From Dehalogenimonas sp. THU2 (GTDB lineage: Bacteria; Chloroflexota; Dehalococcoidia; Dehalococcoidales; Dehalococcoidaceae): a stretch of 39,360 nucleotides of DNA. Under the pieces are notes generated by a model. That model was not told the origin of the DNA and did no database searches. It saw only the letters and a program-made list of their open reading frames with translations. The position numbers and the translations under genes are program-made. Location of the stretch: assembly GCF_039749495.1 (NCBI RefSeq), contig NZ_JBDLLU010000015.1, positions 1-39,360 of the forward strand, given 5' to 3'. Of the stretch, positions 1 to 39,360 are shown one piece after another; the first letter of the stretch is position 1; every line of letters begins with the position of its first letter.

Positions 1-31
1 ATTCCAAAAGTGTCATCCTGTCTTTGGCCAT
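1..31 (-). CDS. Partial transposase N-terminus (IS256-type, probable)
   Basis: An ATG at 31-29 on the minus strand opens the frame MAKDRMTLLE, which continues off the left edge. A strong Shine-Dalgarno AGGAGGT sits at 48-42, ten bases upstream, so this is a real translation start. The first residues (M-x-K-x-x-MT-x-LE) resemble N-termini of IS256/Mutator-type transposases. Ten residues cannot prove the family. The probable inverted repeat just upstream supports the reading. Confidence 0.45.
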   Translation of the reverse strand, partial: MAKDRMTLLE

Positions 32-125
32 TGTCGTGGTTACCTCCTGAAAGTCTTTGTTGTTATTTGCTTTCAAGAAACCACACAATGGCCTGCTTTT
101 TCAACTCCAGGAATTTACACCACGT
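1..125 (-). mobile_element. 5' end of a probable IS256-family insertion sequence, cut by the window edge
   Basis: Read on the minus strand, a transposase-like start lies at the left edge. Inside it, near 100-125, is a sequence that reads GGTGTAAATTCCTGGAGTTG on the minus strand. That resembles the GTGTAAAtt...GGAGTTG termini I associate with IS256-type elements. The outer boundary near 123-125 is a guess, because the other inverted repeat and any target duplication lie outside the window. Without the rest of the element, family assignment is tentative. Confidence 0.45.
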
Positions 126-357
126 ACGGGGATTCTACTACCTTTGGTGACGAATTAACGGGACATTCTACCAATTTACTCTACAAACTGGCAAAGTAAA
201 TCCGTTGGGAGCGACTCACTTCGGGTGGGCTCACGAGCAGTAAAAGCCACGAAAACGATGAATCGGGTCATAAACGATAATCCTCCCGGGATCATCATTC
301 ATCGCCGCCGCCCCTCCATGATATAATTAGGTTGACAATGCTATTCGAGGACATGTC
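126..357. other. Intergenic region, possible old mobile-element debris
   Basis: No gene is visible in this stretch. The part at about 140-200 contains an AATTAACGGGACATTC word that looks like flanking or terminal DNA of insertion elements, but I cannot match it to a named one. A TATAAT at 322-327 could be the -10 of the downstream DUF454 gene; no good -35 was seen. Confidence 0.3.
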
Positions 358-729
358 TTGAAACACGGAATTAGAGTTCTTTTTATTGTTATCGGCACCC
401 TAGCGGTAGGGCTGGGAATCGTGGGAATCTTCTTACCGTTACTGCCTACTACACCTTTTCTGTTGCTGGCAGCGGCCAGCTATGCCCGCAGTTCGCCGCG
501 CTTTTACAACTGGCTCATCAATCATCACCGGCTTGGCGAATATATCCGCAACTATCGCGACCACCGGGCGATCAAACTCCATGCCAAGGTCACCGCCATA
601 GCTTTGCTTTGGTTGACCATCGGGGTAAGTATCATCGTGGTTGATCCCGCATGGGTGAAGCTTAGCCTTGGAGCTATCGCCGCGGCGGTTACAGGGCATT
701 TATTGTCCCTGAAAACTCTTCGCTCCTGA
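358..729 (+). CDS. DUF454 / YbaN-like inner membrane protein
   Basis: This 123-residue protein is almost entirely hydrophobic and matches the DUF454 (YbaN) family pattern: a first membrane segment (about residues 7-27) followed by the conserved LPLLPTTPFLLLAAAxYARSSPRFYNWL stretch (about 27-53), a short basic loop with HHRLGEYI-like residues, then one or two more hydrophobic helices at about 78-117. It should sit in the cytoplasmic membrane. Its biochemical role is unknown. The start is a TTG at 358 preceded by GAGG at 347-350 with seven bases between; the nearby ATG at 353 is out of frame and stops at once. It stands alone between a mobile element and the zinc-ribbon gene. Confidence 0.85.
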   Translation: MKHGIRVLFIVIGTLAVGLGIVGIFLPLLPTTPFLLLAAASYARSSPRFYNWLINHHRLGEYIRNYRDHRAIKLHAKVTAIALLWLTIGVSIIVVDPAWVKLSLGAIAAAVTGHLLSLKTLRS

Positions 730-743
730 TCGCCAATCGATCT

Positions 744-757
744 CTTCGAAATCGAAG
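744..757 (+). repeat. Small perfect hairpin after DUF454
   Basis: CTTCGA AA TCGAAG forms a 6-bp stem just after the DUF454 stop. A related CTTCGATTCGAAG word recurs at about 845-857. There is no T-run, so it is not a clear terminator. It may belong to the dispersed CTTCG-type short repeats of this genome. Confidence 0.4.
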
Positions 758-768
758 TTTCTTCTCAT

Positions 769-797
769 TTGCTTTATGTAACAAGCTGGCGTATAAT
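769..797 (+). promoter_or_regulatory. Possible promoter of the zinc-ribbon gene
   Basis: A perfect -10 TATAAT lies at 792-797 with a weak -35 (TTGCTT, 769-774) at 17 bp. Transcription from here would give a leader of about 100 nt before the ATG at 906. Confidence 0.45.
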
Positions 798-860
798 GGT
801 AATCAGTTACAGTAACGGTTATTACACGCATTTCAGAATCGCCCTTCGATTCGAAGCCTA

Positions 861-903
861 GGATGACCAGACTCTAACGAGTATTAAAGAGAGGAGGTCA
901 TCC
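861..903 (+). promoter_or_regulatory. Inverted repeat that can sequester the ribosome binding site
   Basis: GGATGACC at 861-868 is perfectly complementary to GGTCATCC at 896-903. The right arm includes the last two bases of the strong Shine-Dalgarno GAGGAGG (891-897) and most of the spacer before the ATG at 906. A small inner stem ACTC-TAAC-GAGT (871-882) lies in the loop. When folded, the helix would hide the translation start, so the leader could act as a translational switch. This is inferred from sequence only. Confidence 0.45.
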
Positions 904-905
904 AG

Positions 906-1244
906 ATGGCTCTACAACCCAAAACCCTTACCTGCTGCGATTGCGGTTCCAGCTTCACTTTTAGCGTTGAAGATCAGGAATTCTTTGCGTCTAAAGGTTT
1001 CAGCAATGAACCCAAGCGCTGCACCAGCTGCCGTTCCGCCCGCAAGGCAGAGCGCGGCAACACCGGCGGCGGTTACAGCAGCGGTGGTGGCGGCGGCTTC
1101 GGCGGCGGCTACAATTCTGCCCCCCGGCAGATGTTCCCGGCTACTTGTTCCGACTGCGGCAAATCCACACAGGTTCCTTTTGAACCCCGCAACGGCAAGC
1201 CCGTTTATTGCTCCGACTGCTACCGCAAAGTCAACGCCCGCTAA
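906..1244 (+). CDS. Zinc-ribbon protein with CxxC-x17-CxxC domain
   Basis: The 112-residue protein has two zinc-binding modules joined by a glycine-rich linker. The first (residues about 8-48) has CCDC and CTSC knuckles around the DQEFFASKGF-NEPKRC signature of the probable zinc-ribbon family (zf-trcl). The linker (about 52-73) is mostly Gly and Ser. The second module has CSDC, exactly 17 residues, then CSDC, matching the CxxC-x17-CxxC family. The two domains suggest a small nucleic-acid or protein-binding accessory factor; the precise role is not known. The start has a strong GAGGAGG seven to eight bases upstream, part of which can pair with an upstream segment. A strong terminator follows, so it is probably monocistronic. 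Confidence 0.88.
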   Translation: MALQPKTLTCCDCGSSFTFSVEDQEFFASKGFSNEPKRCTSCRSARKAERGNTGGGYSSGGGGGFGGGYNSAPRQMFPATCSDCGKSTQVPFEPRNGKPVYCSDCYRKVNAR

Positions 1245-1264
1245 TCCTTTTTAGCAACAATAGA

Positions 1265-1297
1265 CACAGGCCGGAGAAATCCGGCCTGTGTTTTTTT
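1265..1297 (+). terminator. Rho-independent terminator of the zinc-ribbon gene
   Basis: CACAGGCCGG (1265-1274), a 6-nt loop and CCGGCCTGTG (1281-1290) form a perfect 10-bp stem followed directly by seven T residues. It separates the zinc-ribbon gene from the RRM gene. Confidence 0.95.
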
Positions 1298-1392
1298 GCA
1301 AGAGTTTTCAAAAAGTGCTCGGATCGCGGGACAGAGGGTGCGGTTATTCGGTGCTTCCCGTGGAAAACGAACGAGTGCAAAGAGGAGTGACT

Positions 1393-1725
1393 ATGGGCAA
1401 TATGAATATCTACATCGGGAACTTATCATTGGGGATAACAGAAGAAGACTTGCGGAAAGAGTTCTCCCGTTTCGGCCAGGTGGCGGCAGTGACCATGATG
1501 AATGACCAGCATTTCGGCAACGGACAGGCTACGGGTTACGGTTACGTCGAGATGCCTTCCAATAATGAGGGGTGTTCCGCCATCGCCGGGATGCATGGAA
1601 AAATCCTCCATGGGAGAGAGATTACGGCTATCGAGGCAATGCCTTTATCTCACGATACGCCGAAAGGTCAATACAATCGGGAGGTACGGCAGGGCAGGTG
1701 GGGGAAGCGGAGCGCCACGGCTTAA
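1393..1725 (+). CDS. Single-RRM RNA-binding protein
   Basis: The 110-residue product is one RNA recognition motif with a short basic tail. RNP2 is IYIGNL (residues about 6-11) and RNP1 is the GYGYVEM stretch (about 47-53), with aromatic residues in the usual RNA-stacking positions. Such small glycine-poor RRM proteins occur in cyanobacteria and Chloroflexi and are often cold-induced RNA chaperones; that role is family knowledge, not shown here. I chose the ATG at 1393 because AGGAG lies at 1383-1387, and because a longer in-frame opening from 1288 would start inside the upstream terminator. The C-terminal tail (RQGRWGKRSATA) is basic. Confidence 0.9.
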   Translation: MGNMNIYIGNLSLGITEEDLRKEFSRFGQVAAVTMMNDQHFGNGQATGYGYVEMPSNNEGCSAIAGMHGKILHGREITAIEAMPLSHDTPKGQYNREVRQGRWGKRSATA

Positions 1726-1843
1726 GATATTCCGGGGAATACCGGGGGTCCCCGTGATCAAACGGGGCAAGCGACCCACGAATCACTATTTCTAACCCTC
1801 AGCCGCCGCTTCTTATATTTCAAGTACGCATTCAGAGGGCGGC

Positions 1844-1890
1844 TCGAAACCCGGCCACCACCGGCTATGTCCGGGGGAGCCGGGTTTCGA
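1844..1890 (+). terminator. Probable terminator hairpin between convergent genes
   Basis: TCGAAACCCGGC (1844-1855) pairs perfectly with GCCGGGTTTCGA (1879-1890), giving a 12-bp stem with a 23-nt loop. An AATTATTT stretch follows. It lies between the RRM gene (plus) and the MFS gene (minus). The T-run is weak, so function is not certain. Confidence 0.55.
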
Positions 1891-1905
1891 AATTATTTCG
1901 CATTA

Positions 1906-3576
1906 TTAAATTTCGGCTTCGTGTCTCTTATCCGACTGGCTTAGCGTCAATTCGAGTTCGATACCTGCTTCTTCCACCGCCGGGCGGTGGCTTTTTCTGA
2001 GTGCGATCTGCGGCAGGAAAAAGGACGCCACGAAGGCCACGGCCATGAGCGCCGCGCCGATAAGGAACACTTGGTCGATAGCCCCGCTGAAGGCGGTCTT
2101 CAGAGTCTCGATGAAACTATCGAAGGCGGATGCAAAGGCATCGCGGATGGCGTCCGGCGCCTGGGCGATGAGGGCGCGGATGTTCGCCTGTCCGTCGGTA
2201 CTGAGGAACGCCTGGATGGTATTGCCGTCGATATGTACAGGAGTGTCAGGATTGGCCTGCTGTGCCATGACGACGAACGGGTCGGTATCGATACCGGTCA
2301 GCCGGGATGCCAGTTGGGCATTCATGACGCCGCCCAGGACTGCACCGCCGACGGTGGCGCCGACGGTGCGGAAGAGCTGGATGCCGGCGGTGACCTCACC
2401 CAGGCGGGCGTGAGTGAAGGCATTTTGCACCGCCAGGGTGAAGACGGGCATAGTGAAGCCCAGACCAATGCCCATGACGATCATCCGGAAGATCAGCCCC
2501 ATGTCAGAGGTCGTTTCGTTGATCTGGGAGAAGAGCAGCATACCGGCCATGGCGATGCCCATTCCGCTGATCGCCAGCACTTTATAGTTGCCGGTGCGCG
2601 ACATGACCTGGCCGGAGAAAATGGAACCGGCTACGATCGATAGCATCATCGGCATCAGGATAAGACCGGAGTTGGTGGCTGAAAAGCCGGCGACACCTTG
2701 GGCGAAGACGGGGATGAACAGGATAGACCCGAACATGCCTACCGATGCCAGGAAGGTGGCGATGATCGAGACGGTGAACACCCGGTTCCTAAAGAGTCCC
2801 AGCGATACGATAGGGTCTTTGGCCTTGGCCTCGCGCCAGATGAAAGCAGCGAGGGCGAACGTCGAGCCGATCAGCAAGGAGATGATCTCGGTCGAGCCCC
2901 AGGCATACTCGCTGCCGCCCCAGACCAACGCCAGAAGCAGCGGCACCAGGGTTGCGGTGAGGAGGAGGGCGCCGAGGTAATCAATGAAGCGTTCTTTGGC
3001 ATCGTGAATCGTCTTGTCCATGCGGGGCAGGCCGGCGAAGATTACCGCAATGGCCGCCAGGCCGACAGGGATGTTGACGTAGAAGATCCAGCGCCAGGAG
3101 AAGCTGTCGGTCAGCCAGCCCCCGAGCAGCGGACCGGCCACCGAGGTGATGCCGAAAACGGCGCCGAAGAGACCCTGGACCTTGCCGCGCTGGGCCGGCG
3201 GGAAAAGGTCGCCGATGGTGGCGAAGGCGTTGACCATAATGGCGCCGGCGCCGATGCCCTGTAAAGCGCGGAAGAAGATCAACTGGGTCATGTCCTGCGC
3301 CAGGCCGGAGAGCATCGAGCCGGCAAGGAAAACGGCCACGGCGATCAGGGCAAGGTTACGGCGACCGTAAAGGTCGGAGAGCTTGCCGTAGATGGGCACG
3401 GTCACCGCCGAAGCCAGCATATATGAGGTGAAGACCCAGGACAGGTGGGACAAACCCTGGAATTCTTCTACGATGCGGGGCATGGCCGTGGCGACGATGG
3501 TCTGGTCGAGAGAAGCCATGACCATGGATAACATGATGCCGGCCAGGATGAGGGGGGTCTTAGGTTTGAGAGTCAT
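1906..3576 (-). CDS. MFS multidrug efflux transporter, DHA2 (EmrB/QacA) family
   Basis: This 556-residue membrane protein has the 14-helix layout of DHA2-type drug:proton antiporters. Visible signatures are the first helix with the MASLDQTIVATAMP pattern (residues about 20-33), the motif A loop GKLSDLYGRR (about 64-73), an RALQGIGAGA helix (about 103-112), and a motif C-like GPLLGGW (about 148-154). It should export hydrophobic drugs or toxic metabolites across the cytoplasmic membrane using the proton gradient; the substrate cannot be told. It is co-transcribed with a MarR repressor whose stop lies one base upstream of this start, which supports drug- or ligand-induced expression. The GAGG before the ATG lies within the end of marR. 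Confidence 0.93.
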   Translation of the reverse strand: MTLKPKTPLILAGIMLSMVMASLDQTIVATAMPRIVEEFQGLSHLSWVFTSYMLASAVTVPIYGKLSDLYGRRNLALIAVAVFLAGSMLSGLAQDMTQLIFFRALQGIGAGAIMVNAFATIGDLFPPAQRGKVQGLFGAVFGITSVAGPLLGGWLTDSFSWRWIFYVNIPVGLAAIAVIFAGLPRMDKTIHDAKERFIDYLGALLLTATLVPLLLALVWGGSEYAWGSTEIISLLIGSTFALAAFIWREAKAKDPIVSLGLFRNRVFTVSIIATFLASVGMFGSILFIPVFAQGVAGFSATNSGLILMPMMLSIVAGSIFSGQVMSRTGNYKVLAISGMGIAMAGMLLFSQINETTSDMGLIFRMIVMGIGLGFTMPVFTLAVQNAFTHARLGEVTAGIQLFRTVGATVGGAVLGGVMNAQLASRLTGIDTDPFVVMAQQANPDTPVHIDGNTIQAFLSTDGQANIRALIAQAPDAIRDAFASAFDSFIETLKTAFSGAIDQVFLIGAALMAVAFVASFFLPQIALRKSHRPAVEEAGIELELTLSQSDKRHEAEI

Positions 3577-3577
3577 A

Positions 3578-4024
3578 CTACCTCGTTTTTTCGATTTGTG
3601 AACCGGAAATAACCTTGTCGATGAGATTCATCAGCATCTGAAACTCGGCGTCATCCAGCGCGCTGAATACGCTTTCCATCCGTTCCAGTCGTTGGTCCTT
3701 GATTGATTCGATCTGCCGCCGGGCTTCTTCCGGAACGACAAGGCAAAGGGCGCGGCGATCATCCGGAGAAGGCTCACGAATGAGTAGTCCCCTCTTCACC
3801 AGGATGTCAACCAGTTGGGTGGCGGCGCTGGAGGTGATCCCCAGCAAGGAGGCGAGTTCCTTGATGCCGATGCCTTCCTGCCGGCTGATGAGATGCAGCG
3901 CCAGCCACTGAGACGGGGCCAGGCATTCTTCGCCGCAGGCCGTATGGCTTTCCGGTGCCATGAGCCTTTTTAGAGAATGCAATTTCCCCATCAGGTGCTC
4001 GATCTGTTGTATGCGGTTTGTCAT
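3578..4024 (-). CDS. MarR-family transcriptional repressor
   Basis: The protein is 148 residues from the ATG at 4024. It has the winged helix-turn-helix of MarR proteins (about residues 45-105: IKELASLLGITSSAATQLVDILVKRGLL, then DDRRALCLV of the wing) with helical ends for dimerization. I prefer the ATG at 4024 over an upstream TTG at 4051 because AAGG lies a suitable distance before it, and because 4051 nearly abuts the operator. It heads a two-gene operon with the DHA2 exporter, and a perfect palindrome over its promoter points to autorepression relieved by an effector. The ligand is unknown. Confidence 0.92.
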   Translation of the reverse strand: MTNRIQQIEHLMGKLHSLKRLMAPESHTACGEECLAPSQWLALHLISRQEGIGIKELASLLGITSSAATQLVDILVKRGLLIREPSPDDRRALCLVVPEEARRQIESIKDQRLERMESVFSALDDAEFQMLMNLIDKVISGSQIEKTR

Positions 4025-4053
4025 ACCGGTCCTTAGAATGATTCCGGGCAATA

Positions 4054-4090
4054 ATAGTTAAGGTGCTAACTATAGTAGCACCTTAACTAT
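4054..4090. promoter_or_regulatory. Perfect inverted-repeat operator of the MarR-exporter operon
   Basis: ATAGTTAAGGTGCTA (4054-4068) is repeated in perfect inverted orientation at 4076-4090, with a 7-bp spacer. The palindrome covers the -10 region of the marR promoter. A 15/15 match, size and position fit a MarR dimer site. Confidence 0.85.
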
Positions 4091-4101
4091 AAAAACGTCA
4101 A
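4072..4101 (-). promoter_or_regulatory. marR promoter
   Basis: On the minus strand, TTGACG (4101-4096) and TACTAT (4077-4072) are 18 bp apart. The -10 lies inside the palindromic operator, so a bound repressor would block RNA polymerase. Confidence 0.65.
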
Positions 4102-4133
4102 TAACCGTAGGCAGATCGCCGGCTGATGATTAT

Positions 4134-4976
4134 CTAGGTGTTGACCCTGAAAGCAACTGCCAGAACACCCGGACCGCCGTGCACACCCAGTACCGGACCG
4201 AAGCGTGCGATATGGATTTTATCCGGCGATATGAATTCACCGATGCGTTCGGCCAGGACCTTGGCTTCATCCGGAGTGGTTGAATGGATAACCGCCAGTT
4301 CGGTTATATTACTCCCGGCTTCTTTGGCTAATTCGAAAAGACGTTCGATCCCTTTGGCGCGGCTTCTGACCTGGCCGACAGGAACGAATTCTCCGTCCTT
4401 GATGGACAAGAGCGGTTTTACGTTGAGGAGCGATCCCATCAGAGCCTTCGCCCGCCCGATACGGCCGCCGCGGGCGATATATTTCAATGTATCGAAGAGC
4501 ACCAGGAGGTGAATGTTTTCAACCATCCCGCTGGCCGTAGCGGCCAGAGACTTGAGGTCTTTAGCCGACCTGGCGAGGCGAGCGGCGGCCACAACTACCA
4601 GTCCTTCGGCCATGGAGGTGAATTTGGAATCGACGATCTCGATGGGCACCGCGTTTTTCATCATTTTAGCCCCTTGTTTGGCTGAACTGATGGTGCCGCT
4701 CATTTTATCCGAGATGTGTATAGCCAGGATGCCATCGGCACCCTCGGCGATGCTGTCAAAAGCCTCAGCGAAATCCTGCGGCGAAGGCTGGGCGGTGGTG
4801 GGATGGGCTGGGTCAGTCTGGAGACGGGCGTAGAATTGGTCCTCGGTAATATCGACGCGGTCACGGTATGACTGGCCGCCGAACTGCACATAAAGCGGCA
4901 CGGTGGTGATGTTGAGTTCTTTAGCCAGTTCCGGCGGCACGTCTGAGGTTGAGTCGGTGACGATCTTAATAACCAC
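4134..4976 (-). CDS. DegV family protein (fatty-acid-binding FakB-like)
   Basis: The 280-residue protein opens with the DegV signature KIVTDSTSDVP, followed by TTAQPSPQDF (about residues 61-70), an SDKMSGT loop that binds the fatty-acid carboxylate, ARGGRIGRAKALMGSLLNVKP (about 167-187) and a C-terminal GVHGGPGVLAVAF. In firmicutes such proteins (FakB) present fatty acids to the kinase FakA; no fakA is in this window. The start is assigned to a GTG at 4976 because AGGAG lies at 4989-4985, eight bases before it. An in-frame ATG at 5027 would add 17 residues absent from family members and lacks a good ribosome site. The length then equals the usual 280. Confidence 0.9.
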   Translation of the reverse strand: MVIKIVTDSTSDVPPELAKELNITTVPLYVQFGGQSYRDRVDITEDQFYARLQTDPAHPTTAQPSPQDFAEAFDSIAEGADGILAIHISDKMSGTISSAKQGAKMMKNAVPIEIVDSKFTSMAEGLVVVAAARLARSAKDLKSLAATASGMVENIHLLVLFDTLKYIARGGRIGRAKALMGSLLNVKPLLSIKDGEFVPVGQVRSRAKGIERLFELAKEAGSNITELAVIHSTTPDEAKVLAERIGEFISPDKIHIARFGPVLGVHGGPGVLAVAFRVNT

Positions 4977-5027
4977 GGCGGGTACTCCTTTAGCCAGTTT
5001 CTCGGTATCAACAACATCGATAGCCAC

Positions 5028-5256
5028 GCCCAGTATATCGCAGTATCGTACCCGCTGGCTATAACTATTTTAACCGGGCATCCGGCCATCGTTGCGCGAA
5101 AAATCGACTCATCAGGAAACCTCTGAAGAAGCCCTGATTTTTCGGGATTAGTAACATTGAGATTCTTCGCTGGACGCTCAGAAAGATACTCTAAAAGGTG
5201 GAATGCGGGATGAAGAATAACTTGCCTGGAGGTTCCTAAGCGGGTCTTATGATGAC
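5028..5256. other. Intergenic region with a dispersed CTTCG/GCTCAG repeat copy
   Basis: No gene is seen between degV and the helicase terminator. At 5158-5188 there is a TTCTTCGCTGGACGCTCAG unit that recurs in related form near 8247-8270 and 17835-17864. Confidence 0.5.
5158..5188. repeat. Dispersed short repeat, copy 1 (CTTCGCT...GCTCAG)
   Basis: The unit TTCTTCGCTGGACGCTCAG followed by AAAGA resembles copies at 8247-8270 and 17835-17864. The ends form an imperfect hairpin. It lies in non-coding DNA. The three copies differ at several bases but keep the CTTCG and CGCTCAG blocks. Confidence 0.55.
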
Positions 5257-5287
5257 AAAAAGCCCGCCGGTCAAGGCGGGCTTTTTT
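5257..5287 (-). terminator. Rho-independent terminator of the DEAD-box helicase gene
   Basis: AGCCCGCC (5261-5268) and GGCGGGCT (5275-5282) make a perfect 8-bp stem around a 6-nt loop, flanked by A-run and T-run so it works in both directions. It lies 23 bases after the helicase stop on the minus strand. Confidence 0.9.
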
Positions 5288-5309
5288 ATCGAATTTAAGA
5301 ATCCGGGAA

Positions 5310-6593
5310 TCAGGCCGGCTGTTGTCTAGCGGCCGGTCTGCGCCAGGAAGGAATCCTGTGGCTCGAGCGTCCGGCGGTGTTTGCGGGGGGTTGCCCCTGT
5401 CGTGCCGGGCGGGGAGGGCGGGCGAATTCCGTCCTCGGTGTTACGGGGGCATCGTATTTGAAACCCTCGATCTTACGGCGTTCGATCGGCGCCTTGAGCA
5501 GTCTCTCCAGAGAACGTACCATCGGTTCATCCTCGCCGGTGACGAACGTAAAAGCGTCGCCGCTCTTACCAATGCGGCCAGTGCGGCCGATGCGGTGAAT
5601 GTAGGCGTCGGAGGTATCAGGCATATCATAGTTGATGACGTGGGAGACATCCGATACATCGATGCCGCGGGCGGCGATGTCGGTGGCAACCAGTATCTTG
5701 TAGGTGCCGTTCTTGAAGCCGTCGAGGGCTGCTTGACGCCGGTACTGCGACAGGTTTCCCTGGATGGACGCGACACTGTAGCCCGCCTGAGCCAGGGAAA
5801 GGGCAACCCGTTCGGTGCGGTGCTTGGTGCGGGTGAAGACCAGCACGGAACCTGAGTCGACCACGCCTAGAAGGGTCTTAAGCAGATCGGTTTTGAGATC
5901 ATGGTGCACAGGGTAAATGGCGTGGGCCACGGTGATCGCCGGGGCCACCTGGCCGATCTGTACAGTCACCGGGTCCTTGATGACCTCATGCGCCAGCTTG
6001 CGGACATCATCCGGCATGGTGGCGGAAAAGAGCAGTGTCTGGCGTTCATGCATGAGGCATTTCAATATCTTGCGGATGTCCGGCATGAACCCCATGTCGA
6101 ACATGCGGTCGGCCTCGTCAATGACCAGGATCTCGACATCAGAAAAGTCGATACTGCCCTGCCAGACATGATCAAGCAACCGCCCTGGGCAGGCGATGAC
6201 GATGTCCATACCGGAGCGTATCTTGCTTTTCTGCGGTTCCATGCCGACGCCACCGTAAATGGCCATAGCCCGGATACCGGTGAACTTTGAAAGGTTCTTG
6301 CAGGTATCATAAATCTGCTCGGCCAGTTCACGCGTGGGAGCGATGATCAGAGCCCGCAGTTTACGGGGTTGACCTTGCCGGGGTTTGTTGGCCGTACCGC
6401 GAAGGAGTTTTTGCAGGATGGGTAAAACGAAGGACGCAGTTTTGCCGGTACCGGTCTGGGCCAATCCGATAATGTCACGACCTTCCAGCGCCGGCGGGAT
6501 GGCCTGCGCTTGGATAGGGGTGGGCTCGGTATATCCCATGGCCTTGACGGCGTCCATGAGGGCGGGGTGAAGATTAAAGCTTTCGAAACTCAT
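5310..6593 (-). CDS. DEAD-box ATP-dependent RNA helicase (RhlE-like)
   Basis: All helicase motifs are visible in this 427-residue protein: Q motif (GYTEPTPIQ, residues about 20-28), motif I AQTGTGKT, Ia PTRELA, Ib CPGRLLD, II DEAD, III SAT, IV LVFTRTK, V TDIAARGIDV and VI HRIGRTGR (about 336-343). The two RecA-like domains end near residue 375. The tail is short, basic and Pro-rich (ARPPRPARQGQPP), like RhlE rather than CsdA or DbpA. It should unwind short RNA duplexes in ribosome assembly or mRNA decay; the exact target is not readable. ATG at 6593 has AGGA a few bases upstream. It is a single-gene unit closed by a strong terminator. Confidence 0.95.
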   Translation of the reverse strand: MSFESFNLHPALMDAVKAMGYTEPTPIQAQAIPPALEGRDIIGLAQTGTGKTASFVLPILQKLLRGTANKPRQGQPRKLRALIIAPTRELAEQIYDTCKNLSKFTGIRAMAIYGGVGMEPQKSKIRSGMDIVIACPGRLLDHVWQGSIDFSDVEILVIDEADRMFDMGFMPDIRKILKCLMHERQTLLFSATMPDDVRKLAHEVIKDPVTVQIGQVAPAITVAHAIYPVHHDLKTDLLKTLLGVVDSGSVLVFTRTKHRTERVALSLAQAGYSVASIQGNLSQYRRQAALDGFKNGTYKILVATDIAARGIDVSDVSHVINYDMPDTSDAYIHRIGRTGRIGKSGDAFTFVTGEDEPMVRSLERLLKAPIERRKIEGFKYDAPVTPRTEFARPPRPARQGQPPANTAGRSSHRIPSWRRPAARQQPA

Positions 6594-6977
6594 TTTATTC
6601 CTAATAATTTATTTTGATACTAATTCTAATACGTGGGTAAGGGTGTGTGGTTACGGATTATGGCTTATCAACAGACCTCTTTACGGGAAAAACAGCGCCG
6701 GTTTCTGGCGATTGACGCGGCGACAGCGTGGCGGTCGAGATGAAGCAGGGGAAGGTTTGGGTAACCTGGCTTTTCTTCAAGTGACGATTCACGGTGATGA
6801 CCGGTTTATTCCTGAGTATTTTGGTCACCCGATACCCGGTAAACGATGTACGGAAGTATAAGATAACCGAAACCTATTTATTGACATAATTATACTATGA
6901 ATCTAAGGCAACATACAAATGCAGAGAATATGTGCTACACACCGTAGTTATAGAATATAGAAACTATTCGACACCGG
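6594..6977. other. 384-bp intergenic region, no supported gene
   Basis: No credible reading frame or RNA gene was seen. A 72-codon plus-strand opening at 6643-6861 has no family-like features. The AT-rich part at 6880-6900 contains TTGACA (6881-6886) and, on the minus strand, TATAAT (6894-6889). They are not paired at proper spacing, although a weak TTGTAT lies 18 bp upstream of the minus-strand TATAAT. Confidence 0.4.
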
Positions 6978-8195
6978 TCAGGACTGTGATGGCGTCTTGT
7001 TAACCGTCCCGCAATGAGGGCATCTGACGGAAGGTGCGGTGAAGTTGGGAGGCAGGCGGAGGGTGGTGCTGCAATTAGAACAGTTGAGAGTCCGATAGTG
7101 ACTCATGCCGAAAAGCATATTCTGTGTTTCCCGGGTGCGAGTGAACTTATCCGGTTCACCGACAGCGCCTTCGGTGGAGGGGGCGCGGGCGGTCACGGTT
7201 TCGGCGCCGGTCAATGCTGAACCGGGGACGATCTTGCGGTGAGCGATTTCTTCGGCGGCCTGTTCATATGCCTTGTATGAAATGCCGCCGCCCATCTTTC
7301 TCAGGATGCGGACGCGTTCGGAGATGGGGGGATGGGTGCTGGTGAGGTCTGCGGCCTTGCGGCCGTCCTGTCGAAAGGGGTTGATGGTGTACATCGGCGC
7401 GGTAGCCTGGTTTGCCGCTTTGACCTGGTTTGTCGAAGCACCAAGTTTTTCCAGTGCCGATGCCAAACCTTCCGGATAACGGGTGTAGAGCGCGGCCGAG
7501 GCGTCGGCCAGGTATTCGCGCCGCCTGGAAATGGCGAAGTATATGAGTTGGGCGAAGATAGGCGCTAGGATGATGAAGATCAGACCGACGATGGCGATTA
7601 TCGCGCCGCCGCTGCCACCCCCGGAATCACTGGAGCGCCGTGAACCACTGCCGCCTGAGAAAAACAGCATGCGGCTGAAATAGTAGGAAAGGATGACGAT
7701 GGTGCCAAGCAGGACCGCCGCAAGGGACATCAATAGAACGTCGCGATTCTTGACGTGGGCGATCTCGTGGGCGATGACTCCCTGGAGTTCATCACGATTC
7801 AGCTTTTGCAACAAGCCGGAGGTAATGGCCACAGCGGCGTGAGCCGGATCGCGGCCGGTGGCGAAGGCGTTAAGCGCCGGGTCGTCGATAATGTAGACAT
7901 CCGGCATTTTGGGCAGGCCGCAGGCGATAGTCATTTCCTCTACCACGTTGAAGAGGCGTGGGTGATCTTTTTTTTCTATCTTCTTGGCGCCCGCCGTAGC
8001 GAGCAAGATGCTGTCTCCCTGAAAATAGCCGACCAGGGTCATGATGATCCAAACGACTGCCGCCACTGCCACACCGGCATAGGGACTGTCGAAAAAATAG
8101 ACACCGATGCCGTAGCCCACGGCAACGAGGAGAGCCCCCATTCCGATCACCAGGAAAATGCTCCGGGTGCGATTGGCGTTTATTTGTTCCCACAT
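6978..8195 (-). CDS. htpX: M48-family (HtpX-like) membrane metalloprotease with C-terminal zinc ribbon
   Basis: The 405-residue protein starts with two membrane helices (about 13-33 and 38-58), then the zincin core with HEIAH (His143, Glu144, His147) and the downstream Glu of SRRREYLADA (Glu227). Two further hydrophobic segments flank a Gly/Ser-rich loop (about 180-197). It is expected to cut misfolded membrane proteins at the cytoplasmic face. It is longer than standard HtpX (about 290) because of an extra C-terminal region ending in a CSNC...CPHC zinc ribbon (about 372-397). It lies downstream of lemA and a zinc-ribbon gene, a pairing seen in many genomes. ATG at 8195 has only a weak AGG upstream. 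Confidence 0.92.
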   Translation of the reverse strand: MWEQINANRTRSIFLVIGMGALLVAVGYGIGVYFFDSPYAGVAVAAVVWIIMTLVGYFQGDSILLATAGAKKIEKKDHPRLFNVVEEMTIACGLPKMPDVYIIDDPALNAFATGRDPAHAAVAITSGLLQKLNRDELQGVIAHEIAHVKNRDVLLMSLAAVLLGTIVILSYYFSRMLFFSGGSGSRRSSDSGGGSGGAIIAIVGLIFIILAPIFAQLIYFAISRRREYLADASAALYTRYPEGLASALEKLGASTNQVKAANQATAPMYTINPFRQDGRKAADLTSTHPPISERVRILRKMGGGISYKAYEQAAEEIAHRKIVPGSALTGAETVTARAPSTEGAVGEPDKFTRTRETQNMLFGMSHYRTLNCSNCSTTLRLPPNFTAPSVRCPHCGTVNKTPSQS

Positions 8196-8391
8196 GTGCC
8201 TATTCCGCGCCCCGCTGTCCCAAAATTCTAAATACCAATATCCAAATCCCTTCGACTCCGCTCAGGGCAGCCTCCAAACAAATTCAAAATATTAAATTCC
8301 AAACGTTATTCGGCTGGCGGATGAATCGAACATCGCTCTGTTTTTCCCGAATGCAACGATCAACTACGAACTATCGACTATTGACTATCGC
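8196..8391. other. Intergenic word spacer with a dispersed repeat
   Basis: Low-complexity text made of AAATTC-, CCAAA- and ACTATCGACTATTGACTAT-like words fills most of this gap between lemA and the M48 gene. Copy 2 of the CTTCG...GCTCAG repeat is embedded at 8247-8270. No gene is apparent. Confidence 0.5.
8247..8270. repeat. Dispersed short repeat, copy 2
   Basis: CCCTTCGACTCCGCTCAGGG is an imperfect inverted repeat sharing the CTTCG and CGCTCAG blocks with copies at 5158-5188 and 17835-17864. It sits inside a word spacer. Confidence 0.5.
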
Positions 8392-8955
8392 CTAGGTGAA
8401 ACTGACCTTGGGCGCGGCGCGCTCCGCTTCTACTTTGACCTCGAAGAACTCGCTTAAGGTGAAGCCGAACATACCAGCGATGATGTTGGAAGGGAACATC
8501 TGGATCTTGTTGTTGTACCCAAGGACCGAATCGTTGTAGAACTGGCGGGAGAAGGAGATACGATTCTCCGTGGAGGACAGTTCTTCCTGCAACGCGAGGA
8601 AGTTCTGATTGGCCTTTAGATCCGGGTACGCTTCGGCGACGGCCAGGAGGCGGGAGAGGAAGCCGGAAAGCTCACCTTCCGCCTGGGCACGGACGGCCGG
8701 GGACGAAGATGACACCTGCTGTGCCATGTTACGGGCTTTGGTGACGTTCTCGAACACCTCGCGTTCGTGCTTGGCGTAGCCCTTGACCGTTTCCACCAGG
8801 TTGGGGATGAGGTCATAACGCCGTTTGAGCTGGACGTCTATCTGTGCCCAGGCGTTTTTAACCTGGTTGCGCAGGCGCACCAGCCCGTTGTATATGCCGA
8901 CCAGGATCAGCGCCAGGAGCAGGACGATACCGAGTGTGATCAGCGTGGGGACCAT
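8392..8955 (-). CDS. lemA: LemA family protein
   Basis: The 187-residue product has an N-terminal membrane anchor (about residues 4-24) followed by the LemA helical core: [33 protein letters not shown] (about 34-66), an [25 protein letters not shown] stretch, then [23 protein letters not shown] (about 133-155). LemA proteins form long helical bundles on the outer face of the membrane; their biochemical role is unclear. I place the start at the ATG 8955, with a strong GGAGG at 8968-8964 eight bases before it. A longer opening from 9000 would overlap the upstream gene and put charged residues ahead of the anchor. It is co-directional with the M48 protease. Confidence 0.94.
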
Positions 8956-8971
8956 ATATTTTACCTCCGTT

Positions 8972-9391
8972 TCATTCGGCCGCGTCGGCTTTGAGGACAT
9001 CTTTTAAAAATGATAGCAGTTTGGCGTCGGTGTTATTGCCCGTCGGTTTGAGTTGGAACAAGACCGAATGCAACTCACCGCCGTCGAACCACAGACCGTC
9101 GCCGCGTACGGCACAGGCGTCGATGATCACCTTCGGGGCGGTACCCAACTGTTCCTTACGCATGTTGATGTTACAGATAGGGCAGCGGCGCTTTGCCTCG
9201 TCGGTAACCGCTTCCGGGCGCTTGAACATGTCCGCCAGGCATAGATCCGCCTCGTCGCGGCAGGTCTTTTCCATGACCAGTTCCAGTTCGCCGCGGTCCA
9301 GCCAGACGCCATGACAGGTTGGACAGTAATCTATGGCGACCTGTTCATGCTCAACGACGATCATGGGGCTATGGTCTTTTGGGCAGTTCAT
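8972..9391 (-). CDS. Double zinc-ribbon protein (zf-TFIIB family)
   Basis: This 139-residue protein carries two TFIIB-type zinc ribbons: CPKD...[17 protein letters not shown] (residues about 3-40) and CPIC...[18 protein letters not shown] (about 70-110). In both, the G-x-W-x-D/F-x-GEL signature of the family follows the second knuckle. The second half-site reads [12 protein letters not shown], so one cysteine of its second CxxC is replaced by Arg and metal binding there may be altered. Function is unknown; such genes often neighbour lemA and M48 proteases, as here, 16 bases before lemA. There is no ribosome binding site and the promoter -10 is only 12 bases from the ATG, so translation is probably near-leaderless. 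Confidence 0.88.
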
Positions 9392-9403
9392 AATATTGTC
9401 TCA

Positions 9404-9432
9404 AGTTTAGGCGTCGGGGCAGGCCGTGTCAA
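9404..9432 (-). promoter_or_regulatory. Promoter of the zinc ribbon-lemA-M48 operon
   Basis: On the minus strand, a perfect TTGACA (9432-9427) and TAAACT (9409-9404) are 17 bp apart. The ATG at 9391 lies 12 bases past the -10, predicting a 5' leader of about five to six bases. Confidence 0.75.
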
Positions 9433-9516
9433 TAGTCTGATGGTTATAACGACAGAGGCTTGTGCAAAGATATCGCTGCTCGCCAGAACCCGGCTGCCCG
9501 TGAAGGGGGTGAAAGA

Positions 9517-10005
9517 TTACTGGAAGAACTCTTTGATAGAGTCGAACTGGGAAGGCAATAGCGCCAGTACGACGGGGAACTTGTTCAGGAGGAACGTGGC
9601 CATGAACGAATCAGCCAGGGAGGTCGTGCCGAAGAACCTGGCCCAAGCGGCCAGGGCGGCACCGACGAAAAGGGCGCCCATCAGCAAGCCGAAAACGGCG
9701 CCGCCAAGTCGGTTGATCCAACCCAGGAATACCATAGATGCCAACTTGGTCAACAGACCGGCCGCGATGGAGAAAATGCCCCAAACGACCAGCAGAATGG
9801 CGATGAAAGCTACGACATTGGCGATATCCGGATTGGAGATGAAGCCGGACAGGTTACCGGCGAGAGTCTCATGGAACCTCCCCGCCAGTACAATACCGAC
9901 GATCAAGCCAAGCAGGCCACCGAGCGCTTTGATGAGACCTTGTTTTAAACCGGTGAAAACCTGGAGGGCCAACACGATCAGAATTATGATATCAAGCCAA
10001 TTCAT
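9517..10005 (-). CDS. CvpA family membrane protein
   Basis: The 162-residue product opens with MNWLDIIILIVLALQVFTGLKQGLIKALGGLLGLIVGI, the classic first two helices of CvpA proteins, and has four hydrophobic segments in all (about 4-20, 25-45, 58-85, 98-122). Family members are linked to colicin V production or envelope integrity; the molecular function is unsettled. I chose the ATG at 10005 rather than an upstream opening at 10044, because the first family residues begin there. A -10 TTTAAT six bases upstream suggests that the mRNA starts at the codon itself. It is divergent from the YkgJ gene and upstream of the zinc ribbon-lemA-M48 set. Confidence 0.88.
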   Translation of the reverse strand: MNWLDIIILIVLALQVFTGLKQGLIKALGGLLGLIVGIVLAGRFHETLAGNLSGFISNPDIANVVAFIAILLVVWGIFSIAAGLLTKLASMVFLGWINRLGGAVFGLLMGALFVGAALAAWARFFGTTSLADSFMATFLLNKFPVVLALLPSQFDSIKEFFQ

Positions 10006-10011
10006 ATGACT

Positions 10012-10040
10012 ATTAAAGCACTTGGCGGTAGTTAACGCAA
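10012..10040 (-). promoter_or_regulatory. Promoter of cvpA-like gene (leaderless)
   Basis: TTGCGT (10040-10035) and TTTAAT (10017-10012) on the minus strand are 17 bp apart. Only six bases separate the -10 from the ATG at 10005, and no ribosome binding site is present. Confidence 0.55.
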
Positions 10041-10047
10041 CCATCGA

Positions 10048-10076
10048 TTGACAATCGTGACCGGAGGCAATACATT
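10048..10076 (+). promoter_or_regulatory. Promoter of the YkgJ-type gene
   Basis: TTGACA (10048-10053) and TACATT (10071-10076) are 17 bp apart. This argues against a TTG start at 10048, since that codon is part of the -35 box. Confidence 0.65.
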
Positions 10077-10119
10077 ATGGACCAGCACCCTTTCTCGAGG
10101 ATGGTTGGGATGTCACAGA

Positions 10120-10746
10120 ATGGATACTGATAAAATTCCGCCAGATGACCTTTCTACGGCGCGGACACATATCAATATAACCCGTCAGAAAATAGGGCCC
10201 AGATACGACGCTTATCTTAATAAGGTCGTCGAGGCGCTTCGGGAAGGGTTCCCACTTGCTTTTCAATCAATGACCGATGAAAACCTGCGGGAATTCGTCG
10301 CTCTCATTGAATTCACGACCGATGTGTCCCATGGGTTCATGAAACGACTTAAAGAGGCTTGCGACGGTTGCGGCTGGTGTTGTTCTCAGACGAGCCATAT
10401 TGTGGTTTCCGGGGCTGATGCGGATCGCATTAGTCGCCAGTTGAGGCAGAAGCGTGAAGACTTGTTCATGTATACGACCACTGATAACGGTAAGGAATGG
10501 ATAATCAAGCGAGGTCATCCCTGCCAGTGGTGGAATTCTAAAAACGGCCGATGTGCCATCTACAATTTCAGGCCTCAAACTTGTCGAAACTGGCCACAGA
10601 CAACCGATGACGAAGGCAGGCACGGATTACAGATAAGAAGCGAATGCCGCTATTCTGTCATGGTAATGGTTTACCGGACCTTAGAAGCCCTTAAAACTGT
10701 GGAAACGGATTTAAGGGGGGCAACAGGTCTAATTCGGCGCCCCTAG
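10120..10746 (+). CDS. YkgJ/Fli-type cysteine cluster protein (CxxCxxCC family)
   Basis: The 208-residue protein carries the YkgJ-type cysteine cluster: CDGCGWCCS (residues about 82-90), then HPCQWW...GRCAIYNFRPQTCRNWP (about 131-160). These cysteines are thought to bind a zinc ion or an iron-sulfur centre; the family has no settled function. The last cysteine (SECRY, about 178) may complete the set. I chose the ATG at 10120 because a good promoter lies upstream at 10048-10076, which makes the longer opening from TTG 10048 impossible. Its last 18 bases overlap the end of proC, which is transcribed from the opposite strand. Confidence 0.85.
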   Translation: MDTDKIPPDDLSTARTHINITRQKIGPRYDAYLNKVVEALREGFPLAFQSMTDENLREFVALIEFTTDVSHGFMKRLKEACDGCGWCCSQTSHIVVSGADADRISRQLRQKREDLFMYTTTDNGKEWIIKRGHPCQWWNSKNGRCAIYNFRPQTCRNWPQTTDDEGRHGLQIRSECRYSVMVMVYRTLEALKTVETDLRGATGLIRRP

Positions 10747-11535
10747 TTCTTGTGCCCGATCAAAGGCAGCTTTTACGGCGATATCGATGGTCTCCCTGAA
10801 CTGGCGGGAATCGAAGATCTTCAAGGCCTCGGCGGTGGTGCCGCCGGGGGAGGTGACCATGCGCCGCAGTTCGCCGAGCTCATGTTCCGACTGGTGGGCG
10901 AATTCCGCTGAGCCGACAGCGGTCTGGATGACCATCTGGCGGGCCGCTTCCGGCGACAGACCGAGTTTTACCGCCGCATCCACCAGGGCTTCCATGAAGA
11001 GGAAGAAGTAAGCCGGGCCGCTGCCGCTGATGGCGGTGGCCTTGTCCAGGTCGGCTTCATCCGGGGTGTAGAGTTCATCGCCCATGGCGGTCAGGATGCG
11101 CCGTGCGGTCTCCTTTTGCGCCACGTCCACGGAATCGGTGGCGGTCCAGACGCTCATCCCGAGGCCGATCTGCGCCGGGGTATTGGGCATGACGCGGATG
11201 ACTGCTTCATGCCTCAAGCCATCGACTATCGCCGACAGCTTCTTGCCGGCTATGATGGAGATAACGAGATGGTCGCAGCAAAGCTGTCCGGAGAGGCCAG
11301 CCATGACCTCGTCGAGGTGTTGCGGTTTGACCGCCAGGATGACGACATCGGAGCTCAGTGCCGCGGCGACGTTGCTCTCGGTCGCGGTGACGCCAAGCTC
11401 CACGGCCAGCGCCTCACGGCTCTCCTGCCTCGGGTCGGCGACGGTGATGTCCTCCGGCACGGCCAGTTCCTGGCGGATGATGGCGTTGATCATTGCGCGG
11501 CCCATGTTGCCGCCGCCGATGAATGCTATTTTCAT
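10729..11535 (-). CDS. proC: Pyrroline-5-carboxylate reductase
   Basis: ProC reduces 1-pyrroline-5-carboxylate to L-proline with NAD(P)H, the last step of proline synthesis. The 268-residue protein starts MKIAFIGGGNMGRAMI, the Rossmann nucleotide-binding loop, and has AVKPQ (about 72-76), the conserved ATAISGSGPAYFFLFMEALVDAAVKLGLS stretch (about 159-187) and MVTSPGGTTAEALKIF (about 225-240). Length equals the family's usual 265-280. The ATG at 11535 starts exactly at the conserved N-terminus; an opening six codons upstream adds nothing family-like. The stop lies inside the convergent YkgJ-type gene. It sits downstream of leuS on the same strand. Confidence 0.96.
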   Translation of the reverse strand: MKIAFIGGGNMGRAMINAIIRQELAVPEDITVADPRQESREALAVELGVTATESNVAAALSSDVVILAVKPQHLDEVMAGLSGQLCCDHLVISIIAGKKLSAIVDGLRHEAVIRVMPNTPAQIGLGMSVWTATDSVDVAQKETARRILTAMGDELYTPDEADLDKATAISGSGPAYFFLFMEALVDAAVKLGLSPEAARQMVIQTAVGSAEFAHQSEHELGELRRMVTSPGGTTAEALKIFDSRQFRETIDIAVKAAFDRAQELGAPN

Positions 11536-11557
11536 GATAGGGGGCCCCCTCACCTAA

Positions 11558-11578
11558 CCTCTCCCCGGTGGGGAGAGG
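11558..11578. repeat. Hairpin repeat CCTCTCCCC-GGT-GGGGAGAGG
   Basis: A perfect 9-bp stem with a 3-nt loop lies between leuS and proC. The word resembles CCTCTCCC...GGGAGAGG dispersed palindromes seen in many bacterial genomes. No T-run follows on either strand, so it is not a classic terminator. Confidence 0.55.
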
Positions 11579-11656
11579 GATATTTAATTGTTGCCGTGCC
11601 GTTGATCGTTGAGTAGGAGCAGGATACATTCTGCCCGGTATCGTCGCGTCACCTTT

Positions 11657-14101
11657 TTATTTTACCACTATATTTAGCAGTTTCCCCGGGACGTAGATGA
11701 CGGTTTTGATCTCTTTGCCCTCGGTGAACTCTTTGATGCGGTCGTTAGTCAGGGCGAGGTCGGTGGCCTGGCACTCGGTGATGTCCGCCGGGGCGGGCAG
11801 GCGGGCGCGCAGCTTGCCGTTGACCTGCACCACGAGGGTGATCTCCGGCTCCGCGGTCAGGGACTCATCCCAGGCGGGGAATGACTGGTTATGCACCGAG
11901 TATTCATGACCGGTCAGAGTCCACAGCTCCTCGGCGAGGTGGGGGGCGGTGGGTGCCAGCGCCAGGATGAGCGTCTCGACGGCCTTGTTCCAAGATTCGG
12001 CGGAGACCCGGGCGGCTTCCCGGGCGGGGGTCAAATAATTGGTGAACTCCATTAGCGCCGCCAGCATGGTGTTGAACTGCATGCGGTCGATGTCGGTGCT
12101 GACCTTGCGGACGGTCTGGTGGGTCTTGCGGATAAGCTCCGCCTCCGCGGCGGGGTCGAAATCGCCGGGAATGTATTCGTCGAGGGACAGCTTCCAGACG
12201 CGGTTGAACCAGCGGGAGATGCCGCCGATGCCGGAATCGTTCCAGTCGCCGCCGAGCTCCCACGGGCCGACGAACATCAGGTAGGCGCGCACGGTATCGG
12301 CGCCGAGTTCGGCCACATACTTGTCCGGGTTGACCACGTTGCCACGGGACTTGCTCATCTTGGCGTGGTTCGAGGTGATGGTGCCCTGATTGAAGAGGCG
12401 CTTGAAGGGTTCGCCGAAATTTACGAGTCCCATATCGCGCAGGGCTTTGACGAAGAAACGCGAGTAGAAGAGGTGCATCACCGCGTGTTCCGCGCCGCCA
12501 GTGTAGATGTCCACCGGCATCCAGTATTTCGTCTTATCCGGGTTGAACGCATATTCAGTATCGTGGGGCGAGCAGTAGCGCAGAAAATACCACGAGGAAC
12601 ACATGAAGGTGTCCATGGTATCCGTCTCACGCCGGGCCGGACCGCCGCAGGCGGGACACGTCGTATTGACGAAATCCGCGGCGTACTTGAGCGGTGATTC
12701 TCCGGTGGGCTTGAACTCCGCGTCCTCCGGCAGCAGCACCGGCAGGTCTTTCTCCGGCACCGGCACGATGCCGCACTTATCGCAGTAGACCATGGGGATA
12801 GGCGCGCCCCAGTAGCGCTGGCGGGAGATCAGCCAGTCGCGCAGTTTGTAATTGGTCGTCCGTTTGCCGAAGCCCTGGAGCTCCATCCAGTCGCAAATGC
12901 CGTCGAAGGCCTCGGCGGTGGATTTGCCGTTGAACTGGGCGGAATTCCTCATCGCGCCGTCGCCGGTGTATGCGGCCTCGATCGGCCCGCCTTCATAACC
13001 CTCCGGGGCGATGACGACGCGAACGGGTAGTTTATACTTTTGGGCGAAGACGAAGTCCCGCTCATCATGGGCGGGGACGCCCATGACCGCGCCGGAACCG
13101 TAGCTGGCGATGACGTAGTCCGCGATCCAGACGGGGACGGGCTCACCGTTGAGCTGATTGGTCACGTAAGCGCCGGTGAAGACGCCGTCCTTCTCTTTCT
13201 CGGTCGACATGCGGTCGATCTCGGTCAGGCGGCGGGTCTTGGCGACATAGGCTTCGACGGCTTCTTTATTATCGGCGGTGGTAATTTTTGCGACCAGGGG
13301 ATGTTCGGGCGCCAGCACCATGAAGGTGACGCCGTAAACGGTGTCGGGGCGGGTGGTAAAGACCTTGATGGCTTTCTCATCGACGCCGGGTACGTCGAGG
13401 AGGAACTCGATCTCGGCGCCGGTGGATTTGCCCACCCAGTTGCGCTGCATGATCTTGATGCGTTCCGGCCAATCCAGGCCCTCGTGGTCCATGAGTTCGT
13501 CGGCGTATTTGGTGATGCGGAAGAACCACTGCTCCAGATCCCGCTTGACCACGGGCCCTTCGCAGCGGTCGCACTCACCGCCGCCGATGACCTGCTCGTT
13601 GGCCAGCACCGTCTGGCAGGAGGCGCACCAGTTAACCGGCGCCTTGGCGCGGTAAGCCAGCCCGGCCTCGTACAGCTTCAGGAAGAACCATTCGGTCCAC
13701 TTGTAATAATCCGGCTGGCAGGTGATCACTTCCCGGTCCCAGTCGTAAACAGAGCCCATGGATTTGATCTGCTTGCGCATATTTTCCACGTTGTTCATCG
13801 TCCAGGTGCGCGGGTGAATGCCGCGCTTGATGGCGGCGTTCTCCGCCGGCAGGCCGAAGGCGTCGAAACCCATGGGGTGCATGACGTTGTAGCCCTGCAT
13901 CCTCTTATAGCGGGCGTAGGCGTCGGACGGGGCCATGGCGTACCAGTGGCCGATGTGGAGGTCGCCCGAGGTGTAGGGGAACATGGTCAGGGCGTACCAT
14001 TTGGTTTTGGGCGAATCCCCGTTAACTTTATAAAGTCCGTCGGCGGCCCATTTTGTTTGCCATTTTTTTTCAATTTCCTGGGGCTCGTATCTGTCGGTCA
14101 T
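11657..14101 (-). CDS. leuS: Leucyl-tRNA synthetase
   Basis: LeuS charges tRNA-Leu with leucine. The 814-residue product has the class I signatures: YTSGDLHIGHWYAMAPSD (HIGH motif, residues about 44-55), the MGFDAFGLPAENAAI stretch, a zinc knuckle CASC...CDRC (about 158-180), an editing domain with TTRPDTVYGVTFMVLAPEH (about 250-268), a second CDKC...CPAC zinc insert (about 440-500) and KMSKSRGNV (about 575-583). The C-terminal anticodon and tail domains are complete. The start is set at ATG 14101 with GGAG about ten bases upstream; an in-frame opening to 14371 lies upstream of the promoter. Confidence 0.98.
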   Translation of the reverse strand: MTDRYEPQEIEKKWQTKWAADGLYKVNGDSPKTKWYALTMFPYTSGDLHIGHWYAMAPSDAYARYKRMQGYNVMHPMGFDAFGLPAENAAIKRGIHPRTWTMNNVENMRKQIKSMGSVYDWDREVITCQPDYYKWTEWFFLKLYEAGLAYRAKAPVNWCASCQTVLANEQVIGGGECDRCEGPVVKRDLEQWFFRITKYADELMDHEGLDWPERIKIMQRNWVGKSTGAEIEFLLDVPGVDEKAIKVFTTRPDTVYGVTFMVLAPEHPLVAKITTADNKEAVEAYVAKTRRLTEIDRMSTEKEKDGVFTGAYVTNQLNGEPVPVWIADYVIASYGSGAVMGVPAHDERDFVFAQKYKLPVRVVIAPEGYEGGPIEAAYTGDGAMRNSAQFNGKSTAEAFDGICDWMELQGFGKRTTNYKLRDWLISRQRYWGAPIPMVYCDKCGIVPVPEKDLPVLLPEDAEFKPTGESPLKYAADFVNTTCPACGGPARRETDTMDTFMCSSWYFLRYCSPHDTEYAFNPDKTKYWMPVDIYTGGAEHAVMHLFYSRFFVKALRDMGLVNFGEPFKRLFNQGTITSNHAKMSKSRGNVVNPDKYVAELGADTVRAYLMFVGPWELGGDWNDSGIGGISRWFNRVWKLSLDEYIPGDFDPAAEAELIRKTHQTVRKVSTDIDRMQFNTMLAALMEFTNYLTPAREAARVSAESWNKAVETLILALAPTAPHLAEELWTLTGHEYSVHNQSFPAWDESLTAEPEITLVVQVNGKLRARLPAPADITECQATDLALTNDRIKEFTEGKEIKTVIYVPGKLLNIVVK

Positions 14102-14135
14102 AAGGGGTTTACTCCGCCGTTTTCCGTATCCTGTA

Positions 14136-14164
14136 ATCTTAACGCCTGCGCGTGGCGCGTTCAA
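14136..14164 (-). promoter_or_regulatory. leuS promoter
   Basis: TTGAAC (14164-14159) and TAAGAT (14141-14136) on the minus strand are 17 bp apart, giving a leader of about 28 bases with the Shine-Dalgarno at 14115-14112. This leaves no room for a T-box leader. Confidence 0.5.
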
Positions 14165-14759
14165 GTGGAACAGTAGAGGATAAAGTTGCGGCTGTATTTG
14201 CGGTACCGGCGGCCGATTTGAGTTGTAAATTGGGAAAATAAATCCATTTTTTAGCTTTGGGCGCGACTTACATAATAGAACCAATGATTGGATGAAATAT
14301 TCTTTGTTTTTCCACAGACGATTTTTTAAGAAACAATCCGGTTTTATCACGATTGGAATCCGGCCTGCCAAACGTAGGATTGTTTTGTTGTAGCAAGTAA
14401 AAATAATCGAAACAATTCAGACGGCGATCCTAGGGAATCAAAGCAAGAAATCTGGCGGGCAAAACACGTAGAATCAGCAAGTCCATCCTGTAACACACTT
14501 ATCGGAGAACGTATTGTAGCACACCGTCACTCTCCGGCTGTCAATAGGATTTTGGCGGGTTTCGGGGGTTTATTTTTTAGGAGACCTGATGAGGGGGGCA
14601 CGACATCCTTCGATTCTCGGGGTACAATGCCGTGCCGCTACTGGGGACTGGTTGATTCGACAACCCTGAAACGGCCTCGGTGTCAGGATGGACTGGCCGG
14701 CGGTTTGTGCAATGACTTTGGTTTGAGTTGCGATATCGTCAATTCGGATGCCCGTTTCA
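14165..14759. other. Long intergenic region between leuS and rnpB
   Basis: Nearly 600 bases with no convincing gene, apart from a cysteine-cluster fragment just beyond its right end. The half nearest leuS is AT-rich. A minus-strand reading frame runs through 14102-14371 but lacks protein-like character and starts upstream of the leuS promoter. Confidence 0.4.
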
Positions 14760-14815
14760 ACGTCGACATGTTCAAATGCACCAGTTGCGAGCAGTGCGTT
14801 GGCGCCTGTGGGTAG
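14760..14815 (+). pseudogene. Possible remnant of a 4Fe-4S ferredoxin-type protein
   Basis: A plus-strand frame reaching a stop at 14815 ends in NVDMFKCTSCEQCVGACG. The CxxCxxCxxxC spacing is that of a [4Fe-4S] ferredoxin motif, normally followed by Pro and a further domain, but here a stop codon comes two residues later. The frame upstream (from about 14552) is not recognisable. It could be debris of a ferredoxin-like or oxidoreductase gene, or chance. The rnpB promoter starts 30 bases further on. Confidence 0.3.
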
Positions 14816-14846
14816 GGACGCTAAGGTTTGGACAAATGGCGGGAGA

Positions 14847-14875
14847 TTGACATAAAGACATCTTTGCGATACAGT
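14847..14875 (+). promoter_or_regulatory. rnpB promoter
   Basis: A perfect TTGACA (14847-14852) and TACAGT (14870-14875) are separated by 17 bp. Initiation about seven bases later falls at about 14882, the first base of the RNase P RNA P1 helix. Confidence 0.85.
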
Positions 14876-14881
14876 ATTCCC

Positions 14882-15241
14882 GCCAAGCAGAGCGGGCAGC
14901 CGCCGCGGCTTTTTGCCGGGGAGGAAAGTCCGAGCTCCATCGGACGGGGTGCCGGGTAACTCCCGGGAGGGGCGACCCTACGGAAAGTGCAACAGAAACA
15001 TACCGCCAACGGCCCTCACGGGCGCGGGTAAGGGTGAAATGGCGAGGTAAGAGCTCACCGGCGGGCGGGAGACCGTCCGGCCGTGAAAACCCCACCCGGA
15101 GCAAGGTCAAATAGGGGAACTTAAGGCGTGTCCGCGCTGTTCCCGGGTTGACCGCTTGAGCCCGCCGGTAACGGCGGGCCTAGATAGATGGCTGCCGCCT
15201 TCAATGAAGGGTACAGAACTCGGCTTACAGCTCTGCTTGGC
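14882..15241 (+). ncRNA. rnpB: RNase P RNA, bacterial type A
   Basis: This RNA is the catalytic subunit of RNase P, which removes 5' leaders from pre-tRNAs. Conserved landmarks are the GAGGAAAGTCCGAGCTCC block at about 14931-14939 (P4 5' strand region), the ACAGAAA motif near 14992, GGTAAGGGTGAAATGGCGAGG (about 15028-15048), CCCCACCCGGAGCAAGG, and the 3' block GATGGCTGCC...ACAGAACTCGGCTTACAG at about 15187-15231. The termini form a perfect 12-bp P1 helix: GCCAAGCAGAGC at 14882-14893 and GCTCTGCTTGGC at 15230-15241. The total of about 360 nt fits type A. No typical terminator with a T-run follows. Confidence 0.96.
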
Positions 15242-15544
15242 TACATACGAGTTTATAGTTCATAGTTTATAGTTTATAGTTTCAGTTCTCCTACTGCGTA
15301 CGAGGTTATAGTTGTCAGTTCCCTTCATCCCCTGGTATCGAATCCGGGTATTTATAATCCGAACTGAAGGCGTCTTGGGGCTGGGTTTTGGGGACTGAAA
15401 ATTGGTAACTGGTAACTATCAACTAGTTTGTCTACCCTGAACATAGCGTGGCGATTGCGAAAGATTACGGGCTTAAGAGCTTGCATGAGTGGTTGGGGCA
15501 TTGACACAAGGCGCACAACGGCGGTAAACAGCGCTAACCGGCCT
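15242..15544. other. Intergenic region with short tandem TATAGTT words
   Basis: After rnpB there are near-identical units GTTTATAGTTCATAGTTTATAGTTTATAG (15248-15277) and, at about 15399-15426, TTGGTAACTGGTAACTATCAACTAG. They resemble the word spacers elsewhere in the window. TTGACA at 15501-15506 with TAAACA (15525-15530) could be a promoter. No gene is seen. Confidence 0.5.
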
Positions 15545-15575
15545 TGCCCGGCTTAAGATGGAAGCGGTTATAATA
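15545..15575 (+). promoter_or_regulatory. Possible promoter of the short gene at 15585
   Basis: A perfect TATAAT (15570-15575) and TTGCCC (15545-15550) are 19 bp apart, a long spacer. If used, the transcript would start at about the ATG at 15585 (leaderless). Confidence 0.4.
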
Positions 15576-15584
15576 CCCAACGAT

Positions 15585-15803
15585 ATGACACACCCCCACC
15601 TTCACGAATTCGTCCGGGAATGCGCCGGCCGCGCCGGGCACAACTGGACCGAACTCTACGACGAGATGTGTCGCACCGCGGCCCGGCGGCAATACCGCGG
15701 GCTGGGCTATTCGGAACTCCGGGAAATGGGGCTGCCGCTCGACCTGAACGGTTTGGACGCGACGGCGGCGCTCGTGGATGATGTGCTGGGGCGGGCGAAC
15801 TAA
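15585..15803 (+). CDS. Small conserved-looking hypothetical protein
   Basis: The protein is 72 residues from ATG 15585 (81 from an in-frame ATG at 15558). I do not recognise a family. It is soluble, mainly helical, with an N-terminal HPHLHEFVRECAGRAGHNWTELYDEMCRTAARRQYRGLGYSELREMGLPL stretch (about residues 3-52) containing three histidines and two cysteines that could bind metal, and an acidic C-terminus. Composition and codon use look like neighbours, so it is probably real. ATG 15585 lies about ten bases after a perfect TATAAT, which favours it over the ATG at 15558 that sits ahead of that box. A terminator follows at 15856-15882. Confidence 0.6.
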   Translation: MTHPHLHEFVRECAGRAGHNWTELYDEMCRTAARRQYRGLGYSELREMGLPLDLNGLDATAALVDDVLGRAN

Positions 15804-15855
15804 AAAAGAGGATCCTAAAAGGTACCCGTACTACCAATTCAAAACCCGGCATAGC

Positions 15856-15882
15856 AGGAGCGTAAGCTCCTTTTTTGTTTTT
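15856..15882 (+). terminator. Rho-independent terminator of the short gene
   Basis: AGGAGC-GTAA-GCTCCT forms a 6-bp stem (15856-15871) followed by TTTTTGTTTTT. It closes the small gene before the lipoprotein promoter. Confidence 0.85.
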
Positions 15883-15903
15883 AGCGCAACAATAAAATAA
15901 GTA

Positions 15904-15932
15904 TTGATTCAGCCCCGGTCGGGGACTATAAT
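15904..15932 (+). promoter_or_regulatory. Promoter of the lipoprotein gene, with palindromic spacer
   Basis: TTGATT (15904-15909) and a perfect TATAAT (15927-15932) are 17 bp apart. The spacer holds the palindrome CCCCGGTCGGGG (15913-15924), a possible regulator site between -35 and -10. Confidence 0.65.
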
Positions 15933-15963
15933 CCGAGTTAGGTCAAACCCTGAGGAGCTTGAG

Positions 15964-16461
15964 ATGAAAAAGCTGCTGGCGTTTGTTCTGGCGATTGGAT
16001 TAGTCACCGGCATGGCGGGCTGCACCGATATCGAATTCGAGAATATCCACTTTGGTTCGAACGACGAACTGGAACAGACTGCTGAGCCGGTCCGTTGCCA
16101 ACTTATCCTCGATACGCGGGTGGTCACTGTCAGTGGGGCTTATGTCTACCCGCAACCAGTTCAATTTGAATACATGGTTTACGACACGGATAACATGGCC
16201 ACCAAGTTAGGCGGTTATGTTGAAAAGTTCACAGATTCAACCGGATTCGTGAGGTACATCACCGAAGTTATCACCCTGCCTGAGGGCTATTACGTCAGAA
16301 TCACTGTTCACGCTGGCGAACCGGGGTCAATGGTAACTAATACGATTTCATACACCTATACTGAGATAAGCCGGGAAACAAACAGAGGTGAAGGTGCCAA
16401 TCTTTACACACTCGCAAAAACTCTAACCGTCGTCAAAGGCGCCGGTGGAGTCGCTCCATAA
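15964..16461 (+). CDS. Predicted lipoprotein of unknown function
   Basis: The 165-residue product starts with a short lysine-charged signal peptide MKKLLAFVLAIGLVTGMAGC; Cys20 in the lipobox MAGC is the predicted lipidation and cleavage site (signal peptidase II). The mature part is soluble, mostly beta-strand-like, with several Tyr and Thr stretches (VYPQPVQFEYMVYDT at about 61-75; TNTISYTYTEIS at about 125-136) suggesting an immunoglobulin-like fold on the outer face of the membrane. I recognise no family. GAGGAG lies a few bases upstream of ATG 15964, and a promoter with perfect -10 is at 15904-15932. It stands alone and converges with the S41 protease. Confidence 0.75.
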   Translation: MKKLLAFVLAIGLVTGMAGCTDIEFENIHFGSNDELEQTAEPVRCQLILDTRVVTVSGAYVYPQPVQFEYMVYDTDNMATKLGGYVEKFTDSTGFVRYITEVITLPEGYYVRITVHAGEPGSMVTNTISYTYTEISRETNRGEGANLYTLAKTLTVVKGAGGVAP

Positions 16462-16482
16462 CCAACAATTATCCTAAAACCC

Positions 16483-17607
16483 TCAGCTAAGGTAATCGAT
16501 TGCCCAGGCCAGCAGGTCGTCGCCGGTGAGGTCGAGGGCGAAGTCCGGGGTGATGCCGAGTCCCTCGATGAGGTGGCCGTCCGGGGTGTACCAGCGGGCG
16601 ATGGTGAGATAGATGCCGGTGCCTCCGGGCAGTTCGTAAAGCTGGTTGACCGAGCCTTTGCCGAAGGTCTGGGCGCCGCAGACGGCGGCGCGGTCATAAT
16701 CCTGAAGCGCGCCGGCCAGCACTTCGGAACCGGACGCCGAAAAGCCATCTACCAGGACGACCATGGGCAGCGCGGTGGTGGCGGATTGTTTGATGACATC
16801 ATGGGTGGTGACGCCGCCTTCACGGTCCTTGATGGTCAGGACCACGCCGTCGGTGATGAAGTAACTGGCGGTATTAATAACCGTGGAGACCAGACCTCCG
16901 GGGTTGCCGCGGAGGTCCAGGATGATGGAAACGGCTCCATTGCCATTGATCTCCTCTATAACGGGCAGCAGTTCTTCATCCGTATTCTGATTGAAACTGA
17001 AGATGGTGATATGGGCGATGCTGCCAAGCATTTCCAGATCGACCGAGGGCTGGGTGATTCGGGCTCGGGTGATTGTGAAAGAAAGGGGACTACCGTCCCG
17101 TTCGATCGCGATGACGACACTGGTACCGGCTTCTCCGCGGACCAGCGGACCCAGTTCGGCCATAGTCAGCCCATCGGTTGAAACTCCGTCCACTGCGGTA
17201 ATGTGATCACCTGCTGCCAGCCCGGCCTGGGCGGCGGGCGAGTCCGGAAAGACGGCGATAATGATAAGCGCGTTATCCCGCACTGTCATCTCGGCGCCGA
17301 TGCCGGAGTAAGTGCCGTCGAAATCATCCAGCATGGCGGCGTAGCCGGCGGTGTCCAGGTAGGCGGAGTAGGGGTCGCCAAGGTAATCCATCATGCCGCG
17401 GATGGCGGCCTCCGCCAGGGCGTCCTGATCAATCTTGTCAGGTTCGACGTAACGGCCGGTGACGGTTTCCCAGGCTTCGATGACGCGTTTCAGGGAATCG
17501 CTGCCACCCGGGGAGAGTACAGCCGTCATATAACCGAAGCCGAAACTTACCAGCAGCGCGGTGACCGAGAAAACACTGCCGACGGCGATTTTCCAACGTG
17601 TTGACAT
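16483..17607 (-). CDS. Carboxy-terminal processing peptidase, S41 family (CtpA-like)
   Basis: The protein has an N-terminal membrane anchor (about residues 8-30), a PDZ domain with YSGIGAEM...DSPAAQAGLAAGDHITAVDGV (about 100-170) that recognises C-terminal peptides, and the S41 core. Visible catalytic parts are the ILDLRGNPGGL strand (about 229-239), the nucleophile in SASGSE (Ser292 counting from this start) and the general-base lysine in TFGKGSVNQ (Lys317). It probably cleaves C-termini of envelope proteins outside the membrane. The preferred start is ATG 17607, as AGGAG lies seven bases upstream; ATG 17610 is an immediately preceding alternative. The N-terminal extension before the PDZ is short, like CtpA rather than E. 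coli Prc. Confidence 0.93.
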   Translation of the reverse strand: MSTRWKIAVGSVFSVTALLVSFGFGYMTAVLSPGGSDSLKRVIEAWETVTGRYVEPDKIDQDALAEAAIRGMMDYLGDPYSAYLDTAGYAAMLDDFDGTYSGIGAEMTVRDNALIIIAVFPDSPAAQAGLAAGDHITAVDGVSTDGLTMAELGPLVRGEAGTSVVIAIERDGSPLSFTITRARITQPSVDLEMLGSIAHITIFSFNQNTDEELLPVIEEINGNGAVSIILDLRGNPGGLVSTVINTASYFITDGVVLTIKDREGGVTTHDVIKQSATTALPMVVLVDGFSASGSEVLAGALQDYDRAAVCGAQTFGKGSVNQLYELPGGTGIYLTIARWYTPDGHLIEGLGITPDFALDLTGDDLLAWAIDYLS

Positions 17608-17610
17608 CAT

Positions 17611-18016
17611 GATTCTCCTGAAGTGTCCTACCTAACATAATACTACAAAAACGGCTAAAGCGCACTTTTTGAACGTGGAGGGACGAGTGCATTAACGGCT
17701 GCGTTGACGAGAAGTCGTGTCCCTGCCGCCCGGCGACGCTGACGCGCCGCCCAGGGCCGAGATGAGGACCCTGTGTCATAACCGTCATATTGAAGGAAAG
17801 CGCGGTTAAACAATCAGCCTCACTAAACGTTGAATTGAGCTTCTTCGCTGCGCTCAGAAAGACAATTATCTCTTTTTGAGACACCCTGTGATGGCGGCAC
17901 CTGCGGGATCGGGACAAGCCTGTTAATGACCGGAGTCCGGAGGTGGTATAATGGGCACTCAAGTCAGATGATTCGACGGTTACATGCTGAACACAGAATT
18001 TAAACGCCGGGCTCAT
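17611..18016. other. Intergenic region upstream of pheS
   Basis: About 400 bases without a credible gene. It holds the third copy of the CTTCG/CGCTCAG repeat (17835-17864), a TATAAT at 17947-17952 with no good -35, and the region leading into the pheS promoter. Confidence 0.45.
17835..17864. repeat. Dispersed short repeat, copy 3
   Basis: GAGCTTCTTCGCTGCGCTCAG followed by AAAGAC shares its core with the copies at 5158-5188 and 8247-8270. Its CTTCG and CGCTCAG blocks are joined by only one or two bases, against several in copy 1. Confidence 0.55.
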
Positions 18017-18046
18017 TTGACCGGCGACAATGGTTATAGCTATAAT
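18017..18046 (+). promoter_or_regulatory. pheST promoter
   Basis: TTGACC (18017-18022) and a perfect TATAAT (18041-18046) are 18 bp apart. Initiation near 18053 leaves a leader of about 17 bases before ATG 18070. Confidence 0.75.
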
Positions 18047-18069
18047 CCTTGTCTTGAAAGTTATTGAAA

Positions 18070-19110
18070 ATGACCGAAATGAGTGTATTAGAAAACCTTA
18101 AACAAAAAGCCCTGGGCGAACTGGAAACTATCGAATCCGCGGAGGCGCTTGAAGCCTGGCGGGTGACTTACCTCGGTAAGAAGAGCGAACTGGTAGCGGT
18201 GCTGCGCAGTCTCGGTTCTTTGCCCGTCGAAGAACGCAAGGATGTCGGCGGACAGGCCAACGCGGTACGCGAGGAACTGGAAGCCGCGCTGGAAGCCAGG
18301 GAGGAATCGATGGCGGAAAAGTTTACCGGCGATCCGCTTGGTATCGATATCACCCTTCCCGGGCGACCATGGCTGGCCGGCCGGCTGCATCCGGTGACCC
18401 GCATCATCAATGAGATCACCGATATTTTCTCATCGCTCGGCTTTTCGACCGTCGAAGGGCCGGAAATCGAACTCGACCGTTATAATTTCGACGCCCTCAA
18501 TATCCCCAAGGAACACCCGGCCCGCGACACCATGCAGACCTTTTGGATGGATGATGTCGACGAAAAAGGCGAGCGCCACAAGCTGCTGCGGACGCATACT
18601 TCTCCGATGCAGGTGCGTTTCATGGAGAAGTATAAGGAGCCGCCCTTTCGTATCATCGTGCCCGGCCGGGTTTACCGCTACGAGGCGACCGACGCCAGCC
18701 ATTTGCCCATGTTCCACCAGGTGGAAGGTTTGCTGGTGGACAAGGATGTTACCTTCGCCGACCTGAAGGGCACTCTCTATGAGTTTGCCAGGCGCTTTTT
18801 CGGTCCTACCCGCAAGGTCCGCTTCCGCTGCGACTTCTTCCCCTTTGTCGAACCGGGGGTTGAAATGGCCATCGAGTGCGGTTCATGTTCCGGCGCCGGT
18901 TGCCGGGTGTGCGGCGACACTGGTTGGCTGGAGATCCTGGGTGCCGGTATGGTGCATCCCAACGTGCTCAAGGGTGTAGGTATCGACCCTGAGATCTATA
19001 CCGGATTTGCTTTCGGTATCGGAGTGGAGCGTTTGCCGATGTTGCGCTATGGTGTGGACGATATCCGTCTTTTCTATTCCAACGATTTAAGATTCCTGAG
19101 GCAGTTTTAA
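18070..19110 (+). CDS. pheS: Phenylalanyl-tRNA synthetase alpha subunit
   Basis: PheS is the catalytic subunit of the tetrameric enzyme that charges tRNA-Phe. The 346-residue protein has the N-terminal coiled coil that contacts tRNA (about 1-90), then the class II core: motif 1 region around [15 protein letters not shown], motif 2 [28 protein letters not shown] (about 195-222), and motif 3 [24 protein letters not shown] (about 314-337). [15 protein letters not shown] stretch (about 273-286) has four cysteines that could bind metal. ATG 18070 is preferred; ATG 18079 and TTG 18064 are in-frame alternatives. The stop TAA shares its last A with the ATG of pheT. Confidence 0.97.
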
Positions 19111-21545
19111 TGAAAGCGCCGATTTTATGGCTTAAAGATTACGTCGATATCACTATTCCGGTCGAGGAGGTCGCCGAAAAGCTGACGCTGGCCGGCAACG
19201 AGGTCTCCGAGATCATCTCCACCGTACCGGCATGGGATGGCATCGTGGCCGCCGAAGTCCTGGCTGTGGAGAGCCATCCTAACGCCGACCGTTTGCGCCT
19301 GGTGACCGTCAATACCGGTACCGAGCAGCCCAAGGTGGTTTGCGGCGCGCCTAATGTCCGGGTTGGCCAGAAAGTGGCCTTTGCCGGCGTCGGCGTTAAG
19401 CTAATCGACGGGCATACCGGCCAGGCGATGGAACTCAAGCCGGCCAATATCCGCGGCGTCGAATCACGGGGCATGGTTCTGTCCGAAAAAGAACTCGGCC
19501 TGTCCGATAGCCACGAAGGCATTCTTGAGCTGGATGCGGCGACTGCAGTGGGAACGCCCCTGGCGGATATCCTCGGTGATAAGGTCCTGAATATCGAGGT
19601 CACGCCCAACCGCGCCGACTGCTTCTCCATCACCGGTATCGCCCGGGAAGTAGCCGCTATCACCGGGCAGAATGGTATCAAACTACCCGATACCGCCTAT
19701 GAAGAAGCTGAAACCCCGGTCAGCGAATCGTTGGCTGTGGAGATAAAGGCCTCTGACCTGTGCCCGCGCTATACCGCCACCGTGATTAAAGGCATCAAGG
19801 TCGGCCCGTCACCCGAGTGGATGCAAAAGCGTTTGCTGCAGATGGGTCAGCGCCCGATCAACAATATCGTTGATATAACTAACTATGTCATGCTGGAGTA
19901 TGGCCAGCCTTTGCACGCGTTCGACCTGCAGAAGATCAAGGGAGGCAAGGTCGTCGTCCGCCGCGCTGAAGAAGGTGAAAAATTTATCACCCTCGATGAC
20001 GAAGAACGCACCTTGACCACCGATACCCTGATGATCGCCGATGCCGAGCGGACTATCGCTGTAGCCGGTGTCATGGGCGGCGCTAACAGTGAGGTTTCCG
20101 CCACCACCACGGATATCGTGTTAGAGTCAGCTAATTTCGACGCCGCATCTATCCATCGTACTGCGAGTAATCTCAAACTGTCCTCGGAGGCTTCAGTCCG
20201 TTTCGAACGGAATCTGAGCCCGGAGCTGCCGCCGCACGCGCTCAAGAGAGCAACCAAGCTGATACTGGATATTGCCGGCGGCAAGGCGCAACAGGGTATC
20301 GTAGACTCTTTCCCCGGGAAGAAGTATACCTTTGGTATTCTGATACCAGTACCCAGGATCAATAAAATACTGGGCTCCGACTATGGTTTAACTCCGATCA
20401 CAAAAACCCTTAAAGCGCTGGGACTGACGTGGTATATCGAGGATAGCGACGAAGAAAACTACGAAATGCCCTCAGGTACCCAATTCCTCCGGATATATCA
20501 ACCATGGTGGCGTACCGATCTGAATATTCCCGAGGATATCGTCGAAGAGATTGCCCGGATCATGGGTTATGATAATATTCCTTCCCGGCAGCTTTCCGGG
20601 CCAATTCCCAAGCGGGTAGGACCGCCGATGCTCGGGTTTAAAAAACTGTTCCGCACCGCACTGGTGGGTTATGGTTTCCAGGAGTTGCTGTCTCTGTCTC
20701 TCTCCAACGAGGCGTCATTACGGCGGGTTACCGCCGCTGGTGAGAACGAGGTCACACCTGTTAAGCTGTTGAACCCGATGTCGGCCGACCAGGAATGCCT
20801 GCGCACCTCCCTCAGGGCGGCACTTCTTTCGTCCGTGGCAGCCAACCGGCGGTACGAAACCGGTGGCCTTCGGCTGTTTGAAATTGGCCGGGTTTACCGT
20901 ATGGCTGGAAACGGCGTACCTGTTGAACAGGAAATGGTTTGCGGTATCATCACCGGTGAAGCCGAGCCGACCGGATGGCAGCAATGCCGCAGGCCATTCG
21001 ATTTTTACGACATTAAAGGTTTGCTGGAAACGATCCTGGACCGCATGCAGGTGAGCTACACACTTGAGATATCCCATGACGGCGGGCTCCGGCCGGGCGC
21101 CCAGGCAAACTTCGTTATCGATGGAGTCACCTTCGGCGTTATCGGCGAGATCCATCCTAAAGTGGCGCTTGCCCACGATATCGATGAAACGGCGTATATT
21201 TTCGAGATAGACCTGGCGGCGCTGATGCAGAAGGTTAAACCTGGCCGCGCTTATAAGCAGTTATCCCGTTATCCCGCGGTGGTGAGGGATATCGCGCTCG
21301 TTTTGGATGAAGCGGTAACCCACCAGCAGGTCAAAAACATCCTGGCCAACTTCCAGTTGCTAACTGATGTCAGTCTCTTCGACGTTTACGCCGGCAAACA
21401 GGTGGCGGGAGGCAAGAAGTCCCTGGCCTACCGGCTGACGTTCCAATCGCCGGAGTCTACGCTGACCGACGCCCAGGTGGACAAGGTCATGGCGGAGATC
21501 GTTTCCACACTGGCGACGGAACTGGGCGCGACGCTCAGGAGCTAA
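19110..21545 (+). CDS. pheT: Phenylalanyl-tRNA synthetase beta subunit
   Basis: PheT supplies editing and tRNA-binding functions to the PheST enzyme. The 811-residue protein runs in the expected order: EMAP/tRNA-binding domain (about residues 40-150: VAAEVLAVESHPNADRLRLVTVNTG, KVVCGAPNVRVGQ), B3/B4 editing domain (about 210-390, with MLEYGQPLHAFDL), B5 domain (about 405-485), the pseudo-catalytic core (about 490-700) and an FDX-ACB anticodon-binding domain at the end (YPAVVRDIALVLDEAVTHQQVKNIL, about 720-800). The start codon overlaps the pheS stop by one base, showing translational coupling. No key segment is missing. A strong terminator follows. Confidence 0.97.
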   Translation: MKAPILWLKDYVDITIPVEEVAEKLTLAGNEVSEIISTVPAWDGIVAAEVLAVESHPNADRLRLVTVNTGTEQPKVVCGAPNVRVGQKVAFAGVGVKLIDGHTGQAMELKPANIRGVESRGMVLSEKELGLSDSHEGILELDAATAVGTPLADILGDKVLNIEVTPNRADCFSITGIAREVAAITGQNGIKLPDTAYEEAETPVSESLAVEIKASDLCPRYTATVIKGIKVGPSPEWMQKRLLQMGQRPINNIVDITNYVMLEYGQPLHAFDLQKIKGGKVVVRRAEEGEKFITLDDEERTLTTDTLMIADAERTIAVAGVMGGANSEVSATTTDIVLESANFDAASIHRTASNLKLSSEASVRFERNLSPELPPHALKRATKLILDIAGGKAQQGIVDSFPGKKYTFGILIPVPRINKILGSDYGLTPITKTLKALGLTWYIEDSDEENYEMPSGTQFLRIYQPWWRTDLNIPEDIVEEIARIMGYDNIPSRQLSGPIPKRVGPPMLGFKKLFRTALVGYGFQELLSLSLSNEASLRRVTAAGENEVTPVKLLNPMSADQECLRTSLRAALLSSVAANRRYETGGLRLFEIGRVYRMAGNGVPVEQEMVCGIITGEAEPTGWQQCRRPFDFYDIKGLLETILDRMQVSYTLEISHDGGLRPGAQANFVIDGVTFGVIGEIHPKVALAHDIDETAYIFEIDLAALMQKVKPGRAYKQLSRYPAVVRDIALVLDEAVTHQQVKNILANFQLLTDVSLFDVYAGKQVAGGKKSLAYRLTFQSPESTLTDAQVDKVMAEIVSTLATELGATLRS

Positions 21546-21589
21546 AGGGTAAATTCCAAATTACAAGCACCAAATAACAAACAGAATTA

Positions 21590-21630
21590 AAGAAGGGGCG
21601 GCGTTTCTGAATGGAACGCCGCCCCTTCTT
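21590..21630 (+). terminator. Strong hairpin terminator after pheT
   Basis: AAGAAGGGGCGGCGTT (21590-21605) is perfectly paired with AACGCCGCCCCTTCTT (21615-21630) around a 9-nt loop. It lies between the convergent pheT and subtilisin genes, so it can serve both directions. The plus side has only a short T-rich tail. AAATTCC/CAAATAAC word-spacer text precedes it. Confidence 0.85.
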
Positions 21631-21655
21631 GTTTACTGGCTAAGTGTCTTGAAGG

Positions 21656-22885
21656 TTATGGCCCCGTGCCGGTCACGGCTTCTTCAGCGTCAACTAGGCC
21701 GTAACCGAAGTAAACATCTTTATCCTGATTGTCATCTGTCAGGTCATCAGCGGTGGATTGAAGCTTAGATCTCACTTCATTGTTGATTGTTGAGTCGTCA
21801 TCGTCGGCTGTGTCGGTGACTGTTGCAGATGCGATTACTAGCGCCACCACCCCGGTCACGTGCGGCGTAGCCATCGAGGTGCCGTACATCGTGGCATAGC
21901 CGCCGCCTTTGTAGGTGGACTCAATGGCAAAGCCTGGCGCGGCCAGTTCGATCTGGGAACCGAAGGTACTGAAATACGCCAACCCATCGCTTTTATCGGT
22001 CGCCGACACTGCTATTACCTCGGGCCAGGCAGCGGGGTATTCGGGTTGGTTCAGTCCGTCACCGTCGTTACCCGCGGCGGCGACGATGATGATGCCGGCT
22101 TCATAAGCGTCGGTTACGGTTTTGTGGAAAATGGTGCTTTCCGACGCGGAACCCAGGCTCATGTTAATTACCTGGATATCGTTCACCATGCACCATTCGA
22201 TGCCCTCGATAATATCCGAGACCCACCCTGACCCGCTGCGGTCCAGGACTTTCACCGCGTAGAGGGTGACACCGGGTGCGACACCCACAACCCCGAAATC
22301 ATTGTTATTTGCACCGATGGTACCCGCAACATGGGTGCCGTGTCCATTGTCATCGTTGGCCGACTTGCGGGAGTTGATCGCATTATAACTACCTGCAACA
22401 TTCAGGTCAGGGTGGGTGAGGTCGATGCCCGTATCCAGGACGGCGACTTTGACTCCCGACCCGGTACTGGTGTTCCATGCGAGGCTGGCATCGATCCGGT
22501 CGATTCCCCAAGGAGTTATCTGCGCTAGTGGTGTCGGTGGATCTTCTCCTCCTGGCTTGCCGGGTTTCTCTGGTTTAACCATGATTGTGGCTATAACGTC
22601 GTCTTCGATATAAAGCACTTCGGCGAATTTAGAAAGAGCTTTTTCCGCCGCGGGGGTGGCCATGACCACAGCCGCGCCAGACAGCGGCAGGCTCTTGATC
22701 TTGCCCGCTCCGGCTTTGGCCAGAATCGCGTCCTGGGCTGCCTGACTCACCTGCTCCTGAAAAACGACTATCTTGCGGACGGGGATGTTGGCATTGTCCG
22801 ATGTCGCGGCCAGCGGGATGATCGAGGTGAACAGGAGCGAGAGTGTCATGATAGCGGTGATGACTAGGGACAGGCGTCTTCTCAT
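21656..22885 (-). CDS. Secreted subtilisin-family serine protease
   Basis: The 409-residue protease has a signal peptide (about 1-28), an inhibitor I9-type propeptide (about 36-102, ending IEDDVIA) and the S8 catalytic domain (about 122-405). The catalytic triad is Asp151 in AVLDTGIDLTHPDL, His182 in NGHGTHVAGT and Ser337 in GTSMATPHVTG; Asn273 in AAGNDG is the oxyanion residue. It should be exported and then matured by propeptide cleavage. A Pro/Gly/Lys-rich linker (about 104-117) joins propeptide and protease. ATG 22885 has GGAGG seven bases upstream; an opening 17 codons further upstream has no ribosome site and precedes the signal peptide with non-family residues. No anchor is seen at the C-terminus. 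Confidence 0.93.
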   Translation of the reverse strand: MRRRLSLVITAIMTLSLLFTSIIPLAATSDNANIPVRKIVVFQEQVSQAAQDAILAKAGAGKIKSLPLSGAAVVMATPAAEKALSKFAEVLYIEDDVIATIMVKPEKPGKPGGEDPPTPLAQITPWGIDRIDASLAWNTSTGSGVKVAVLDTGIDLTHPDLNVAGSYNAINSRKSANDDNGHGTHVAGTIGANNNDFGVVGVAPGVTLYAVKVLDRSGSGWVSDIIEGIEWCMVNDIQVINMSLGSASESTIFHKTVTDAYEAGIIIVAAAGNDGDGLNQPEYPAAWPEVIAVSATDKSDGLAYFSTFGSQIELAAPGFAIESTYKGGGYATMYGTSMATPHVTGVVALVIASATVTDTADDDDSTINNEVRSKLQSTADDLTDDNQDKDVYFGYGLVDAEEAVTGTGP

Positions 22886-22952
22886 CTTGGTTCCTCCCGG
22901 GCTTGCGCCGCAACGGAAAGGTGATTGAAAGCGCAACTCTTAACCCAATTTA

Positions 22953-22981
22953 AATATACTCCCGGCATTCCTTCCGGTCAA
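22953..22981 (-). promoter_or_regulatory. Subtilisin gene promoter
   Basis: On the minus strand TTGACC (22981-22976) and TATATT (22958-22953) are 17 bp apart, both one base from consensus. It sits about 70 bases before the start codon. Confidence 0.75.
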
Positions 22982-23009
22982 TAGGGGAAACTACTTAATT
23001 TTCACAGGG

Positions 23010-23038
23010 TTGACACCGGTTCCCGTTGCCATTAAGCT
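23010..23038 (+). promoter_or_regulatory. Possible promoter of the small membrane protein gene
   Basis: A perfect TTGACA lies at 23010-23015; the -10 region at about 23033-23038 (TAAGCT) is weak. It is divergent from the subtilisin promoter. Confidence 0.4.
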
Positions 23039-23083
23039 GATTTTGTACGGTGAAAAAAACGAGGCATCGGACATGGGAGAAAC

Positions 23084-23386
23084 ATGAAAATCGGGATTTT
23101 TGAGGCGGTGATCATCGTCGCGGTTCTGCTGACGGTGGTGTATGTCTGGCGGTGGCTGGGGGAGGGCCGTTCCGGGGTTGACGAGGGGTACGAAGATGAG
23201 GATGAAGAAAGTTCAGCACCTTCAGGCAGTCCGCCCTTAAGGGTCGCCGGACTCATGTTCGTTTTAGGCGGGTTGGGGCTGCTGATCGCCAGCTATGTGA
23301 TCATCATGGGATTAGCCTCGATGTTTATCTGGGCGACGGCGATACTACTGTTGGGGATAGCTCTTCTGTTACTCTCGCGGCAGTGA
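23084..23386 (+). CDS. Small three-helix membrane protein, unknown
   Basis: The 100-residue protein has a first membrane helix (about 6-23), an acidic and Ser/Pro-rich exposed loop (about 27-50: GVDEGYEDEDEESSAPSGSPP), and two further helices (about 54-75 and 80-97). I recognise no family. The acidic loop would lie on one side of the membrane. GGGAG precedes ATG 23084. It is divergent from the secreted subtilisin; any functional link is inference only. Confidence 0.7.
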   Translation: MKIGIFEAVIIVAVLLTVVYVWRWLGEGRSGVDEGYEDEDEESSAPSGSPPLRVAGLMFVLGGLGLLIASYVIIMGLASMFIWATAILLLGIALLLLSRQ

Positions 23387-23542
23387 TCCCCCACCCACCG
23401 CCCAAATCCTAAATCCTAATATCTAATTTCTAAACAATATCCAAGGACCGAAGGTTCAAAAAAATCCACAACCCATCCCCGGGCGGGCGAGGCCGTGCCT
23501 AGCCCCTACGATGAGACGAACCAGTCTTTGACAGCAAATATA
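23387..23542. other. Intergenic word spacer
   Basis: This stretch holds AAATCCTAAATCCTAATATC-type low-complexity words (23400-23463) followed by GC-rich text, then the ftsZ terminator. No gene is apparent. The same words recur around 8220, 21550, 28880 and 35660. Confidence 0.5.
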
Positions 23543-23576
23543 AAAGGCGGCGTCTCCATCTGGAGACGCCGCCTTT
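23543..23576 (-). terminator. Terminator of the ftsA-ftsZ transcript
   Basis: AAAGGCGGCGTCTCC (23543-23557) and GGAGACGCCGCCTTT (23562-23576) form a perfect 15-bp stem with a 4-nt loop. On the minus strand it ends in TTTTATATTT just after ftsZ. Confidence 0.9.
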
Positions 23577-23598
23577 ACGTTAGTCCTCGGTGTTTGTT

Positions 23599-24723
23599 CT
23601 ATCTCCAGGGGGAGCGGGCGGGGGGGCGGTTGGCTTTGGTAGGTTCGGTGTAGGCCTGGCGCTGATGGGTGAACAGCGGGCGGCGCAGGAAGGCCGGGAC
23701 ATCCAGCTCGTCCTCGCTCTTGATGCCGCGCAGTTGGTTGGTCAGGTCATCCTCACCGTCGGCCTCTTCAGTGTTGGTGTGGAAGCCGGTGGCGATGAGG
23801 GTGATGCGGACGTCGTTGCCCATGTTGGCGTTGGAGCCGACGCCGAAAATGATGTTGGCGTCCGGATCGACGGACTTGCGGATGACCTCGGCGGCCTCGT
23901 TGACTTCATAAAGGCTGAGATCCGGTCCGCCGACGATGTTGAACAGGACGCCGCGGGAGCCGGTGACGGAAACGTCCAGCAGGGGGGAGGCCAGGGCCTC
24001 ACGGGCGGCGTCGATGGCGCGGTTCTTGCCAGTGCCGCGGCCGATGGACATCCAGGCCGGGCCGGCGTCTTTCATGACTGCTTTGACATCGGCGAAGTCC
24101 AGGTTGATAGTGCCGGGAACGGTAATGACCTCGGAGATAGCCTGAACGCCATGGTGCAGGACATCATCCGCCATTTTGAAGGCGGCGTCGACGCCGGTCT
24201 TCTGGTCGCAGAGTTCCAGCAGGCGGTCGTTGGGGATGATGATAAGGGTATCGACTTTGCCGAGCAATTTCTGGATGCCTTCCTTGGCGGTCTTGGTGCG
24301 GTGGGCGCCTTCAAAGCTGAAGGGTTTGGTGACTACGGCAATGGTCAGGGCGCCGCTTTTCTTGGCCTCCTCGGCCACTACGGGGGCGGAGCCGGTGCCG
24401 GTGCCGCCGCCCATGCCGGCGGTAACGAAGACCATGTCGGAACCGGTGACCAGCTCACGGATCTCGTCACGGCTCTCCTCAGCCGCTTTCTGACCCATGG
24501 TGTGATCGCCGCCGGCGCCGAGGCCGCGGGTGACCTTTTCGCCAAGCTGGACGCGGACGGGGGCCTCGGTGATGGCCAGCGCCTGGGCGTCGGTGTTGAG
24601 GGCGATGAATTCAACACCCTGGATCTCCTCACGGACCATGCGGGTAACGGCGTTACAACCGCCACCGCCGCAACCGAAAACCTTGATCCTGGCCGGGTTG
24701 GGGACGAAACTCGTCTTAGCCAT
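23599..24723 (-). CDS. ftsZ: Cell division protein FtsZ
   Basis: FtsZ is the tubulin-like GTPase that forms the division ring at midcell. The 374-residue protein has the GTP-binding [10 protein letters not shown] loop (Gly103-Ser112), N-terminal [16 protein letters not shown] (about 14-29), GADMVF-like segment and the T7 loop [11 protein letters not shown] (about 206-216), giving a complete GTPase plus C-terminal domain. The linker is very short, ending in the conserved FtsA-binding peptide [11 protein letters not shown] (about 338-348) and a basic tail. GAGGAG lies nine bases before ATG 24723. It is co-transcribed with ftsA 45 bases upstream. The conserved tail indicates interaction with FtsA. 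Confidence 0.98.
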
Positions 24724-24768
24724 ATTCTTTTTCTCCTCTATATTTTTCTAAATTATTTATTATTTACG

Positions 24769-25974
24769 TTAAGCGCCGAGGAACTTGGAAAGAAGCCCCT
24801 TCATCCGGCCGAAGAATCCCAGGCCGCCCCACTTGTTACGCGGCTGGTTCTTGGCGCCCCAGAGGAGCAGGCCGACGCTGGTGGCGTATGCCGGGTCGCG
24901 CAGGGCATCGGTGATGCCGTAGACGTTGGACGGCATGCCGACCCTGACCGGTAACTGGCTAATATCGCGGCCAAGAGTTTCCAATCCGGCGATGTTGGAC
25001 GAACCGCCGGTGAAGACGATGCCCGCGGGTACGACGCTCTCGTAATCCGAGCGCGGCAGTTCCAGGAGGACCAGCCGCATGATCTCCTCGATGCGGGCGC
25101 GCAGGATGTCGCACAGGTCCTGGTAGCTGATGCCATGGCCGTCCTCAGAGATGGGGTTGGCTTCCATGCGGCTTTCATAGACCGGCATGACCGAGCCGTA
25201 ACGCTTTTTCATCTCTTCGGCCACGTCGAAGGGCAGACCCAGGCCGATGGCGACGTCCCGGGTGAGCTGGTATCCGGCCACCGGTAAGATGGCGGTGTGC
25301 CAGATGGCACCGTCCTTAAAGATGCAGACGTCGGTGGTGCCGCCGCCGATATCAGCGAGGACCACGCCGACCTGTTTCTCATCTTCAGTCAGCACCGCTT
25401 CACTGGAAGCCAGGGGCTCCAGCACCAGATCGTCGATCTCGACGCCCAGGGAGCGGATGCACTTGATGAGGTTCTGCACCGAGGCCGCGGCGGCTGTGAT
25501 GACGTGTGTTTCCACATCCAGCCGGAAGCCGTGCATGCCGACCGGGTTCCTGACCCCGACCTGGCCGTCCACCGCATAGTTACGGGGGATGACATGCAAT
25601 AGCTTGCGGTCGTTGGGGACCTTAATGCTCTGGGCGCTGGAAAGCACCCGTTTGAGATCATCCGGGCGCACCAGGCGGTCGCCCCGGGTGATGGCCACCA
25701 CGCCCTTGTTGTTGACCGAACTGACATGGCGGCCAGTGACGCCGACATAGGCGCTCTCGACCTTGTAATTGGCGGCCTGTTCCGCTTTTCTGATCGATTC
25801 CTTGATCGACTGTGCGGCGTCATTGATGTTGACCACCAGACCCTTGTGCAACCCGTGCGATGGGGCGATGCCGACGCCGATTACCTGGGTAGAGCCGTTT
25901 TCGGTAATTTCGGCGATGGCGGTACAGATCTTGGTAGTACCAACATCGATCGCCGTTACAATCCTGCGTTTCAT
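24769..25974 (-). CDS. ftsA: Cell division protein FtsA
   Basis: FtsA is an actin-fold ATPase that ties FtsZ filaments to the membrane. The 401-residue protein shows phosphate-1 IDVGTTKI (residues about 9-16), the SHV/1C domain around AVDGQVGVRNPVGMHGFRLDVETHVI (about 120-145), phosphate-2 LADIGGGTTDVCIF (about 197-210) and the adenosine loop GIVFTGGSSNIAGL (about 320-333). The C-terminus (FFGRMKGLLSKFLGA) is an amphipathic helix, the membrane-targeting sequence. TAAGGAGGAGG before ATG 25974 is an excellent ribosome site. It is preceded by rsmH only 58 bases away; no peptidoglycan gene intervenes. Confidence 0.97.
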   Translation of the reverse strand: MKRRIVTAIDVGTTKICTAIAEITENGSTQVIGVGIAPSHGLHKGLVVNINDAAQSIKESIRKAEQAANYKVESAYVGVTGRHVSSVNNKGVVAITRGDRLVRPDDLKRVLSSAQSIKVPNDRKLLHVIPRNYAVDGQVGVRNPVGMHGFRLDVETHVITAAAASVQNLIKCIRSLGVEIDDLVLEPLASSEAVLTEDEKQVGVVLADIGGGTTDVCIFKDGAIWHTAILPVAGYQLTRDVAIGLGLPFDVAEEMKKRYGSVMPVYESRMEANPISEDGHGISYQDLCDILRARIEEIMRLVLLELPRSDYESVVPAGIVFTGGSSNIAGLETLGRDISQLPVRVGMPSNVYGITDALRDPAYATSVGLLLWGAKNQPRNKWGGLGFFGRMKGLLSKFLGA

Positions 25975-26032
25975 GTTCCTCCTCCTTATAGCTTGATTGA
26001 CGTTTAGTTTGGACCCTTTATTGAAGCCACTC

Positions 26033-27097
26033 TCACATCGCCGCCCTCCTTCGCAGGGGGGTCACACCGGGAGCGACAAGGGTAGGGCTGCCCGCCTCAA
26101 GGCAATTCCTAACCAGTGGCTGATTGGACTCATTTAGAAAAAAAAGCTCTTCGAGCGGCACCTCATTTTCCTCACGACTGAGGATGCGCTCCGCGGCCCG
26201 CAGCTTGGCGCTGCGGCTGCGTGGGTTGAGCCTTAACTCTTCAACGGATGGGGTGATAACCTTCTTATTCAGGATCCGCAGCCGGGCGGCATGACCGCAG
26301 CGGCATTCCGGCAGATCGGCCGGGCAGACACAGTCACGGGATTCCTGCTGCATGAACTGCTTGACGATGCGGTCTTCAAGCGAGTGATAACTGATGACCA
26401 CCAGGCGGCCGCCGAAACCTAAAAGGCGGGTGGCCTGCTCCAGGACGTTCTCCAGCCGGGTGAGTTCCTCGTTCACGGCGATACGCAAGGCCTGGAAAGT
26501 GCGGGTAGCCGGGTGTATGTCCTCACCCCCGCCGACAACCCGGGCGACCAAAGCCGCCAGCTCCGTGGTCGTTTTAATGGGACGGGATTCAACGATGCGC
26601 CGGGCGATCTGGCGGCTGCGCCGTTCCTCGCCGTAGCGCCACAGGATATCGGAGATCTCCGTCTCGGAATAAGTGTTGACGATCTCCGCGGCGGTTACCT
26701 TCTGATCCGGTGAGAAGCGCATGTCCAGGGGGGCTTCATGGCGGAAGGAAAAGCCCCGGCCGGCGGCGGTAAGCTGCATCGAGGCCAGGCCGAGATCCAA
26801 CAGGATGCCGTGCACCGGGTAGAAGCCGTTATCCCGGCAGACGGTTTCCATGTTGCCGAAATTATCGTTGACCAGGAGATAGGAACCCTCGAAGTCCCAC
26901 AGATTCTCCCGGGCGATCTCCAAACTTTTTGGGTCGGCGTCGATGCCCAGCAGCTGGCCGCCCGGGGAACTCATCTCCAGGATGGCGCGGGCATGACCGC
27001 CGGCGCCGGTGGTGCCGTCGACATAACGCCCGCCCGGACCCACGGCCAGCGCTTGCAGCGTTTCCTCCAGCATCACCGGAATGTGATCAGACGACAT
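26033..27097 (-). CDS. rsmH: 16S rRNA (cytosine1402-N4)-methyltransferase
   Basis: RsmH (MraW) methylates N4 of C1402 in the 16S rRNA P-site using SAM. The 354-residue protein opens [13 protein letters not shown], followed by the SAM-binding [15 protein letters not shown] (about 26-40) and GIDADPKSL, then DLGLASMQL (about 101-109), [12 protein letters not shown] (about 201-212), [13 protein letters not shown] (about 236-248) and a cysteine-rich [13 protein letters not shown] loop (about 256-268). Family members end near residue 310; this one carries an extra tail of about 46 residues (308-354) of unknown role. It begins three bases after mraZ ends, in the standard mraZ-rsmH order. Confidence 0.96.
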
Positions 27098-27100
27098 GAA

Positions 27101-27529
27101 CTACCGTTTCTCCAGACCTTCCAAGATTTGCCACACCTGGTCCTGATCATCGGCCTTTTCAGCCTCCCAGGCTTCCCGCGACCAGATCTCCAGGTGGTCG
27201 GAGACACCCACCACCACCGCCTCGCCGGTGATGCCGGCATAAGCCCTCAGTGTCTCGGGGAGGGATACGCGGCCCTGGCCGTCGATGGCGGCGGGGAAAG
27301 CCTGGCCGAAGACGGCGCGTTTGAGCTTGCGGAGCTTTGAGGGACTGGTGACCGCGGCGTCGATCTTTTCGGAAAAGCGCTGCCATTCTTTGATAGAATA
27401 GGCGTTGACGCATTTCTCGGCGCCGGGGGCCAGGAAGAACCCGTCCTTGAGCGGCAGGCGGAATCGGGGCGGAACCGGTAACCGGCCCTTTTCATCCAGT
27501 TTGTAGTTGAATTCCCCGAAAAAGAACAT
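27101..27529 (-). CDS. mraZ: Division and cell wall cluster transcriptional regulator MraZ
   Basis: MraZ is a ring-forming DNA-binding protein that represses its own operon in characterised bacteria. The 142-residue product has the usual two tandem SpoVT-AbrB-like modules: MFFFGEFNYKLDEKGRLPVPPRFR (about 1-24) and QAFPAAIDGQGRVSLPETLRAYAG (about 73-96). I chose ATG 27529, which begins precisely at the family N-terminus; an opening at 27556 would run into the operator repeats. Directly upstream are three GTGG boxes at 10-bp steps and a strong promoter. It heads the mraZ-rsmH-ftsA-ftsZ operon. Confidence 0.95.
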   Translation of the reverse strand: MFFFGEFNYKLDEKGRLPVPPRFRLPLKDGFFLAPGAEKCVNAYSIKEWQRFSEKIDAAVTSPSKLRKLKRAVFGQAFPAAIDGQGRVSLPETLRAYAGITGEAVVVGVSDHLEIWSREAWEAEKADDQDQVWQILEGLEKR

Positions 27530-27542
27530 TCCGCCTGTTACT

Positions 27543-27566
27543 CCACTATCTCCCACAATTTACCAC
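27543..27566 (-). promoter_or_regulatory. MraZ boxes: three GTGG repeats at 10-bp period
   Basis: Minus-strand GTGG blocks (CCAC on the plus strand) begin at 27566, 27556 and 27546, exactly 10 bp apart: GTGGTAAATT, GTGGGAGATA and GTGGAGTAAC. They lie between the promoter and the mraZ start and match the spacing of known MraZ-binding repeats. Confidence 0.85.
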
Positions 27567-27574
27567 GTTCATCC

Positions 27575-27603
27575 ATTTTATGGGTGGATGGAGTGAATGT
27601 CAA
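27575..27603 (-). promoter_or_regulatory. mraZ operon promoter
   Basis: A perfect TTGACA (27603-27598) and TAAAAT (27580-27575) lie 17 bp apart on the minus strand, starting transcription near 27568, right at the MraZ boxes. An inverted repeat CATCCA...TGGATG also spans the -10. Confidence 0.85.
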
Positions 27604-27780
27604 CACTTTTTTTGGAAATATTTTTGAAATTGCCGAAATTGGTACTAAATACTTGGAATGAGGGGCTGTTGGGTCGACGGAAACCGGAAATGAGGCCGGA
27701 TTTCGAGATCGGGGCATCATTCAAAGGATGCGCGATGGTTGCGGGATGAGGATTCAGAGAGCGAAGAGAGTCGAAAGGCC

Positions 27781-28254
27781 TTATTCCATGAACTCGATGG
27801 CGGCGGGGGGTTTGTCGCGGAGGACTACTTCAATACCTACCTGGCGGAACAGTTCTATGAAGGCGTCGTCGGCGTAGCGGCCGAAACTGACGAAGCGCTT
27901 GACGCGGGCGTTGGCCAGCATCTTGGCGCAGAGGATGCAGGGGGTGTGGGTGCAGTAAACGGTGGCGCCCTCCAGGTTGACGCCGTGCTGCGCCGCCTGG
28001 ATGATGACGTTCTGCTCCGCGTGAACGGCGCGGCAGATCTCGTGGCGGGTGCCGGAGGGGATGTTGTTCTCATCCCGCAGGCAGCCCAGCTCCAGGCAGT
28101 CCGGCACGCCGGCGGGGGCGCCGTTATATCCGGTGGTCAGGATATGCTTACTCTTTACCGCTACGGCGCCGACATGCCGCCGCCGGCAGGTGGAGCGTTC
28201 CGCCACCACGGCGGCGATCTTCAAGAAATAATCGTCGGTTTCAGGTCTTTGCAT
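27781..28254 (-). CDS. Deoxycytidylate (dCMP) deaminase
   Basis: The 157-residue enzyme is a zinc-dependent deaminase converting dCMP to dUMP, a source of dTMP. The catalytic HAE motif is at His78-Glu80 and the second zinc site PCILC at Cys106 and Cys109. An extra cysteine and histidine (Cys23-His27 and HEIC) fit the ComEB/dCMP deaminase subfamily. Its ATG directly follows the stop of the upstream UPF0200 kinase gene with no gap, so the two form one operon. The ribosome site (AAGG) is inside that gene. The tail is short and the enzyme is of normal length (about 150 residues). Confidence 0.92.
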   Translation of the reverse strand: MQRPETDDYFLKIAAVVAERSTCRRRHVGAVAVKSKHILTTGYNGAPAGVPDCLELGCLRDENNIPSGTRHEICRAVHAEQNVIIQAAQHGVNLEGATVYCTHTPCILCAKMLANARVKRFVSFGRYADDAFIELFRQVGIEVVLRDKPPAAIEFME

Positions 28255-28827
28255 TTATTCAGCCTTGAGATTGTCGATGAGCGCCCGAACCTGCGCCGTG
28301 AGCTCGTCGAAGCCACCTTCGTTGAGGATCATGTAGTCCGCCACGGCGATGGGTCCGGCCTTGCTGACCTTCTCCACCTCGGCGCGATCCCGGGAGAAGG
28401 TTTCCTCACGGGTCAGCGGCCTCACGGAACGCGTCGAAAGGCGCCTGGCGCGGGTGGCGGGCGAGGCCCAGACGGCGGCTACCGCCAGGTCGTCCTTGTA
28501 ATAGTCCTTGAGGAAGATGTATTCCTCCCAGGAGTAGAGGCCGTCGATGACTGCTGGCCCATTCTTCAGCGCGGCGTCGATGCGCGGCAGGTTGAGTTTG
28601 GCGTAGGCAGCCATGCCCAGTTCCACCCGCAACGCCTCGCGGACGGTGCGTTCGTTGGCCTCGTTGAGCGGAAGGCCGCGGCGTTTGACCTCATCATCCG
28701 TGACATCGCCAAAGCGGACACGAGTGTAGCCGGATTGCTCGAAAAGCCGGGAGGCCTCGGTTTTGCCGGCGCCGGCCATGCCGACCATGGCGATGATTCT
28801 GGGTGATTTGTTCTGAATGGAATTCAT
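28255..28827 (-). CDS. UPF0200 (dephospho-CoA-kinase-like) P-loop kinase
   Basis: The 190-residue protein has a Walker A motif GMAGAGKT (residues 16-23) and the pattern typical of the archaeal UPF0200 family: GDVTDDEVKRRGLPLNEANERTVREALR, VIDGLYSWEEY, WASPATRARRLSTR and ADYMILNEGG. The family resembles dephospho-CoA and nucleoside monophosphate kinases; the substrate is not established. The association with a dCMP deaminase suggests nucleotide metabolism. ATG 28827 is chosen: there is no ribosome site, but TATAAT ends eight bases upstream of it. In-frame ATG 28836 overlaps that -10. The gene looks archaeal-like, so transfer is possible. Confidence 0.82.
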   Translation of the reverse strand: MNSIQNKSPRIIAMVGMAGAGKTEASRLFEQSGYTRVRFGDVTDDEVKRRGLPLNEANERTVREALRVELGMAAYAKLNLPRIDAALKNGPAVIDGLYSWEEYIFLKDYYKDDLAVAAVWASPATRARRLSTRSVRPLTREETFSRDRAEVEKVSKAGPIAVADYMILNEGGFDELTAQVRALIDNLKAE

Positions 28828-28834
28828 GGGGAAC

Positions 28835-28864
28835 ATTATAGGGGGAAGGGGGGAGGGGGTACAA
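28835..28864 (-). promoter_or_regulatory. Promoter of the UPF0200-dCMP deaminase operon (leaderless)
   Basis: On the minus strand, TATAAT (28840-28835) is preceded 18 bp upstream by TTGTAC. The ATG at 28827 follows the -10 by seven bases, so the transcript likely starts at the first codon. Confidence 0.55.
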
Positions 28865-28869
28865 CCCAC

Positions 28870-28970
28870 CGGGGGGGAAATACGAATGTCGAAATCCGAA
28901 ATTCGAAATAGTCACCAAATTCTAATTACCGAAACGGGCCAGCCAATCATCCTGAGATTCGTCCGTTAAA
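28870..28970. other. Short intergenic word spacer after pilT
   Basis: TACGAATGTCGAAATCCGAA-type low-complexity text lies at 28879-28935. No terminator hairpin with a T-run is apparent at the pilT end. Confidence 0.45.
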
Positions 28971-30101
28971 TTACAGGAAACTGGACAAAGTGCCACCGCC
29001 GCCACTCGTGGGAGGGTTGCGGCGGGCGCCTTTCGGACGGGCGCGGCCACCCATGAGGCGGTCGACTTCGTCGGCATCGTTACAATAGGTGAAAACAGAA
29101 TCTTTCTCGACCTTCTCGCGGCGGTAGAGTTCCACTAGCGCCTCATCCATGGTGATCATACCTTCGTCGCGGCTGGTGCGGATGACGTTGGGCAATTGGT
29201 AGATCTTACCCTCGCGAACCAGGTTCTTGACCGCAGCGTTCGCCAGCATGATCTCCACCGCGGCGATGCGGCCGTCGCTGATGGAGCGGGGAACCAGCGT
29301 CTGGCAGAGCACGCCGACCAGCAGGGAAGCCAGGCGGGTCTGCGCCAGGTGGCGTTCGTGGGGCGGGAAGAGGTCGATGATGCGTTCCAGCGCCTGGTAG
29401 GTGCTGGGGGCGTGGGACGTCGAAAGTACCAAATGGCCGGTCTCGGCGATAGTCAGCACTGCGGCGGCGGTATCCAGATCCCGCATCTCGCCGACCATGA
29501 TGACATCCGGGTTCTGCCGGAGCACGTGTTTCAGCGCCTGGGAGAAGGAGCGGGTGTCAGTGCCGAGCTGGCGCTGGGTGATGGCGCATTTTATCGAGGG
29601 GTGGATGTATTCGATGGGGTCTTCGATGGTGACCACGTGCTTGGCGGCGGTGTGGTTAAGGTGCTGGATCATGGCCGCCAGGGTGGTCGATTTACCGCTG
29701 CCGGTGGGACCGGTGACGATAGCCAGGCCGCGGGGTTTGGCGATCAGGTCCTTGCAGATCTGCGGCAGCTCCAGTTCATCGATGGTGGGGATGGCCGGGG
29801 GCAGCAGCCGGATAGCCAGGCTGATGGCGCCCCGCTGCTGGGCGGCATTGCAGCGTAGACGGCCGACGCCGGGCATGGTGAAACCGAAGTCCAGTTCCAG
29901 TTCCTGAGCGAAGGTCTCCCGTTCCGCGGGCTGGGCCAGTTGTGTCAGCGCGTCCTCGGTGTCCCGGGGTTCCAGTGGAGGCAGGGGCAGTTGTTCCAGC
30001 CCGCCCCGGACACGAACCAGCGGCGGCGAATCCACCACCAGATGGAGATCGGAGCCATTCCGGTCCCTGGCTTCGGTAATAAGCGCGAAGACATCAATCA
30101 T
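28971..30101 (-). CDS. pilT: Type IV pilus retraction ATPase PilT
   Basis: PilT powers pilus disassembly and retraction (twitching, DNA uptake). The 376-residue protein has an N-terminal PAS-like domain (about 1-100, NGSDLHLVVDSPPLVRVRGGL), the ATPase core with Walker A GPTGSGKST (131-139), Asp box TIEDPIEYIH, an atypical Walker B VIMVGEMRDLDTAAAVLTIAETGHLVLSTSHAPS, and a hexamer-stabilising C-terminus. In the last helix before the end I see no classical AIRNLIRE, but NLVREGKIYQLPNVI serves the same place (about 297-311). It lies at the distal end of the pilus gene set. The C-terminal tail is Gly/Pro rich. Confidence 0.94.
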   Translation of the reverse strand: MIDVFALITEARDRNGSDLHLVVDSPPLVRVRGGLEQLPLPPLEPRDTEDALTQLAQPAERETFAQELELDFGFTMPGVGRLRCNAAQQRGAISLAIRLLPPAIPTIDELELPQICKDLIAKPRGLAIVTGPTGSGKSTTLAAMIQHLNHTAAKHVVTIEDPIEYIHPSIKCAITQRQLGTDTRSFSQALKHVLRQNPDVIMVGEMRDLDTAAAVLTIAETGHLVLSTSHAPSTYQALERIIDLFPPHERHLAQTRLASLLVGVLCQTLVPRSISDGRIAAVEIMLANAAVKNLVREGKIYQLPNVIRTSRDEGMITMDEALVELYRREKVEKDSVFTYCNDADEVDRLMGGRARPKGARRNPPTSGGGGTLSSFL

Positions 30102-30147
30102 ACTTACTATTTCATTTTCTTCATGAGTGAGTTTATACCGATATAGA

Positions 30148-31626
30148 TTAGTACATTATCAAGGTGAATTTATATATGTAGACCTTGGTGTCTTCAGTGA
30201 GTTCCTTGATTATTTCAGCAACTATCACATTCTCAAAACGTAGGGTGTCCCGCAATGCCCGTGCGTAAGCAAAGACATTAACTTCCCCCTCAGTGGCTAC
30301 ACCTTTGACAGTAAGCACTCCTTCGCCCCAGTCAATGGTATCTAAAGTGACTTTATTAGAGGGAATGCGCAGCCAGGCATTACGCACGTCGCCGGAGGCT
30401 TTTTCCCGCTGGTTACGCATGTACTCATACTGGGCATCCAGCGAATTGGTTTTAGTGACGATAGGGGTGATGGCTTTGTCAATCCCGGCAGTCTGCGAAT
30501 TAACCCCGGCGGTTTCAGCCTGGATCCGGGCGATGTCGGCTTGGGCCAGGGTCACCTGTGTCTGGACGCCGTCGATTCTGAGCTGTATTTCATCGTTTGT
30601 TTTCTTGAAGTCATCGATCAGGAACCAGCCGTAAACCAGCCCGCCGATGAGAATAACGCCGGCTATCGGTGCCAGGATATTGAACCAGTTGACACCTTTG
30701 GGCAGGTACTGGGCCGGCAGAACATTGACGTTGATGACGGAGCCGAAAGCCGCATCCTCCTTGGCCAGGGGGACCATACCCAGGTTGATCATGAACTGGC
30801 TCGCCTCGAAGCCTTCAGGGGCGGTGAACGGCTCGGTCAGCAGTTCCACCGGGCGGCCGTCGCTGCCTCCAAGGGCTGGCCAGGCATCAGTCTCGTTGGC
30901 CAGTTCTCCTGCGAGGACGATAGGCACATCCGCACCGAGGTGGCTCTCCGCATGTGAGGAATTATAGAAGGTGATGGTGCGGGATATCTCCTCGGCGATC
31001 CCCATGACACGTTCCGCGTCGGTGAGAACCTCGGTGGGCAGCGAAAAGCTGCGGATGACCTCAGGCACACGGTTCACCAGAATGACGATATCGATATTAG
31101 ATAACCAGGTATTGACGACCACGGCACGGGGCACGTGCACCAGCCGCGCCAACGCCAGCGGGGCGATGTCCATTACCTTGACCAAAAGTCCGGCTTTCTG
31201 GATGGTGCGTACCAGAGCGTCCGTGGCGTTTTTGGGATAGGCCACCAGGAAGTAGCGCTGCTCATGACCCTCGGCGCCGAGCAGTTGCCTGCCCAGATAG
31301 ACCTGATCTATGGGCACCGGGATAACGCGGTTGGCTTCTGACTGGATAGCCTCTTCCAGGATGTTCTTGGGCACTTCCGGCAGGTTGATCAGGCGGAAAA
31401 TAGAGTTCAACCCGGACAGGGCGGCCACCACAGTGGCGCCGGGATGTCCCTGTTCATGCATAAAGGCGCGCAGGCTCTCCGCTACTGCGTCTTCCCGGGT
31501 GATGATGCCATCTGAGACCATGCCCGGATCCAACAACAGTGAAGCCCATTTTTCAACTACTTTACCGTTGGTTACCAGTAGTTTAATCTCATTGTCTTCA
31601 ATGAATAAAGAAACTTGTTTAGACAT
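30148..31626 (-). CDS. PilM-PilN fusion, type IV pilus inner-membrane assembly protein
   Basis: The 492-residue product joins two pilus proteins. Residues about 1-290 form the actin-like PilM domain (VSLFIEDNEIKLL, PEVPKNILEEAIQSEANRVIPVPIDQV). Near 298 the chain reads VINVNVLPAQYLP, the INLLP-type start of PilN, then a membrane helix (about 316-338), a coiled coil (about 340-410) and a C-terminal ferredoxin-like PilN domain (about 430-492). PilM normally binds the N-terminal peptide of PilN, so the fusion makes the partners covalently linked. It should connect the cytoplasmic motor to PilO. The ATG directly follows the pilO stop with no gap. Confidence 0.88.
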   Translation of the reverse strand: MSKQVSLFIEDNEIKLLVTNGKVVEKWASLLLDPGMVSDGIITREDAVAESLRAFMHEQGHPGATVVAALSGLNSIFRLINLPEVPKNILEEAIQSEANRVIPVPIDQVYLGRQLLGAEGHEQRYFLVAYPKNATDALVRTIQKAGLLVKVMDIAPLALARLVHVPRAVVVNTWLSNIDIVILVNRVPEVIRSFSLPTEVLTDAERVMGIAEEISRTITFYNSSHAESHLGADVPIVLAGELANETDAWPALGGSDGRPVELLTEPFTAPEGFEASQFMINLGMVPLAKEDAAFGSVINVNVLPAQYLPKGVNWFNILAPIAGVILIGGLVYGWFLIDDFKKTNDEIQLRIDGVQTQVTLAQADIARIQAETAGVNSQTAGIDKAITPIVTKTNSLDAQYEYMRNQREKASGDVRNAWLRIPSNKVTLDTIDWGEGVLTVKGVATEGEVNVFAYARALRDTLRFENVIVAEIIKELTEDTKVYIYKFTLIMY

Positions 31627-32256
31627 TTATTCGTCCTCCAGCGCCATCAAGGTGATAACGATAGTTGATTCCGTTGGCTGGACTCCAGCGAATTCCGGAT
31701 CATACACGTTAAAAATTTTAGTCTGAACTGAGTCTATGGTGGACGTCAGATAGTCCTGAATCAGCGCTGTGGTTTCCAGACTGCCGATGAAGCTGTTGAT
31801 ACTGTTGATATGCCCGATAATCTTGATCGTCATGGTGGTGCTCTGGTATTTAATTTTCTCGATTGTTACTATCGAGAAATCAGTTGCTTGGAACTCAACC
31901 AGATTGAGAGAGTGAACGGCGGCGCGGACGAATAATTGAGTACCGTAATCAATCGTTTGGACAGCGGCCGGATGGATCGGTTGGGGGAATTTTGCGATGA
32001 ATTCATCCAGGGCAGCCTGGGCGGCGGCCATACGTGCATGAGTTTCCGCCAGTTTTGTCTCTGCCGCGGCAAGTTCATTTTCAGCGTTGGTCACGCCGCT
32101 CTGAGCGATCGGCAACAAAGCCTGGGTGGTCTCCAAGCTGTTGTTCAATTGGGCTTCCCGGTCCCGTTCATCCTGCCAGAGCATGAACAGCACCACGGCG
32201 CCGATGGCAATAATACCTAAGAAGAGGGTGATAATTGCTGCCTTACCGATCTTCAT
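31627..32256 (-). CDS. PilO-like type IV pilus assembly protein
   Basis: The 209-residue protein has an N-terminal membrane helix (about 6-27), a long coiled coil (about 33-93; DREAQLNNSLETTQALL, ELAAAETKLAETHARMAAAQAALDEF) and a C-terminal ferredoxin-like fold (about 100-209). This is the PilO arrangement: it dimerises with PilN in the periplasmic-side space and sets the alignment platform. Sequence identity of PilO proteins is low, so the assignment relies on architecture and position just before the PilM-PilN gene. Confidence 0.82.
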   Translation of the reverse strand: MKIGKAAIITLFLGIIAIGAVVLFMLWQDERDREAQLNNSLETTQALLPIAQSGVTNAENELAAAETKLAETHARMAAAQAALDEFIAKFPQPIHPAAVQTIDYGTQLFVRAAVHSLNLVEFQATDFSIVTIEKIKYQSTTMTIKIIGHINSINSFIGSLETTALIQDYLTSTIDSVQTKIFNVYDPEFAGVQPTESTIVITLMALEDE

Positions 32257-32286
32257 GCGGTCTCCTTTTCCTCAGATTTAACTAAT

Positions 32287-33399
32287 TTAGGCGTATTCAT
32301 ATGAAATGATGGCCCAGTATTGATTATTTGGGTCTGGAAGAATGAGTGGAAAATCCGTGTCAAGGTCTGTGTGAACGATATTGACTTCCTGACTAATATG
32401 AATTTCAACTTCTACATTGCCTGCCAAAGAACCATAAAAGTCTCCGTTGGGGTAAAATTTGATTGTACCAGAAAGAGACATTAGAAAAACGAAGTCATCG
32501 GGATTTGTTGAAGCTTTTGGTTTATAATCAACATTACCCAACGCGATGATAGCGCCCTGACCGATAATGGTTGCTCTTGAGTCTATGGTTACACTGCCTT
32601 CGACAAATATGGTTTGATAATTGAGGTCCAACACAAAGTCTTTATTTGTGGATGCGATTTGAAGGTCATTTTTGACGTAAATCGTACCGGTCAACTTCGT
32701 TTCGGCACCTAAAGTCCCACTAATAATATCGAGGTCTCCGTCTTGATATCTCGGACCGATGCCCTCACCCAGATTCAATTCGTCAACTTCAATCGTTTCG
32801 TCTCCGAGAAACGTATAATCTTTAGTCAGGTCATAGAAAAAGCTGGTCATGATTCCGCTACCGGGCCACTGTTCTTGAGGTACTATCTTTACATCGCCAT
32901 CAATATTGAGATTGCTGTCGTTGCCTAACGTAGTAATAACTTGGGTGCTAGTAATCGCGTTATTTAGAAAGTCAGAAAAATCTACGCTTGAAACCATACT
33001 TTTCACTAGCAAAGTAGAATCGCCTTCTGTAACTGAAGACGTAACCAAATACAAAGCTTCGTCCATCCACGTTATTGAAAAGCCTACGTCAAACCCTCCG
33101 AAAAGGAATGGTTCACTAGTAAAGATTAAAGGGTTTGGTGTTACGGGGTATTCTTCAGTCGTTTTAGGTAAACCCGGGATATCTTCTCGAATCATCCATA
33201 CCGCCCGTTCAAAACCAGCATCGGCAGCATAGTTTAATTCTACTTGCTGTTCTGTCTGCCGGGCAATGATCACGCCAGAACCTATCAACGACAGCATAGG
33301 GGCAATAATTAAGCTACCGACAGCAAGCATGATCATCGCAAGAATCAAGGCTTGGCCTTTTTCCTTCTTCATGATTGCTTTAAATAATGCGATATTCAT
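32287..33399 (-). CDS. PilX-like pilus assembly protein with beta-solenoid domain
   Basis: The 370-residue protein starts with a short basic segment, then KKEKGQALILAMIMLAVGSLIIAPMLSLIGS (about 11-41), the QALIL-type hydrophobic N-terminus seen in PilX-like pilus proteins; a cleavable G-F/E prepilin site is not clear. The body is beta-rich and contains ISGTLGAETKLTGTIYVKNDLQIAS...TIFVEGSVTIDSRATIIGQGAIIALGNV (about 225-292), which looks like a right-handed beta-solenoid, a bactofilin- or DUF7305-like part. It may be a pilus-tip or adhesion factor; this is inference. AAGGA seven bases before ATG 33399 supports the start. The gene is noticeably A+T-richer than its neighbours. Confidence 0.72.
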   Translation of the reverse strand: MNIALFKAIMKKEKGQALILAMIMLAVGSLIIAPMLSLIGSGVIIARQTEQQVELNYAADAGFERAVWMIREDIPGLPKTTEEYPVTPNPLIFTSEPFLFGGFDVGFSITWMDEALYLVTSSVTEGDSTLLVKSMVSSVDFSDFLNNAITSTQVITTLGNDSNLNIDGDVKIVPQEQWPGSGIMTSFFYDLTKDYTFLGDETIEVDELNLGEGIGPRYQDGDLDIISGTLGAETKLTGTIYVKNDLQIASTNKDFVLDLNYQTIFVEGSVTIDSRATIIGQGAIIALGNVDYKPKASTNPDDFVFLMSLSGTIKFYPNGDFYGSLAGNVEVEIHISQEVNIVHTDLDTDFPLILPDPNNQYWAIISYEYA

Positions 33400-33436
33400 G
33401 TCAATGTCCTTTTGGGTATCCTGTTCGACGTAGTCT

Positions 33437-33928
33437 TTAACTTACCCTGGGAGTAATTTGATACAAGCGAAATGCTGTCCTTTCTCCTACTGTGGCGGTC
33501 ACGTTTAGCTCGTTGGTTGAAGAATAGGTGACATTACTGATAAACGAAGCCACTGATATTGTCAATGGGGCCACAGCATCGTCAACATAATCGTGCCGTA
33601 ATATGACACCGGTTTCGGTCAGTTCATAAACCACTATGTGTTTATTACCACCCTGGCCTGAATAATCCCACTGCAAGGTCAAAGGGAAACCTGTCCCAAC
33701 GCTAACGTCTCTGAATTGAGATTGAAGGACATCTTGATTGAGCCATTGACCGAGATTTTGGACCTGCCGAATAGCAATGGTTTCATCTTGTGTAATCCGG
33801 TTTACGGAAAATATTTGATATATACCGGTGGATAAGGCGCCGGTTATAAGAACAAGAATAGCCATGGCGACAAGTACTTCGACAAAAGTGAATCCGGTCT
33901 GCCCCTTTTTTAGTAATATTTTAATCAT
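33437..33928 (-). CDS. Type IV prepilin-like minor pilin (PilW/GspJ-type)
   Basis: The 163-residue protein carries a class III signal: basic leader MIKILLKKGQTG followed by FTFVEVLVAMAILVLITGAL, with Phe after the conserved Gly12 and Glu at mature position 5, the prepilin peptidase cleavage and N-methylation site. The hydrophobic helix (about 13-35) is followed by a beta-rich globular domain with two short stretches like QWDYSGQG and ETGVILRHDYVDD. The context (between pilX-like and pilV-like genes) suggests a minor pilin that primes assembly. The start overlaps the upstream gene's stop by four bases (ATGA). Confidence 0.82.
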   Translation of the reverse strand: MIKILLKKGQTGFTFVEVLVAMAILVLITGALSTGIYQIFSVNRITQDETIAIRQVQNLGQWLNQDVLQSQFRDVSVGTGFPLTLQWDYSGQGGNKHIVVYELTETGVILRHDYVDDAVAPLTISVASFISNVTYSSTNELNVTATVGERTAFRLYQITPRVS

Positions 33929-34395
33929 CGATCTACCAGATAATCTTCCAAGATTAAGATTATTTCATTTTTATAAGAAATGGTAATGGTTATTGATTGG
34001 ATACCATTGTCAATGTTGCTCGGATTGGATGGTATCAATTCGTACTGGAGAGTGTCCTCATCGAGTACATTCCGTGATAATCTGATTGCATCAGTTTCAA
34101 TCATGAAATTTGGCGGTAAAACGATATCCGGACTGGTGGAATATTTTAAGGTTACGCTATCCACATCATATGGGCTTATAGCATCATAGGTATTTGGTCT
34201 TTTCAGGTATTCTATCTGGCTTCTGCCAATGCTTTCTGCAGTAGTTCTCAAATTTGCAAGCTCAGTGGCTTTTATACCGGTATACAGAGCTCCAAGAAAG
34301 GCACTGCCAATGATGACTAAAATTGCCATGGCAATGATCACTTCAATCAGGCTGAAGCCGTTCTTCTTCAATTTTATTTTATTTACGGCGGCCAT
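33925..34395 (-). CDS. Type IV prepilin-like minor pilin (PilV/GspI-type)
   Basis: The 156-residue protein has a basic leader MAAVNKIKLKKNG and then the class III signal FSLIEVIIAMAILVIIGSAF, with cleavage expected after Gly13 and Glu at mature position 5. After the hydrophobic helix come LGALYTGIKATELANLRTTAESIGRSQIEYLK and a beta-rich C-terminal domain. It is shorter than major pilins carrying a Cys pair; none is present, so a minor pilin is more likely. Its stop overlaps the next pilin gene by four bases. It is A+T-rich in composition. Confidence 0.82.
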   Translation of the reverse strand: MAAVNKIKLKKNGFSLIEVIIAMAILVIIGSAFLGALYTGIKATELANLRTTAESIGRSQIEYLKRPNTYDAISPYDVDSVTLKYSTSPDIVLPPNFMIETDAIRLSRNVLDEDTLQYELIPSNPSNIDNGIQSITITISYKNEIILILEDYLVDR

Positions 34396-34413
34396 TGTGG
34401 GCCTCTTGCCTTT

Positions 34414-34429
34414 CCGCCTCAGGAGGCGG
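34414..34429. repeat. Short hairpin between pilC and minor pilin genes
   Basis: CCGCCTC-AG-GAGGCGG lies in the 46-base gap between pilC and the pilV-like gene. The loop is very short, so the real stem is probably the outer CCGCCT/AGGCGG. It has no T-run and may aid mRNA processing; function is a guess. Confidence 0.4.
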
Positions 34430-34441
34430 TCATATTATCTA

Positions 34442-35647
34442 CTAAAGTTGCCCATACATAGAGTACATGGAGGATACCAGCGCCACGGCGATGAAGGCGA
34501 CGATGATGCCGATGATAACGGTCATGGCGGGCTGGACGAGGTCGATAGCGCCTTTGATGCGGTCGTCGGCTTCCATGTCGTAGGTGTGGGCGACGGTGGC
34601 CAGGGTGTCGTCCAGTTTACCGGTTTCTTCACCGACGCCGACCATCTGTACCATCATGGGCAGGAAGACCTTGCGCCGGGACATGGGGCCGGAGATGCCC
34701 TCGCCGCGGATAAGCTCCTGCTGTACTTCTCCGAGCGCCTCACCCACTATCTTGTTGGAGGTGGCGTTCTGAGCCTGGATCATAATCTCCGGCAGCGGCA
34801 GGCCGGCCTTGAAGAGGAGGGAAATGGTCTGGGAGGCGCGTGACAGGTCCGAGAGCTGGATGATGCGGCCGATCACCGGGGCCTTGAGCATGGCCTTGTC
34901 GATGGCATATCTGCCCTTGGGGGTGCGCCCCCAGGCGATGGTGCCGACAATACCCAATACCAGACCGCCCAGGACGAAAACGCCGTAACTGGTGGAAAAG
35001 TCAGTTACCGCGATGAGAACCTTGGTGGCGGTGGGCAGTTCCGTGCCGAGCTGCCGGTAAAGGTCTGTGAAAGTGGGCAGCACGAAGATCATCAGGATTG
35101 AGATAACGAGCACGGCCACCACGGCTACCACAGTAGGGTAGGTCATGGCGCTCTTGAGTTTTTTCTGGGTCTCGTTCATACGCGACAGGAAGTCCGCCAT
35201 ATTGCGGAGCACCGTCTCCAGGTTACCGCCCTGTTCACCGGCGGACAGGACGCGGTGGAAAAGGGGCGAAAACACCTTGGGGTGCTTGCTCATGGCGCCG
35301 GACAGGGATGTGCCACCGCGGATGTCATTGGCGACGGCGCCCAGGGTGCCGCGGAAGGTCTTGTTGGTGGTCTGATCCTGAAGGAGCTCCAGAGCGGTCA
35401 CGATGTCCGTGCCGGATTCCAGGAGCAGAGCCAATTGGCGGGAGAAAAGGATAATCTCACCCAGTTTCACCTTGGGAGTGAACATGCTGGAACCGCTGGC
35501 GGCGAAAAGCTTGGACTGCGCCTTCAGGGAGAGCACCTGGAAGCCGTTATGGGCCAGGAGCTTGGCGGCGGACTCCTTGTCCATGGCGGCCATCTTGCCC
35601 TGTACCAATTTTCTTTCCTGATTGTAGGCGACGTACGCGAAGTTCAT
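34442..35647 (-). CDS. pilC: Type IV pilus inner-membrane platform protein PilC (GspF family)
   Basis: PilC is the polytopic core on which PilB and PilT act to assemble or remove pilins. The 401-residue protein has two tandem T2SSF domains (about 70-195 and 270-395), each with the LEELSxxGT/SGTDIVTALELL and GLPLPEIMIQAQN-type helical bundle, and three membrane segments (about 170-195, 215-240 and 375-398). The N-terminus is MNFAYVAYNQERKLVQGKMAAMDKESAAKLL, the usual opening. AGGA lies six bases before ATG 35647. It lies 241 bases downstream of pilB, with its own possible promoter. Confidence 0.94.
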   Translation of the reverse strand: MNFAYVAYNQERKLVQGKMAAMDKESAAKLLAHNGFQVLSLKAQSKLFAASGSSMFTPKVKLGEIILFSRQLALLLESGTDIVTALELLQDQTTNKTFRGTLGAVANDIRGGTSLSGAMSKHPKVFSPLFHRVLSAGEQGGNLETVLRNMADFLSRMNETQKKLKSAMTYPTVVAVVAVLVISILMIFVLPTFTDLYRQLGTELPTATKVLIAVTDFSTSYGVFVLGGLVLGIVGTIAWGRTPKGRYAIDKAMLKAPVIGRIIQLSDLSRASQTISLLFKAGLPLPEIMIQAQNATSNKIVGEALGEVQQELIRGEGISGPMSRRKVFLPMMVQMVGVGEETGKLDDTLATVAHTYDMEADDRIKGAIDLVQPAMTVIIGIIVAFIAVALVSSMYSMYGQL

Positions 35648-35888
35648 GAGAAATCCTCAGCTATAATACGAATCCTAATATCTCATTTTCAAGTCTACAG
35701 TGTTAAATACCGAAATCAAAATAACCCAAAAAGGCCGGGTTCATGGGGTTGTTTGGAACATAATTACGCATTTTAAAACCTATCCCGCTTCAGTGAACCC
35801 TTTGATGCGATTTTAGGACATCTCTTCCTTTAATTTAATTATACATCGCAATGCAATAGGCCAATAGTATCAATACTACCCAACCGTA
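35648..35888. other. 241-bp gap between pilB and pilC
   Basis: No gene is apparent. The text is A+T-rich and includes AATCCTAATATC-type words at 35651-35697. A promoter-like pair for pilC is seen (next entry). A major pilin gene, which could be expected in such a gap, is absent. Confidence 0.45.
35663..35692 (-). promoter_or_regulatory. Possible pilC promoter
   Basis: TTGAAA (35692-35687) and TATTAT (35668-35663) lie 18 bp apart on the minus strand, each one base from consensus. The -10 is only 15 bases before ATG 35647, so the leader would be very short. Confidence 0.5.
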
Positions 35889-38285
35889 CTAGAACCGTTC
35901 CTCCGGTGAATAAGCGTTCTTCAGTACCTCCGATGGTGTGGTGATGCCTTCCTTCACTTTAAGCATGCCGTCCCGGAGCATGGTGGTCATGCCTTCACGG
36001 ATGGACTGGGCGCGGATGTCTCCGGCGCCGGCGTTGTCAAGGAGCATACGTTTCAGGGTTTCCGAAAAATACATGATCTCATACATACCCACCCGGCCGA
36101 GGTAGCCTGTATAGGCGCAGGATTTGCAGCCGGTGCCGTAGGTGAATTTCACCTTTTTCTCACCGGTCTCTCGCTCATAGGCCACCTGCTCGATGACCGG
36201 GGCTTCCACCTGGTGGTTGCAATAGGGGCAGATGCGGCGGACCATGCGCTGGGCTACCACGCCAATGACGGCGGAGGCTATCAGGAAGGGCTCCACACCG
36301 AGGTCCAGCATGCGGAAAAGGACGCCGACCGTATCGTTGGCGTGAATGGACGATAGCATCAAGTGGCCGGTCAGGGCGGCCTGGACGCCGATGTTGGCGG
36401 TCTCCGCATCCCGGATCTCACCGACCATGATCACATCCGGATCCAGGCGCAGAATGGAGCGCAGGCCGGAGGCGAAGGTTATGCCAGCCTGGACGTTGAC
36501 CTGGATCTGGTTGATGTCTTTGAAGCGGTATTCCGCCGGGTCCTCGATGGTGATGACGTTTCGCGACTTGGTATCGATGGTCGATAAAGAAGCGTACAGG
36601 GTGGTGGTCTTGCCGGCGCCGGTGGGGCCGGAAACCAGGATCATGCCGTAGGGGACTCTAAGCATGCTTTCATATCTGGCCAGAGACTCCGGATTGAATC
36701 CGAGTTGCGGCAGTTCCAGCAGACCGCGGGACTTGTCCAGGAGGCGGAGAACCGACATCTCGCCGTGGACAGTGGGGGCGGTGGCGACGCGGATATCGAT
36801 GCTGCGGCCGCCGGCGTTGATAGAGAACTGGCCGTCCTGTGCGTGGTGATGGTCGGCGATATTGAGCGAGGATAAAATCTTGACGCGCGAGATGATGGCG
36901 CGCTGCACGCTGATCGGCAGGCTCATCATTTCCTGGAGGCTGCCGTCGATACGGAAGCGGACCCGGAGACGTTCCTCATCCGGCTCCAGGTGAATATCCG
37001 AGGCGCGGGCCTTGACCGCTTCCTCGATGATGAGGTTGAGGGCCTGCGCCAGCGGTGCGTCCAACGCGGCGTCGGTAGCCAGGCTTTCATCCGTGGCGTC
37101 GGCGTAAACGGAGACCCGGGAGAGGAACTTGTCCACCTCGCCGTAGCCTTTATAGTTGAAATCGATGGCTTCACGCAGTTCCCGCTCATCGGCGGGCAGC
37201 GCCTTGATCCGGCGTTTGGAGTAGGCGGTAAGAGCCTCCAGCGCCATGATGTCCGACGGGTTGGACATGGCCACTTCCAGGGTGTTGCCGGAAAGTCTCA
37301 CCGGTATGGCACTATACCGGCGGGCCATGACCTCCGGGATCAGTTTCAAGGCTTCATTCGTGGGTAGTTGCCGGAGCTCCCCACCGAGTTTGCCGTTATC
37401 CCCGGTTTTGACCTCCGTGGCGACTGGTTTTGCCGGTGCGGAGGCGGTCGCCGCCGGGGGTGCGGGTGCTGCTTTAACCTCGGGTTTGATCTCTTCCTTG
37501 ATCTCGGGTTTTTTCTCGATTTTCACCTCGGCTTCAGGCGGTGAAGACAGTTCGATGACCTTGATCTTCTGGCTCTCAGCGAACTTGACGGCCTCGCCGG
37601 AAAGCAGGGCGGATGTGGCGATGAACTTAGAGGAGATGCGGGCGTCGTAAGCCTTGGTGTCGAAAAGGGCCACGTCCTCCAGGCTGACGACCTCCCGGTC
37701 ATCGACGACATCTATGCCCAGGTTATGTTCCTGGGTGCCATTCTGCCGGGCGACCAGATCGAAGGTATGCTGGATGCCGCTGCGGCCGGTGAGCCGCGCG
37801 TTTTCTTCCACCAGGTAGCCGGTTTTTTTAAGCGATGCGATCAAATCCGCTTTATCGGTGAACTTGAGGGGCTGATCCAGCGCCGGGGTTTCGGCGGGGG
37901 ACGGTTCGTCCTGGGCGAAGAGAGCCTGTAGGGAAGCCTCATCGAAGATCTGGACCTTCTGGCTTTCGGCGAACTCCTGGGCGGTTTTAGCCAGGTGGGA
38001 GGGTAAAATGACCACCCGTTCGGTGATGCCGGCGTCATATGTTTTATTTGCAAAGGCGAAGATGGCCGATTCTGTGGCCGCCTGATCCGGCATATCGGAT
38101 AATACGGAGAAAGCCAGGGTGCGCTGGGCGAATCCGTCGTCCCGGCGCGACAGCAGGTCGAAGCTGTGTTCCAGACCGGAACGGCCCTTGAGGACGGCCG
38201 TTTCCGTCACGTCGTAGCCCTGGCCACGGAGGTATGCGGCCAGGCGGGAGGCTATTCCCTTGTTTTCAGAAGTGACGGCTGGCAT
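35889..38285 (-). CDS. pilB: Type IV pilus extension ATPase PilB with two N-terminal Mrr-like repeats
   Basis: The 798-residue protein is longer than usual PilB (about 560). Its C-terminal half is standard: an MshEN-like domain (about 305-385, LPTNEALKLIPEVMARRYSAIPV), then Walker A GPTGAGKT (553-560), Asp box TIEDPAEYRF, Walker B DPDVIMVGEIRDAET and a four-cysteine zinc site (Cys686, 689, 720, 723). It powers pilus extension. Residues 11-123 and 145-248 are two copies of a domain sharing GRSGxxHxFDL, TKxYDAxI/KxYDAGI and the AxxFAESQKI end. This fold pattern resembles Mrr-type restriction endonucleases; the downstream acidic/lysine catalytic pair is absent. A Lys/Glu and Ala/Pro-rich linker follows (about 250-300). 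GGAG precedes ATG 38285. Confidence 0.93.
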   Translation of the reverse strand: MPAVTSENKGIASRLAAYLRGQGYDVTETAVLKGRSGLEHSFDLLSRRDDGFAQRTLAFSVLSDMPDQAATESAIFAFANKTYDAGITERVVILPSHLAKTAQEFAESQKVQIFDEASLQALFAQDEPSPAETPALDQPLKFTDKADLIASLKKTGYLVEENARLTGRSGIQHTFDLVARQNGTQEHNLGIDVVDDREVVSLEDVALFDTKAYDARISSKFIATSALLSGEAVKFAESQKIKVIELSSPPEAEVKIEKKPEIKEEIKPEVKAAPAPPAATASAPAKPVATEVKTGDNGKLGGELRQLPTNEALKLIPEVMARRYSAIPVRLSGNTLEVAMSNPSDIMALEALTAYSKRRIKALPADERELREAIDFNYKGYGEVDKFLSRVSVYADATDESLATDAALDAPLAQALNLIIEEAVKARASDIHLEPDEERLRVRFRIDGSLQEMMSLPISVQRAIISRVKILSSLNIADHHHAQDGQFSINAGGRSIDIRVATAPTVHGEMSVLRLLDKSRGLLELPQLGFNPESLARYESMLRVPYGMILVSGPTGAGKTTTLYASLSTIDTKSRNVITIEDPAEYRFKDINQIQVNVQAGITFASGLRSILRLDPDVIMVGEIRDAETANIGVQAALTGHLMLSSIHANDTVGVLFRMLDLGVEPFLIASAVIGVVAQRMVRRICPYCNHQVEAPVIEQVAYERETGEKKVKFTYGTGCKSCAYTGYLGRVGMYEIMYFSETLKRMLLDNAGAGDIRAQSIREGMTTMLRDGMLKVKEGITTPSEVLKNAYSPEERF

Positions 38286-38367
38286 CAGTTTTTCTCCAAA
38301 TCAAAGCTGATTAAACAGACAGTATACGACATGTAAGCACCAATATCATTATATTAAATAGCGTTAT

Positions 38368-39069
38368 TTAGTTGTTGGTTTCTATTCCGGTATCCCGGCC
38401 TAACGGAATGTAGCCGCGGCGGATGGCCAGCACGGCGGCGTGGGCGCGGTCATTGGCGTTCAGCTTGCGCAGAATGGCCGAAATGTGGTTTTTGATGGTC
38501 TGCTCGGAGATCTTGAGCTCCGAGGCGATCTGCTTGTTGGTACGGCCTTCGGTGACGCGCATGAGGATCTGGCTTTCCCGCTGGGTAAGCGGCGTGACCA
38601 CGTCCAGGCCTTGATCTATCTCTCCCAGTTCCTTGAAATTGCTGAGTACCCGCTGGGCGATGCTGGGGCTTAGCAGGCTCTCGTTAATGGGATACTCACC
38701 GCGGGAGGCGCGCTGAATGATCTCCACCAGTTCCGCGGGTGTGGAGCTTTTCTTGAGGCAGGCCACGGCGGCGGTGCGGATGACATCGAAGAGTTCGGCG
38801 TCATTGGGATCCGGCGACAGGATGATGACGCGGGTGTTGGGGAAGAGGCGGACTATCTTGCGACCCAGATCCAGGCTGTTATGCGCGGTGAGGTCCGATC
38901 CCAGCAGGACTATCTCCGGCAGGGCGGCCTCGATCTTTTCCAGTGGGCCATCCGAGGGGTCGCACTCCATCACCTCGTATTCCGGCCGGTTCTCCAGGGC
39001 GTGAGCTACGCCGGACCGGAAAAAGGGCTGCTCGTCGCAGATCATGATCCTGGTCTTATTCATGCTCAT
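38368..39069 (-). CDS. NarL/LuxR-type response regulator with atypical receiver
   Basis: The 233-residue protein has an N-terminal receiver-like domain (about 5-125) and a C-terminal LuxR-type HTH (LTQRESQILMRVTEGRTNKQIASELKISEQTIKNHISAILRKL, about 160-203). In the receiver, Asp12-Glu13, Ser85 and Lys106 are kept, but alignment to NarL puts Gly57 (in VLLGSDL) where the phospho-acceptor Asp should be; the nearest acid, Asp59, is two residues away. It may therefore work without phosphorylation, as some atypical regulators do. GAGGAAG lies before ATG 39069. The start overlaps the stop of the upstream HTH gene by four bases, and the gene lies immediately before pilB, so a pilus role is likely but unproved. 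Confidence 0.9.
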   Translation of the reverse strand: MSMNKTRIMICDEQPFFRSGVAHALENRPEYEVMECDPSDGPLEKIEAALPEIVLLGSDLTAHNSLDLGRKIVRLFPNTRVIILSPDPNDAELFDVIRTAAVACLKKSSTPAELVEIIQRASRGEYPINESLLSPSIAQRVLSNFKELGEIDQGLDVVTPLTQRESQILMRVTEGRTNKQIASELKISEQTIKNHISAILRKLNANDRAHAAVLAIRRGYIPLGRDTGIETNN

Positions 39070-39314
39070 AGCGTTTCTTCCTCCAGTTCATCGGCGGGGT
39101 GAACCCCGTTACCCCGGGACTGGTGCCCGGACAGGAAGGCGTCTATGTCCTCGCGCCGGAAGCGGCGATCGCCGCGGGGACCCAGCTGATAGGACCTCAG
39201 CGTGCCCTGGTTGCTCCAGCGCCGGACGGTATTGATGTGAACGTTCAGGATCACAGCCACCTCCGAGGTGGTCAGCATCGGTGTAACCGCCGTTTGGTTC
39301 GTTGTCTGACCCAT
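39066..39314 (-). CDS. BldC/MerR-type small helix-turn-helix protein
   Basis: The 82-residue protein has one winged HTH of the MerR/excisionase class: LTTSEVAVILNVHINTVRRWSNQGTLRSYQLGPRGDRRFRREDIDAFL (about residues 14-61). The tail is short and acidic, with no effector domain, as in BldC. BldC-type proteins bind direct repeats in promoters; two TTACTA words 10 bp apart lie upstream at 39338-39353. The stop overlaps the response regulator start by four bases (ATGA). Weak ribosome site; TATAGT ends five bases before ATG 39314, so it could be leaderless. An in-frame ATG at 39278 is a less likely start. Confidence 0.88.
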   Translation of the reverse strand: MGQTTNQTAVTPMLTTSEVAVILNVHINTVRRWSNQGTLRSYQLGPRGDRRFRREDIDAFLSGHQSRGNGVHPADELEEETL

Positions 39315-39320
39315 ATCTGA

Positions 39321-39360
39321 CTATACCCCTCTTTACATTACTATAACTTACTAAATAGTA
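39321..39360 (-). promoter_or_regulatory. Promoter and candidate operator of the BldC-like gene
   Basis: A TATAGT (39326-39321, minus strand) lies five bases before the ATG. Upstream are TTACTA words at 39338-39343 and 39348-39353 (10-bp period) and an inverted pair TACTAT/ATAGTA (39339-39344, 39355-39360). No clear -35 is seen; part may lie outside the window. Confidence 0.4.

Follow-up and report, generated by a model that had tools for sequence, protein, structure and literature searches.

A Tandem Mrr-like Domain in the Type IV Pilus ATPase PilB of Dehalogenimonas sp. THU2: A Probable Non-catalytic Regulatory Module

The pilB Locus of Dehalogenimonas sp. THU2

The window analyzed here is the whole stretch of 39,360 nucleotides from contig NZ_JBDLLU010000015.1 of Dehalogenimonas sp. 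THU2. It carries a type IV pilus locus, which is closed by pilT at 28971 and contains a pilB gene with an extended N-terminal region (Table 1). In the encoded protein Pfam identified a T2SSE domain (residues 408–788, E 1.1e-124), an MshEN match (residues 308–378, E 3e-14) and an Mrr_cat (PF04471) match (E 3.8e-9, 37.1 bits; the curated cut-off is 21 bits) whose two stretches lie within the N-terminal ~250 residues. When the N-terminal part alone was used as query the Mrr_cat match had an E of 1.4e-10, and the two copies, termed the dyad in the following, were the only Mrr_cat match found in the THU2 genome. The protein scored 503 bits against the NCBIfam equivalog TIGR02538 and 520 bits against the NCBIfam GspE model, which is below the respective cut-offs of 675.65 and 630.25. 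The name PilB is therefore based on the domains (T2SSE with Walker A, and ND1) and on the locus with its adjoining pilC, and not on the equivalog. On these grounds we assign the open reading frame to the PilB-type extension ATPases.

Table 1. Features of pilB and of the surrounding pilus locus in the window.
Feature	Coordinates	Strand	Basis
pilB, extension ATPase of the type IV pilus carrying the Mrr-like dyad at its N-terminus; 798 aa, ATG start	35889..38285	-	Open reading frame and Pfam
Mrr-like copy 1, residues ~10–126; D43 kept, S60 at acid position, L62 at Lys position	37908..38258	-	Pfam PF04471, AlphaFold2, site table
Mrr-like copy 2, residues ~142–250; D176 and D192 kept, V194 at Lys position	37536..37862	-	Second Pfam stretch, AlphaFold2, site table
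Linker, residues 255–306; A/P/K/E-rich, fast evolving, predicted disordered	37368..37523	-	pLDDT <50 over residues 249–306; dN/dS 0.09–0.57
MshEN_C/ND1-like domain, residues 308–378; MshEN_N (ND0) and c-di-GMP motif absent	37152..37364	-	Pfam PF05157, motif scan
T2SSE ATPase domain, residues 408–788; Walker A GPTGAGKTT	35922..37064	-	Pfam PF00437
pilC, inner-membrane platform protein, next gene downstream	34442..35647	-	Pfam T2SSF
LuxR-type response regulator, directly upstream of pilB	38368..39069	-	Pfam Response_reg and GerE
Small HTH_17 (MerR-like) protein, upstream of the response regulator	39066..39314	-	Pfam
Rest of the pilus locus: two prepilin-like proteins, a 370-aa protein, PilN/GspL-like (weak naming), PilM, PilT	28971..34395	-	Pfam and gene order

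The PilM-like protein (30148–31626, minus strand) has a weak PilN match at its C-terminus and is possibly a PilM-PilN fusion. Genes resembling ftsA and mraW (24769–27097, minus strand) adjoin the pilus locus.

The N-terminal Extension Is Predicted to Contain Two Mrr-type Folds

A first-pass annotation of the sequence had described the gene product as PilB fused to two tandem Mrr-like repeats, and this was borne out by Pfam, self-alignment and AlphaFold2. Alignment of copy 1 (residues 10–126) with copy 2 (residues 142–250) detected the duplication with a BLOSUM62 score of 156, compared to 27.8 ± 5.1 for 2000 shuffles with a maximum of 58 (z ~25). The motifs listed as shared, GRSGxxHxFDL, K/TxxYDAxI (here K-x-YDA-x-I) and FAESQK, are present in both copies.

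Structure prediction by AlphaFold2 from 33 sequences gave a model of the dyad with a mean pLDDT of 88.5. It consists of two restriction-endonuclease folds, each with the order helix, three strands, helix, strand, helix, strand. The top PDB match of this model was the Mrr-type predicted restriction endonuclease AF1548 (1Y88), which was found on copy 1 with a Z of 14.0 and an rmsd of 2.7 over 114 residues. The next fold matches, at Z 8 to 11.5, were Cdn1/Can2, NucS/EndoMS (on copy 2), Card1, XisH-type proteins and RPB5. Relatives were found by the fold search alone, as phmmer of the N-terminus and hmmsearch with its profile gave no convincing relative among PDB sequences. A Foldseek search against viral proteins gave weak restriction-endonuclease-like matches and no more specific match. 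Since the sequence profile and the structure agree, the Mrr-type fold is supported, and the PilB N-terminus is, by sequence and model, a tandem of Mrr-type PD-(D/E)XK folds. The possibility that the extension consists of MshEN repeats was rejected, because the MshEN match is limited to residues 308–378 and the dyad has the restriction-endonuclease topology. A model of full-length PilB reproduced both folds and the disordered linker. It was of low confidence over the ATPase (mean pLDDT 57) and was therefore not used for placing domains on the hexamer.

The CRISPR ancillary nucleases Can2, Card1 and Cdn1, which are activated by cyclic oligoadenylates and contain a sensor domain, have the nuclease fold in common with the PilB dyad (Z ~8–11.5), but PilB has no such sensor domain. 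The N-terminal (jaw) domain of RPB5 matches copy 2 (Z ~8) in the common arrangement and no more; its fold is single-copy and belongs to an unrelated machine. For this inactive restriction-endonuclease fold a role in protein-protein interaction has been reported (PMC1185551). AF1548 has the predicted catalytic residues D38, E51, and K53 (PMC1821046), whereas in the PilB dyad neither copy has the Lys and copy 1 is also without the acid.

Active-site Residues and Selection

Site counts were taken over 52 PilB dyads and 16 dyads from TackOD1 proteins, the second carrier described below. Of the 52 PilB dyads, 47 retain the first Asp of copy 1 (D43) and 47 that of copy 2 (D176). The second acid position of copy 1, which is S60 in THU2 PilB, holds an Asp in 9 of 52 dyads, while that of copy 2 (D192) does so in 50 of 52. 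None of the 52 PilB dyads has a Lys at the canonical position in either copy. The TackOD1 dyads keep the first Asp, have a Gly at the second acid position in 14 of 16 cases in both copies, and have a Lys at the copy 1 Lys position in 3 of 16. An intact relative from the class (L161) reads QID...AIECK, with an Asp-to-acid spacing that by sequence reading equals that of copy 1. An SNF2 helicase fused to an Mrr domain retaining GID...IQCK was also observed (L163:2–2371, plus strand).

Both copies had initially been regarded as dead nucleases missing the acid-x-Lys pair. As regards the Lys this holds for both copies in all 52 PilB dyads, and copy 1 has lost the acid as well (S60, L62). For copy 2 the description has to be corrected, as the acid D192 is kept and the Lys alone is lost. 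The absence of the Lys from both copies, together with the loss of the acid from copy 1, argues strongly against ordinary PD-(D/E)XK catalysis, i.e., for a dyad that is non-catalytic by the canonical chemistry. The Asp pair of copy 2 (D176/D192) could nevertheless hold a metal or a ligand, and conservation of the Asp residues could reflect some residual chemistry on metals or nucleic acids. Nearly invariant in the PilB dyads are G34, S36, D43, K81, D84, S169, G170, D176, D192, D209, K211, and K220. That residues other than Asp are equally conserved suggests that a surface or site is being maintained rather than decaying.

Among these residues K211, located in a helix, is kept in 50 of 52 PilB dyads. 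Along with the conservation of D176 and D192 this could be taken to indicate nuclease activity of copy 2 on RNA or DNA near the motor, by way of a displaced Lys such as K211. We consider this very improbable: the canonical Lys occurs in no PilB copy, copy 1, where the second acid is mostly lost, conserves K81 to the same degree, and nearly all TackOD1 copies have lost the second acid.

Pairs for dN/dS estimates were taken within the genus and the sister genus, and several had a dS near saturation. Both copies had a dN/dS of 0.02–0.22 in nearly all measurable pairs, and copy 1 showed zero non-synonymous change in one of them. For the ATPase core the values were below 0.09 (for the linker see Table 1). 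The dyad is thus under purifying selection, although less strictly than the ATPase core.

Distribution of the Dyad among PilB Proteins

The dyad was present on PilB in 8/8 genomes of the genus, in 3/3 sampled genomes of the sister genus and in many other Dehalococcoidia. A survey of PilB proteins of the class, proposed along with the first description, found the extension in 35 of 244 class genomes, with one (G218) counted from a contig-end fragment and with the class of the G-series genomes read from named relatives among public contigs. No match to the dyad was found outside Dehalococcoidia among 301 genomes drawn across the phylum, and no published description of a PilB-Mrr dyad fusion was found in the open-access literature.

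In a tree of PilB cores, 46 of the 47 dyad PilBs fell in one group of 48 rows, which also contained two dyad-less PilBs (L064 and L162). The one remaining dyad PilB (L159) stands apart, beside a row for which the upstream DNA was cut off. Just upstream of the start of the dyad-less L162 PilB (1529–3253, minus strand) a decayed in-frame remnant of copy 2 was found, and the dyad loss therefore looks recent in this case. With L064 and L162 lacking the dyad inside the dyad clade, it is evidently dispensable in some lineages. The copy number also varies: a PilB of 1098 aa (L168:1570–4866, minus strand) contains two dyads, that is four Mrr-like copies, ahead of ND1, and at least one PilB has a single Mrr-like copy (L055; L030 is close to a contig end). 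In a tree of single repeats, which has limited resolution with its ~113 columns, the dyad repeats all grouped together to the exclusion of two active Mrr relatives, with copy 1 and copy 2 each appearing as an old lineage. Two contigs labelled Deltaproteobacteria (L065 and L095) carry a PilB that nests among those of Dehalococcoidia and are probably mis-binned.

The loss of the dyad in some relatives would be expected if the N-terminal extension were a functionless, neutral leftover of a fusion. This is hardly credible, however, given that both copies are under purifying selection with a dN/dS well below 1, that all examined members of the genus and the sister genus carry the dyad, and that its motifs are near-invariant across the class.

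The genes around dyad PilBs were also compared. In 37 dyad loci there were 36 downstream same-strand pilC matches. Upstream same-strand response-regulator matches numbered 25 in these 37 loci compared to 2 in 28 dyad-less loci, and upstream HTH_17 matches numbered 18 compared to 2. Shared descent may be the cause of this difference in neighborhood.

TackOD1 Proteins Carry the Same Dyad

The only other dyad carriers found were TackOD1 proteins. In these, a TackOD1 zinc-ribbon domain (PF18551) is followed by the same dyad in proteins of ~450–480 residues, and REC-TackOD1-dyad proteins with a response-regulator receiver have ~680–715 residues. In the class sample, every TackOD1 above the cut-off whose frame was uncut by a contig end carried the dyad, and no TackOD1 over the cut-off was found outside Dehalococcoidia in the phylum sample. 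Type IV pilus loci of Thaumarchaeota have been reported to contain TackOD1 (arCOG06883) (PMC5847659; PMC4858521). The published architectures are TackOD1, REC-TackOD1, and REC-wHTH-TackOD1, with the Mrr dyad unmentioned; the proteins of Dehalococcoidia differ from these by the added dyad. They differ from PilB at the second acid position, which is G in TackOD1 and D in PilB copy 2.

Several of the TackOD1-dyad genes are located in pilus loci. In three genomes (G031, G181, and G132) the gene has pilT and prepilin genes belonging to the pilB locus as neighbors, and in G031 a prepilin peptidase gene is close by as well. A fourth genome (G199) has it upstream of pilB, separated from it by three small, mutually related genes, one of which has a weak Roadblock-type match. 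The PilB dyad was found in 10/16 genomes with TackOD1 compared to 25/228 without (Fisher p 4.6e-6, kinship ignored). Since the pair is found on signalling proteins encoded beside pilus genes in relatives, it probably serves the pilus as a module for control or docking. Pfam and profile searches found TackOD1 (PF18551) neither in THU2 PilB nor in the THU2 genome, and a TackOD1 match was likewise missing in 25 of the 35 sampled PilB-dyad genomes, THU2 included. TackOD1 therefore cannot be the sole partner of the PilB dyad.

These observations bear on a specific form of docking in which the PilB dyad pairs with the dyad of a TackOD1 or REC-TackOD1 protein and thereby seats a phosphorelay regulator on the PilB ring. 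The presence of the dyad on every TackOD1 protein sampled from the class that was not truncated, the co-occurrence with the PilB dyad, the genes in the same locus and the very existence of REC-TackOD1-dyad architectures are consistent with such homotypic pairing. As most PilB-dyad genomes are without TackOD1, and as the second acid position differs between the two carriers, we regard it as a tentative possibility only.

Possible Role of the Dyad at the Extension Motor

The N-terminus of PilB/MshE-type ATPases is a regulatory region that consists of ND0 (MshEN_N) and ND1 (MshEN_C) with a flexible linker (PMC8389850; PMC5013675). MshEN_N binds c-di-GMP via two RLG...Q motifs (PMC5013675), and in X. 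citri PilB the ND0-ND1 region binds PilZ and, through PilZ, FimX (PMC8389850). THU2 PilB has the ATPase and ND1/MshEN_C in common with these proteins but lacks ND0/MshEN_N and the RLG...Q motif, and has the Mrr-like dyad there instead. A scan of THU2 PilB for the c-di-GMP motif RLGxx..G....LxxxLxxQ, with a loose pattern included, gave no match, and a PilZ protein was not found in the THU2 genome. The motif was found in 1 of 128 rows of dyad-less PilBs from the class; as it is mostly missing there too, a displacement of the motif by the dyad cannot be claimed. Loss of c-di-GMP signalling is not claimed as the reason for the dyad, as the THU2 genome contains two GGDEF matches. By comparison with these ATPases, the dyad sits at the regulator-receiving end of the motor, tethered by a linker that is predicted to be disordered.

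Taken with its distribution on TackOD1 proteins, we consider it probable that the dyad of PilB is a non-catalytic regulatory and docking module for the extension motor. We infer both the regulation of the motor and the action by binding of a partner or ligand. In a PilB hexamer, six dyads with twelve folds would be exposed on flexible linkers of ~50 residues, in the place of an ND0 that elsewhere binds c-di-GMP (MshE) or is part of an N-terminus that binds a regulator (PilB with PilZ). Assembly or activity of the motor would be controlled by what the dyad binds, either a partner protein or a ligand seated at the Asp pair still present in copy 2. For an inactive restriction-endonuclease fold that serves protein contacts, RPB5 is a precedent. 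Evidence against this reading is that some lineages do without the dyad and that its conserved Asp residues could reflect residual chemistry. In some relatives the partner may be the TackOD1-dyad or REC-TackOD1-dyad protein from the pilus locus. It is also conceivable, with the odds against it, that the dyad represents an undescribed signalling module of Dehalococcoidia type IV pili, common to the motor and to REC-TackOD1 regulators, in which dyad-dyad docking or a common small ligand controls extension and replaces c-di-GMP/PilZ control at the motor.

The first-pass annotation had proposed that a dead nuclease fold on the motor might link it to DNA uptake or else bind a partner such as a regulator. 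The latter fits the wider evidence better, with TackOD1 and REC-TackOD1 proteins as the other carriers, and the former found no support. According to a DNA-uptake reading, the dyad would be a pseudo-nuclease still able to bind its substrate, and would connect the motor to incoming or cellular DNA in natural transformation. To our knowledge, direct contact of PilB, which acts on the cytoplasmic side, with DNA under uptake is no established step. The fold is that of DNA-cutting enzymes, the inactivated restriction-endonuclease fold of RecC still handles DNA (PMC1185551), and a ComEC homologue is encoded in the THU2 genome, so natural transformation is possible. The dyad is acidic, however, with a pI of 4.79 and a net charge of -13, and its other carriers are signalling-type TackOD1/REC proteins, which makes DNA binding unlikely.

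Regulation of the motor through the dyad would be relevant in several respects. The N-terminus of the extension ATPase is the entry point of known second-messenger and protein signals into the motor, and a pseudo-nuclease pair at this position, also found on TackOD1 proteins of two-component type, suggests that the motor is controlled in another way in Dehalococcoidia, which include organohalide-respiring bacteria used in bioremediation. The dyad also gives a starting point for working out the function of TackOD1, itself tied to archaeal pili as well, and the proposal can be tested with soluble fragments of a few hundred residues.

Genes around individual TackOD1 carriers were also noted. In L159 (8789–10551, minus strand) the stretch between pilB and the TackOD1-dyad gene encodes three small proteins that are related to each other, of which one has a weak Roadblock-type match. 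The REC-TackOD1-dyad genes of L165 (1496–3541, plus strand) and L166 (1229–3376, minus strand) lie beside a glycosyltransferase-like gene, and that of L166 lies also beside an OmpR-type response regulator.
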